Source: Owenia fusiformis | Lineage: Eukaryota > Annelida > Polychaeta > Sabellida > Oweniidae | NCBI GenBank assembly: GCA_903813345.2 | Contig: CAIIXF020000005.1 | Location: forward strand, 20,339,375 to 20,403,374 | DNA length: 64,000 nt | Direction of reading: 5' to 3' | Shown: piece by piece, positions 1 through 64,000 of the stretch | Layout: each line of letters starts with the position of its first letter | Numbering within the stretch: position 1 is the first letter of the stretch | Position numbers and translations under genes: made by a program | Notes under the pieces: generated by a model | What the model was told of the DNA's origin: nothing | Seen by the model: only the letters and a program-made list of their open reading frames with translations | The model's database searches: none

Positions 1-690
1 TTATTGTACCGAAGTTTGCCGATTCGATTCGTCGTATTTCGGAATCCTGGTGACAATTTTATACTCCATTGGAGTATTTTTGACCTACTTCTTATGACGG
101 AAATTCCCGAACCTTGTTCGGATTAATCCGGATTTTCTGACCTACTTTATCTACCGAGATTTCACGAGTTAACATTCGTCTCATTCCGGAATCCTGGTGA
201 CAATTTTATACTCCATTGGAGTATTTTTGATCTACTTTTTCTGGATTTTGCCCTACTTATTATATCTTGACAACAAGCAAATCAAAAAGTTCGACATGAA
301 CGGGTCTCGATCAACTAACCTAGACAATGGAAGCCAGGCACGCTAACCATGAGGCCAACGAGCTACCGATATGAGAGAACAAAAGTATTATATATTTATA
401 CCGAGCGTCAATTCAAAATGATCCTCACTTTTGTCTCCACTTAAATACGACTCGTCAGTTGTATCAAGAATAGTAGAACGCCTATGGCGCTAGTGAATAA
501 CCAAGTCCCAGGTGAGTGGTTCGTATCCCTCCGTGATATACTATTTTTGTTTTATTAAATACGACAGAAAGGAGCAAGGTGTAGGTTGAAAACAAGACGT
601 TAGTTTCAAAACAGTTTGGAAACATTAATCTCTGATAATTTAAGGTTTTCCACTCCTGAAGGGCCTCTAGATCTATGAAATTCATTAATC
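1..690 (+). repeat. Left terminal inverted repeat of the 5.9-kb element
   Basis: Inverse copy of 5179-5872. It contains two internal copies of a motif around 'ctccattggagt' (about 64-80 and 213-229), itself a small palindrome, so the arm has its own internal duplication. Similarity ends sharply near 690. Confidence 0.8.
300..368 (-). other. tRNA-like / SINE-promoter-like stretch in the left TIR
   Basis: On the minus strand the sequence has an A-box-like run (tagctcgttgg) and, about 45 nt later, a B-box-like run (gatcgagaccc), resembling the internal RNA polymerase III promoter of a tRNA or tRNA-derived SINE. I could not fold a clean cloverleaf, so this is not called a functional tRNA. An identical copy lies in the right arm. 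Confidence 0.3.
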
Positions 691-804
691 AAGACAGTGT
701 AAAATTTTTAGATATATGTAATACGTTTTCATACTTTAGCCTGTGGAATCAACTAAATATTACATTTTGGATTTCATTGATATCCTGTCATAGTCCTAAT
801 TTTT

Positions 805-990
805 TTCTGGAACATTATTTTTTCAACACTGATACAAATTTCCCTGACATTTCCCTGACATATCTACCGTTTCAAAATTCCCAGTCATCTTTGGCCCTTT
901 TGACCTAATTTTAAAATTACCTGACATTTCCAGCACTTGGAAAATCAAGTCAATTTCCCTGACATTTCCAGGTGTGTACGAACCCTGGAA
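805..990 (+). repeat. Dispersed repeat, 'ccctgacatttcc' family, copy 1
   Basis: About 185 bp matching 62755-62942 at roughly 85-90% by eye, including repeated 'ccctgacatttcc' words and the shared end 'gtgtgtacgaaccctgga'. It lies just inside the left arm of the 5.9-kb element. It is open in some frames but does not look coding. Confidence 0.7.
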
Positions 991-2579
991 ATATCCCAAT
1001 GGCTCGCCCTATGAATCGCTAGCACAGATTGGATTGATTTTTTACATTTTCTGGATTTTTAGGGCAACATTTGGCTTAACATCTTTTTTTATACATTTTT
1101 TCTTAAAATGTATGGATAAACAATAAAATTTCAAATTTCAGCATTAAGCAGTGCAAATTCAGTTCAAAGCTTCTATAAAGGGAGTCCAACTTATAGATTT
1201 TGAAAATCCGACTTGTTTAAAGAAGAATATCAGCAGCTTAAATCACACCCGGTGATCATACAAAATGGATGGAGGGGGGGGGGGTAGGCGATTTCTGCAA
1301 GAAAACTCAACAAATTTGGAAGATTTATTTTTTTCAAGATAAAATTTACAACTGAATTGCCAAATGAATAGGCGCAGTGCATGGCAAAATATGTAAGGTC
1401 TTCTAGTATTTTTTTGAACTGATACGCTTCTAAGATATGAGATCTATTATAAAAGGCGCATCATCATCATCATCATCAACGTGCAAAAGTCAATGTTTTT
1501 GCTATAAATCAGGCAACAATGGTCTACACGACCTGTTATAAATAGGTATGAGGGGCGTTATTATCACAACACTGACATTGCTCACTGTTTAAAGTTGTTT
1601 CAATGCGTTATATGTAAATGGGCGTGTTGAAGGCCCGTGGGTGGCAATAAAATAACTCGAACTTCAAATTAAAATATATATAAAATAGTATATTTCAAAC
1701 TTCAATGTTCAAAATACACACTACTATACCTTGCATTTGGTGTTCATGAGCAACCCATTTGGCTTATTAGTAATGATTATGTATTTGTTTTTATTTGTCT
1801 GTTCCTTATGAATGGTTTATCGGTTGAAAATTAGATGCTAGTAAGGCACTTTCAAAAATATATTAAACAATTCAATTAGACAAACAAAGTATCTTATGCA
1901 TTTCTAGGTGTTAGGTATAGTAGTGTGAAATACAATGCTCTGTAATGTACAACATGAACTCTTACAACAACTACTGACAAGCCAACACCCAATGCAAACT
2001 CAGCTACATGTGAGTGAGAAAGACCATATAAGGGAACAATAGATATATACACAGTTTGCATAGTTGAATAACTGGTTTCAATAAAAGTGAACATGGTATT
2101 AAAAGAGTAAAACTGCAAACAACCTACTTAGGGACCTGTTATATTGAGATGAATAGGGATTGATTAATATGAACAGTAATAATATAAAATGTGAAAATGA
2201 CCATGTTACATATACAAAAAATAACCCCATTGTTACAAAATCACAAAAAGTGAAATATCTATTCTTGTATTGCATTTTCGTTCACTGGACATATTTTAAT
2301 TTGCATTGCTATTAGATACATTTTAAGGGTGATATGAAAATTGAACCACGGAGACAGATGTACTTTAAGTTAAAGGGAACTTTCTACCATACCCGCCATG
2401 CTATCTGACCCGAACGAGCCACCTTGTGGTGAGACTGGTAACTACCTGCTCGCATCTGCGTTATTACGCAGAGACATAAACGTATACACAAGGAAACGAT
2501 AGGAGCTAACCTATTTTATCTCTGTATACATTTTAACTTTAATACATCGTTACAAAAAAATACAAAATACCTGTATATT

Positions 2580-3760
2580 GATTTTTTGACCTTGACCGAT
2601 TCTTGAATTGAATCGAATTTGTCCAAAGGTCTTGAAACGTAAAATACCTAAATATTTATCTTTGACCTTGGGATGACCTTGTACAAGAAACATTAATGTT
2701 GACCTCGGTTCATCTAATCATAATTCGCCAAGGCCCATAGTATCATCAAACGCCAAATACCTAGACATTGATCGTTTACCTTTGAATGAACTTAACTCTG
2801 ACCTTCGGAGACCAACTTACTAAGGTTAAATGGTGTAGAAGGAGATGTCCCAACAGACAGACAAAATGACAAACAGACCAAACATGCTTTTATAGTAGGT
2901 CTCGACATCTCCTTTTGCCCTCATACTTGATGGGCCAGTGAGCGTTCTACTAAGGTCAGAGGTCAAAGTCATTCTAGGTTAAAGGCAGAATCTGATATAT
3001 GGAGGTGACAAAATTACAAGCAACATGTACAATTGACGTACTTATCTATTCCTTACAATCTCAAATACAATATCTCACAAAATATTTACGATATGTTAGA
3101 AATTGATGAAGTTATAATAGATTAAAAGTGCAAAATTGTAAATAATAAGTAACCATTCTTATAGAAGAAATATACAAAAGTCATTGTTGTAAACTCTTTA
3201 GTTTTCCTGAAATAAAGTGTGCAGTTTTGGGATTTTTAGATAATAGACATGAAAAGGAATGACATAAGCCAGAAATATTCTAAAATTGAAACAATTTCTT
3301 TGTTAGACTGCTTGCTAGATCCGATTCTCTCTTTAAAATGTCAATATCTAGGTTTACGCGTTTTTTTACCCTTGGTCTGAGATTCGACCCTTGATGAGGC
3401 ATGATTAGGTGACCTGAAGTCAAGGTCATTCCTATGTAAAATATCAATATCTATGTATTTGGTGATTTAAAGTCCTTTGGGCTGCTGTGACCCTTGGCAA
3501 CCAACGATTAGGTGAACTGAGTTCAAGGCCAATGTAACTGGGTCAAGTTTGTTTCAAGATCAACAATTAATATCTAAGTATTTGGCGTTGAAAGGACCTT
3601 GAGGGCTACAATGACCCTTGACGACACATGATTAGGTGACCTAAGGTCAAAGTCAATGTGTATCGGCCAACGTTATTTCAAGGTCACATCTAGGTACTAG
3701 TATCTGGCGTTTCACGAGGTTTCAACAAGTTCATCTCAATTCAAAAATCAGTCAAAGTCA
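2580..3760. repeat. Degenerate tandem region rich in tgaccttg words
   Basis: Repeats of roughly 100-130 bp alternate 'atatctaggtatttggcg'-like and 'tgacccttg...gattaggtgacc'-like segments, best kept between 3360 and 3720. Units are heavily diverged. No coding potential. Confidence 0.5.
2980..3345 (+). repeat. Dispersed repeat, copy 1 of a pair with 40803-41190
   Basis: Starts 'aaaggcagaatctgat' and ends 'attctctctttaa'. The same order of words recurs at 40803-41190 with about 80% identity by eye. Ends are not clearly inverted, so the type of element is unknown. Confidence 0.6.
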
Positions 3761-3981
3761 AGTTATCAATACAGGTATTTTGCATTTTATGGAGGCTGCT
3801 GCTATATGGGGACCCTTCGCGATCCACTCGAACATGTAGATTTCTAGTATTTGTAAAGATGTATAAAAGTTAAAATGTATACTTTCCATGAGCTCCTATC
3901 GTTGGATTTAAATAAGGAGAATGATTTTAAAATTGGCTAGGTCGTGGTTAAGCAACAATAGTATGTTCGAAATACCGCTGT

Positions 3982-4101
3982 GTAATGCCTGGATCACATT
4001 TGCTGCGAGTATTTTGTTCAAAATTGAATACATTTCTGAACACAATACTCAATCGGCCGGGCGCCGTAGTGAAAATCGGAGCAAATGTGACCAAGACATA
4101 A
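3982..4101. mobile_element. Short fold-back (MITE-like) element, copy 1 of 3
   Basis: A near-palindrome built on 'gagtattttgttcaaaatt' and its inverse, ending in 'gcaaatgtgaccaagacata'. It is closely matched at 36687-36816 and partly at 35437-35543. The ends 'gcctggatcacatttgc' and 'gcaaatgtgacc' are inverted. Confidence 0.6.
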
Positions 4102-5178
4102 AACAATTGAATAATACTGTATCAGTTTCATATTTACAGCGGTCAAAAGCACTTACAAAAAAACGCCAGAGTTGGCAATCATATAAAATGAAACCAATCC
4201 CGCTGTGATTCATATAAATAACTAATTTACTGCATTGAGTTCAATGTTATAACCATGTCGATTTACATGAGTGTCCGATTCATTGTACCAAATTTAAACC
4301 TTGACTGTTCTCCAGAAAGCAATAAGCTGACATATATCATATTTCACATTTTAATACAACTGAAAAGATAATAAATGTTTTAATATAAAGTTGACGTAGT
4401 TATAAATGTTTTCAGCGTAAAATCAAAGCACAACCATATAATTAAAAAAATTACGCTGGGATTCCAACTGGATACAACTGACGAGTTGTATTTAAGGTGG
4501 CCTAAAGTGCTGCTTATTTTTTCGTGAAGCCACTCAGTAAAATTACGATTTCTCTGCACACTGATGTTCAATCAACATCATTCGAGTATCTATATGTTCC
4601 TGACACGTTCGGGCATCCGGTTATGACAACGTCTACCCAATGTTTGCACGAGAAATTGACGTAATTCATGACTGAAATCGGGAAGACAAAAATATGTGAT
4701 ATTCTTTCAGAATTGTTTATAATAACTATTTACAAAATCGTTCCCGAGACACAATCCATTTAGGTAGGGTTTGTTTTAAAGTTGAAAAGCCCCAATAAAA
4801 CAATACAAACCCAGATTAAACCCAGAAGAATGCAGATTTCATGTAATGATTTACGTTCATGTAAACAAGTAAAGTACATATAATCCCCAAATAAAACACT
4901 GGCCTACGTGACATGTAAACACAGGTTCAAATTGAAATATAGAAAATTTTCAACATAGTATTTGCTTCCGTGTTCTGTATGCCCCTCTACCTGCTTATAA
5001 GGCAATGTATCTTCAAATAAAACCTTAGCCAAGTAGATTAGAGTCTCTGGAACACTTTTGTAAATAGTTTTCACAAGCAATTTTATTCCCGGACGCCCAA
5101 ACGTGTCAGGAACACATATATATTTGAATGATCTTGATTGGACATCAGGTTGCAGAGAAATCGTATTTTTACTGAGTG

Positions 5179-5872
5179 GATTATTGAATTTCATAGATCT
5201 AGAGGTCCTTCAGGAGTGGAAAACCTTAAATTATCAGAGATTAATGTTTCCAAACTGTTTTGAAACAAACTAACGTCTTGTTTTCAACATACACCTTGCT
5301 CCTTTCTGTCGTATTTAATAAAACAAAAATAGTATATCACGGAGGGATACGAACCACTCACCTGGGACTTGGTTATTCACTAGCGCCATAGGCGTTCTAC
5401 TATTCTTGATACAACTGACGAGTCGTATTTAAGTGGAGACAAAAGTGAGGATCATTTTGAATTGACGCTCGGTATAAATATATAATACTTTTGTTCTCTC
5501 ATATCGTTAGCTCGTTGGCCTCATGGTTAGCGTGCCTGGCTTCCATTGTCTAGGTTAGTTGATCGAGACCCGTTCATGTCGAACTTTTTGATTTGCTTGT
5601 TGTCAAGATATAATAAGTAGGGCAAAATCCAGAAAAAGTAGATCAAAAATACTCCAATGGAGTATAAAATTGTCACCAGGATTCCGGAATGAGACGAATG
5701 TTAACTCGTGAAATCTCGGTAGATAAAGTAGGTCAGAAAATCCGGATTAATCCGAACAAGGTTCGGGAATTTCCGTCATAAGAAGTAGGTCAAAAATACT
5801 CCAATGGAGTATAAAATTGTCACCAGGATTCCGAAATACGACGAATCGAATCGGCAAACTTCGGTACAATAA
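5179..5872 (-). repeat. Right terminal inverted repeat of the 5.9-kb element
   Basis: Inverse copy of 1-690. It contains the second tRNA-like stretch at about 5505-5573 on the plus strand, identical apart from one base to the left one. Confidence 0.8.
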
Positions 5873-5896
5873 TGAAGTGCATAAAAACCGAAATGA

Positions 5897-6222
5897 CAGG
5901 TGTCAGGGGCTTCCCCTCATCTTTCCCGACATGGTTCTTAAAGCCTTATATGGATCTATCACGTGACATTCAAAATGACGTTCCTATATGGTTCTATGGG
6001 CCTTATATGGATCTTTCGAACACGTGACCTAATATCAAATCAAAATCAAAATCGTGAAACAGGTGTCAGGGGCTTCCCCTCATCTTTCCCGACATGGTTC
6101 TTAAAGCCTTATATGGATCTATCACGTGACATTCAAAATGACGTTCCTATATGGTTCTATGGGCCTTATATGGATCTTTCGAACACGTGACCTAATACCA
6201 AATCAAAATCAAAATTTTACCT
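5897..6222 (+). repeat. Two-copy tandem duplication, 163-bp period
   Basis: The block beginning 'caggtgtcaggggcttcccc' at 5897 is repeated at 6060 almost unchanged. Each copy contains two cacgtgac-type E-box words and two 'ccttatatggatct' words. It lies immediately outside the 5.9-kb element. Confidence 0.85.
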
Positions 6223-7249
6223 TGACCATTGGATGGGATTTCATAGAAAATATCAAAGAAAACATATTCTCGTGATCCTTAAATCACTTAAATTCGATCA
6301 TTTTATCTTCACCCCTTGATGGAATTTTATGAAAGAAGTTATGAAAACACATCATCATGTAAGGGTTTTCACCTAAATTAGCTCGTTTTATCTTGACCCT
6401 TCAATATAGTCAGACAGAAGATATTATTTTCAATTAAACAGATAAAATCAATATATCATGCTAATGACATTTCCAAAAGCCGATTCTTAAGTGGAAAATT
6501 CGTTGTTAACTTCAAAAGTGTCAATATCTAATATTTTTCATTATCATGGACCTCTGTTAAACCCCTCAATGATAAGTAAACGGTAATGTTGACAGGTCCT
6601 CAACGGGTGAAAACGTATGTAGGAATATATGTTTTATCATTTAAACATATCATTAACAATTGGCAGATCAACGAAAAACAAGATAAAGGGATATACTAAT
6701 AAAGGGAATACTAATGCATATCATACATTCATAGTTTTTTAGTAGGCAGGGCATACCATGGTTAGTCAGTGCCAGAAATTTCCAATCGCTAACTTATATG
6801 GTTACCATGGAAACAGTATTTATATCTCAAAATCTTCTCAATTTGACCTCCTCCCAAATATGTCCCTTCGCTCTCAAAGTGAAATATTTGCAAATTTGTT
6901 GGGAATTTGTGGCTACCACTTTGTCAAAAGTTGTATAAATATATATATATTCACACTAAAGCACTAAAAAGTTGATATAATGCTCCAATAAATCAATAAT
7001 ATTTATCAAATATAGTAACACACAACTACTTTTAGGGAAAAGTAGGCGTGGCACTTTTTGGTACTTGCGTAATTGTTGCAGCATTAAGCGAAAAATACAT
7101 ATTACACTAACAACAATTGACATTTAATTATCATCTACTAACAATGTGTAACATTGTAATATGTTCATTATCATTATTAGATACTTAAGATATTTTATGT
7201 AAGTGTTATCATGAACCTTCCTTTTATCCCTATACCATAGAATGTGGGC

Positions 7250-9480
7250 ATCACCAATGGTGTCAAACTAACTTTTCTGTTTCATTTATTTTTTACCATA
7301 GACAGGGGAAAAAGCTTTACTTGAAGGAGTGACCTCATTAGGTGCTATGTATATGGATAGATGGATTGATACTAGTAGGTAGATGGTAGCACTTGTGCTA
7401 GTTGGACTAGATACTAGTGTTTACCATTGACTTGACATATTTCACTATAAATATGGGAGCAAAGTCAACAAGGGATGTGGGAAACTAGGCTGTTTACATA
7501 GAGAGATTTAGAACTCTCCAGGGAAGTGTCTCTATTTGGTATAAAATACACAGGTCTATTCATGCATACCATTTTAAATATGACTCAAAATTAGTGATAT
7601 CCATGTTTCTGGTGAAAGCATCAATTGAAAGAGACAAACATCCTACTCCTATGGTATAAAATTTAAGGAAGTTCGAAGCAGTAAAAAGGTATTACCATTT
7701 TAGATTTGATTGAATAAATTGAATCAGTAGCAATTTTTAAATTTTGATATGTTAAAAGAGGCTCTGTTGGTTAGATGGGAGAATTAGCTGCATGTTAAAG
7801 GTGGCGTTATGCTCAGTTTATAACAAAATTGATATTTAGCCCGAAGCAATAATAAATATTAAGCAAATATTTCATTCTATGGAGGGCAATACCTGCGGGC
7901 AATACATATTGCAAAAATCATTGAAGGTGCAGTTGTCAGAATCCCCAGGCGTGCAATACGCAGGGCAATAAGGGATATATATTTTATATGCCAATAATTC
8001 AGGGAGCTGTGAAATACACTATGGTATTTTTAGTCCCATGGTTCTGAATTAGCCAATCAAATCACATGATTAATAGCAATGATGTAATAATTAGTGCTAC
8101 TTGCATGAACACCCGTTTTGTAGAATAAGATTCTGATTCTCGTAAAAAAATATAAAAATACAGGCACAAACAAAGTGCATTTCGAAACTCTGCTTTTGGA
8201 TATTGATGAATTGAATGATATTCGCTAAAAACTTCTGTCAGAATTGAAAAAGAAAAGAACATACATTTCAAAACAACAGCAATAGCTAGAACTATCCTAT
8301 TTAGATGTTTACTTGACAGTATGTAGACTTGGGAAATCCAGACAGAGAATATTAACAGAAGTAGAAAGATTGATAAAGAAAATGGAGTTTTAGTGTGGGA
8401 GGTGGGGGGGGCATGTAATTGTATACTTGTTTATGTAACAATCATTTCATAAAATTGATAAAATGACATATTCTAGACAAGGATAGGCATTTGCCATCAT
8501 AAACTATGAGGGATTATGACTCATAAACTTAACTACTGGTATGGAGATTTGGGGTAGTAATATGGAACATACGTTATATGGAAACTGTAACCTTATAAGA
8601 TCTTGTCCAATTTCAGTCATACCTGATTATAAAGGACCATTTATGTTACAGCATCGGGGCATATTACGTATAATATTAAGTTACTTAGATATTAGTTATA
8701 AATTATGACTGTCATCGTTTCTACTGTGCCAAAATCATTCAACCAATTTTAAAATGGAATACAAGAACAAGATTTCTTATTTTAGGTTATATTCATATGT
8801 CTAATAATAATTGATATTAAACATATTTACTTTTATTGTTCTTATACACTAAACAGATTTGTTTAGATATTATTTTAAGTTTCAACATAACAAACCACTA
8901 TCCATATTGAAGGAATCACTGAAGGTACAGCATTTGGGAAATGTGTAAATTGTTTATATTTCATTATTTGAGCCAGGCCACAGGAAAAGGGGTCTTATCA
9001 CATATTTTTCAATATTTTGATTTTTTGTAAATCTTAAAAAGCACAAAGAGACCTTTCAAATGAGCCATGGCTGATGTCTTTAAAAAAAATTCTTGCAGAT
9101 ATAGACCAAAAGACGGATTTGAATTTAGCACATTTTCCTCTTAATAGTGAGCACATTTTTGGCTCTGTAGCACAATTTTAATTTTTGTGATAAGACCGGT
9201 TTTCCCATGGCCAGGCGATTTTGCGAAATACTAAAAGGAGTTATACCCGTACCTTGTTAACCATGAGTCAATGAATGCATCATATAATATCTGCAAAATG
9301 ATGCACTATGCAATTCATACATGGAATGATTTATTTTGCCATATTAGAATCAAGTATTATCTTTAATCCATTGGATAGATCATGCATTACCTGATGTTGA
9401 TGTATTGATAATAGAATCAGTTAGTCAATTGTGAGACACCATTTATCCGAGAAAATAAGAAATCTTAGTTATGTATTAAG
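7250..9480. other. No gene seen
   Basis: AT-rich sequence inside the left half of the 6688-13657 inverted structure. Only short open frames occur, none with splice sites or recognisable protein pattern. Confidence 0.5.
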
Positions 9481-10304
9481 GCAGGGCATAACATTTCACC
9501 TATCATTTATTTATGTTTACTACATCCCCTTTACTAGTAAGTATTACCTTCCCTTTTAAAGCGGAGTGAGATATCGTTGAACCGTTGCCTTCGCTTGGTG
9601 CTGATCAGTGTCCTTGCTCTGTTACAAATTGTCATTGCCCTCTGTTTGTAACCCCTCCCTCCTTCTCGATTAAGGCCATGAATATGAAGATGAATTAGAG
9701 GTATTACACTGTGGCTAGTCGATCTATGAGGATGCAGTCAGGCACATGTAATGTTTCATGAGTACCCGCCTCTGTACTTTTCAATGGAAGAATTTTGCTC
9801 TTCTGTTTAAATAATCTATATTTACTCATCCGTGTATATCATACTTCATTGATTTATAAAACCAAAGCTACGCTATAAACACACATTCTCTGATATTTTT
9901 ACGGAGAATAGATAACTCAAACGAGTTCACTCGACCAGTTTTATCATCTCGCTCACAGCTGTGAGAAGGCTGTATAATTTGCCATAGGTTTACCTTGTAA
10001 TGGGGAATAAAAAATTCAAGTAATATAATTATTTCACATATACACAAATATGTCTGTGTGAAGTAATTACAAATACAATGCGTTCTATAATATTTTTGGG
10101 GTTATGGTATGAAATATCCGCTTTAAAAAAGCAATTTAATTATGATGTATCATGTGGATTAGTAGACGTTCTGATTGGATTCATTGAACAGACGGGCTAG
10201 GTTTCAATTGAATCATTTTGAATGTGTGTATTTTTAATATTTTAATCCACAGTGTCAAAAAACAATAATAATGCTATATTGGTAATTGGAAAGATTCCAC
10301 TTAC

Positions 10305-10467
10305 CACGATTTCAAAAAATTGTAAATAGATAATATTATTCTTGAATTATGGTCATTAGTTTCAAGGAATCTGGAGGCTCGTTCAGCTGAGCTGACAAAA
10401 TCATCAAGATTTACGGATGGTCCATCTGTTGGCTGCTCATTGTCACTTTCAAGGAATGTTAATGGCT
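10305..10467 (-). CDS. Isolated exon-like stretch, unknown protein
   Basis: On the minus strand an acceptor (aagtttcag) is followed by 53 open codons and a strong donor (gtaagt), entering in phase 1 and leaving in phase 2. The peptide is polar and acidic with a helical C-terminal half, including DGPSVNLDDFVSSAERAS and HNSRIILSIYNFLKS. Codon composition differs from the AT-rich surroundings. I found no matching exon on either side, and the stretch lies within the large inverted-repeat element, so it could belong to a transposon-borne or captured gene, or be the remnant of a host gene. Function unknown. Confidence 0.3.
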
Positions 10468-11234
10468 CTGAAACTTGTAGCCTTGCCCAAGTCGGTATTT
10501 ATTTACTTATCTGATCTTGAATTATTACAACCTTAAACAATCCAATGCAACATCGCTGATATTATGCTAAGTTATTCAGCGGTTTCGAGATTCCCATAAT
10601 ACCTAGGCTACCTAATGGTATCGCAAAACCATATTGATTGACAATATGGACATGGACACAACGTGTAACTTCAGGCTGATTGACCAATCAAAACGTTATC
10701 AGGTTGACCTGCATAAAAAAAGCAAACTACCCATCTAGGACTTGAAATTCAATGATCTGATCGAGTGTTTCTTGAGAGTTACAATATATTATGTTATTAA
10801 ATGTACATTGGAATGTAAGCAGTCATTAATACTCGTCTAAATGAAATCATGCAATTCAATGTTGATTCAAAATCAAAACTGAATTCTCGAAATGCATGAA
10901 GACCTAGTCCGGCAATGTAGGCTCGTCGTTGATTTGTCAAATTGTACCGACAAAAACATTGGGTCGGTAAAGCACGTGGCTTTCGAATTCTCTAAGGTAC
11001 AAGGTGGTCATAATAGAAATCAAGATAAGTAAAAGAGACCGACTTGGGCAAGGCTATGAAACTTGATTTGTGGGTATTCCAGTGGGTCGATGGGTCGTTT
11101 GCTCTGAATTCACTTCATTGGCGTACCTAATTTCAACATTTTCATTGTCATCATTACATGTTATGGACCCGTTTTTCAAATTAACAGTATTAGCGATAAA
11201 ACCATAGTTTTTGGCTCACACAGTAAGCCTATGG

Positions 11235-11300
11235 GATCGACCAGGCGTCCTTCCATTGGTCCGTCCGTCCGTCCGTTGGTCCGTCCGTCTGTCAACATTT
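11235..11300 (+). repeat. cgtc/gtcc-rich simple repeat
   Basis: Runs of 'ccgtccgtccgtcc' with interspersed 'ttggt'. A second purine/pyrimidine-biased run of 'ggtccaagtcc' words follows at about 11505-11580. Confidence 0.7.
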
Positions 11301-11744
11301 GCTGCACAAATTAAAACTGCCATTCGGATTGAGTCATTTTCACATTAATTTTATGCATATCCATAATGTCTATTTGACCTATCATCGCCATTTCCCAAGT
11401 TCGCCCGGTTTCCGAGAAATTGCTGAATTTTAAATTTCGAGAAAAATCGATCTGATGATAGCCTTATAGAAAGTCAAGAGAAGTGAAGAAAAGATTGAAC
11501 AAATACCAGTCCGGTCCATTTCCAGGTCCAAGTCCAGGTCGAAGTCAAGGTCCAGTTCAGGTCCAAGTCCAGATATAGGTCTAATCAGGTTTTATCTAGG
11601 TCAAAGGTCAAATCCAGTACTTTGTCATTTTTTCAATTTTCTCAGTCGTCCTTCAATATTTTTGCTCCGTTTTTTAATCATGTTCCTTGGAAAAAAGCTA
11701 ATCCCTACAGGCAAGTTGTTTTTGATCACTCTTACCGTTTTTGA

Positions 11745-11965
11745 GATATGGCATCCGAAAAGTAGGTCACAATAAAAACTTCTTGGAATTCAATGTATGA
11801 GTTATGAAATATGTGTAGAATTGTCCAAAGAATCCGAATCTGCAAACCAGATTTTGATCCGACTTTCGGTTCGGAAGTTATGGCATTTTGAAATCTCAAA
11901 AATCGCTATTTTGGTATCCCATGTTAAGTCAATGGGGCTTGAGAAAATTATCAATTGTAACAACA
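11745..11965 (+). repeat. Dispersed repeat, copy 1 of a pair with 29738-29945
   Basis: From 'gagatatggcatccg' to 'tttggtatcccatg' the order of words is the same as at 29738-29945, about 75-80% by eye and in the same orientation. The open frame across it (11797-12000) is incidental. Confidence 0.6.
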
Positions 11966-14136
11966 CAACACTAGATACAGCTTGGATGCTGCCAACTTAA
12001 TAAGAATCTACAAAAGAAGCCGTCCTCAAAATCTACTTTCCTTCAAAATTTGGACACTAAAAGGCCTAGGTCAAAATCTAGGTTAAATTCATAGTTTTTC
12101 CTTTGACTACAACAAATCATATCTGAACCAACAACAAAAAAAAGGACTCATCTTTCATTGATCTCATATTTACCAATTCTTTTGTTTGAACATCAGGGTA
12201 TACATTCCTCTGAAGGTTCTACACTGTGTGAGCAGGACCGTGGGTCCTTTATTTCATCTGTAATGGCATTTTCCAGTTGATGGGTTTATATATAGTATTT
12301 TCAATTTTTCATGAGGGTGTCTTTAGACTACTTGTAATGGGGTGGCTAATTACTTTAATGAGTAAGGAATGTTTATCAGAACAATGTATACAAAGAAAAT
12401 CTGGCCAGTTGTCCATCAGTAAATAAATCATCATGATAAAAGTATAATTCATTAAAGCATCCATTTGTTACCGTTCTAAATCCAAATGATACATAGGTGC
12501 ATCCATTTTATACATATATGTTGACGTTTACGAAATGTTTTTCAAATATCTTCTCTATAACAGGAATATGGTAGCTGAAAATTTCACACATTGTCATACT
12601 ATGTATATTGAATATGTATGCAAGATTTCAAGTCACAATGTTAAGTAGAAACTCTGAGATCACTTACCTCGATTTGCTGTCATATTTTTGCAATGATCCC
12701 ATTCCCTATAATGTACGCGAGTACCCACGATACATTACATATAAATGACTGCATCCACATAGATCGACTAGCCACAGTGTATTATGAGAGATACTAGTGA
12801 AGGGTTGTTTTATGATAAATGAGTTCATATAACTTAATCCAAGTCATAACTGTTACTAGTATGCAAATCACACCAGCATGAGATAACATCATACTCAAAG
12901 GATAGAACGGTCCATTACTTTTCAATTGCATAAAATGGCTCTAACCCTGACAAATGTATTAATCAATTTTAACTCATACCTCTTGATCAATGGAACCATT
13001 CATATTCTAGGTACAAGTCAATGAATACGACTTTGACAAACTAAAAAGACTAAGGACCTCTAGAAGTCTAAAAGTTAATCTGACCATTGATGAAAGGTCA
13101 TGATAACACTTATATAAAATATTTAAAGTATCTAATAATTATAATGAACATATTACAATGTTACACAATGTTAGTAGATGCAAATTAAATGTCAATTGTT
13201 GTTAGTGTAATATGTATTTATCATTTAATGCTGCAATTGTATCAATGCAATGATGCAATTATACAAGTACCAAAAAGCGCCACGCCGACTTTTCCCTTAA
13301 AGCAGTTGTCTGTGACTACATGTGATATAAATATTATTAAATTATTGGATCATTATATCAAGTTTTTAGTGCTTTGGTGTGAATACATAAATATTAATTC
13401 AACTTTTGACAAAGTAGCAGCCACAAAATCCAAACAGATTTGCAAATATTTCACTTTGAGAACTAAAGGACACATTTGGGACGGGGTCAAATTGAGAAGA
13501 TTGTGAAATATAAATACTGTTTCCATGGTAACCATTTAAGTCAGAGATTGGAAATTTCTGGCACTGACTGAACATGGCATGCCCTACCAACTATAACACA
13601 ATGAATATCTGATATGCATTAGTATTTTTTTTATTGAGTGGTATTAAAGTACCCCCATGGTTTTGTTGGGGTAGGGGTATAAATTGGCCTGAGGACCGTC
13701 TGCCGCCCCTACATGAAGTCCAACTACCCAGAAAGTGTCCAGCATTATCATACAGATTGTTTGAAATATGTTGGAATGTGTGACCTTCCATGAAAAGCAG
13801 AATGCATTTCTAGAGCACTTCTACAGAATAGTCCACAGTCTATGTACATGTATCTATACTTTCTCTTGTATTTACATCATTATATTGCCTATGGTCGTTT
13901 CATCCATTCATACTAGCATCTATGGGAAGAAGGGTGTAGTTTGTACCAGAAGACACGATCACAGCGTCATGACACACTTTTATGAATCATGAAGTACGAT
14001 TCAATAATCACGGTCTCCTGGTAAACAGGGCAATCTAAATATATAACATCATCCCTTATAATCCGGATTTAGTTTATCTACGTTTTACCAAAATCACCAA
14101 TCATTCATAATTCCATTGCCAACCAACAAAGAAAAT

Positions 14137-17100
14137 ATGTTTTTATTCAAATGCATAATTCTAATTTTCAACGTATTCTATTTAGCCGAATCCCATTCTT
14201 GGGTAAATTGTGTTGATTACCTGGAAAAGAACGGAGAGGACTACGAGCACGACCTCTGTCGAGCATACCCGAGGGAAGGGGAGCGATATGTGCCAAAAAC
14301 GGGTCAATTTGGAAGAGACACGGGGTATGATAGCCGACCTGGAACTACGGGCAACGCCTGTGAGTTTCCAAGAGATGATACAAAATACACGGCTGCACAC
14401 CCGATGGCAGTGTACTACCCTGGTCAACAGTTTGTCATCACACACCCAACAAAGGTAAGCATTCCATGTCTGGTGATTGGATCTAGTACACACCTTATAT
14501 CTAAAGACCCTACATTGAGTAATCGTTTCTTGAACCCTTTTAAGAATATAAGGGCGTAAGGGTGTATATATGGGATATGGCTCGTAAACTAATTATCTAA
14601 AAAATCGTTTCTTGTCAGTCATGAGATGTCATGAAAGTCAGATCTAACGAGCAACCTTAAAAAGATTGTGTCAATTTTGGAATAATTTGGGCTCATTTTA
14701 TTCCCTGTCATTTCTATTTTCTAAAAAAGTACATGTACATACACTCCCTCCATAAGTTTGGCAACCTTAGGCCCCCACCTTGAACTATGTGTTTAAGCCT
14801 CTTTACGTTTGAATTTTTATTTACTTAACCGGCGATGAAATAACTTATAATATTGATGGAAACATAACTTGACTTTATTTCCAATAGCTCCAAATTTTCT
14901 CAATTTTTTTCCTCAATTACAATAGGTCGAAAAGTTATGATAAATTTGATGAATTTTTGAAAATCGTCATCCCCATGTAATCCAACAATGGGTTAGGAGC
15001 ATCATAAAACACGAATCAATTGATATTTAGTTGAAATAAATATACGTGTTGCGGTGCTTGAAAACAGGTGAATGGCGTAAATTAGCCCTATTTTAATGAA
15101 TTTTGAAAACCTTTCGTCCTCCACTTTTCCACATACAACAGAAAACACATACTTTTGCGAACAAAATCAACTATATATTAATACTAGAGTTTAAGAGCAA
15201 AATAATCATGTATGATTTATTAAAAATTGATCTCATATTTTTTGTTTAATGTACACCTGAAAAGTTGAAGGTAACAAAAAATGAGCAAAAAAGGTCGCTG
15301 TCAACAGATTCTATTTTTCAAACTCTATGACGTCACAATATGGGACGCTTACTAAAATTCATCCTTTGAAATAAAACTTCCATCTACCTTTATCAAGACG
15401 AAAAATAAGTATAATAGTCAGATATTAAGGTAATGAGCGTTTAAAGACAAAAAATAATTCAAAATGTAACGTGTCAACAGGGGATATTTGCCAGATGTTT
15501 TGGAAAAAACTCTTTTTAAAAAAGAACGCGCAAGAATTGTGAACGGAGTGTAGTTGATCTAAAAACTTCATCGAAACAGCTTTAAAATGATGTATAACTT
15601 TAATTACAGGGTGGGCCAAAAAAACGCCACTTTTTTTCAAAATGCTATAACTTTTTTAATTTTTGATACAAAATCATAATTCACATACCAAATGAAAATT
15701 GAGGTTGTTATCTAGCCATTGATCATGAATTATACACTTTTACTTGAATAAAATATGTCACCAGCATCTCACTTAAACATGTGGTGTACCATGAGAAATA
15801 AGCATAATTTGCATAATGTTCCTAAACTGATACGCCCTGATGACCGCAAACTAATAGCCCTAATTCAAACCCAAGTGATAGGGCATGGGGAGGTCTCCAG
15901 GAGATGGTATGAAGGCACCCGATCTAAAAAATTGCTTAACTAAAGCTGGCAATTAAGATACATTGAAACATATATAAAATAAATATAGCTAACATTTCAT
16001 TGATACTGCTATATCAGCAAGGCGACTAAAACTAAAATCGATCATCAAAATGGGGTGGCGGACCAATTGAACTCCTCTTTTTAGATCAAATATAATCCCA
16101 GTTGAAGGACTTGTTACATTATATTATTACTAAGAACCCTTGGCACTATATAACTGCAAAATTTGGGGTATGTAGGTTGGAAAATAAAAAAGTTATAGTG
16201 TCTTGAAAAAAAAGTGGCGTTTTTTTTGGCCCACCCTGTAGAATATTATCTTATAATCCGGGGAATCAAAGTTACATTCACGCGATACCCTTAAGCCCGG
16301 TATACACCGATGGGGCAAGTTGGGACCTCCATAGACTTAACATTGCGTGGGACCTTTTGGGATTTTGCCCCATGAAGTCCGTGGGACTCCATGGGACTCC
16401 GTGGGATTTTGCCCCATCTTGCCCCATCGAGTCCCACGAGGTCCCATGAAGTCCCACGTGGGACTCGGTGGGACTCGATGGGGCAAGATGGCAAAATCCC
16501 ACGGAATCCCATGGAGTCCCATCGAGAATGAACATGTTCATTCTTTCCATGGGGCATCGTGGGATTTTCGATCATATGACGTGTTGTGTGAAGCCCAACA
16601 TACACCAATGGGGCACGATGGGATTTGATGAGACTCAATGGGGCTTGATGGGATGGGACTCCATTGGGCACGATGGGGCAAAGTCATCAAGGTCCCATGG
16701 GACTTCGTGGGATTCGATGGGGCAAATTGGGATTCGATGGGGCAAGATGGGACTCGATGGGGCAAGTGGGATTTTGCCCCATTGGTGTATACCGGGCTTT
16801 AAAAAACAAATGCGCCACCTTTTTGCGACATGTCACAGTTATACAAAAAATATGTCCAGTAAAAATATTGCCTGGCCAAAAAAGAAAAGATATTTCACTT
16901 TCTGATTTTGTAAGTTGTAACATGGGGTCTTTGGAGAATTTCCCCTACCTAGAAGTCACATTTTCAAAGAAAAACAAATTTTCATAGTTGATTGAATTTG
17001 ATCATAGTTGATCATAGTTGATACACTTTTTAAAACAGCAGTTCCTGAGTTCTAGATGTAACTTTACGTGTAGATTTCGAATATGATATCACTTTGACTG

Positions 17101-19201
17101 AATTTTGAATATTTAATTACGTAAATCAATGGTATTTCTACTCGCATCTTGTCTTTTCTATTAATTCTCTATGAATATGATTGTTACCTGCATATTTATT
17201 ATTTTTGAGAATTCCAACATCTTTCCCCATTTAAATCTTAAATAACTTAAATGACACTAATATTTGTGGACCTCAAGCTGGAGTTATAAAACATGTGATG
17301 AACATACTTTATCACACTTCAAAACAATTGTAACTTCCATGATCAAATTATCTCAGATAAAAAGTGGCGAGATATCAGACCATTTTGTTGGTGGGACAGG
17401 AAGAATGCTGAGAACCAGAATTGGAATGCTTCACTCACTGAATCATGTCTTAGCTGGGTCGATCTAACAAAGTAGTTCGTAAATGTAGTCTCGTTAAGGA
17501 TAATCCATTGACATGTTTTGGCACTAGCTGGTTTCCGGCAACAAATGTCTAGTCTCCTGGCACAGTGAAAATAGCCTACTCGACACGCTTTATCAATTAC
17601 CTGATCCGAGACATGACATCGTTTTTCTACAATACTGACATATTTAGATAGAATGAATGACGTTTTTTATCCATTTATATTATAATGGAGATATTTTCCA
17701 TTTTGATTTAACACATTAACTTTGTAAAAAATAATAGCCTGTCGTTGTGAGGTTAGTTAAGAACGTTAATTACAAGCCAAAAATCAAAATAGAGCAAAAG
17801 CTGTTTTTTATTTCGTCCATTGTCGCCTGCAGGCCCATCGAACCCCCCCCCCCCCCCCCTGGCTACGGGCCTGGCTTGGTTAGTGATATATTATATAGCC
17901 CCAACATATCTCCGAACTAATCTTGATATAGGTATTTTAGACAGAGGTACATACATTTTCTCGACATGTGAATAATGCAGAAACCGTTTAATCAATGTAA
18001 GTACTATACCCTTCAATCAAATGTGATGTTTTCAGAACCACGTGGCTGATGTAAGATGCACAAGTAAGTATATCCCTGACAATGGCAATGAACTGTATAT
18101 AGGACCTAAAGATGCCCAGGGAACTCCAACATTAGCAGAGTTCCTTAACAATCCACTTGCCGACCTTGGTATATCTCCATTCGGGAATAACGTTCCCAAT
18201 GCCGTTACAACAACATACCCTAAAGAAGGGTTCCAAAATGCCCCGAAGTTCTGTGAAAATCCAGATAAAGCGTTGGCAACCAATAACGTCACCTTGCCCG
18301 ACTTGGAACCAGGTATGATTATTAAACGGCTAGCCCAGTTAGTACAACCTTGTATTGCTCAATCAATTGGCAATTTTGTCATGATATTTATTGTATTTTG
18401 ATATGCAGTTTTGCGATTTTTTACCGAAAAGCCACTAAATATATATTTAATTCGTGTGCCTTTATAAATATTTGAAAATATAAAACAGCTCTGTCAAAAT
18501 AACAATTTTCAAACAAACACAAGAGACACATTAAACGGTCCACCTAAAGCCAACTTGTCGAACAATATTTTCTCCATTTAGGTCGGTATGCAATATTGTG
18601 GATCTGGCGTTTTAATGGCAACCAAGACATGTATACCACATGTTGGGATGCTGATGTCGTAGCGACCAAAGCAGAGAGAGACGCCATTTACACACAAAGA
18701 GCATTGTCTACAAAACCACTTAGTGAGTACTGATGTATGTAGGTACGACAATGTTGGACAGTCGCGTGGTTTCTCTTGTAAATTGATCAAGGAAGGTTTG
18801 ATATAATTAGTCTGCCATCTTCGATTTGATCAATAACCCTTTAAAAGAATGCTATACACCGCTTACTATCGACTCCGTACTTGCTAGCTTTGTTCAACAA
18901 TTGATATCCATGAACTATTCTTCAAAATACCAACGCCAAGAAATGAATTTTTCCAGTCGACGTTGCCCTTGGAGGAAAAGAAGTAAGCGACTCAGCGGAC
19001 GTTGTCACAACAACCACAACAACAAGTGCAAATCCACAGCCTGAAGGTGGTGGTACGAATTCTGGTGGTAACACTGACCTAGATTCTGGTAGTCCTAACA
19101 CTAATGACGCAAATCAAACGGGAAACGGAGCTACGACGGCTCACCATGCATTCACTTGCATCAGTTTTATCATAATGTTAGCACTGGTATTAACCATATA
19201 G
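14137..19201 (+). CDS. Secreted, probably GPI-anchored LPMO-like protein with N-terminal histidine
   Basis: Four exons fit in phase: 14137-14454, 18036-18312, 18582-18722 and 18957-19201, encoding 326 residues. Residues 1-19 form a signal peptide (MFLFKCIILIFNVFYLAES), and cleavage leaves His20-Ser-Trp at the mature N-terminus. A second His (KNHVAD, His108), six cysteines (25, 41, 75, 114, 179, 219) and a Trp-rich strand followed by a Tyr (GRYAILWIWRF...MYTTCWD, Tyr216) fit a histidine-brace copper site on an immunoglobulin-like fold, as in lytic polysaccharide monooxygenases (LPMOs) and their copper-binding relatives. From about 254 the chain is Thr/Asn/Gly-rich, then ends in the hydrophobic AFTCISFIIMLALVLTI, as in GPI-anchored proteins. 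Known: LPMOs use an N-terminal His and a second His to bind copper and oxidise chitin, cellulose or other glycans. Inferred: cell-surface copper oxidase or copper binder; substrate unknown. The ATG is chosen because it gives a clean signal peptide. It does not match the AA15 pattern I would expect for animal LPMOs. Confidence 0.75.
15607..16238. mobile_element. Tc1/mariner-type non-autonomous transposon in intron 1 of the LPMO-like gene
   Basis: Inverted ends 'cagggtgggccaaaaaaacg' with ~60-bp TIRs, flanked on both sides by TA. The 632-bp interior has a short open frame (15755-15943) that may be a transposase remnant (it reads like a helix-turn-helix region) but cannot be assigned. Confidence 0.75.
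16294..16798. mobile_element. 505-bp TIR element filled with inverted GGGACTC/TGGGGCA repeats
   Basis: Ends 'agcccggtatacacc' and its inverse, flanked by TTA (or TTAA). The interior is a patchwork of direct and inverted copies of 'gatggggcaa' and 'tgggactc', so almost every frame on both strands is open. These overlapping frames (16278-16905) are by-products of the repeat structure, not genes. Strong hairpins are expected. Confidence 0.75.
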
Positions 19202-19282
19202 ATGAATGATACTACCAGACCATCAGTTTTATCATAATGTTAGCACTGGTATTAACCATATAGATGGATGATATTACCAGAG
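19159..19282 (+). repeat. 62-bp tandem duplication over the stop codon of the LPMO-like gene
   Basis: The last 14 codons, the stop and the first bases of the 3' UTR (from 'catcagttttatcataatg') are repeated directly at 19221 with about three changes. Only the first copy is translated. Confidence 0.85.
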
Positions 19283-19437
19283 CGTAACGATAAAAAAACG
19301 AAGCTAAACGTTCGATTTAGAAAATACCTCGTTATCATTATTCGAAAGTAGGGCTAGAATATATCAAGAATGTAAACTGCTGAAATGAATTTGAACCCAT
19401 GTGTTCGAATGATGAAAGGTCTAACGCCATACCCATA

Positions 19438-19443
19438 AATAAA
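19438..19443 (+). terminator. Polyadenylation signal AATAAA for the LPMO-like gene
   Basis: Canonical hexamer about 240 bp after the stop codon. Confidence 0.45.
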
Positions 19444-19789
19444 ACATGTAATACTTTTGATACCATAAACTAAGTACAACAAACAATCAACAAAATCTGG
19501 TAAAGAGTGAATATGAATTACATAAAGGTATGAATAAATTCTTTATGTCGTTCTGTGCTAGCAACATATCACGAAAATAATATATTACAAGACATTATCA
19601 TATTCTGCCAACTGGTCTGCCGACATAGATTTATAACAGGTATACATATGTACACAGGCAAATTACATCTGGGCCCGTGCACTAAGTTTTGAAATGCCTG
19701 TAACCTTTCATCATTTGTGAGTTGAATTAACCATGATACTTGGCAAATCAATGTAACTTTGGATACGCTTTGAAATGATATGTGGCACA

Positions 19790-20782
19790 CAGGGTGACCG
19801 GAAAAAAAGGAGACCATTGAAATAGGCAATATCTCCTAAAATAGACTAGTGACATCAATGAAATTTTGCATACATCAGGACAGTTCTATGGAAATTTGTT
19901 CCTGAAAGTGTCAATACAAGCAGTCAACTGGTTCAGGAGCTATGATCATTTACATAACATGCTCCAAATAGGCGCAATTGAGACCAACGCAGAGCTGGAT
20001 ACATTTGGCAAATACCCTTACATATTCCGACCTTGTTATGGCATTACATTTAGCATTTATTGCCACCTTTAGGTCAGCAATTGTCTCAGGATTGTTTTGG
20101 TACACATTGTCTTTCAAATTGCCCCACAAAAAGAAATCAGGTGGATTCAAATTTGAGGTGTATGGAGACGAAGCTTATCTGACCTATGGCTTCTGACTCA
20201 GTGGTCCCACTCAGTTACAGTATCATCCTAAGGAGGTTTTGGGCAGCCCTTGGTTTCCATATGGGATTTAATTGTGCCATATAGTGGTTTTAGTAACATG
20301 GCACTATGCCCAATACCTAAAGTGACTCTTAAGATTGGGTAAATCAGCACTTTGGCAACAGGATGATGAACCACATGTCAGATAACCCTTCATTGCCATT
20401 ACAGCCTAGACTTGAATCCTGCTGATTTCTTTTTGTATGGATATTTGAAAGACAATCTATACCAAAACAATCCTCAGACTATTGTTGACCTAAAGAAGGC
20501 AATCACTGCTATATGTAATGCCATAATAATGCCATAGAGGGCAGAACATGTAAGGGTAGTTTGCCATATGAATCCAACTCTGCGTTGGTCTCAATTGTGC
20601 CTATTTGGAGCATGTTATGTAAATGATCATAGCTCCTGAACCAGTTGAATGCTTGTATTGAAACCTTCAGTAACAAATTTCCATATAACTGTTCCAGTGT
20701 ATGCAAAATTTCATTGATGGCACTTGTCTAGTTTAGGAGAAATTGATTACTTCAATGGTCTCCTTTTTTTCCGGTCACCCTG
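19790..20782. mobile_element. Palindromic relic made of two inverted mariner-like transposon ends
   Basis: Ends 'cagggtgaccgg' and inverse, with about 280-bp arms. Each arm carries the C-terminal part of the same IS630/mariner-type transposase in opposite orientation: minus-strand MNPPDFFLWGNLKDNVYQNN (about 20088-20150) and plus-strand LNPADFFLYGYLKDNLYQNN (about 20413-20472). The rest of the transposase, including the first catalytic aspartates, is missing. The structure looks like a fold-back of one 3' end. Confidence 0.75.
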
Positions 20783-20961
20783 TACTATGGATACATTGGT
20801 AAGTCTGCCTAGGGGGAGGGGGCATACTTTTGGGACACCCTGTAAAAGTAGGAATCAGATTGACACAATATTTATCAACTCATGGGAAACGTGCATATAA
20901 ATACATTACCTTCTGCATCATCAAGTTATTTGGATTGTTAGGGTTAGCGTAGGATCCGAAA

Positions 20962-21378
20962 GACCATAACCATGATGAAATAACCTTTTCAGCCCTCTGA
21001 AAATGTGACTGAAAAATAGCTAAAAGTAGGTGCTCGGGAAAGGTCAATGAACAAAATCTTTTGATTTTTTCAGAATGTGCCCAATATATTGCTCTAAATG
21101 ATACAATCTTTGAAATTTTAAAAAATTGTCTGAAACAATAATAGCTGTAGTAAAAAGGAAAAGAGATAGATTTTCAATTCAGCTTTTTTTCATTTTTTTC
21201 TTTTTCTAAGAATGATATCAATGTTTTTAAATTGTATCATTTAGAGCAATATATTGGGCACATTTTCTGAAAAAGTCAAAAGATTCTGTTCAGTGACCTT
21301 TCCTGAGCACGTACTCTTAGCTATTTTCCAGTCACATTTTCAGAGGGCTGAAAAGGTTATTTCATCATGTTTATGGTC
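20962..21378. mobile_element. Hairpin MITE, ~155-bp arms
   Basis: 'gaccataaccatgatgaaat' at the left returns inverted as 'atttcatcatgtttatggtc' at the right, with about 155-bp arms and a ~100-bp AT-rich loop. Arm identity is about 90% by eye. No coding capacity. Confidence 0.8.
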
Positions 21379-22462
21379 ATTCTGACCATTTCCATTGTGT
21401 TCCCGGTCATGTAAATGATAAGTGAAACCAGTTAAACTGGCTGGAGGTAAAACAGAACTCTGTTATCTTGTTTCAAATTTTTTTCAAAATCCAGCATGGT
21501 TTTGTCACTTTTTGTTTTGTCATTTCCTGTTAACTTCCATAGCACCTTAAAATAACATGTTAAATAAGAAGTTAAACGTATACGTATACAGTGGCTAAGG
21601 TCAAATCGAACAATAGCTGATAAATAATTTCCTTTTCGTGCTTTTTAGTCCTTAAATAATAGTTCAATTACGAGCCTCGTACATGCTCGTTCGGGCTTCG
21701 AAATTATAATAACGGGACTCGTACTTCCAATAGCCCCCATAACCAATAAAAATAGAACCATTAAATAGAGGAATAGAGCTTTAAGATGCTTTTTATTTGA
21801 AGCTTCTTGCTCAATTTTGAAGGAAGTTGCCTCAACTTTTGTAAAATTCAAAACAATTCTTAAAAGAATTTCGCCTTGCTTATGCCACGATCGCATCCCC
21901 AACCCCTGGCTGAAAGCTGGCTGCGCCCCAGGGACAGGTACGAGGAGTGTGCTCCTTTTTGCCCGTACTGACTCGTAATCTTCGAACGCCCGATATAATT
22001 TGCCTGTGCATAGTTTCATGTTAACAAAATACAAAACAAAAGCTTGTGTCTGAAATTAATAAAAGCATAAGCAGAAAATAGCTCTAATAATAAGATTTTG
22101 CATGTAACTTTTCTGCCCTAAAGTTTTTAACTTTGAATTCAGGGATTTGGAATCAACCAACTATTCAAATCATTTGACAAACTAACTATTTAGCAACAGT
22201 AATTAATTTGTGAATATACAGATATTGTAAATATTCTAGGTCATGAAAGGTCTGTGAGCCAAATTGCATTATGAAAATAAAAATGAATTAACATATACAG
22301 ACTGATAGTTGTCAATATTTTGTTCTGCTTTATTAAATAAACAAGTAGAAACTAGAACGTTTTGCAATTAATTTGATTTTGCTTTCATTTTTCAAACCAC
22401 TCCAGTGATCATCTTCTGAATGCATTTCATTAGTTTGGGGTATTATACAGTATAATCGAATA

Positions 22463-25400
22463 TTAATTCATGTTATGTCTTTTTCGCCTATCAGACGTCG
22501 CATTCCAACAATTGGTTTTCAATTTAGAATCAGATTGTGTTTCGTCCAAATTTATGTCGATTTGATAATCACGCTCCAGTATCGCCTTCCTAATGTCTTG
22601 CAGCGTGCAGAAAAACCCAATAATACCAGGCATGCCTTTGTGTATGCAAGAAATGGCGGCATTCAGTTTCCTGAAATGAAAAAAATATATAATTTATGTC
22701 GCAAAAACTTAGAAAAGATCTTGAAATGGTTTTGCACTATAGTTTAATCATTGAAATATCAAGAAAGTTATTGCTAATGTTGAAACACGACTTGAACTGG
22801 TACGTACGAGCAGTAACTACTGTTGTGCAATGTTGAAACACGACTATTGCTAATGTTGAAACACGACTTGAATTGGTACGTACGAGCAGTAATTGCTGTT
22901 GTGCAATGTTAAAACACGACTATTGCTAATGTTGAAACACGACTTGAACTTGTACGTACGAGCAGTAATTGCTGTTGTGCAATGTTGAAACACGACTATT
23001 GCTAATGTTGAAACACGACTTGAACTTGTACGTACGAGCAGTAATTGCTGTTGTGCAATGTTGAAACCCGACTATTGCTAATGTTGAAACACGACTTGAA
23101 CTGGTACGTACGAGCAGTAATTGCTGTTGTGCAATGTTGAAACACGACTATTGCTAATGTTGAAACACGACTTGAACTTGTACGTACGAGCAGTAATTGC
23201 TGTTGTGCAATGTTGAAACACGACTATTGCTAATGTTGAAACACGACTTGAACTTGTACGCACGAGCAGTAATTGCTGTTGTGCAATGTTGAAATACGAC
23301 TATTTTGCTAATGTTGAAACACGACTTGAACTGGTACGTACGAGCAGTAATTGCTGTTGTGCAATGTTGAAACACGACTATTGCTAATGTTGAAACACGA
23401 CTTGAACTTGTACGTACGAGCAGTAATTGCTGTTGTGCAATGTTGAAATACGACTATTTTGCTAATGTTGAAACACGACTTGAACTGGTACGTACGAGCA
23501 GTAATTGCTGTTGTGCAATGTTGAAACACGACTATTGCTAATGTTGAAACACGACTTGAACTTGTACGTACGAGCAGTAATTGCTGTTGTGCAATGTTGA
23601 AATACGACTATTTTGCTAATGTTGAAACACGACTTGAACTGGTACGTACGAGCAGTAATTGCTGTTGTGCAATGTTGAAACACGACTATTGCTAATGTTG
23701 AAACACGACTTGAACTTGTACGTACGAGCAGTAATTGCTGTTGTGCAATGTTGAAACCCGACTATTGCTAATGTTGAAACACGACTTGAACTGGTACGTA
23801 CGAGCAGTAATTGCTGTTGTGCAATGTTAAAACACGACTATTGCTAATGTTGAAACACGACTTGAACTGGTACGTACGAGCAGTAATTGCTGTTGTGCAA
23901 TGTTGAAACACGACTATTGCTAATGTTGAAACACGACTTGAACTGGTACGTACGAGCAGTAATTGCTGTTGTGCAATGTTGAAACACGACTATTGCTAAT
24001 GTTGAAACACGACTTGAACTGGTACGTACGAGCAGTAATTGCTGTTGTGCAATGTTGAAATACGACTATTTTGCTAATGTTGAAACACGACTTGAACTTG
24101 TACGTACGAGCAGTAATTGCTGTTGTGCAATGTTGAAACACGACTTTAACTGGTAACGAGCAGTAATTGCTGTTGTGCAATGTTGAAACACGACTTGAAC
24201 TGGTACGTACGAGCAGTAATGCTGTTGTGCAATGTTGAAATCGGGTATATTGACATCAGAACAAGCCTGTGCAAGTATGACACGCACCATAAGCTGGGCA
24301 CTACTACATACATCAATGCTCGTATTCGTTCCAGAGTCAAGAAGAATCTCTGAAAGGTAAACTTGACAAATCATGAATATCAAATATTCAAATACGCATC
24401 GCATCCAGTTGGACAAAGGTCAATATACATGTATAACTGGAAGGTATAGTTATATTACCATTTTATAGTTATTATTTGGTTGAGACCCTCTTTTATGTTG
24501 ATTGAAATTGTTCCTAACAGTTGTCAAAGTTACTTTACCTGTATCCGTTATGGTTACAGTTTTCGCAGCGGCTCTTTCGTTAGTCGATGCCATATAGCTA
24601 TGGGTAACTGTAAAGGAAATGGCGTTTATTTTGGTTGAATAGACTATGGTGTGTAATGTTTTCACTTAAATTAGTTACAATTTTCTTTATTTCGCTTTTA
24701 ATATTATGGAAACGTTGATATACAACAAAACGTTAAACATACGATTCGAACCAGGACATATTTGGTAACAAACATACATTGGTTTACATTCTGAAACTGT
24801 CATTTCACATGGATGAAGAGGGAGGGGTGATTTCTTTAAGGAACGTAATTTAAAAAGAAACACCAAAGTATTCAAAATACATTTCTATACTTTTCTAATC
24901 AAGTTGGTGCTTACACACATATTATATATACTTATATTGAGTGCGTAACAATTTAAGCAGGTTTGGTGAAGTCTAAAATGGAGTTTCGTGCAGCGCTCGC
25001 AAACTCCATTTTTTGCATATTCTGGTTGACTATTTTAGTTCAGCTAATCTATACCATGCTACAAAGTAGGCTAACTTACTTCCAAAGTAGATGAGTCCAG
25101 CAAAAAAAGACAAGAGAGAGAACGTAATGACAATCATCATAAATGTGAATGCGACATTATCCCGCCCTTTCCTACTCGGTGCCAGGTGTTTCAGCTGTTC
25201 TCCTGAAATGAAACAGCGCTATCTTTACAAAACTTTAAACTTAACAGCATGTGGGGCTCTTAACGATGAAAGTCCTGAAAGTAAGCCTAGGAGGGCACAG
25301 AGGGCCAGAGGGAAATATCAAATTGTCACGAGGAACAAACCCATATTTAATCCCGACCAGTAGATAAGTTTTTTATCCCATGATATGACCCATATAATTA

Positions 25401-28400
25401 GTCTACAAACTTTATGACATTTTAAAATAAAAAATTGTTGTATAACATGAACATATGCAACTTAACAATATGATGTACATGGTCATCACACAGCATTCAC
25501 TTATTGCTCAGATTTCTAGACGTTGACTGTCAATGTCAGAGCATGATGATGAAATTACAATTTACCTACAGGGTGGTCAAAAAAACGCAAACGAAAAAAT
25601 ACTATATCTCGGAAAATACTGAACCAATTGCGTTAATCTTTTCAGGAAAGAATTCGAAAGAAGAGACCTTGAATGTATATTTCATGTAGTTAGTAAGTTG
25701 AAAACCAAAATACCTTGGACATCTGCTCAAAATAGAGAAATGCTTCAAAACGCAGTGTTCAAAAACATAATCTGTATGTATGTATGAATATTTACGTTTT
25801 TATATATCAATTTCAAAGAAACAAAACAGCGAGTGCACCATTTTACAAAGTTAGATAAAATTGCATTCGAAAAATGCACAGTCTTATGTGCACTAAGCCA
25901 TTTAAGATGTCATCATTGCGCACTACCGGTTCGAGGACAATAATGAAAGTGGCCTCACCATCAACACTGAGCGGTACAAAACAGTTCTTAAAAAGTTTTA
26001 AAGATTGGGGGAGAGGTTTGTGATGAACAGTGGTTCCAGCGAGACGGAGCCACACCTTATTGATCTGATCTGACCCTGGAGTGGCTGAGACAATACTTTA
26101 ACGATTGGATCGTTAGACGCAGGCTGGCAATTGAATGGGCCCCACATAGTCCTGACATGAGCCCCCAGGCTCTTATCTGTGGAGGTTCTTGAAGGATCAC
26201 TCTTAAAAATTATTACTTGGATTTCCTTATATTGAGAAATTGTACTACTCATTTTAAGTCAAAAATTACTTAAATAATCTTGAACTACTGAATAATTTTT
26301 AAGTAATTTTTAAGTAATTCATTTATGGTGAATTTACTAATGCAAGGAGAGAAATTGAAATACTTACTGTAGTAATTGTAATACTCATTTACATAATTAA
26401 GCAATTAAAAAACTCAAAATGACAATATAAGTTAAACCTAAGTAAAACTAAGTATTTAACTTTAAGTAATTTTTATACTTGGGAAATACTTGGGAAATAC
26501 TCAAGTAATTCATTTTTAAGAGTGTTAATGTTTACCAGAATAATCCGGCAAGTTTTGTTGATCTCAAAAGAGATTCACTCGACAACAGCAACGCCAAAGC
26601 GTAGCAAATCCTATCGAACAGCAATGGTTGGCATTTTTACAGACGGAATATATATAAAATATCGTAAGAAAGGCCACCATTTTCAAAATGGTTACTCACT
26701 AGCCAAATTGTCATCATAAAGTGTAAAATGCTTTTAAGTAGGCACATATAAAATTTTAAAACAATCGCACACACGTACATGTAAATGTCGGTCATCAGAC
26801 TACCCTACCACGTGACCAAGTTTAAAGGGAAACGTGGTACAGTTAAGTTGCAAATGGATGACGTGGGTAGAGAATAGTGGGCGCAGTGAAGTAAAACGTG
26901 AAAGCAATACAAGCTACATTTCAGTAATTGATGTGCAAGGAGCGTGTAAGTTTCACTTCGAATATGTTACTTCTTTTGACATTACTGCGTGCCATTGTGT
27001 AATATGTAGATACGTTTTCTAGTATGTTATTCAACTGTATTTTTGTGAATTAATTGTTTTTTAAAATCTTAAGATGAATAAAAAGTCGTCTCAGAAAGGT
27101 ATCTTTACTTTGCCGCAAGGCAGAACATATTGTAAAACATTTTTCCTCTTGTCACAAATAGGATAGTTTTTGTTTTGAGGTGTCTGGTGATGAGTGTTTC
27201 ATGATTTAATGCAAAATCACTGGAGCAGATGTCATCCAAAATATCTGACATTCAACATATCATGTAAGACTACATCGATCTGGTAATAGTTTTCAGAGTT
27301 AAAAGTATGAGTTAAGCATAGTTATAATATTATGAATCCACTTTCTTCAAATAGACTAATTATACAGAAATAGACTAATTATACAGAACTAGTCTAGTCA
27401 ACATTCAAAATGGCAGCAATAATCATGTGCTAATTTTTACGAAAATCTAATCTTACGAAACGAGCTCGTTTAAAATATGTATTAGAAAACCAGCTATTGA
27501 ACTTCATCAATGGCATACTATGTAATCATTACAAGCTATGGTGTAGTCTAAACAAACACTAGAGCTGAACGGCTATTTATGTGTGAACTCTACATGTATT
27601 TGTATAGGGGCGATTGATACGTTTAAGTTGCGTTTTGGATTTTATACGGTAGCTTAACCTCTCCAATATTGACTCACACCGAGCACCAAACGTATTAACC
27701 TGTTGACTAAACAGTCGATATACTCAAAAGCGACCTGGTTGAAAGCCAAAAATCTCGAGCATACGCGATCAAGTAGGATAGTGTGTAAATGGCCGCCTAC
27801 TACCCAAAATGTCGTAAAACAGTGTACAATGCATATTCACATTTCAAATATGAAGAAAACCATTCTATTACTTTTTGAGTTATACTTAAAAATGTAAAAT
27901 AACACACGTACATTGTTTTCAAAATGGCCGACTACTCCCCAAAGTGTTATTAGACAATGTGTCATGCTTATAGTATTCACATATAAAATATGAACAAAAT
28001 CACGCCACTACTTTTCGAGTTACAGTAAAAAATGTAAAAATGGCGGCCATTTTTTAAAATGGTCACCTACTTCCCAAAGTGTCATTAGACAGTGTGCATT
28101 AGGCTCATGAGTATTCACAAATCAAATATGAACAAAATCGCGCCACTAAGTACTTTTCGAGTTATAGTAAAATAAAAAAACGTAAAATTGGTGGTTATCT
28201 TTCAAAACGGCCACCTACTACCCAAAGTCTCATCCGACAGTGTGCCATGCTTATAGATGGGATAACAAGAAGATCGTGAGCCACACCAGCTGAATGCAGT
28301 CAGGTGGTCCGCAACTTCTCTACGTACGGGAGTACAGCTGTGCCTGCAGAGTGGTGGCTGACATTTAGAGCATGTGCTCTAAATGACAATAACTGTTAAG

Positions 28401-30898
28401 TGCCTGAAGTGATTTTGATGAAACTTTATAGAGTTACCACACATCTAATGAGGATAAGTTATGCCAAATTTTAGGTGCCGAAACACTATGGTTGAAAAGT
28501 TATTCGGTTTTATTGCGGTTGCGTTTGTTTGATTTCAATTTGCCTATTATATGTTTAAAGTCTTTAATTTCTACTTCGTTTCGAAAATATAGTTTCGCAC
28601 ATGAGAACATCATTATATCACGCTTCATCTACCCAACTAAACAAAATAGGAAGCTTTGTTTGGCAATAATTCCCGGGAGGTGAATACTATTTTCGTGAGC
28701 GAGATTGGGAAATGAATACGATTTTCGTGAGCGGAAATGGGCGGGACAAAACGTTTTTTCTTCTTAAGGAGTACTGGCCACACATGGGGAACCCTGGCCC
28801 TTCGAATACATGCTTACTATTGCAAATCTCATCAGGTATGGAATAAAACAGTCGGTCGGTTTAGATACAGGAAATATCCCTTGGGATATATTATGCGTTA
28901 TTTATTAAAGTGGGTCAAAATACTTCCTGACGACGGCAAAAGGCTATCCTATTAGCATACTCGTTGCTATCTATATACCAGATTTTGACCTAGGTGTTAC
29001 GCGGTAAACACGATACAAAAACATGTCATATTCCGCAACGAATATGGCATATTCACTTGCGGTGTATGACAGATTCACCTGCGGTATATCACATACACAC
29101 TAACCAATGAGAACGTGATACGGAAGTACGCAATGTAAATTGCATCGATTGAACGAACAAGTAAAACGTTATAAATTATTATAATGATTACTGAATCAAC
29201 AGTACTGTGTATCGGATATATTAACTTAGCAGAAGTATCAGTCACTACCCTGCGTGCAGAGTCTAGTTAAACTACAAGAAGACGAAGTTCTCTTTTAAGA
29301 AGTGAAGTCAAACGAATGCAAAGGGTAATCAGTCACCAATCTCGCGTAATAAACTTACCCAATCAATCCAGGATTCATATATTAGTACTCGACGCACTAA
29401 ATATATTGGTAATCCAGCGTAGTTTTACATTAAGAGTCGATTCTCGCAACCAATCAAATCAAGGCTTTCTGTATCACGTTTTCACCTGCAAGTGAGTATG
29501 ACATATTCCGCAGGTGAGTATCGGGTTTTCACTGAAATCAATGTATCGCATATTCACTGCGGAATATCGCATACTCACCTGCAGAATATGCCATATACCG
29601 CAGGTGAGTATGGCATGTTCACCCGTATCACAAATACCGCGCAACGATGAATGTATGCCATATACCGCGTAACACTAGGCCTTGTAGAAATCAAATTTTG
29701 ACGCAAAGTAGATGTTGAGGTCCCCGTCTATTGAGATATGGCATCCGGAAAGTAGATCAAAAAAAAAAGTTCTCCAAATTAAACGTGTGGGTTATGAAAT
29801 AAGTGTAGAGTTTTCTCAGGAATCTGGATCTGCTAATCAAAATTCAATCCGACTTTCAATTTAGAAGTTACGGCGCTTTTAAATATCAAAATCGCTATTT
29901 TTGGTATCCCATGGTCAATGGGTCTGAAGAAAATTAGAATTGTAAAATTTGAGGAAAACAGGCAAAACCAATAGACTTCCAGATTCTAACGAATTTTTAA
30001 TCAAATAAACGAAACCAAACAAACCTTCTCGAAATCGACAGGTTCTTAAGAAATAACAAAAGTTTCTTGTGTACTCCCAGCACATCTCTCCGCAAGTCTT
30101 GTTTTGTTTCTTATGTAAACTCCGTGCCTTGTAGCGATAGAAGTATGGTAAATTCTGTAGGACATCGGCGTTGTTGTAAGGGTTCTTGGGGTCATCATTT
30201 GGTAGAAATACGCTGTCATCCGCTGACCGACTTTGTGACCTTGCAACGTATAGTCTTTCCGATCTTTCTGACGACGTGCGGCTGGGATGCTGGTCTACTA
30301 ATGGGGGGACTTTCAATGTCGACTTCATTGGATAGTTCTTCACAACTGCTAGACTCGTTGGTCGTTGTACTTGATTATGTGTCGGTTTGACGTCATTTGG
30401 TTGAGAATTTTGGGTTTCCATAGGTGGTTTTACTTGCACACCTTTATCAATTGGTTCTTTCTGAGCCGTTGTCAGTTCACTGTTTGTAGGACTCAGGTTT
30501 GTGCCAAAGATCATGCTTTGGACCTCCTTTGATAACGATTCTTCAAGTTCTTGCTTTCTGGAATCTGTTACGTCATGTGACGGAGACAAAATTGTTTCTG
30601 AGCACCCCGTTCTTACAAGAGATCCGGTTTGGGGGTACATGTAAGCCTTCATCCAATTACCCTGTTGAGATTTTGGAAATGTCCCAGATGGTTCAGCGAG
30701 AAATGGTTTTATATCACCAGGCTTCCAGATAGAGTATGGAGTTGGAACTCTTTTCTCTCCGTTTCTCTCACCTCTTCTGAACTGACTGTCTAGAGTTTGT
30801 GATTGTCGCAACAACGATTGGACGGGGTTATTTTCATAGACTTTTGCCCGAGGAATACGGACAGATGGAGCCATCGGCAGTGTCGTGAACTCCGGCAT
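22463..30898 (-). CDS. Candidate single-pass membrane protein, unknown family, five exons
   Basis: Minus-strand exons that fit in phase: 30898-30025, 25202-25080, 24607-24539, 24349-24211 and 22670-22463; about 470 residues. Exon 1 follows a ttgtatttcag acceptor directly, so a 5' non-coding exon is expected upstream. Residues 1-291 are polar, Ser/Pro/Gln-rich and probably cytoplasmic, ending in a Cys-rich basic stretch (CGEMCWEYTRNFCYFLRTCR). A basic SRKGRDN precedes one transmembrane helix (about 308-332), suggesting a type II topology. The C-terminal ~138 residues have NTS and NAT glycosylation sequons and six cysteines. Splice sites are good except the donor of exon 1 (gtttgt) and that of exon 4 (gtacgt, inside the satellite). 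The large exon 1 frame runs open to 29915 if unspliced, so linking it to the membrane exons is inference from phase. I do not recognise the family. Introns contain transposons and, in intron 4, a satellite array. Confidence 0.5.
22768..24240. repeat. ~77-bp satellite array, about 18 full and 2 partial units
   Basis: The unit carries two copies of 'tgttgaaacacgac', the palindrome gtacgtac and 'gcagtaattgctgttgtgc'. Between about 23150 and 23690 a two-unit, 154-bp higher-order repeat recurs exactly three times. Minus-strand frames of 61-86 residues across the array are repeat artefacts. The array fills intron 4 of the candidate membrane-protein gene, and its right edge overlaps the 3' end of that gene's exon 4. 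Confidence 0.95.
24975..25012. other. Short perfect hairpin (12-bp stem)
   Basis: aaaatggagttt and its inverse around a 14-nt GC-rich loop, within intron 2 of the candidate membrane-protein gene. Confidence 0.6.
25569..26585 (+). mobile_element. Decayed Tc1/mariner-type transposon interrupted by a MITE
   Basis: Left end 'cagggtggtcaaaaaaacgc' preceded by TA. Remains of a mariner/IS630-type transposase are visible on the plus strand: WFQRDGATP near 26028, then TLEWLRQYF and RRLAIEWAPHSPDMSP (about 26075-26165), and, after the MITE at 26198-26524, VYQNNPASFVDLKREI (to about 26575). Several frameshifts and stops; the right end is not found. Confidence 0.7.
26198..26524. mobile_element. 327-bp AT-rich MITE inserted in a mariner transposase
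   Basis: Ends 'cactcttaaaaat' and 'atttttaagagtg' are inverted. The interior is rich in 'aagtaattttt' words. The transposase reading resumes beyond its right end, which shows it inserted into the older element. Confidence 0.75.
26560..28260. repeat. Diverged tandem repeats, 'aaaatggccgcctactacccaaa' type family
   Basis: Units of about 120-140 bp, clearest from 27780 to 28260, contain an 'aaaatggc' word, 'cagtgtgccatgc', 'aaatatgaacaaaatcgc' and 'ttttcgagttatag'. Related units recur at 55905-57000. Between 26735 and 27690 the repeats are not evident and I see no firm gene; a plus-strand open frame ending at a gtaagt donor (26834-26949) is too weak to call. Confidence 0.55.
28989..29679. mobile_element. 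691-bp TIR element with sub-terminal palindromic arrays
   Basis: Ends 'cctaggtgttacgcggta' and 'taccgcgtaacactaggc' are inverted. Near each end many copies of a 'gcatattcacctgcggtata' type word occur in both orientations. The centre holds unique-looking sequence without coding capacity. Confidence 0.75.
29738..29945 (+). repeat. Dispersed repeat, copy 2 (pair with 11745-11965)
   Basis: Same word order and orientation as the copy near 11.8 kb. The minus-strand frame of the candidate membrane-protein exon 1 runs into this repeat, which supports ending that exon at the gtttgt donor at 30024 rather than at the in-frame stop at 29915. Confidence 0.6.
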
Positions 30899-30994
30899 CT
30901 GAAATACAATGGCAAATGAAATTCTATCCATCAAAATGCTATGTGCTGAATATTCACAAAGGTCAACCACAATTATATCATGCTAGGCACTGGT

Positions 30995-32354
30995 GATTCA
31001 TTCGATTACGCTGCTTCGTTTCGGTTACAAAATCGGAACCTGAAAGTACGATTTTTCCTTTTGCCTTATTTCACGCGTTGTAGGCAGAATTCCATCGACA
31101 TTTTTATCACACAACGTGTGTCAGTATCATACGCAGGGCTGTTCAAAAATCATTCGCACCTTTGATTTTGTAGCATTTTCTAAAGATAAGAAGATTTCCC
31201 ATTTTTCATAGACCTGTCCTATGGACATGTAATTAACACCACAATGGGAGCACAGATCTAGATCAATAACACAAGGCTGTGCTCAACCCAAGTTCCTTAC
31301 ACACATTGTAATGTCCCTGCTGCCCATGTTGTCATTATATGCCATGTAAAATTGCATTGTATGTTATTGTAATTGTATGTATAGTTTTAGTTTTATTTTA
31401 TCATGTTTATTTGCTGTACACTCACACGAAAGGGATTTTTAGTACAATAAAGCATTGAATAATAAGGAATTCTCCTGATCTCTGTTTTGATATTTTTAAC
31501 TCATCATTAGAGATTTTTTGCATATAGATCCTGCCTTTAAAGTATCCCCATCAAAACCTTTATAGGGGATATGTCTTGAGAATGTGCAGGTCAGCTGTGA
31601 TCCATACAATAGGAGATGAGTCTGTCTTCTCATAACTTCAATGTATCAGTCCATGTTCATTGAAAAGAACGTCAATTAGCATCCTTAAGCCAGTACGCCC
31701 TCCAGTATCATCATTATGTCCAAACTTTCACCAGTCAACTTCTCTCCACCACATGTTTGTTGCTGATCCACAGAAGGCTAAACCTGAGCCAAAAAGTGGA
31801 GTTTCGATTAGGTCATTACAGAACTTAAATGTGCAATTAATTACAGCGATTGAGCACCAAAGAGCTTGGATTTGGCACATCACAAACTATTGACCCTGTT
31901 CTCTCATTACGGTGGTATATCAAAATAAAACTTACACCACAAAAAACGTACATATCTGTAGGACAGGTCTATGGGAAAAAATTGGGAAATCTTCCTGTCG
32001 TTAAAAAATGCTTCGTTGTCAAAAGTGTGAATGATTTTTTGAACCATCCTGTATGTTCACTATTGTTACGTATACGGAACGGATTAGAAGTGCAAATCTT
32101 AACCGTTTTTGAAATTCAGCTTACGTAACTAAAGTGAGTACTAAATCGACGATAATGTTGTCTTCTGAACTATTTGTTCGCAAACGTGTACATTTTCTTA
32201 AACATATGATACTGACACACGTTTGTGATAAAAATGTCGTGGGAATTCTCCTCCAACGCGTGAAATAAGCAAAAAAGAAAAATCTTACCTTCGAGTTTCC
32301 AACATTTTGTTACCGAAGCGAACCCTTTCGGTAACCAGCGTAATCGAGTGGATC
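30995..32354. repeat. Inverted duplication (~140-150-bp arms) enclosing a TIR element
   Basis: 30995-31133 returns inverted at about 32203-32354 (shared words gtatgatactgacacacg and gcgtgaaataag, about 80% identity). The left arm abuts the inner element directly; on the right an extra ~150 bp lies between. The duplicated segment lies upstream of exon 1 of the minus-strand candidate gene and may be a copy of its promoter or first exon. Confidence 0.65.
31134..32051. mobile_element. 918-bp DNA element with ~85-bp TIRs
   Basis: Left end 'cagggctgttcaaaaatcat' and right end 'atgattttttgaaccatcctg' are inverted, and the similarity continues inward through 'gacctgtcc'. The ends resemble Tc1/mariner-type elements, but a TA duplication is not clear. 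Open frames at 31660-32128 show no recognisable transposase. Confidence 0.7.
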
Positions 32355-32357
32355 ACA

Positions 32358-32371
32358 GTTGCTAGGGAAAC
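32358..32371. promoter_or_regulatory. Possible RFX X-box
   Basis: GTTGCTAGGGAAAC is close to the imperfect inverted repeat bound by RFX factors at promoters of ciliary genes. It lies about 1.46 kb upstream of exon 1 of the minus-strand candidate membrane-protein gene. Single-motif matches of this length arise by chance, so this is only suggestive. Confidence 0.3.
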
Positions 32372-34361
32372 CCTTAATTCGACAACACACATCCCATACG
32401 TAATACCTAGGTATTGACATCACTGGACTACACCATGGGCTTTCAATTAGAAGGCCCATGACTACACATACGAAGCCAATAAAGTGCTGCGGTTCCAAAA
32501 GCGCAACCTCGTGAAAAATTACCGTTTGATGATATTATCTTATTTCGAGCAAGTCAGAACAAGTGAAACTTGCTCTTACACGTCGCACGAAACTGGGGAT
32601 AATTAGAGTAACATTATGGCGTCAAAATATCAAAACAATACAATGGGCAGTATAGGGCGCAATCAACATTATAACGTCAAAAACGACAAGCGTTACATTT
32701 TGTCAAGTTTAGTTAACCTAAAAATAAGATGCTTTATTCTTATTCAATCCTGGTAAAATTCACAGAGCAACAAGATCTCGAGGACAATATTTCTAAAATG
32801 TTTTTGATTTTTGGAAAACGGTCAGGAAATCCACTCGGGGCGTTAGTAAAAATTGATATGTATGGGATTTGTGGTAAAAAATCGATGCGTTACATTTTTT
32901 CAAGTCTCTAAAAGCAACTCTTATTCTCTTATTATTTGAAAAATAAAGAAATCGGTTATTGTTTTGTAAATTTCGCCATGACAATATTGTGCAATTAAAT
33001 TTTTTTTGAAATCAGACCTAAATTAGAAGGTTAAATAAAGGTATACTTATTGCTTGTCTCCTTCGTCTTCAAAACCTTACACAATTTTGAAAATCTTAAA
33101 AGCGTTCATATAAGACGATTTGAACTGTAGCCGCTAGGCAATTGTGACGTCATAAAAGCACATGTTTCAATGAATAAAATGTGAAATTTTAGTAAAATTC
33201 TGATCAGTATTTCAAAAGTTATACCGATTTCAACGAACCGTGTAAGCGTGAAATGTTACGCCTTACAGCGTATTTGACAATGTCGGAGTACATTTAACTT
33301 CAAAATTATGGTAGATCCCATCACACTTTTCATGGAAAAATAATTTCAGTGAAATGCGAATAAAAAATACTTCAAAATGATATATAATGCACATAGTTAG
33401 CTTTTTAAATAAGGCAGATATTAACGCTTAAAGCTGAGATTAGCCCGTATTTCTAGAATTGTCCCCAGGTCCGTGCACGTCATATCTATGACTATAACCA
33501 TGGGCTTTCAACTATAAGGGTAGGCAACTTTCCATATTTCATAGCATTGCCTTTGGATTTTCAAAATTGGAGAATGTACACATTCCAATAAAATATTATT
33601 ACCACCTTGCCGGGCCAGTTCTAGGGGTTTTAGTGCTAGTTTAGACAAGGGCGTTACAATACCCGGGAATTTATCGGTTCGTGCAGTACTTGTTTGTGAT
33701 AGCGCCCTCTGTAGGTCACTGTGCTTATAGCCTACAGTAATACGGGGTAGGATATCGGGAATTCGGTCAGTTTCTATCCGTCGATTTCGCTATGAATTGA
33801 AGCAAATGTGACCACTTTATCCACTTAAACAATTTGATAATTGATTAAATCTTTAAACAAAATCGATAAACACGTTATACACTTCCTATCTCCTTAGAAA
33901 TTAGCATGTATTTATGGATTGTGTTTTCGAACAAGGCTCGACCCAAGCCAATAGGGAAATCCTTATGCTAATTAGTATGACGTCATATTTTCCTGGGGAA
34001 TCCTAGATTTCAAAGCCTCAGTCTGTTATTGTGTCAAATGTAAACGCTCTTTTGCAGACAGAAAATTGACAGATTAGCTTTTAACTTTCAGCTTTGATGT
34101 TTAAATATTCTGTATTTCTACCGGACTTCTTGCTGAATATCATATAATGTTATAACTTGATTTGGACCATTGCCTGATTGATCATTCTGAAATTTTGATT
34201 GTGATTCATGATTGATTGGCAAGAAAAATAATTTCTATTGTTTTCCAGCGAAGTCAAAATGTTACAGCATGAGTTATAATGTCGAGTTTGCATCATGTTA
34301 AATTCTGCTAGTGATTAGAAGTCCATGCACAAGCATACACATAAGAGACAAACACAACCAG
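32372..34361. other. No gene seen
   Basis: AT-rich sequence with only short unsupported frames. A part near 33790 resembles the 'gcaaatgtgacc' end of the fold-back element family. Confidence 0.45.
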
Positions 34362-36286
34362 GCTCCAGGCCGTGGATGGAAATATAAAACTATTTAAGGC
34401 ACAAACTGGTATTAATAGACCGATATGTAGTGTCTGCCATGTATTGAAGGTAAACCAATCTGCATTATTAATGTTTCTTCTATCAATACATGGATTGTGC
34501 AATGGAAAAGCAATGGCACAATCAAAAATGTGCATATCAATCGTGATTATCTCTCGGTTCAAAGCTTATTTCAAACAGAATCGTGTCAAAATATGTGTCT
34601 GAGTAACAGTTATACATTATAAGATCGCAAACTCATACCAATTATCAGCCGAATGGCTCATTTTCAACGAAATGTCCTTAAGACAACAGCCCTGGGTCGC
34701 GCCTGAGACCAAAAACTATTTCAAATAGCCCTCCCCTAATTATATTGGATAATCACATTTATGCGTGCGCGCGCAGCTCATCCACTGAACGAAACGCCAC
34801 TTCCCGCTGAAATCACCGGGTATTGATCTTTCCCTTGGTTTAGAAGGCGTTTATTTTACTATATCGACCTGAGAAATTTGTGACGTCATAGTGGTGGTCC
34901 ATATGGACCGGTCTAGAATATATTCTGGACCGGCAATTTTCCCCGGGAAATTAGATATCGTTCAATGCGTAAGATTTTCTTGCTGTTTCAGTCCTGGTCG
35001 TTAACGGTGGTAATAATACTAATAACGTCATTTCTGCGAGCGATATAGTGAAATATTGGACCAAGGGCCGAAGGCCGAAGGCCCAAGGTCCAATATTTCA
35101 CTATATCGCCCTTAGAAATTACGTCTTTATTGTACTATTATTTTGACAGTCACACATTTGCAAGAATCCAAAACTTCCACAAATCATCAAGTTCCTTACC
35201 AAGGAATATCGAAGGTGCATGAAAATGTGCACTTCATGCATTGTTAGAGTATGATAAAGCTTTAACCATAGTTCCTTATATCATGTCCACCATTTTGTTT
35301 GCCGGAACTACTTATTAGACTTCCTGATTAATCCTCATACAAGTTTTGTGACTTCACCAAGTGGCATGGATTATCACTAGTATATTTTATCTATAACAGT
35401 ACTATAATAATCATGAGAGATACATAATTGGGGCTTTATGCCTTGGTCATATTTGCCCCGATTTTCAATACGGCGCCCTGCCGATTGAGTATTTTGTTCA
35501 AAATTGAATACAATATTGAACAAAACACTCAATCGGCTAGTCTATATCCAATAGACTGAATTTCCTGAGAATTCAGTCTATTGATCATTATGTCTCTCCT
35601 GTGGGAAAAAACAGGAAATTTCCTGCACACAATTATCAATTTTAGGAAACTTAACTTCCAAAAAATAAGCATCAAAACTATTCAATTAAGTAGTAATTCT
35701 TTGACATGTCTCTTTAGTCAGGAAATTCATTCACAGATAAGGGAAACAGATACAAAATCTTGTGACTCTTTATCAAAAAAATATGGCTGCCATTTTTTAC
35801 TTTTCATTAACTTTAGTGTTACCTTAACTGGACTTATTAGCCTTTTGCAGATTATGGACATAGACAAAAGGAAATGAACTTGATATCATATTGATATTGC
35901 TATATTGACTACAAATTGATTTTTGATGAGCTGGAATTCGAGTCACGTAATAAAATAAAGATTTGGGCATTGTATGTACAGATTCAAGGTCTCCACTTTT
36001 TACTGTGTTTTGCTCAAAATTTCAATGCTGGACTTCGGCATGCACCAAGGGTACTAAGATTGTAAGAAATCTTAATTTCTTGCAAAACAAGGAGATACAC
36101 ACGTCTTCGATAGAAGAATGACAGTCATCACTGAGATATCCATTTCAACTGCACCTTTTTATATATCGTGAAAAGAGAGAATTCAGACAAATAATTAACA
36201 AGAAATCATATAGCTACCTGTAAATTTGTCTCAGACATGTGATGGTTCCACTAGACCAGTCTTTGCATGTTTCCTTCAATCCTAAA
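34362..36286 (+). CDS. Possible exons of an unrecognised plus-strand gene
   Basis: Three stretches have good splice borders and compatible phase 0 joins: 34362-34449 (or from 34369) ends in aag/gtaaac and reads AVDGNIKLFKAQTG, which resembles one blade of a WD40 repeat; 35150-35248 follows tattattttgacag and reads SHICKNPKLPQIIKFLTKEY with CMKMCTSC; 36235-36286 follows tttgtctcag and gives a short tail ending in a stop. Together they are unusually Cys-rich (CSVC...CMKMCTSC), hinting at a zinc-binding region. A further open stretch after a strong acceptor lies at 36397-36545. No start exon was found and the peptide is short, so chance exons are quite possible. Confidence 0.25.
35020..35138. 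repeat. Large near-perfect palindrome
   Basis: 'gcgatatagtgaaatattgg' returns inverted around a short loop of repeated 'ggccgaag' words. The outer flanks (aataacgtcatttctg / aaattacgtctttatt) continue the symmetry, so a stem of about 50 bp is possible. It ends about 12 bp before a candidate splice acceptor at 35149. Confidence 0.8.
35437..35543. mobile_element. Fold-back MITE-like element, copy 2 (shortened)
   Basis: Contains 'gattgagtattttgttcaaa' and its inverse as in the copies at 3982-4101 and 36687-36816. One outer end is missing. Confidence 0.55.
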
Positions 36287-36396
36287 ATATACGTTTATAT
36301 GTATGTTGTCATCGTATTTAAGGTACAGCTGGAACTCCAGGAAATTCTGATATTTCACACTTTCTATTTTTCCAAATTTTCTTTCAATTTTTTTAG

Positions 36397-36545
36397 ACAA
36401 CATAGGAGCTACCATCGACCTGTTTCCAGGTTTACTAAAAGTAGGCAATGTAATGATACTTTCCTGGAAAAAAGCAAGGAAATACACACACACGTGCAAG
36501 TATAGCGATTTTTTACCAAAATGTTACTTTCCAGCTGACCCTTAA
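36397..36545 (+). CDS. Possible terminal exon, unknown protein
   Basis: A strong polypyrimidine acceptor (tttcaatttttttag) opens a 48-codon frame entered in phase 1 and ending in a stop. The peptide begins NIGATIDLFPGLLKVGNVMI and ends SDFLPKCYFPADP. An alternative frame is also open here. Relation to the stretches at 34.3-36.3 kb is unproven, since the phase does not join them directly. Confidence 0.2.
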
Positions 36546-36686
36546 CTTGTATTCCCAATACCAACAAACCTTTATTAGATGCTAAAAATGAGGTTACAGT
36601 AGCAGAATGCACTCATTAATCTAATTAGCAATAATGGAATTATTGAAAGACTAATTATCGGCACTGGCCATTATTTATAACATATG

Positions 36687-36816
36687 TAATGCCTGGGTCA
36701 CATTTGCTGCGATTCATCGGCCCTGAGTATTTTGTTCAAAATTGAATACATTTCTGAACAAAATACTCAATCGGCCGGGCGCCGTGAAAATCGGAGCAAA
36801 TGTGACCAAGACATAA
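36687..36816. mobile_element. Fold-back MITE-like element, copy 3
   Basis: About 90% identical by eye to 3982-4101 with the same inverted ends 'cacatttgctgcgat' and 'cggagcaaatgtgacc'. Confidence 0.65.
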
Positions 36817-36936
36817 GCCTATATACTCGTTTAGCAATGTCGTAGTTTGTTTGCGATTGATTGGTTGAATAATTGAAATTCTTGGAAAGTTGTCAAGTTG
36901 GTAACTTTATTAGATTAGGCCAAGCGAAAAGTAATA

Positions 36937-37992
36937 TACTCCTCAAAAAGTTAAGGACCTCATAGGTTTACATGTTAACCCCCATATTTGTTTAACGACT
37001 GTTTTCTAAGCGGGAAACAAAAGAAATTGGTTGGGTTGCCACATCATGATAAACCATGACATCTCAATTCTTCTCAGCCCTGAGATGCCATGATATAATG
37101 AGCTTGATTTGGCGATCTAGGAGAGCCCAAAATTGAGGATTTTTGAGATCTTTCATCACAGCTCATATTTCATTAAATTGGGGTGATCAAACTTGTGTAC
37201 GCGTGCCTGTGCTAATATCTGCTGTTAAATACAATGCCTATTATGTAATGTATTGACATTATGTAAATGATTACATGATAACTATCACACTTATTTACAG
37301 TTATAACTCTTCCCATCCGATGTGCTCAGATGTGCCTCATAATATCAGAGCATGTTTCAGGTGAAACAGAAAGATGCTATGAGTATCAGAATGGGGTTGC
37401 CATAAGTCATATGAGGAACGATCCATCCATCCGATTGCTCTCAAAATTGAGATTGTAAGAGATAATTAAATTTGCTAAATTGTCTACTCGACAAAAATAT
37501 GATTTAATTGTCCAGGCTTTCCAAAAGTTAATGGTTTCAAATTCAATAATTTTTTAATGAACCTCTTATTGAAATAACACAGGTGGTTCAGTGAGGTGGT
37601 CAAAATTACTTTAACGCTCCGTATCGCTAATTATAACAACATAAGCGAGACATTTAGCATGTAAAATGTAAAATCATTCGATTTTCTACTTAGAAAGTAT
37701 TTTTAATAAATGTTTTGCTGAATAGATATTCCAAAATCTGAGTTGCCCCTAAGCCACCATTCCCCATTTGTTTAACATGGGATCTGCCATTTTTGTTCAT
37801 GTTCATTTCATGAAATTCATCAATTTTGACAGAATGTAATGGAGATATAACATTGAACCGTTGCGGACTTTATAGGGAATAGAATCAAGATACAGATTTA
37901 TTTACTTTATTGGGATTTCTTAGAAAACAGTCGTTAAACAAATATGGGGGTTAACATGTAAACCTATGAGGTCCTTAACTTTTTGAGGAGTA
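36937..37992. mobile_element. Tc1/mariner-type non-autonomous transposon, 1056 bp
   Basis: Ends 'tactcctcaaaaagttaagg' and inverse, with TIRs of about 85 bp extending through 'aacgactgttttctaag'. Flanked by TA on both sides. No transposase remains. Its right end directly abuts the LINE. Confidence 0.85.
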
Positions 37993-37995
37993 TAG

Positions 37996-39950
37996 TAAGC
38001 TGTATATAGAAGAGACGGGTCCACAAGTAAGATTAAACAATTTTCACCTTCACCTTACCAATATTGGTAAAAATCTAGCCAAGGAGATTCCAAAATCCAA
38101 AAAATGCTTTAATGAATACCTAGCAAGAGCTCAAAAAGTTCAATCATCTATTTATCTCAAAAAGACCTCAAAAACTGAGCTTGAATTAGAAATGTGTCTT
38201 CTAAAATCTTCCTCGCCTGGACCTGATGGGATTCTACCATCACTTATTAAGTCTGCAAGACAGTTTTTAATTGATCCACTCTTGTATATATTTAACTTAT
38301 CTTTTAAATCTGGTATTTTCCCAGACGCCCTCAAATTGGCCAAAGTAACACCTGTATTTAAAAAAGGTGTCACTACAAATCCTTCGAACTATAGACCAAT
38401 TTCAGTTTTATCTGTATTTTCTAAATTGTTAGAAAAGCTCATGCACGCCAAACTCACTGGTTTTTTAGAACGTTTTGAAATTATTTTTACTTATCAATTT
38501 GGATTTCAGAAATTCAACTCTACCTACATGGCCATTTTATATTTCATTGAACAAATTCGAAAATCAACTGATTTGGGGAAAACGAGCATTGGCATAACAT
38601 TAGATTTTTCCAAGGCCTTTGACACAATTAATCATGACATTTTGATACAAAAACTTGAATATTATGGCATCAGAGGAATAGCTAAGTCCTGGTTTGAAAG
38701 TTATTTAAAAGACCGCAAACAATATGTCACCATTAACAATTATGAATCTAAACAATCATCTCTAAATTGTGGTGTTCCGCAGGGCTCGGTACTTGGACCA
38801 CTATTATTTATTCTTTACATAAATGATCTGCCTTTTGTTGCCCCTAATCTAAAATTTATTATGTTTGCTGATGACACCAATCTTCTTGATAGTGATTATG
38901 ATTTAAATGAACTTATAACTAGAACTAATGCAAACTTGAATTCAATAGATGACTGGATAAAAGCAAACAAACTTTCACTTAATATTGGCAAAACCAATGC
39001 TATTCTATTTGGACCCCAAAAAAATCAAACAAATCTGAATCTTAAAATACGCAATGAGAACATAAATTTCCGGGAAAAAATTGACTTTCTTGGAATTATT
39101 ATTGATAAAAACTTGAAATTTAAAGAGCACATAAAATCTGTTGAAACAAAGATTTCTCGCGTCATTGGTTCTCTTTATCACATTAAACATCTACTTCAAA
39201 TAGACAGTTTCAAAACAATTTACTACTCATTGATACACTCTCAATTAAATTATTGCAACATAATCTGGGGTAACACATTTAAATCATTTTATGATCGTCT
39301 ACATAAACTGCAGAAACAATTCTTAAGGCTAGCTTTAAATAAGGATAGACTTTCTCACTCCGCTCCCCTATTTAAAGATCTTAGAATATTAAGTATTTTT
39401 GATGTCAACAGATATTGTACTGGTCAGTTCATGTACAAAATCTTTAATAAGCACCCCAGTCTTCCAAAAAATCTATTTCAAGACTTGTTTGATATCAACA
39501 TTAATATTCATCATCATTACACAAGACAATTGCATTATTTTCATATCCCTAAATGCTCTAAACTTTCCCTTCGCTTTCTGGGTCCTAATCTTTGGAATGC
39601 TCTACCACATGATATTAAAAAATGCTCCACTCTAAATATTTTCAAATCTTCATATAAAAAACTACTCATCTATCGATAATGTATAATACCAATATCATAC
39701 TATACTGTTGATTTTATACTGGTACCCGATTTTTGTAACATTTTTACATTGTACATCCTTAGATTAATTGTTAATACCATTTTTATATACCTACATGTAA
39801 CATAATATAAGTGTTTTCTTTTATATGTAGTCTAGTTGTCATTTTAATGATTTCTGTTAAACCGCAACATATACCCACTAGGGTGTCTAGCGGCTTGTTT
39901 TTATAGTGTATATTATATAAGAATTATGAAATGAAAATAAATAATTGAAA
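37996..39950 (+). mobile_element. 5'-truncated LINE (jockey/CR1-like)
   Basis: Begins immediately after the preceding DNA transposon and ends in a short AT-rich tail with 'aataattgaaaa' repeats after a ~270-bp 3' UTR. The endonuclease region is absent. The reverse transcriptase frame is uninterrupted, so the insertion is probably recent. Confidence 0.85.
37997..39679 (+). CDS. LINE ORF2, reverse transcriptase and C-terminal region (5' partial)
   Basis: The frame is open from the truncation to the stop, about 560 residues, with no internal stop. Reverse transcriptase landmarks in order: SSSPGPDGILPSLIK; VTPVFKKG and NYRPISVLSVFSKLLEK; LDFSKAFDTINHDIL with the first catalytic Asp; CGVPQGSVLGPLLFILYIND; FADDTNLL, the catalytic FADD box; NIGKTNAILFG; FLGIIIDKNLKF. 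The thumb and a C-terminal region ending near NLWNALPHDIK follow. The order and wording match the jockey/CR1 group of non-LTR retrotransposons. The first methionine (38192) is internal to the original ORF, so the natural start is lost. Confidence 0.9.
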   Translation, partial: KLYIEETGPQVRLNNFHLHLTNIGKNLAKEIPKSKKCFNEYLARAQKVQSSIYLKKTSKTELELEMCLLKSSSPGPDGILPSLIKSARQFLIDPLLYIFNLSFKSGIFPDALKLAKVTPVFKKGVTTNPSNYRPISVLSVFSKLLEKLMHAKLTGFLERFEIIFTYQFGFQKFNSTYMAILYFIEQIRKSTDLGKTSIGITLDFSKAFDTINHDILIQKLEYYGIRGIAKSWFESYLKDRKQYVTINNYESKQSSLNCGVPQGSVLGPLLFILYINDLPFVAPNLKFIMFADDTNLLDSDYDLNELITRTNANLNSIDDWIKANKLSLNIGKTNAILFGPQKNQTNLNLKIRNENINFREKIDFLGIIIDKNLKFKEHIKSVETKISRVIGSLYHIKHLLQIDSFKTIYYSLIHSQLNYCNIIWGNTFKSFYDRLHKLQKQFLRLALNKDRLSHSAPLFKDLRILSIFDVNRYCTGQFMYKIFNKHPSLPKNLFQDLFDININIHHHYTRQLHYFHIPKCSKLSLRFLGPNLWNALPHDIKKCSTLNIFKSSYKKLLIYR

Positions 39951-40802
39951 AAAATAATTGAAAAACCTTACTGGTATCAAATTGTATTCCAAAATCTCTC
40001 CAAAATCTTCTTCAAAGTGTTTTTCAAACTTATATCATTGTTTTTTTCAAATCTTTATCTTAAAACTGCATATAATACTGCATATAAAACAACAACTACG
40101 GATATATGCAATTGCCTGGCAAGCTGAAAGTGATTTGGTTGGTTAATACAGAAATTGTCACTGGTGGAGGTCAGCAGTGACCAATCAGATCACTTGCTAC
40201 AAATGTACCTTTTTTCTGGATAATGAATCATCTGACTGGGTTTCAATCTCAGGTAAGAGCTACAAAATATCAATTTTCTATCAACTGCCCATTGCTTTTT
40301 GAAAATAAAACACTAATAATATTGTTGAAATCTCCATTAAAACGAGGTTGGACGGCTACGTTCATTGATTTATCCAATAAAATGGCCGCGATGGAACAGA
40401 AAACCAAGGTTTGTGCATTATTTTCTACTGCTGTGTATCAATGAAAGGATGAACGATTTATGTAAGTATCGCGGTGATGCATTGTATATTTTGAACGTAG
40501 TCTTTGCAAATTGATACTCGGGGATAACATGAAAGAAGCGAAAAACTGTTGAGTTTCGAATTTAAAACTACACAAAAATTATTAATTTGTTTATTTTTGT
40601 CGTCATGGCATGATCTACATTGCCTAACGACCTCGGGGTATATAGATGTAACCTACATACGATCATAAAAAGCCAATTGACCATTGGAAACCACCTAATA
40701 TGTTCTTCTCAAGCCATAATAATGTATTTTGAATTTGCTGTTACGCCAAAAATTGATGGGCGGGTTATGCAAACGTCGTTCAAATATGTATCCCAGATTC
40801 AT
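39951..40802. other. No gene seen
   Basis: Short frames only. A Kozak-like 'aaaatggccgcg' near 40380 has no supporting exon structure. Confidence 0.4.
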
Positions 40803-41190
40803 TGTTATTAAAGGCAGAATCTGATCTATAGGGGTGACAAAAGTACAACCAACATGTATAATTGACCTGCCAATCTATTCTTTATAATATCAAATACAAT
40901 ATCTCTCAAAAGATTCACAATATGTTATAAATTGATGAAGTTATTAATGATTCAAAGTGCAAAAATGAGTGAAAAGTGTTAAAATTCTCCCAAATAATAA
41001 GAATGGTGACCATTCTTATAGAAAAATAATACTTTATTGTAAAAATCTTTAGTTTTCCTGGAATAAAGTATGCACTTTTGTGATTTTTAGAAAATAGACT
41101 TGACAAGGAATGACATGAGCCAAAAATATTCTAAAATTGAAACAATTTTTTGTTTAGCCTGCTCGCTATATCTGATTTTCTCTTTAATTT
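40803..41190 (+). repeat. Dispersed repeat, copy 2 (pair with 2980-3345)
   Basis: Same words in the same order as the copy near 3 kb. The minus-strand frame 41087-41284 partly overlaps it; the part beyond the repeat (ELASSTDEYDKIKEKIRYS) looks protein-like but cannot be placed. Confidence 0.6.
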
Positions 41191-41399
41191 TGTCATATTC
41201 ATCAGTACTTGATGCTAATTCTTCTTTTGCCTCTTCATTGCTATCTTTTTGACTTTCATCGGTTTTATAAATAAAGCAAGACATAATTTTTTCCTTGCCC
41301 TATAGAGGCTCAAACAAGAGCGTCTCTTGCGTGTCCTCAAGTTTTGACACGATAAATAGGAAATGCATGTGGTACCAAGGGTGGTACAAATTATCTGTG

Positions 41400-42196
41400 G
41401 CGGGAGTATGGGTCGAATACTTAGTGCGATCCAATCATTACATGTTGGTGTTCAGTACCCAGTAAGGATAACTTCAACGCTCACAAGCTGGTTTGACGTA
41501 GGCACTGGGTTGTCTAAATATGGAAGTTCCTATTGATGTCACAAATGTCGGAATTTTACTTTACGCGAACGACATTGCCTTGATAGCTCCAACAGAGCAA
41601 AACCTTCAAGAAATGCTAAATACCATGTATACTTGGTGCTGCAAATAGAGGATAACGGTTAAGGACAGGGTGCATGTTGGGAAATTTTCTGCATTCCTCA
41701 ATTGAGTCGCATGTTATTTTTCAAACAAGAATAACTCCTTCCCCACATTGTCTACATCTTCCAGGTTTGCATGCACTTATGTGCCTAGAAAAGCCTTGTG
41801 AGAAGATTTGTTTTGTAAAATGTATAAAAACGAGAAAATTCAGTGAAAAAAATTTCTGAAAATTTTCTGAATTTTTTCACTGAATTTTCTTGTTTTTTAT
41901 GCACTTTATCAAAACATTCTTCTCACAAGTCTTTTCTAGGCACATAAGAGCACTCTTTGTGCAAACCTGGAAGACATAGACTCTCTGGGGAAGGAGTGAT
42001 TCTTGTTTGAAAAATAACACGTGACTCAATTGAGGAATGCAGAAAATTTCCCATCATGCACCCTGACCTTAATGCTATGAAAACGAACATTATCCACCAT
42101 CGTCCAAAGGATCACACGCGGTCCCAATTCGTGTTTCGTTATGGTGACGAAGTCATTGAATATGCAGCACAATACAAATATTTAGGACTTACCTAA
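41400..42196 (+). pseudogene. LINE reverse transcriptase fragment split by a MITE
   Basis: Left of the insertion the plus strand reads GILLYANDIALIAPTEQNLQ (about 41551-41610), the catalytic YxDD region with YAND in place of YADD. Right of it the reading resumes as NAMKTNIIHHRPKD and YAAQYKYLGLT (to about 42194). Removing the inserted element and one TTAA restores the sense across the join (RITVNAMKTN). At least one stop is present upstream of the insertion. It is a different LINE from the one at 38-40 kb. Confidence 0.7.
41663..42068. mobile_element. TTAA-flanked hairpin MITE (piggyBac-type target)
   Basis: The two halves are inverted copies (about 190-bp arms from 'ggacagggtgcatg' and 'catgcaccctgacc') around a central 'aaaattttctgaattttt' loop. 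TTAA flanks it exactly on both sides (41659-41662, 42069-42072), and it interrupts a LINE reading frame precisely at that TTAA. Confidence 0.85.
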
Positions 42197-42255
42197 AATG
42201 TCTAAATCGGTATACATCCTTGCCAAATCAGCTACACGTGCCCTGGGAGCAATTA

Positions 42256-42400
42256 TATGGTTGGCTTACCCGCCCAAAGTATGCACGCGTTGTTAACGGG
42301 CGCGTTAATTACGCTCGTGCACATGGTTGACTTACCCGCCCAGAGTATGCACGCGTTGTTTACGGGTGTGTAGGCGTTAATTACGCTCGTGCAGATGTAA
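42256..42400 (+). repeat. Two-copy tandem repeat, ~66-bp period, GC-richer
   Basis: 'cttacccgccca' followed by 'gtatgcacgcgttgtt' and 'aattacgctcgtgca' occurs twice. The minus-strand frame 42377-42616 runs into this repeat. Confidence 0.75.
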
Positions 42401-42930
42401 AATTACGCCCGTGCAGTTGCACTTTTCACAGATATAGAAAATACTTGGGTTTTGTTTCATAGGTAGATAAACAAAACTAATCTTGTATTTCCAGTACTTC
42501 ATCCTTTTGGGAGTCGTGTCCTCCCCGTCTGCCATTTTTAAATGCCATGCCATGCCATGCGCCAATGATCTCAATTCACTTCGAGACACTATAGATACCC
42601 GGACTGGAGCCATCATTCTTTCGAAACTGAGTCATTAAAGTCTATGGAGGGCCGGCAACAGGAATTCAAAATAAAATTACCCTTTTTATTTTCCCGAATC
42701 TCGCCCTTTGCTCATATTGGTGACTGGAACTTGCACAGCTGTATAAACTAGAGTCTTGTAGTATCCCATCAGCCTAAATTGTAAACTTTCAGTGCATTTT
42801 TGACCTGATTTCACTGTTTTTTGTCGATATTTTAGGAAGATACCCCCGGGGGATACCGCCCAGAGGGGCAATAATGTCGAAGTTCATATATGCTTATAAT
42901 GCAAACCCGTATTGAGATGACATACATCTG

Positions 42931-43064
42931 ATTGGTCAAAAATCGACTAACAAGTGACGTCATCAATGGCGGCTTCAAAATTTTCGAAATACGCTTCGAA
43001 TAATTTTATGTTCATTTTTGGCGTGTTACCCAATATCATAGCTTCTGATAAAGCTTCAAGATAA
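42931..43064 (+). promoter_or_regulatory. Promoter-like cluster with CRE and short ORF
   Basis: An inverted CCAAT box (attgg, 42931), a perfect CRE (TGACGTCA, 42955-42962) and an ATGGCGGC start (42966) lie close together. The ATG opens a 32-residue frame, MAASKFSKYASNNFMFIFGV onward, ending at 43064, with no convincing donor. It may be a first exon and promoter of an unplaced gene or an upstream promoter for the SOD-like gene at 43.5 kb. Confidence 0.3.
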
Positions 43065-43519
43065 AGAAAGGTGTATGGATCGAATATGCCACCATCAATC
43101 AAAAACATCACATCGAAGTGTAGCATTTGGAAACAAGCGGGTAAAAAATGTTTTATACACATCATCCAAAATGGATTCAAGGAGGCCACAAATCATGTGC
43201 AAATAGGCCGATCTAACTATTTCTTGAGTGCCTGGGCAAGAATGTTACTTATAAACCAAGTACACAATTTTGATTTTGTTTATATACTCATTGATATCAT
43301 CATTATCTACTGACCATGTAAACACAACACCAGGCAAAACTTTCCATATCTACAAATGCAACATGCAACAACAGATCAACGTCCATAAAGCAAAAGACCA
43401 ATAGCAGTCAACATAAATCCACCTACTATCAGACCATACACTTGCTATATGTAGTGAGGACACAGATAAGTCATTCTAGAAGAACTACATAAAACTAAAA
43501 ACGGAAAATTAGAGAGAAA

Positions 43520-46500
43520 ATGAGATTATTATTACTGTTGGCAATCGCTGTGACTCTTGTAACTGGAATTCGCAGACCAAGAACCGCTTCATCATCGGGT
43601 AAGTGATGATTCCTCAGAAGTTTAGATGGATGAAGTCGGCACATGAAAACTAAATGGTAATTAGCATACCCACCGCCTAGACGAGGCAATTTGCTCGGAG
43701 CTGGAAACCAACGAGTATTGACGAAGAGATACTGGTCGGATCATTTTCGTAGATTATATTACCATGGAAGACCAAGCACAAGCATGTACAGCCAAGTAAA
43801 AGCACTCGTTTGATTATTGCCTTGAGAGTTTTGTCTCATTTCAAAAACATCCTAGACCCCACGCTTGCTCTATTTCGCAGTTATTGCTTTCATTTTCTTA
43901 CTTTCTGTATTTAATCATAGTATTATGGATTTAGATTCAGATACGACAGATGAAAGGGTACAGATCCTCTGGGATACATACAAGAAATACGAAGACAAGG
44001 GTACCTTTAAAACTGGAGATCTACCCAACAAAAGTTCATGTGGACCGTCTGATATTAATCTTCACATTCATGCCGAAGATGACCATCACAACGATGACGA
44101 ACACGATCATATCGCGGAACATGATCACCAGGAGGCACACGTACATCTGCATGTGAAGGTGGAACCCTCGAAGATGATGCAAAAAATGATGATAAAGCAC
44201 AGATATGAAATGGACGAAGGTGATGTATGATTCTTAGCCATTTTGATTGAAAATTGACAAGACCCATCAAAAATACATTTTCTATGTGTGTTAAAAATTA
44301 GTCTGTATTATGTAACTTTGTTCCTCTAAGGTCGCTAAATATAACATGTGGTCCAAATGGGAAAATCCAATCAAATTTTTAAATTAGGAGACAGTACACT
44401 CAGAAATCACATTTTCTCATTTTCAATATTTACTGAAGATGTTCATTATATATGACGTTACAAGTGGAATTTTTCTCGAAGCATGTGGCTGGAGGTCAAT
44501 CACTGCATATATAACAATGTCTTCAATCTTCGGAATATATAGACAAGGTCCTGGAAGACAATGTTATGATAGTCATCTTTTTCAGACCAAGCAGCCTATG
44601 GTGTCTGTTTCATGATCCCTAATGCAGTTGGTACACGAGCTGGTCAAGTCATAGGAATGATAATGCTAAAACAACAGGTAATAGCTGAACGTTGGAATAA
44701 ATACACTCCTCTTTGGCTATTTGTGGGACACATGATTTGTCGGATACGAATGGTCAAGTATAGCAGTAGAACCATATCAGTGACATTCCAAAATAAGCTA
44801 AATATTTTCTTGTTATTTAAGCAGATAATAGATAGACGTTTTGTAAATATTTTAATTACGATTAAACCCCACTTCCGAATCCCGAATCCCAATCATCCGA
44901 ATCCTAATGGTCCAAATCCCAATGGTCCTTATCCTTTCCTCCGAATCCGAATCCGAATCGGCCGAATCCCAATCGTCCAAATCCCAATGGTCCGAATTCC
45001 AATCGTTCAAATCCCAATGGTCGGAATTCCGCGTCGTAACGCTACGATTATTGACTAAAATCGGCGTTTAGTCATGTTTATTGGAAATATGACATGGGTT
45101 TAGGAAAAACACCGACCGCCGACCACCGACCAGTCACTCTTCACAGTTAGGTACACGTGGTGGGTGGTTGGCTGTCGGTCTTTTTCATAAAGATGAAAAG
45201 ATGCAAAATTAGAAGAAAGTAAAACTAAAACTGGGAATCCAATGGCTATAGTACCTTTACAAGGTCGTGGTTTAAAAATGTATTTAATCTTTCCAAATCA
45301 CGATGAAAAACGTAACATCGTCGTGTGTAATGTCATATTTTTAAGTGATGTCTCAGTTGTTAGAAGACCAATTTCATCCTGGTGAGTCACTTTGGATTAG
45401 GATGAGAAAACTCACGTAACATTGTATTAAGTTCATTAATATGAAACGCAATAACAAAAACACACTTAACATTATCGGTGTTCACGTCGTAACGTAATGT
45501 TTGATTTCTCAGTTGTTAACGTCAACTGGTAAAAACTGCATTCAATATGACAAAAAAAGCTTTCTAATGGTGTACCGTATCTTCACATTCGGTGTCTGTG
45601 TAGGTTTACCGATGAAAGCATCAGTCTGCTCAAATTATATCACCCTGTGTTGTACCGTAGCGAACTGTCACGCTTAATTCGGTACATACCATGTGTTGTT
45701 AAAACAAATTTAATTCTGAATAAAAATCACCACTAACGACCTATAATGAAACAAGGAACGGGTCAATGACGTCTCTGCTAGATCATACGTCATTTCACAC
45801 CGTATATTTCAGAGGAACAAAGATACCGAGATGAGGGTGATGCTAAGGGGCCTTGATACCGAGAACGCTGCCGACAATGCTGATCACATGCGCAAGTTGT
45901 TCCTGCATGAGGCTGGCATAGTAGCTCTAGGTGCTTGCGAGAATGTGGGAAAGGTAGTGAAACTGTCCAACAGGGGTCACCACCATTACCATCACCATGA
46001 CAGTCATGAGGATATGGAAACAGATATGTGAGTAAAGTCGTCTGCTAGACTAAATAGCAAGGACTAAGGTTTACATAACGGATGTGGACTTAAAATCGAC
46101 ATTTCTCTTTCTTCCATCGTTGCCGTACTTTTAAAAAGTTGGAACTAGCTGACTGACAATCTCTGCTTTTCATGCGCTTTTAAAATCAATGAGAAAACTG
46201 TTGGAGGCCAATGCCAGGATTACAAAAACATTTTATGTTGTCACAAATCAACCTCCAAATGAATCATTTTATGTTTACTTTCAGGAAAGATGGAAATGTA
46301 GGCAGTTTTACGTGTGATGCAATGGGTAACGTTAACACCAACTTGACAGCAGGCGCTCTGGCGTTGTTTGGCGATTCTTCAGCATTTGGAAGAACCATTG
46401 TGGTAAGAACATGCGACCTTATACCATTTGCTTGAAACGGGGGGCGAAAAGGCCGAAATGCTTGAAATGGTTGAAATGAAAGATAATGTGAAAACAGATT

Positions 46501-46931
46501 AGACGAATTGATTGAAATGCTTGAAACGGAGAAACAGCGAAACTTTAAATTCATTTCAAAGGCGAATCGATTGAAACAATTGAAATGCTCGAAATGATGC
46601 AAGCATTGAAACGATTATTTATATCATAGTGTATTAACACTAGGGCTTAACATTGTCAATAATGATGAATTGACTTGTTTAGGAAAACTTACAAATGCAG
46701 AATTCTGAAATTGCCTCTTTAAATGATTTTTGTTAGAGCGTGCCTGGATGGAAAGCCTTGAAAATATGTTTGCAATATTTCATCATTTTTGACGATTTTC
46801 ACTGGTCAATATTTCAGATACAAGAACATGATGGAAGTATACCAGCCTGCTGTGTGGTATTTAGAACAACAAGTGACTATTGGACTGGCAAGAAACAATT
46901 CCCAAGGAGGCAGGCACAACCAACATTTTAA
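43520..46931 (+). CDS. Secreted His-rich Cu/Zn-SOD-like protein, cavortin/dominin/pernin type
   Basis: Six exons join in phase: 43520-43598, 43941-44219 (or from 43935), 44586-44677, 45813-46027, 46285-46402 and 46818-46931; about 298 residues. Residues 1-16 are a signal peptide (MRLLLLLAIAVTLVTG). An acidic, His-rich stretch (about 66-97, e.g. EDDHHNDDEHDHIAEHDH) precedes a SOD-like domain (about 122-280) with a second His cluster (GHHHYHHHDSH, about 205-215). Against Cu/Zn-SOD, LFLHEAG aligns with the FHVHEFG strand, DGNVGSF with HVGDLGN, and GRTIVIQEH with GRTLVVHEK. Both disulfide cysteines are kept (Cys192 and Cys272), but only one copper-ligand His (182) survives and the active-site Arg is absent. 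Known: bivalve cavortin/dominin/pernin are haemolymph SOD derivatives that bind metal. Inferred: an extracellular metal-binding protein without dismutase activity. The exon 2 donor (gtgatg) is weak. Confidence 0.8.
44875..45035 (+). repeat. 'ccgaatcccaatggt' microsatellite-like repeat
   Basis: Degenerate 6- and 12-bp repeats (aatccc, gaatcc) inside intron 3 of the SOD-like gene. The open frame through it is an artefact. Confidence 0.85.
46440..46620 (+). repeat. 'ttgaaatgc' low-complexity repeat
   Basis: Degenerate copies of 'ttgaaatgcttgaaa' in intron 5 of the SOD-like gene. Confidence 0.6.
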
Positions 46932-47208
46932 TATACTTCAGTCTTTATACCCATGTTGTAATCTTGCAGTTGCATAATGTCCCCAACCCACACTAACGTA
47001 CAGTGAGAGAAATCAACGTGTTGGTGATGGTGCAAGACTAGAATAATGAAAACCAGTGAAGACATTTCAACAATCCACCTGACCTTCAGTTCATAACATC
47101 ATTACTTTTTTTTGTATCACCCTGTATAACAACACTCTCAAGTTGGCTTTGAGGGGTTTATCATAATATTACTTTCAAACCTAAAACACTGAATCTAGTA
47201 TATACACG

Positions 47209-47214
47209 AATAAA
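47209..47214 (+). terminator. Polyadenylation signal AATAAA for the SOD-like gene
   Basis: About 280 bp after the stop codon; further aataaa-like words follow within 25 bp. Confidence 0.4.
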
Positions 47215-47579
47215 AAATAAAAATATATAATAAACTAAAAACAATGTGTTAATGTGAATAATTGTCAAGAAAGTTTATTGAGATACTGTCTGTCATACAG
47301 AAATCAATATTGACAAGAAACATTGTCTAATAGGACTAAAAGGAAAAATCAGCAATATTTGAAATATTCTTACAGTTTAAAGAGGGAACATTATATTAGG
47401 AAATGTTACAGTTGTACAGTGCATGTACGATACAATTTATTTATTCATTCATTTATTTATGTGTCACCTATCTAAAATAGCCAGCCCTACCTGGGCTTAT
47501 GAGACACATTTTACATTTTTTACAATACAAATATAAAATTAGTGCAATTCAGTTCAATATCCTTATTGATCTTGATTTT

Positions 47580-48300
47580 AAATAAAACACTTTTCCTAAT
47601 TTAGAATGTTTTTTGCAAATACTTTCCAAAACATTTAATATATTTTTTTATTTTCAAAGATATCTTTAAAGGAAATGTCTTTGATTTCTTGAAGAAAAGA
47701 CTTTTTAGCTTCTGAATACCTTGAACACTTAAATACAAAATGTGATTCTTTCAATATCATTTGAGTTTTCGATTGGGTAAATTTCCCTGTTTCTATTGCT
47801 AAAGGAAGTATACCAGTTCTTAACTTAGCTATTAAAGAGCGTTCACCCCTTGTCAATGAAGATGTAAGTAAATATTGTTCTATTGGACAGTTATGTTTAA
47901 AAGGTAAGTCCTCAATTTGGGTTGTGATTCAATATCTATACATAATTTTTCTTGTAATTTTAACTTTAGCTTTCTCTTAACAATGCTGATATTAACATAT
48001 TGTTTCTCGTTATAATGATCATTCATCCTTAACTAATTGAAAATTGATTTTATATCTGAACACCATCTATGAACGCCCATAAATGCACGTATGGCGGGTT
48101 GGTGAATACTGACATATTTTTGATAAGGTTTCGCTCCCCAAATGCCAGCTCTATAGTTCATAATAGGTAATACACATGTGTCATACAGTTTACTGAACGT
48201 CTGGAATGATAGTCCTTCATGTGCTCTGAATTTAGAAATAAGACCACAAAGTCCCCTGCTTGCTGCTGAGCTCAGATGTTCTGCTGTAAATGTGTGCCCA
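47580..48300 (-). pseudogene. 3' fragment of a LINE ORF2
   Basis: Two minus-strand frames in the right order for a non-LTR element: LSSAASRGLCGLISKFRAHE and LYDTCVLPIMNYRAGIWG (about 48270-48115), the region after the reverse transcriptase palm, then MTRGERSLIAKLRTGILPLA and ESHFVFKCSRYSEAKKSF (47856-47690), the C-terminal zinc-binding region with its first cysteines lost. The frames are offset and the 5' part is missing. It lies between the SOD-like gene and SARS1. Confidence 0.75.
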
Positions 48301-49087
48301 TATGGGCTACAATGCATGTACATGTTTGGTACAATGCATGTGCAGCCATATATGGTGCAATTTATGTGGCGCTATATAAGTACATATGTAGTACAATTGA
48401 TGTATACATGTGGTTGTGGCACTATTAATGTGGAACAATGTTGTTCACTTGAGATTGTAGTATCTATCACAGTTTGAAAACACTGGTTTTACCCATCCGC
48501 ATGCCATTAGGATTAGTAATTAGAATGAGAGTATGTTGAGAAATTATTTCAAATTACCTTGTGCTGAATTATTTGCACTTTTTATTTTTGAAAATGAAGA
48601 AAAAACTGAAATTCAACGAGAGAATAGGTAAAGTTTTGCACACAGTTGAGAAGAAATATGTGTAGGAACATTGCAAATATATCTGCAAGCCAGTTGCTCA
48701 ATCATAATAGTCAAGTAAAATCTATTTAGGTGATTTCTACTTACAAATGTTCATTTTACAGCAAGTTCCACTTAACAGATTTCAGTTCACTCTGAAGTTT
48801 CTCACTTGGTCTCACTTTCTTTTATAAATTTGGTCCTATATTTGAACATTTCAGACCTAGCTCAACAGAAATCCACTAACTCTAAACCTCAAGGTTCATC
48901 TTATTCATATATTGCATCTGGATTTATTTTTGGCATATCATAACTTTTAGTTGCATTGTTTGTCCTGGTGAATTATAGTACATATACCAAGGATATCTCC
49001 AGTGTGTTGTCCATATAGGTGATCTAGGGTTCAAGTCTAATAAATATATTGATTGAATTTAAATTGATTTCTATTAGCAAATCCACT

Positions 49088-52000
49088 TTACTTATCGATT
49101 GACATATTTTTAACTGCATTTTCTACACTGTCCCCCTCTCCTTTAGTTTTGGCTTTGGATTGTCCTTGTTTTTGTTTCTTTGCCTTCCTGGTCTCTTCTT
49201 GTTCTATAGGTGCTGGTTTGGTGAACTGGATTTTCTCATTCATGCCTGAAAAAAATCAAAGGTAATGTTTGTAAAAATGTCCTGATTTATATCATTCATG
49301 TGGCCTAAACCTAGCAAATCATTAAATCAGTCATCCTACAATTTAAAATGGAGTCATCTGACTGTTCATGTTACAATGGCCATGCCCTTTACAAGATGGT
49401 CTCTTAAAGGTTTAAACATCTTTTCACATTTTTAATTCAAAATCATTTTTGCTGAAAGATAGTGAAGTTATCAGTAAAACTTACTAGGTGGCATGTACAT
49501 GCGCAAAGCTTCAGGAACAATAACACCATCTTCAACTTGGAAGTTTTCCAGAATTGCGCAAATTACTCTGGTTGTAGCACACATTGTAGCATTCAGCATG
49601 TGAACATACTCGGCCTGGAATGTACAACCCCAAATGTGAATCAATTTGACATTTAAATATTCACCAACTGACATCTATCTCTTAACACACACATACCCAT
49701 ATCAGTATATACAGGGTGGGCAATAAAAAGTGGGACACTTTGTATCATTCTTAAAAGTATTTAGGATTAAACAGATAAACAATTTGTTATATACCAAAAG
49801 ATAAGGAATTCAATTAGCTTTAATAAGATATAATACTTATGTGACTTATCTTCATTGCTTTGGAAATTGTGACAATTTTTGGAAAAACAGATTTTACAAT
49901 CTAAAACTGAAGCAATTCATTAAAATGTATGTCCAATATGCCTGTATCTATCTGTGATACTAGCTCTCAATCTCAGAAAACTCAGTACTTTACATTACAT
50001 ATGCATTTCTCCTATTTTTGCAACCATTTACGAATCAGTCTAACCCCATTTCGTTCAGATATAAACAGAAGTTTTGGTGCTTAAAATTCAGCAGTGGTCC
50101 TTAGGACCAGTAAAAATTCATGTGAAGTGGTCCTGGAGAAATGTTAGTCGCCAAGTAGGACCACTTCATTTCAATTTGTTACAGGTCCCACATAAAAAAT
50201 AAAAAATCAAGAAATTATTTGTGCCACAAATTGAAGCAGCCTCTTTGCATGATTTACATTTCATTGAATTTCCTTCTTGAGTGAATAAGCTAGGGATTAC
50301 CTCACTTCCAATAATCTGACAAGACTGGTTTCTTCTTTTTTTGGAACTAATACTGACACAACTAAGACTCATCACTTAGAATTCCTGTGAACATATTTGC
50401 GTAAAAATCCAGTGGGATCAAGAACTTAATTTTTCTGAATACGTATGTGGAAGTAAAAAAATTAGAAACCAAGAAGAATTAAGGTGGATGTCAATGGATT
50501 TTGAAAGAAAAATCATAATGACAATTTTTGAAAATATCCCTTTTGGTAAGCTACTTCTGGTTTCTGAAAATTGTAAACTAAAATTTGATTGGTTCACAGC
50601 AGATGATGCAATATTAGAAAAGGTAAAAATGTTAATAAAATCTTGTGAATAATGCTTCATATAGTGTACTCCCAATGAGGACCACTAGATTCTACTTGTT
50701 GGTCGCAAGTACTGGAATCTGGTCGCAAGTACTGGAATCTGGTCGCAAGTACTGGAATCTGGTAGCAAATGCGACCAGGTCGAGTGCTTTCCAAAACCTC
50801 TTGATATAAAATCATGCATAGTCAACCTACCATCACAAGGTAGTTCCAGTTTTCTTCATAAACCCTGATTTTCGGGCTTTTTGGAACGCCAATAAAACGT
50901 TAATAAAAAGCATAAAGTTTAGGCTACAAATAACAATGATAGTTTGGTGAGATATGCATAAAATTATGAGAAAATAAGGGGAAATAAGAGAATTAAACCT
51001 GAAATTCTAGAAATTCTAAAAATATCTGCAATTTCAAAAGCTGTTTTTCGAGGTAATGCATCAAAGGATGTGTCTGGATATATGCCCTTTTGGTCCCTCA
51101 GTCAAATGAATGTGAAATATGGTTTTTATTACTGTCCTAGTTATATTTGATAAGTATATTTACTTTTTCATGAGTTTTGATGCATAATTAACCCCCTGCT
51201 GAGAGTCAGAATAAGTATCTTAACAACAACAAAAATAGTCAGTATCATAGAAAAAAACACCAATGGCAACATGTGTGACATTCAAAGAAGAAATAACTTA
51301 AGACCCATGAAGAATTAAAAAGAAAATCATATTTTTGAAATATATTTAAGGATTAATTTTTTTTTTAAATTTTTGAATTTCCCGCCAGTTTAATTTGAAG
51401 GGGGAAAAACAAGATGGCTGCCATTTGATGTAAGAAATATCAGAAAAAAAGTTGCTCGACTTTTAGTTTTCACAATGAGCACAGTTTTCCGGTTTAGGTT
51501 TTTTGACTGATTCCGACTCTTCATCACCAGGGTCATGTATAGAGATTATAAAATTGAAACCAAAATGTTGTGCTCAGCATGAATTTGACTGAAATATGTG
51601 TAACTTCACCAACACAATTGAAGTGCCAAAACTGGATGCTCAGTAACTTTGAGTGACTATAATCCCTTGATTACCCAGATAAACACCAATTCACTTATCC
51701 AGAAATACCATTCAATGTCTATAAAAAGAAAGTAAGCAATGTTTTGGAGGATATGTTTCAAACTTTTTGTATAAACAATTCATTTAATATTTGCCATTGA
51801 TTTTTTTTCAATTCTAGCAAAGTGATATGCATTGTCTTTGATGCCAATATTCTTTATCAATTGTGATACAAATTGATATTTTTGTAATCTCAGAAGAAGG
51901 ATAAGATATTGAAGTTTAATAATATGTGTGATTGAGTTGGTTTTTCAGAGCATTATGATTTTCAATATTTTCTAAGTTGATACCCAGACTCATTCCCAGA

Positions 52001-55000
52001 CTCATCCTTTTTGTGAACAGAAAAAAATGATGAAAACTTACATTGTTTGATTTGAAATTTTACGTACATCAGGGGTTTCATTAGAATTTAGCACAGGCTA
52101 AATAAATGAAAACAACAGGTAAAATTAATGGAAATCATAAATTTAACATGGAAAAGTTGAAAAGTCCCTAAATAGAAAACAACAGGTGATTTTGTGAAAA
52201 CAACTGGTGAAAATTGCCTGTTACCTACTGCTAATGAAACCCCTGTACACATAAAGAAATGTTCAAATTTTAAACTCCCCTATTGTTATGACATTTGGTT
52301 CTTATTTACTCTTTTAAACAGAATATAAGTGAGTGTCCCATTTTTATTTGCCCACCCTGTATACAGATATAAATTGAAATATTAATCAGCTTGGTCACTC
52401 TAAGCATAACTCATAACATGTATATTTCATATTTCATCCATCTATCCTATCCAGTCTAAATACTGTTTAAAAGGTTCTATATGATGCCTCAATGTTCATT
52501 CACTCAGATAATTCCCCTTTCACTCTTTTGTTAAGATAACACTTAACTAATGACTCTAATAGAAGTATGAACATTTATTCATGAATGTTAAATACCTACC
52601 CCAGCTTCCATTTTCTTGGTCTGGCCATATCGGACTTTCAACCTTCTAGCCTGGTAGTCAAGGCAGTTGCTGCATGAGACAAGCTCCCTGAAAGCGCCTG
52701 TTCCACTGGGGAACCAAGCCTCCAGATCAAGTTTCTTAGCTGCAGCATTATTCAATGCACCTACAATGTGAAGATAAGTTATAGGCTAATGAACATTCTC
52801 AAACATCCTGAAATAATTTGTGAGTCTCTATTCCACTTTGGAACCAAGCCTCCTATTCAAGTTTCCTTGGTGGCAGCATTATTGAGGTACAAAACTTTAT
52901 TTGCTATCTCATTTATTCACCATCAAGTAAGGTATTTAGAAGTTCTGAACATATGTCACCGGCTGGAGATTCTTGTAATGCTGCACTGGGCTAACCTCTA
53001 ACTCTTCAATTAATAACATGTAGGAATATCATATTGTTATCCTATATAAATAAAGACTCTAAAACCCTTTCTAAGATTCAATTGCATGCAACATTCAGTT
53101 TCTGTAGCCATTATTAATTTCAAACAGTTTGAATAGAAGTTGTTCTCAGAAGTTTTTTTGGAAAATTTATTGTATACGAATATCAACTGTAATGGAATAC
53201 CATATATGAAAAGTTCAGTGTCATAATCTTAATTACCTGATACAATGCACACAAGTCTGTATGGTATTCCTAATGATTGACAGAATTCTTCAGCATTTCC
53301 TATCATTTCATCAAACATTTTCCAAGATTCATCATCATGGGGGCTTGTCAGGACAAACTGCTCCACCTGGTGAGAGAAATTAAAGCATATGATTGGTTGA
53401 TATCACTCATGTTTATTCAAATCCTGAAGCCAAAATAATTTTTAAAAAATTTTTGTGTTATTTCAATGCTTATTATAATCACTCAAACGTGGAAGATGAT
53501 GAAATTTGATAAAATATGGCAGTTGTTTGGGATATTTTGGAAAAGGTTATACAATATGCTGCTATGTTTATCACTCTATTGTGACAGAAGTATCAGTGCA
53601 ATCTAAACTAAACTAACCTTTTCAAACTGGTGTACCCTGAAAATACCCCTGGTGTCTCGGCCATGAGATCCAACCTCTTGTCTAAAACATGTCGAAAGGC
53701 CTGCATATTTTATTGGTAGATCCTGGGTGGGGATCCACTCCCCTTTATGGAATGCTGCGATTGGCTGCTCAGATGTGGCAATTAAATATTTTTCATCAAC
53801 ACTTTTATCCTCCACATTTTCGCTGCCTTTGCCAACAACCTGTTATAATTAAGATGTAAGAACAATAGAATATGTGTCAACTTCAGATCTCAATGAATGG
53901 ACTTAGAATATGCATTATGTTTGACAGAGGCACTGTTAAAATTGATTAATATCAAGATATGAACTGTTCTGAGATAAAAATAAAATCCCAGTCAATCTAT
54001 GAAGAGTACACTCAATGTATGAAGTGTAGGCCTAAGATTTAAGAGAAAAATCAAGTATAACAAGGCATTAACATGACAAAATGTCACCACCTAGTTGCTC
54101 ACAATATTCAAACTTAAGTCAGATTTGAATTTCTGAGAACTTGTGAAGTCAAATTTGAACTTCTGAAAAGATGTAGATGATTTGAAAAATTTTTTTAGTC
54201 AATTTGAAGCAAGTTGAAAACAGACCTTTTTGACCTTGAGAAGGTCATTAAAGGTCAAATGTCAAATCTAAAGTCAGATTTGAATTTCTGAGAACATGTA
54301 GATGATTTTGAAAAGAAAAATTAGTCAATTTGAAGCAAGTTGAAAAAAGACCTTTTTGACCTTGAGAAGGTCATTAAAGGTCAAATGTCAAATCTAAAGT
54401 CAGATTTGAATTTCTGAGAACATGTAGATGATTTTGAAAAAAAAAATTAGTCAATTTGAAGCAAGTTGAAAAAAGACCTTTTTGACCTTTTTTGACCTTG
54501 AGAAGGTCATTGAAGGTCAAATGTCAAATCTAAAGTCATATTTGAATTTCTGAGAACATGTAGATGATTTTGAAAAAAAATTTAGTCAATTTGAAGCAAG
54601 ATGAAAAAATACCTTTTTGACCTTTTCTGAAATTGAGAAGGTCATTGAAGGTCAAATGTCAAATCTAAAGTCAGATTTGAATTTCTGAGAACATGTAGAT
54701 GATTTTGAAAAAAAAATTTAGTCAATTTGAAGCAAGTTGAAAAAAGACCTTTTTGACCTTTTTTGACTTTGAGAAGGTCATTGAAGGTCAAATGTCAAAT
54801 CTTAAGTCAAATCTAAAGTCAGATTTGAATTTCTGAGAACACGTAGATGATTTTGATTTTTAGTCAATTTGAAGCAAGTTGAAAACAGACCTTTTTGACC
54901 TTTTTTGACCTTGAGAAGGTCATTGAAGGTCAAATGTCAAATCTTAAGTCAAATCTTAAGTCAGATTTGAATTTCTGAGAACACGTAGATGATTTTGAAA

Positions 55001-58000
55001 AAAAAATTTAGTCAATTTGAAGCAAGTTGAAAACAGACCTTTTTGACCTTTTTTGACCTTCAGAAGGTCATTGAAGGTCAAATGTCAAATCTAAAGTCAG
55101 ATTTGAATTTCTGAGAACATGTAGATGATTTTGAAAAAAAAATTTAGTCAATTTGAAGCAAGTTGAAAAAAGACCTTTTTGACCTTTTTTGACTTTGAGA
55201 AGGTCATTGAAGGTCAAATGTCAAATCTCAAGTCAAATCTAAAGTCAGATTTGAATTTCTGAGAACACGTAGATGATTTTGAAAAAAAAATTTGGTCAAT
55301 TTGAAGCAAGTTGAAAACAGACCTTTTTGACCTTTTTTGACCTTGAGAAGGTCATTGAAGGTCAAATGTCAAATCTTAGGTCAAATCTTAAGTCAGATTT
55401 GAATTTCTGAGAACACGTAGATGATTTTGAAAAAAAAATTTAGTCAATTTGAAGCAAGTTGAAAACAGACCTTTTTGACCTTTTTTGACCTTGAGAAGGT
55501 CATTGAAGGTCAAATGTCAAATCTAAAGTCAGATTTGAAGGTCAAATGTCAAATCTAAAGTCAGATTTGAATTTCTGAGAACATGTAGATGATTTTGAAA
55601 AAAAATTTAGTCAATGTAAAGCAAGTTGAAAAAAGACCTTTTTGACCTTGAGAAGGTCATTGAAGGTCAAATGTCAAATCTAAAGTCAGATTTGAACTTC
55701 TGAGAACATGTAGATGATTTAGAAAAAAATTGAAGTCAGTCTAAACAGTATTTGTTAAGTTATAGGAAGTTGTAAGAAATTGTTACAGACGCCGGACGCC
55801 GGACGCCAACCGCCGGACGCCAACCGCCGGACGCCAACCGCCGTCACAAAAAAACGGAGACCATAACAATATGTCACCACTTTTGGTGGTGACATAACTA
55901 GATAACAGCAATGCCAAACTGTAGCAAATCCCATCGAACAGCCATGGACATAACTTTTAAATCGTTTGGTTACTAGCCAAAGTATCAGTGAGAAGTGTAA
56001 TATACTTCTAAGTATTCACATGTAAAATTTCAACAGAATCGCTCCACTACATTTTCAGTTATACATATTATAGCAACATAAAAATGGCCATTATTTTCCA
56101 AAATGGCCAATCACTAGCCAAATTGTCAAAGGGAAGTGTAACATGCTTCTTATTATTTACACATTTCAACAAAATCGCTCCATTACTTTTCCAGTTATAG
56201 CAAAAGTAAAAAAATGGTACGAATAAAAATAGCCACCATTTTTCAAAATGGCCATTCACTAGCTTTATATTCAAACATGACTATAAACGCCTTCTATAAA
56301 CTGTGAACAAAGTCAATATTTCAGCCGGGTTATATTCATAAACAATACACCTGGTAAAACGAGTAATGTCTGACATCATAATGGCGGCCCGTAGTAATGG
56401 CGGACCATAACGAATATTTGAAACATTTTAGTGGTGAGTTTTCATGTTTGAATCGTAACACAGACCTCAGAGCAGGTGTAATATCGTCAAATACACCCCT
56501 TAGGACTAAGCACAAAAGGTTTCAAAGAAAAATGATTGTGCCTAGCCTTGTGGCGTGTATTCGACAATATTACCCTTGCTCTTCAGAATATATTTCTTAT
56601 TTAAATTTCAACAAAATCACTTAACTACTTTTTGAGCTGTCGTAAAAAACGTAATAAATAACACACATAGAAATGGTGGCTATTTTGAAAAAAAACACAG
56701 CCGAAGTGTCATTAGACAGTGTGCCATGCCTATGAGTATTCACATATCAAATATGAACAAAATCGCTTCACCACTTTTCCTGATACAGCAAAAATCTTAT
56801 AATAGCATGTAACAGCCACCATTTTTCAAGATGCCCACCATATTTTACAAATAACTGGATTTTCAGCTTAAGGAACATTATTATATAATTTTTTGCAACT
56901 ATAACATAATAATATTACAGTTTAACATGTTATAACGAAAATACTGTATAATTGACACTAAAATGGCAGCCATTTTGAAAATTGGCTTTCAAGCAGAACG
57001 TGTACTCATATGGGGCATAAATGTATAAAATATTGGGCCAATAGTATTTGATTTCTTTTAGCTGTATGTCTATGTTTATACTCATTATAGTTTACCTTAT
57101 ATAGCTCCTCGTCAAACTGGCTGAGCTGAGCTACCTCCTGCATAACCTCCTTCCTCATAAAGAATGGTGTATAGAGAGGTGTGAAGCCCTTCACCATAAG
57201 CAGACGCAGGGCATGCTGTATCAGGGCCTGTTCCAGCATAACGGCAGCACCCTAAAATGTAAGAAGAATAAATATTTCTGATGCAAAAAATAATAAAAAA
57301 GCCATTAACATGACAAAATTGTTAAGTTATTCTAATTGAAAATGTAACAACTTTTTAGAGATGCCAACCATGCAATACCAAACAGCAGTATCAAAGAAAT
57401 AATGGAGAGAATAACACTAATGTATTATATGACATACAAAAGGACACTCATACAAAATGCAAATTCATACATTACATAATTATTTCTTCTCATATATTAC
57501 ATTCGAACCTCACTGTATTCACACCTTCTATAAACTATAAACCTTCGGTCGTTTGGGGTACAGAAAACGTTTGTGTCTAGCCCTGCGGAGTGTAATCGAC
57601 AATATTACCCCTTCTCTTCGGTCTATATTTCTTAGGGGCGGGGTCAAAATATCAATGTTCATATGTAAATATCTATAATCACATGTTAAATACGTCATAC
57701 ATCTTATTATCAGAAGCACTTACTACATCAAATGACTTATCAAAGATCAACAAGTCATCGTGGATGCTGAATTTTAAAAGTGTAATGGATAAATTAGAGG
57801 TAGTATCATTTTCAGGAAATACTCCCAGCAATATCAATAATACTTTAGATGTAAAAGAATATACTATTGACGCATCCGAAGTTGTTTGTAAATCAAAAAT
57901 TAGTTTTGAAGATTATTGGCGAAATCAATTGAATTCCGACCAATGTCGCAAACTGAATACATACAAAATATTTAAAAGCAATTTCAGGTTCGAACCATAT

Positions 58001-60475
58001 TTAGATTCAATTTCAAATGGGCATTTACGACGAAGTCTAACAAAGTTTCGTATCAGTAACCACAAATTAAAAATAGAAACGGGTAGATACGAACGCCCAA
58101 AATTAAAGATCGATGAAAGAATTTGCGAGGTTTGCAATTTAATAGAAAACGAAAAACACATAATGCGTTCATGTAAAAAATACAGTATATATAGAAAGAA
58201 AATGCTCGATAAACTTGTATCACACGGCAACCCAATTAAACACCTTTTCAACATGGAGGACGATTCACTTTTTTTCCAATATTGTATGTCTTGTGAAAAT
58301 AAAGAAATTGAAATTGTAGCAGAATTTATTCATAAATGTAATATAACATAGAAGGGTGTGATATATGACATAAACAATGGACGCGTATCACAATCACCAT
58401 TCATGTGCTTATCCATGATGCATATTTATTTGTTCATTTATTTACTTATTTATTTATTATGAAGTGTTAATTTTGTGTGTTGTTATATATACTGTTTTCT
58501 GTTGTATTGATATATTGTAAAATTAGTGTTTACTTTGTGTACACTTAACCTTTTATGGGTATGAATGTGTAATAAAGTTCATAAATCTAAATCTATGGAG
58601 ACGAAAGTAATTTCGTTTGGACAACAACCCCCCCACCCCCCCTCTAGACGAAAGCTTAGGTCACTTCAAAAAAACATTGATTAATAATCGTATCCTATTT
58701 GCCGGGTTATTATTACGGTGAATTAACACACGTTCGCAATTTAACTGCATTGAACTCTTCAAAAGGAGGAGGGAAAAGTACGGAATTTATTTGAAAAATG
58801 ATCGAATTATCGTCTTTATCTACCGATATTTTGGACCTATCACACAAAAAAGCTCACGAACTATTGAAAACAAGCCTTTTTATCAGAACATAGCGCCAGA
58901 AAAAGTGGGTAAGTCCAATTATTTTTTGTATATCAGATCCGAATTATCGATGTTTTTTTGGTCAACGAAAGTGCCCAAAAACCCCCTCCCCCCTCGCGAA
59001 AGTACTTTCGTCTCCATATGAACATCGATATTTTGACCCCGCCCCTTAAACAATTAATTGAATGAATTAATTAGTCTAAATTATTTCGGGCCTAAAAAAT
59101 GTCTAGCTGTGTGTTCCCCTGATATTAGCTCCGGTCTAATCCTCCACAACAACAGTGCCAAATGAACAGGATCACAGGTATTAAGGGCTAGAGACACTTA
59201 ATAAAACAAACCCTACCTTTAAGTAGTAGCCTCGTCCACCAGCAGTCACACTCCCTCTATCTGTATCAACGCCATCTATCATATGGATGAGATCAACATG
59301 AGAGTATTTCTTTGCAGACTCACAATCACCAAATGTTCTTTCTACTCTGTTTTCATCCTAAAGACCGAACATTATGTAAGCATATAAAAACTGCTGAAGT
59401 AACATTTCTTGTTATCATGTTATATAATGGTAAACATTTTCACTGTTGTCAAGGTGGTGAAAAGTATAATTAAATAAAAACAAAACATATTTTGGTTGAC
59501 TTAAAATATCTGTGGTTTGTAAATGAGCAACTTAAGCTTTTTCTTTGTTAATAAAAGTTTTATTAAATAGAAAACAATATGTATTTTTACTCAGACAAGA
59601 CTTTACAGTGCAGACTTTACTATAAACCTTAGGACACATGTCGCATTTACTTACCTCATCATTGCTGACAGGGACAGAGTCATGTAGAAGATTTCCAACT
59701 TCTTTCAGAGTTTCATCTCGTTCTGTTTGAGTTTTCACATCCTCTTCTTTACACCGCTTGATCTCCGCATCAATCAAACCTGCTATCTTTTTGATCTGTT
59801 TTACTGTGAGCTCCTATAATGTTATGATATATTCAAAACAAAGCATTACCACAACAAAAAATAGTGAAATAATCCAACTTTTTCTTCTTCATTTTCAAAT
59901 GGATTTTCAGACAGGTGCAAACCTATTTTCAAAATCTCAAATGGATGCATTGCCCACTCGCTTTAACAATGTCGAACCTTATTACTGTTTCCTACAAATG
60001 GTAATGTAAAAAATCAATATATTAAGGGAATTAGAATTAGTAATCGTGAACATGTTACATGCAAGCTTACAAGTTGTGTGTACAAAAGAGGTCAACAATA
60101 CATTGGACAAGGTCCACCTTTTAACTTCTACAAATCAGGAATGGAGTTTCTAAATAAATAAGAGTGTCTTACCCGAAGAGATTCCGGTGTAAGAGTAGAG
60201 AGATTATCTATGATAGCTGCTGGGAGTTCCTCATTATCCCCCACTGCTTCTTTCTTCTATTATGAAAAACACATTCATTTTCAGTTATGTTAATTTTATT
60301 TAGTATCTTTACTTTAGTTGTAAATTAATATTAATGTACTAAGGCCTACTACGATCAAATAAATGTGAGACACACAGTATGATAACACCAATGAAATCAC
60401 TCACCTTCATTTTCTCACCAATAGTTTTGTTACAGGAATTTTTAATCTTGTTCCAATTATCTGCTTGGAAACGCA
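49088..60475 (-). CDS. SARS1: Cytosolic seryl-tRNA synthetase
   Basis: Charges tRNA-Ser with serine in the cytosol. Ten minus-strand exons join in phase: 60475-60405, 60256-60173, 59813-59655, 59357-59217, 57251-57096, 53839-53618, 53366-53237, 52760-52600, 49614-49485 and 49245-49088; about 470 residues matching human SARS1 from residue ~46 to the end. Landmarks: the N-terminal coiled-coil arm ([10 protein letters not shown] to SVPVSNDE), motif 1 region ([17 protein letters not shown]), the serine-site TSE loop ([17 protein letters not shown]), motif 2 ([20 protein letters not shown]), [19 protein letters not shown], and motif 3 ([17 protein letters not shown]). The C-terminus is Lys-rich (KAKKQKQ) and ends in MSIDK, a shorter tail than in vertebrates. 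The exon for the first ~45 residues is not visible; a 15-nt first exon may lie at 63309-63295. Intron sizes run from about 150 bp to over 3 kb, swollen by repeats. Confidence 0.95.
49712..52359. mobile_element. 2.65-kb Tc1/mariner-type element in a SARS1 intron
   Basis: Ends 'cagggtgggcaataaaaagt' and inverse, about 28-bp TIRs, flanked by TA. The interior has no transposase frame. It includes a 20-bp minisatellite at 50701-50760. Confidence 0.75.
50701..50760 (+). repeat. 20-bp minisatellite, three exact copies
   Basis: 'ggtcgcaagtactggaatct' repeated head to tail, with partial copies on both sides. Confidence 0.95.
54100..55740. repeat. Tandem array, ~12 units of 115-170 bp, AGGTCA-rich
   Basis: Each unit has 'agatttgaatttctgagaac', 'tagatgattttgaaaaaa', 'caatttgaagcaagttgaaa' and a block of tgacct/aggtca words. 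Unit length varies because the 'tttgacctt' and 'tcaaatcttaag' blocks are gained or lost. It lies in the SARS1 intron between exons 57096 and 53839. Confidence 0.95.
55789..55853 (+). repeat. GC-rich 14-bp repeat (gccaaccgccggac)
   Basis: Three copies plus partials immediately after the AGGTCA-rich array; sharply GC-rich in AT-rich surroundings. Confidence 0.85.
55905..57000. repeat. Diverged tandem repeats, same family as 26560-28260
   Basis: Units carry 'aaaatggcc', 'gtgtaacatgcttc' and 'caaaatcgctccattac'. The junction word 'agcaaatcccatcgaacag' at its start also recurs at 26605 (agcaaatcctatcgaacag). Confidence 0.6.
57666..58593 (+). mobile_element. 5'-truncated LINE nested in a DNA transposon
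   Basis: Carries only the ORF2 C-terminus and a 240-bp 3' UTR, ending in 'aaatctaaatct' repeats, the kind of short tail used by several non-LTR families. It sits inside the left arm of the surrounding TIR element and inside a SARS1 intron, in antisense. Confidence 0.75.
57683..58351 (+). CDS. LINE ORF2 C-terminal fragment with zinc-binding motif
   Basis: About 220 codons open to the stop, without a natural start. The end contains [20 protein letters not shown], a C-x2-C...H...C knuckle like that at the C-terminus of many LINE reverse transcriptases, preceded by [20 protein letters not shown]. The reverse transcriptase itself is lost by truncation. Confidence 0.7.
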   Translation: MLNTSYILLSEALTTSNDLSKINKSSWMLNFKSVMDKLEVVSFSGNTPSNINNTLDVKEYTIDASEVVCKSKISFEDYWRNQLNSDQCRKLNTYKIFKSNFRFEPYLDSISNGHLRRSLTKFRISNHKLKIETGRYERPKLKIDERICEVCNLIENEKHIMRSCKKYSIYRKKMLDKLVSHGNPIKHLFNMEDDSLFFQYCMSCENKEIEIVAEFIHKCNIT

Positions 60476-60804
60476 CTGAAAATATAACAAACAACAACAT
60501 ATATTCCCTGAACAAAATGTGTCCATTCATAGCATGCATCTCTGTTGCATTGCATGTTGTCCAGATGGACAAAAAATCAAAATCATAGGTCATTTTTTAC
60601 CTCTTCGTGACATATTTACAAATGCGAAGTGAGCAATACAGAGTGATTCTATTGGTCAACGAAATGACAGTATCAGATTGGACAGTTGTGATGGTAGATA
60701 TCTTTAGATTATGCATGCTCAGAAATTCTTATGTCACAAAAGATGTGGCTATTTCAAGTTGCAGAGGTGTTCCATTTACTCTGTGGCGGTGATTCAGCTA
60801 GCAT

Positions 60805-61225
60805 TTCAAAATGTCTACTACAGCTACGCTAGCTTACAATCAGGAGGAAGTTCAAGTTGAAGTTCATTCACTCTTGCAAATGCATGAAATAGAAAATCAG
60901 AAACAACAACTCAAAATGTCTACTACAGCTACGCTAGCTTACAATCAGGAGGAAGTTTAAGTTGAAGTTCATTCACTCTTGCAAATGCATGAAATAGAAA
61001 ATCAGAAACAACAACTCAAAATGTCTACTACAGCTACGCTAGCTTACAATCAGGAGGAAGTTTAAGTTGAAGTTCATTCACTCTTGCAAATGCATGAAAT
61101 AGAAAATCAGAAACAACAACTCAAAATGTCTACTACAGCTACGCTAGCTTACAATCAGGAGGAAGTTTAAGTTGAAGTTCATTCACTCTTGCAAATGCAT
61201 GAAATAGAAAATCAGAAACAACAAC
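60805..61225 (+). repeat. 105-bp tandem repeat, four copies
   Basis: Period 105-106 bp, beginning 'tcaaaatgtctactacagc'. Copies 2-4 are essentially identical; copy 1 differs at one key base. Lies upstream of the second coding SARS1 exon, in the region where the missing SARS1 exon is expected. Confidence 0.95.
60811..60960 (+). CDS. Short ORF across the 105-bp repeat, unknown
   Basis: Because the period is 35 codons, one frame stays in register. Copy 1 reads MSTTATLAYNQEEVQVEVHS then LLQMHEIENQKQQLK and runs into copy 2, which stops because its CAA codon is TAA. The amphipathic, Gln/Glu-rich peptide looks coiled-coil-like. Probably the start of a once-coding exon whose mutated version was then amplified. 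No function can be given. Confidence 0.25.
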   Translation: MSTTATLAYNQEEVQVEVHSLLQMHEIENQKQQLKMSTTATLAYNQEEV

Positions 61226-61229
61226 TCAA

Positions 61230-62750
61230 ATGTGTACAACATGTTCCCACCAATGGGTGATCCTATGATCTACTATAGAATTGAATGCCCAACACTATTC
61301 AGTTGAAGAGGCAAGAATTTAGTACAAAAAAATCCAAAATGGCCACTTTTTACCCCAAATGCTTATCAGTTTGAGACTTTCATCACATATGTGAAAATTG
61401 ATTGTTTGTTCACATTGTTTATATGATTTATACGAGTACATGCGTTTATTCATATATATTTTGGTATAAATTATAAAGCATCACCGACAAAACTACTTTA
61501 TTAGTAGACTAATATAACAGATGGCCTATTTTAACTTTCTCCGTAGTATTTCATTCAGACCAATAGTTCAACTGTAGATCATGCAGTTTCTTCTATCTTA
61601 GAACAAGCTATCCTCCTCTACCCTGCACTGTCCTAAACTCATCTTCAAACGACAGAAAAACATTTGAAAAATATTCTAATCATTTTTACATCAGACATGG
61701 TTGGTTGACATGTCACCAAATTAAAGTTCAAGAGTCAATATGTTATTTCGTGATTGGGCCAACACCTTCCCAGAAGTCAACACTAGGAAAAATGGAAAAG
61801 TTGAACAAGCATTTACACAAAGGAGCACGGAAAGTATCGCAACAGATTTCAAATAGTCATATGTTGGATTTTGTCTGTTTTCTGAGGATTTAAACAGGTG
61901 CATATGTTAGGCCAATGCATTACCTACAGGAAAAAATACTATAATTGATGATAAGATAATTTGGACTTTGAGACAGGGTAGGTGCAAACAACCCACCCAC
62001 ATGTCTTTTCTGAAATGTTGTCCTGATTTTCAACCCTTTCCACCCCTGCATTTTCAATTATTCTTGCATCAATATGTTACATCTGATACACAGTAAACCC
62101 CTTTAAAGAAATAAGTGATTCCTTCAGGGAGTAATTTATTCAACGTATAATAGTGATTTCAAACATGTTATTTTTCCTTTTATTTTTGTTGCTAACATAT
62201 TGCGATTGCTTTAAGCGATTGAAATATCACGTCATTGTGAATATTCGCACCAAAATTGCGACGTAGCAATAGCAATCGCATTCAATTTGTGAATAAGGCA
62301 TCTGGTCCTGTAAATGATATAAAGGAGTAGTAAAACTGGGTGAAGGCAGAACTCTGTTATCTTAGTTCAAAAAATTTTAAAATTCACATGGTAAGGGTCA
62401 TTTTGACCACGACCATTTTGATCCTGGCCATGTAACGCCTGTTTGGTGTAAAGGACCTTATACACCCTCCATTGGGATCTGCCCATGGGAAAAAAATAAT
62501 TCATCTAATTTTTCAAAATGAGTATTCTGCTTCAATTATTACATTTATATGCACACTAGTATCTTGTTGACCTATATTCAGCACTGTATTGATGTATAGG
62601 CCACTTATTAGGGTCATAAATCAATCATGAAGTGTAGAGGCATAGATTCCAAACCAGGAAGTATTTTTGTGTCTGTCAAAATCCATTTACATCCTACGCA
62701 TCAGTTTCCTCCAGTCAATTTGTCACTTCCTGTTTCGTCATTTCCTGTTA
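61230..62750. other. No gene seen
   Basis: AT-rich sequence upstream of the first visible SARS1 exon. The stretch 62330-62400 shares words ('cagaactctgttatctt') with 21445-21475, so it is partly repeat-derived. I searched for the missing SARS1 exon here and did not find it. Confidence 0.4.
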
Positions 62751-62754
62751 ACTT

Positions 62755-62942
62755 TTGCTGGAACATTATTTTTTCAACAATGATACAAAATTCCCTGACA
62801 TTTCCATGACACATCTACTGTTTCAAAATTCCCTGACATTTTTGGCCCTTTTTGACCCAATTTTGAGATTCCCTGACATTTCCAGCACCTGGAAAAATAA
62901 ATCAATTTCCCTGACATTTCCAGGTGTGTACGAACCCTGGAT
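62755..62942 (+). repeat. Dispersed repeat, 'ccctgacatttcc' family, copy 2
   Basis: Matches 805-990 in the same orientation, with the same end 'gtgtgtacgaaccctgga'. Confidence 0.7.
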
Positions 62943-63294
62943 TGTCTGGGTATATTGGCAGAACAGGAACATTTTTCTTTTTCATCAAGAGAGATTCTAT
63001 CACTTTTCAAGATGGTGGTTGGATTTAAAAGGGGATTCCCTGTTTGACTGTCCCGGAAATAGCCCGGAAGTACCAATAAATGGAGGAAGTTGACAGTTGA
63101 AATAAGTTAAATATTACACGCAAACATTACAATCAAAAAAGAAAATTTCTTCGTTCTGCCGATAAACCCAGTCAATTGTGGATTCAACTACAAGAAAAGA
63201 ATGCTAAAATACCAAGGAATCTATTGAAGTAGGTGTCTTAAGTATAAGAGGCGTAGATAATTCTCCCAAGTTGAACATGTTCCTATTTACTCAC

Positions 63295-63309
63295 GTCGAG
63301 AGCTACCAT
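63295..63309 (-). CDS. SARS1: Candidate first coding exon of SARS1 (MVALD)
   Basis: ATG GTA GCT CTC GAC is followed by a perfect gtgagt donor in phase 0. Animal SARS1 proteins begin MVLDLDLFR, so a MVALD start is plausible and lies downstream of the promoter cluster at 63.5-63.7 kb. The exon that should follow (through ~residue 45, leaving in phase 1) is not found between 60475 and 63295. Confidence 0.35.
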
Positions 63310-63519
63310 GTTAGATTTTGAAAGTATAGCTCTCCATCGTGAGGATCTCCCAGCTGAAGAATTGCGACATCTAAATTTGATCAGCGCCAGTCAGCGGCTT
63401 GCTGTTTGTCTCAAACTGTAGCCTACATATGGGCTCATATGTGTCTACTTTCCCCGTGCATGTAGGATCTTGGATGTGCTTCTATGGCGATCAGGAGTTC
63501 TAATCGTTTTTTGTTCGAT

Positions 63520-63720
63520 ACCCATTTCCAATATGGCGGTTAAACGGAAATACTATCGACGCATGCGCAACTTGGGAAACGTCAAGCCGCCATATTGAAT
63601 ATACCTGGCCAAAACTTTTGACACGACCAATAAAATGAAGTCCTGATCGATACATAGGGCAGTGAGACGTTCTATAGTTGAGCTGAATGAAAGATGGCGA
63701 TGTAGGATACATTTTCAGGT
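63520..63720. promoter_or_regulatory. NRF1/YY1-type, possibly bidirectional promoter
   Basis: An NRF1-like site (gacgcatgcgcaac, about 63558-63571) is flanked by YY1-like words 'aatatggcgg' (63530), 'ccgccatatt' (63588) and 'aagatggcga' (63691), typical of housekeeping promoters. It would drive SARS1 leftward. The 63691 site, followed by a donor-like 'cag/gtatat' at 63719, could mark a rightward transcript leaving the window. Confidence 0.5.
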
Positions 63721-64000
63721 ATATAATGTGCAACATGAGTCAGCTGAAGATCCATCCAGATCCAAGTATTTTTTAAGACCGCCGACTCTCGTTGGGCTAT
63801 TTATCCCTATTGACTCAGTTGTTCATATAAATTTACGTACCTTAGATGCTTTGTAATCGACGTAGATAGAAAATATTGTTTCCTAAATTGTTCTGAAAAG
63901 CGATAATTATAACTAAATGTACTTTGAACAGGTCGACTGACAAAAAAGCCGGGCTTCTGGCACGTCTCGTTCTCGCTCTCAAACAAAACGTGAAGAACGT

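Follow-up and report, generated by a model that had tools for sequence, protein, structure and literature searches.

The annelid Owenia fusiformis carries a gene for what is probably an LPMO-like peroxygenase of the chitin type, GPI-tethered and from a branch that is poorly described and has hardly been studied in animals. The gene lies in a 64,000-nucleotide stretch of contig CAIIXF020000005.1 (the window, to which all positions refer). With modest confidence, we favor reading the protein as a histidine-brace copper protein that is secreted and probably GPI-anchored. It would be an LPMO-superfamily member on a branch in common with the Pfam family DUF7492 and distantly with AA11, and would oxidize glycans, likely chitin. 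An earlier note on this DNA had proposed an LPMO-like protein outside the AA15 pattern, with X325-type proteins as possible relatives: the LPMO-like character, the residues named for it and the place outside AA15 all stand, and the nearest relatives found are DUF7492 and AA11, not X325.

An intact gene with two paralogues

The 326-aa reading frame runs on the + strand from the ATG at 14137, the first Met in its frame (ORF 14062-14559), to a stop at 19199-19201, in four exons separated by GT-AG introns (Table 1); AATAAA occurs twice downstream, beginning 237 and 332 bases after the stop. The four-exon gene of the earlier note is confirmed as real. The genome also has two paralogous genes, and in both of them the key residues are conserved. 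Read by eye, the one designated C4 shares introns 1 and 2 at identical codon and phase, and its intron 3 has identical phase and a position within one or two codons.

Synonymous divergence is saturated (pS 0.79-0.89), and dN is 0.34-0.35 between the gene and each paralogue and 0.18 between the two paralogues. With dN far below dS, the genes are under purifying selection. This, together with the open frame, the consensus splice sites and the intron positions common to a paralogue, makes it most improbable that the gene is non-functional, either a degenerate copy or exons strung together by accident, as the repeats filling intron 1 might suggest.

Table 1. Positions of gene, protein and presumed active-site features within the window.
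Feature	Positions	Strand	Description or basis
Exon 1	14137..14454	+	Signal peptide, mature HSW N-terminus, ends THPTK; paralogous exons exist
Signal peptide, 19 aa	14137..14193	+	Presumed cleavage between AES and HSW; sequence, hydropathy, like layout in both paralogues
His20 codon (mature His1), presumed copper ligand	14194..14196	+	Column shared with His1 of AA11 (4mah, 9exj) and of the presumed fungal DUF7492 member
Intron 1 (phase 0)	14455..18035	+	Contains two inverted-repeat elements and one multi-copy repeat
Exon 2	18036..18312	+	NHVADVRC to LEP plus first Gly-codon base; flanking intron positions also in C4 paralogue
His108 codon (mature His89), presumed second brace histidine	18039..18041	+	Aligned with His93 of the presumed fungal DUF7492 member; one column off AA11 His60
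Exon 3	18582..18722	+	Trp-rich strand and D-M-Y motif; hhalign against AA11, E 2.8e-8
Asp214-Met-Tyr216, presumed second-sphere acid and axial Tyr	18626..18634	+	Alignment to AA11
Exon 4	18957..19201	+	Thr/Gly/Asn-rich stalk, then hydrophobic tail, stop
Low-complexity stalk, with N298-Q-T sequon	19001..19147	+	Sequence
C-terminal hydrophobic tail, GPI-signal type	19148..19198	+	Hydropathy

Affinity to DUF7492 and AA11

The protein matches DUF7492 at 28.4 bits (E 1.2e-6); the curated cut-off is 27 bits, and all three genes pass it (28.4, 30.2 and 31.5 bits). The N-terminal half of the gene's protein has no DUF7492 match by itself, and those of the paralogues match weakly (E 0.051 and 0.010). 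This family (Pfam PF24320), which we take to be fungal with HSWVE at the N-terminus, is without assigned function and is named in no paper of the literature searched. A sequence presumed to be that of a fungal member, used here as a bridge, scores 403 bits against the profile, in contrast to which the gene and its paralogues, at 28-31 bits, are very divergent.

The LPMO-like relationship proposed in the earlier note is further borne out by AA11 structures at credible E-values. A PDB search with the single sequence, at E up to 10, returned two matches only, both AA11 LPMOs (E 1.9e-4 and 2e-4). With a three-sequence profile and the same limit, the best three of six matches were AA11 LPMOs (E 1.5e-5, 2.1e-5 and 0.0092), the remaining three having E-values of 1, 1.7 and 2. 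Direct comparison with AA11 by hhalign gave a probability of 95.2, E 2.8e-8 and a score of 53.0, a score reached by none of 100 column-shuffled controls (maximum 19.65; reversed, 19.44). The alignment is significant across about 50 C-terminal columns only, containing the Trp-rich strand and axial Tyr motif that the protein has in common with AA11 (4mah, 9exj, 7p3u). Two AA11 sequences run against the DUF7492 profile gave no match; the presumed fungal sequence, for its part, had no PDB match at E up to 10 and stood barely above shuffles against AA11.

AA15 comprises invertebrate histidine-brace proteins, many with an axial Tyr (from part of PMC5823890), and some are GPI-anchored (from part of PMC8615602), all traits presumed in the present protein. 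It nevertheless misses the cut-off of the corresponding Pfam model, LPMO_10 (14.9 bits vs 23), and none of eight LPMO_10 places elsewhere in the genome coincides with the DUF7492-type gene at 14137-19201, in agreement with the earlier placing outside AA15.

The putative histidine brace

Cleavage immediately ahead of His20 satisfies the -3/-1 rule when read by eye (A17-E18-S19/H20), and in both paralogues too a hydrophobic leader directly precedes HSW. Leader and alignment fit in all three genes with His20 as the presumed mature N-terminus. His20, His108 (preceded by Lys106-Asn107) and Tyr216 are where the earlier note had put them, and its count of six cysteines is correct for the mature domain (25, 41, 75, 114, 179 and 219); outside it, the signal peptide contributes Cys6 and the tail Cys313.

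In an unconstrained alignment, His20, His108 and Tyr216 all fall on the corresponding residues of the presumed fungal sequence, His108 on its His93 with no gaps nearby, and the Cys following the motif Tyr is likewise co-linear. Four histidines are invariant across the three genes, of which only mature His1 and His89 meet a histidine column of the fungal sequence; mature His69 and His84 share no column with a histidine there. His20 and Tyr216 also fall on His1 and Tyr140 of AA11, mature Cys 56, 95 and 200 (three of the six) are column-matched to AA11 Cys29, 65 and 143, and His108 is one column off AA11 His60 in MAFFT. By alignment, then, His108 would occupy the position equivalent to the second LPMO histidine. 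Because whole-length hhalign against AA11, forced by global mode or a low posterior cut-off, puts neither His1 on His1 nor His89 on His60, the AA11 histidine placement is that of MAFFT only, and DUF7492 is the firmer bridge. The confidence of an AF2 model was too low for a fold to be read from it (mean pLDDT 37.4, pTM 0.27).

Tyr216 aligns with AoAA11 Tyr140 and Asp214 with Glu138. The motif is D-x-Y in all three genes, differing from the E-x-Y of the presumed fungal sequence and from the Glu-x-Tyr of AA11. Relative to the N/Q/E-x-F/Y motif, a usual but not universal LPMO feature (PMC5320794), the Tyr is kept and the first position is Asp. The Tyr-Glu pair of E-x-Y is described as unique to AA11 in part of PMC12186267, and because the gene has Asp214-x-Tyr216 instead, it is not filed as AA11. 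The site does still carry an acid, which speaks for the preferred reading: the same paper reports an AfAA11B E139D variant with a wild-type-like initial peroxygenase rate (2.2 vs 1.9 µM/s) and lower stability. It also gives AfAA11B and AoAA11 a linker and X278 module, where the present protein has a GPI-type tail.

That tail, proposed in the earlier note, consists of the last 17 residues, a hydrophobic stretch (Kyte-Doolittle 2.7, 15-residue window from 310); from its hydropathy, the protein is probably GPI-anchored. Paralogue B ends without a hydrophobic tail and has a TSP1 domain (E 6.1e-9), recognized by eye in paralogue C as well. For the paralogues' C-terminal module, the first Foldseek matches listed are chitin- and cellulose-binding domains, and it is probably CBM2-like.

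One alternative, which we consider unlikely, is that the protein binds copper through a histidine brace but does not act on polysaccharides. It would then be a scavenger or chaperone, GPI-tethered and working like fungal X325/Bim1, that hands copper to an uptake system. Neither Pfam, in which an X325/BIM1-type model is expected, nor the PDB gave a match of this type at E up to 10, weak matches being filtered; the nearest sequence relatives found are AA11 and DUF7492. The GPI-type tail and presumed brace would suit a copper binder, as would the Asp in the active-site motif: in part of PMC10952591, X325 and Bim1 are histidine-brace proteins, Bim1 is GPI-anchored and X325 has a copper-bound aspartate. 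Here, however, the Asp occupies the site of the AA11 second-sphere Glu, the axial Tyr is retained, and the paralogues' carbohydrate-binding-type additions and the tail-less end of paralogue B also speak against this alternative.

More doubtful still is a reading that takes CWR-1 as its comparison. The presumed membrane tethering, the TSP1 domains of the paralogues and the altered D-x-Y motif are in keeping with it, but none of the presumed ligands varies among the three genes, even at saturated synonymous divergence, and this suggests a role for the metal site; the argument is in turn weakened by the many non-ligand residues that are equally invariant.

A possible role at the cell surface

Under the preferred reading, a chitin-type LPMO-like enzyme, removal of the signal peptide would free the amino group of His20, and this group and the His20 ring, with His108, could hold one copper ion; Tyr216 would, by alignment, be axial to it and Asp214 in its second sphere. 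Reduced copper with H2O2 (or O2) might then oxidize a C-H bond in a β-1,4-linked glycan. Related fungal enzymes cleave resistant polysaccharides, among them chitin, which is the most likely substrate here. Given the putative anchor, oxidation would take place at the surface of the cells bearing the protein, where, together with GH18-type chitinases (86 exon-level matches to the GH18 model in the genome), it could loosen or trim a chitinous or glycan matrix belonging to the animal itself. The paralogues may be a freely secreted form in which the CBM2-like module would hold the polymer, replacing the membrane lipid.

A broader proposal is more tentative, and we would put it at somewhat less than even: that an uncharacterized LPMO family of DUF7492 type is common to fungi and animals, the animal branch having GPI-tethered and secreted LPMO-TSP1-CBM2 formats with a natural Asp-x-Tyr, serving the animal's own matrix and not food. 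If true, an AA11/DUF7492-like second animal lineage would widen the set of glycan-acting animal copper oxidases, a Pfam domain of unknown function would gain its first functional clue, and nature would have supplied a test of a second-sphere Asp next to an axial Tyr. Anchoring of such an enzyme at the cell surface would suggest matrix remodeling, not digestion.

Other LPMO groups with animal members

The characterized animal LPMOs in the literature examined, portions of PMC5823890 and PMC10952591, are AA15. Published counts from 2017 and 2019 already include animal members of neighboring LPMO groups. The LPMO16 group of Voshol et al. (An07g08250) is, in part of PMC6950343, mostly fungal with some animal members (Fungi 78%, Metazoa 4%, Oomycetes 6%) and lies near AA16, AA14 and AA11; compared by description only, it may be identical with the family of the animal gene. 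AA16, also compared by description only, is likewise a case of non-AA15 LPMO relatives in animals: as LPMO14, which we take, partly from an extract of PMC6950343, to have become AA16, it is known from bivalves, sea anemones and stony corals (PMC5320794), and some AA16 proteins carry GPI anchors (part of PMC8615602).

Gene structure and paralogues

The four-exon LPMO-like gene in the window is a real gene, and is under selection. The contig that carries it is 42 Mb long and the genome 498 Mb, and joining its exons, across introns that are all GT-AG, gives 326 codons and a stop. The earlier note had described an LPMO-like protein with a predicted mature His-Ser-Trp N-terminus and a GPI-type tail, and on re-reading every sequence feature it listed is present where it had been placed. 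The product has a hydrophobic leader with a putative cleavage between AES and HSW, a domain of about 225 residues with six cysteines, a Thr/Ser/Gly/Asn-rich stalk, and a hydrophobic C-terminus lacking a cytoplasmic tail. There is one N-glycosylation sequon in the stalk (N298) and a second inside the domain (N190). The codons of the hydrophobic tail and the stop codon are tandemly duplicated (61 bases, 97% identity, spacing 62), so that the 3' UTR repeats the last coding bases.

Locations of the window gene, its paralogues and other features
Feature	Location	Strand
Exon 1, window gene	14137-14454	+
Exon 2, window gene	18036-18312	+
Exon 3, window gene	18582-18722	+
Exon 4, window gene	18957-19201	+
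Tandem duplication	window 19159-19281	
Repeat with copies elsewhere	window 15000-15600	
First inverted-repeat element, intron 1	window 15605-16240	
Second inverted-repeat element, intron 1	window 16293-16799	
Reverse transcriptase frame	window 37979-39679	
His/Asp-rich stretch	window 43856-44230	
Paralogue B	contig C5, 7.335 Mb (locus L017, C5:7333000-7338500; catalytic ORF L017:2144-2824)	minus
Paralogue C	contig C4, 4.374-4.377 Mb (loci L018 and L028, C4:4.371-4.377 Mb)	minus
Extra CBM2-like piece	locus L030, C4:4367431-4367568	

A genome search at E up to 1 gave eight exon-level matches, three of them to the window gene itself, and revealed two more genes of the family, paralogues B and C. 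In B a single exon holds the entire catalytic domain and another the TSP1 and CBM2-like part; in C, unlike B, introns interrupt both parts, and for this reason B looks like a retrocopy or a case of heavy intron loss. Compared by eye, the first two introns of the gene in the window recur in C at the identical codon and phase, and intron 3 in identical phase within a codon or two; C has one further intron. About 4 kb past the last matched exon of C is an extra piece of CBM2-like domain, the match containing two TGA.

Over the domain, the window protein shares 58% identity with B and likewise with C. Synonymous sites are saturated (pS 0.79-0.89 among the three genes), while dN is 0.34-0.35 between the window gene and either paralogue and 0.18 between B and C. 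The invariant columns, 115 of 227 in a count that covers three sequences only, include HSW, THPTKNH, D-x-Y and the six cysteines.

Relationship to AA11 and DUF7492

All three proteins score above the Pfam cut-off of 27 bits for DUF7492 (28.4, 30.2 and 31.5 bits); for the window protein, LPMO_10 (14.9 vs 23 bits) and DUF2141 (14.5 vs 24.4 bits) fall below theirs. A PDB search with the window sequence alone, down to a limit of E 10, matches two AA11 LPMOs (E 1.9e-4 and 2e-4) and nothing else; a three-sequence profile finds three AA11 entries (E 1.5e-5, 2.1e-5 and 0.0092), with three other chains below them (E 1, 1.7 and 2). An hhalign comparison with the alignment of those AA11 sequences gave probability 95.2 and E 2.8e-8 over 50 columns, its score of 53.0 being reached by none of 100 column shuffles (maximum 19.65) nor by the reversed alignment (19.44). 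Tyr216 falls on AoAA11 Tyr140 and Asp214 on Glu138.

In forced hhalign alignments the AA11 N-terminus falls elsewhere than on that of the window protein. AA11 being too distant in the N-terminal half, DUF7492 was taken as a bridge, represented by a fungal sequence of that type. Though not itself a database record, this sequence is a fair stand-in, since it scores 403 bits against DUF7492 (E 5e-121), its residues 1-235 covering positions 4-238 of the profile. Its local hhalign alignment with the three animal proteins (score 38.9; none of 100 shuffles reach it, maximum 22.07) pairs fungal His93 with mature His89 (His108) and fungal Tyr226 with Tyr216; the global alignment places His1 on His1.

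When the three animal proteins, the fungal sequence and three AA11 sequences were aligned by MAFFT with no constraints, His1 fell in a single column for every row but one, an AA11 row that lacks its N-terminus. In that alignment His108 matches the fungal His and stands one column ahead of AA11 His60/61, Tyr216 shares a column with the axial Tyr, and three window cysteines occupy the columns of AA11 Cys29, 65 and 143; opposite the remaining two animal-invariant histidines, neither fungal nor AA11 rows have a His. Against this placement stands the behaviour of the N-terminal halves taken by themselves: two match DUF7492 weakly (E 0.010 and 0.051) and one gives no match. The active-site residues given for AfAA11B in PMC12186267 (His1, His61, Glu139, Tyr141) occur at exactly those numbers in chain 9exj. 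Structure prediction for the paralogue B catalytic domain, with window and C exons as alignment rows, gave an unusable fold (mean pLDDT 37.4, pTM 0.27).

Possible function

Judged from sequence, the most likely mechanism would be copper-dependent oxidative cleavage: the copper would be bound by the mature His20 and by His108, Tyr216 taking the axial position and Asp214 lying nearby, and with a reductant and H2O2 a chitin-like glycan would be cleaved at the surface of the cell. Asp214 is unusual at the Asp-x-Tyr position, because AA11 has Glu there, in a Tyr-Glu combination that a passage of PMC12186267 calls unique. According to the same source, the AfAA11B E139D variant kept its initial peroxygenase rate (2.2 vs 1.9 uM/s), with a lower apparent monooxygenase rate (0.026 vs 0.088 per s) and reduced stability.

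Other roles may apply: the protein may be a copper scavenger, like the histidine-brace proteins X325/Bim1, or may serve in recognition. The account of GPI anchors in PMC8615602 gives them for AA9, AA14, AA15, AA16 and X325, not AA11; some powdery-mildew LPMO-like proteins, as described in part of PMC8035642, combine AA11-like folds with predicted GPI anchors.

Animal members of two LPMO groups have already been reported by Voshol et al.: LPMO14 in bivalves, sea anemones and stony corals (PMC5320794), and LPMO16, placed near AA16, AA14 and AA11, with 4% Metazoa (PMC6950343). The window gene may belong to LPMO16. In the literature searched, no publication names DUF7492, and among the matches listed for animal or metazoan LPMOs, AA11 and the histidine brace (subscription papers mostly lying outside this scope) none could be recognised by title or abstract as dealing with a protein of this kind in an animal.

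Other features of the window

Intron 1 contains two elements bounded by inverted repeats: the first (repeats 33 nt, 82%, TA at both ends) is mariner-like by our reading, and the second (repeats 26 nt, 96%) is filled with a roughly 10-base TGGGACTC-type repeat. Another repeat has 39 more full-length copies at 95-96% identity and one partial copy at 89%, these being the best 40 of 619 scored candidates, and on that identity it has probably spread recently. The His/Asp-rich stretch (HDHIAEHDHQEAHVHLHV) has a metal-binding look; its match to a zinc-uptake-type model (ZrgA, E 0.0098) is weak, at 16.3 bits below the cut-off of 27.4. An open frame of 566 aa, in which the reverse transcriptase model RVT_1 matches at E 3.4e-34, is probably a non-LTR element.
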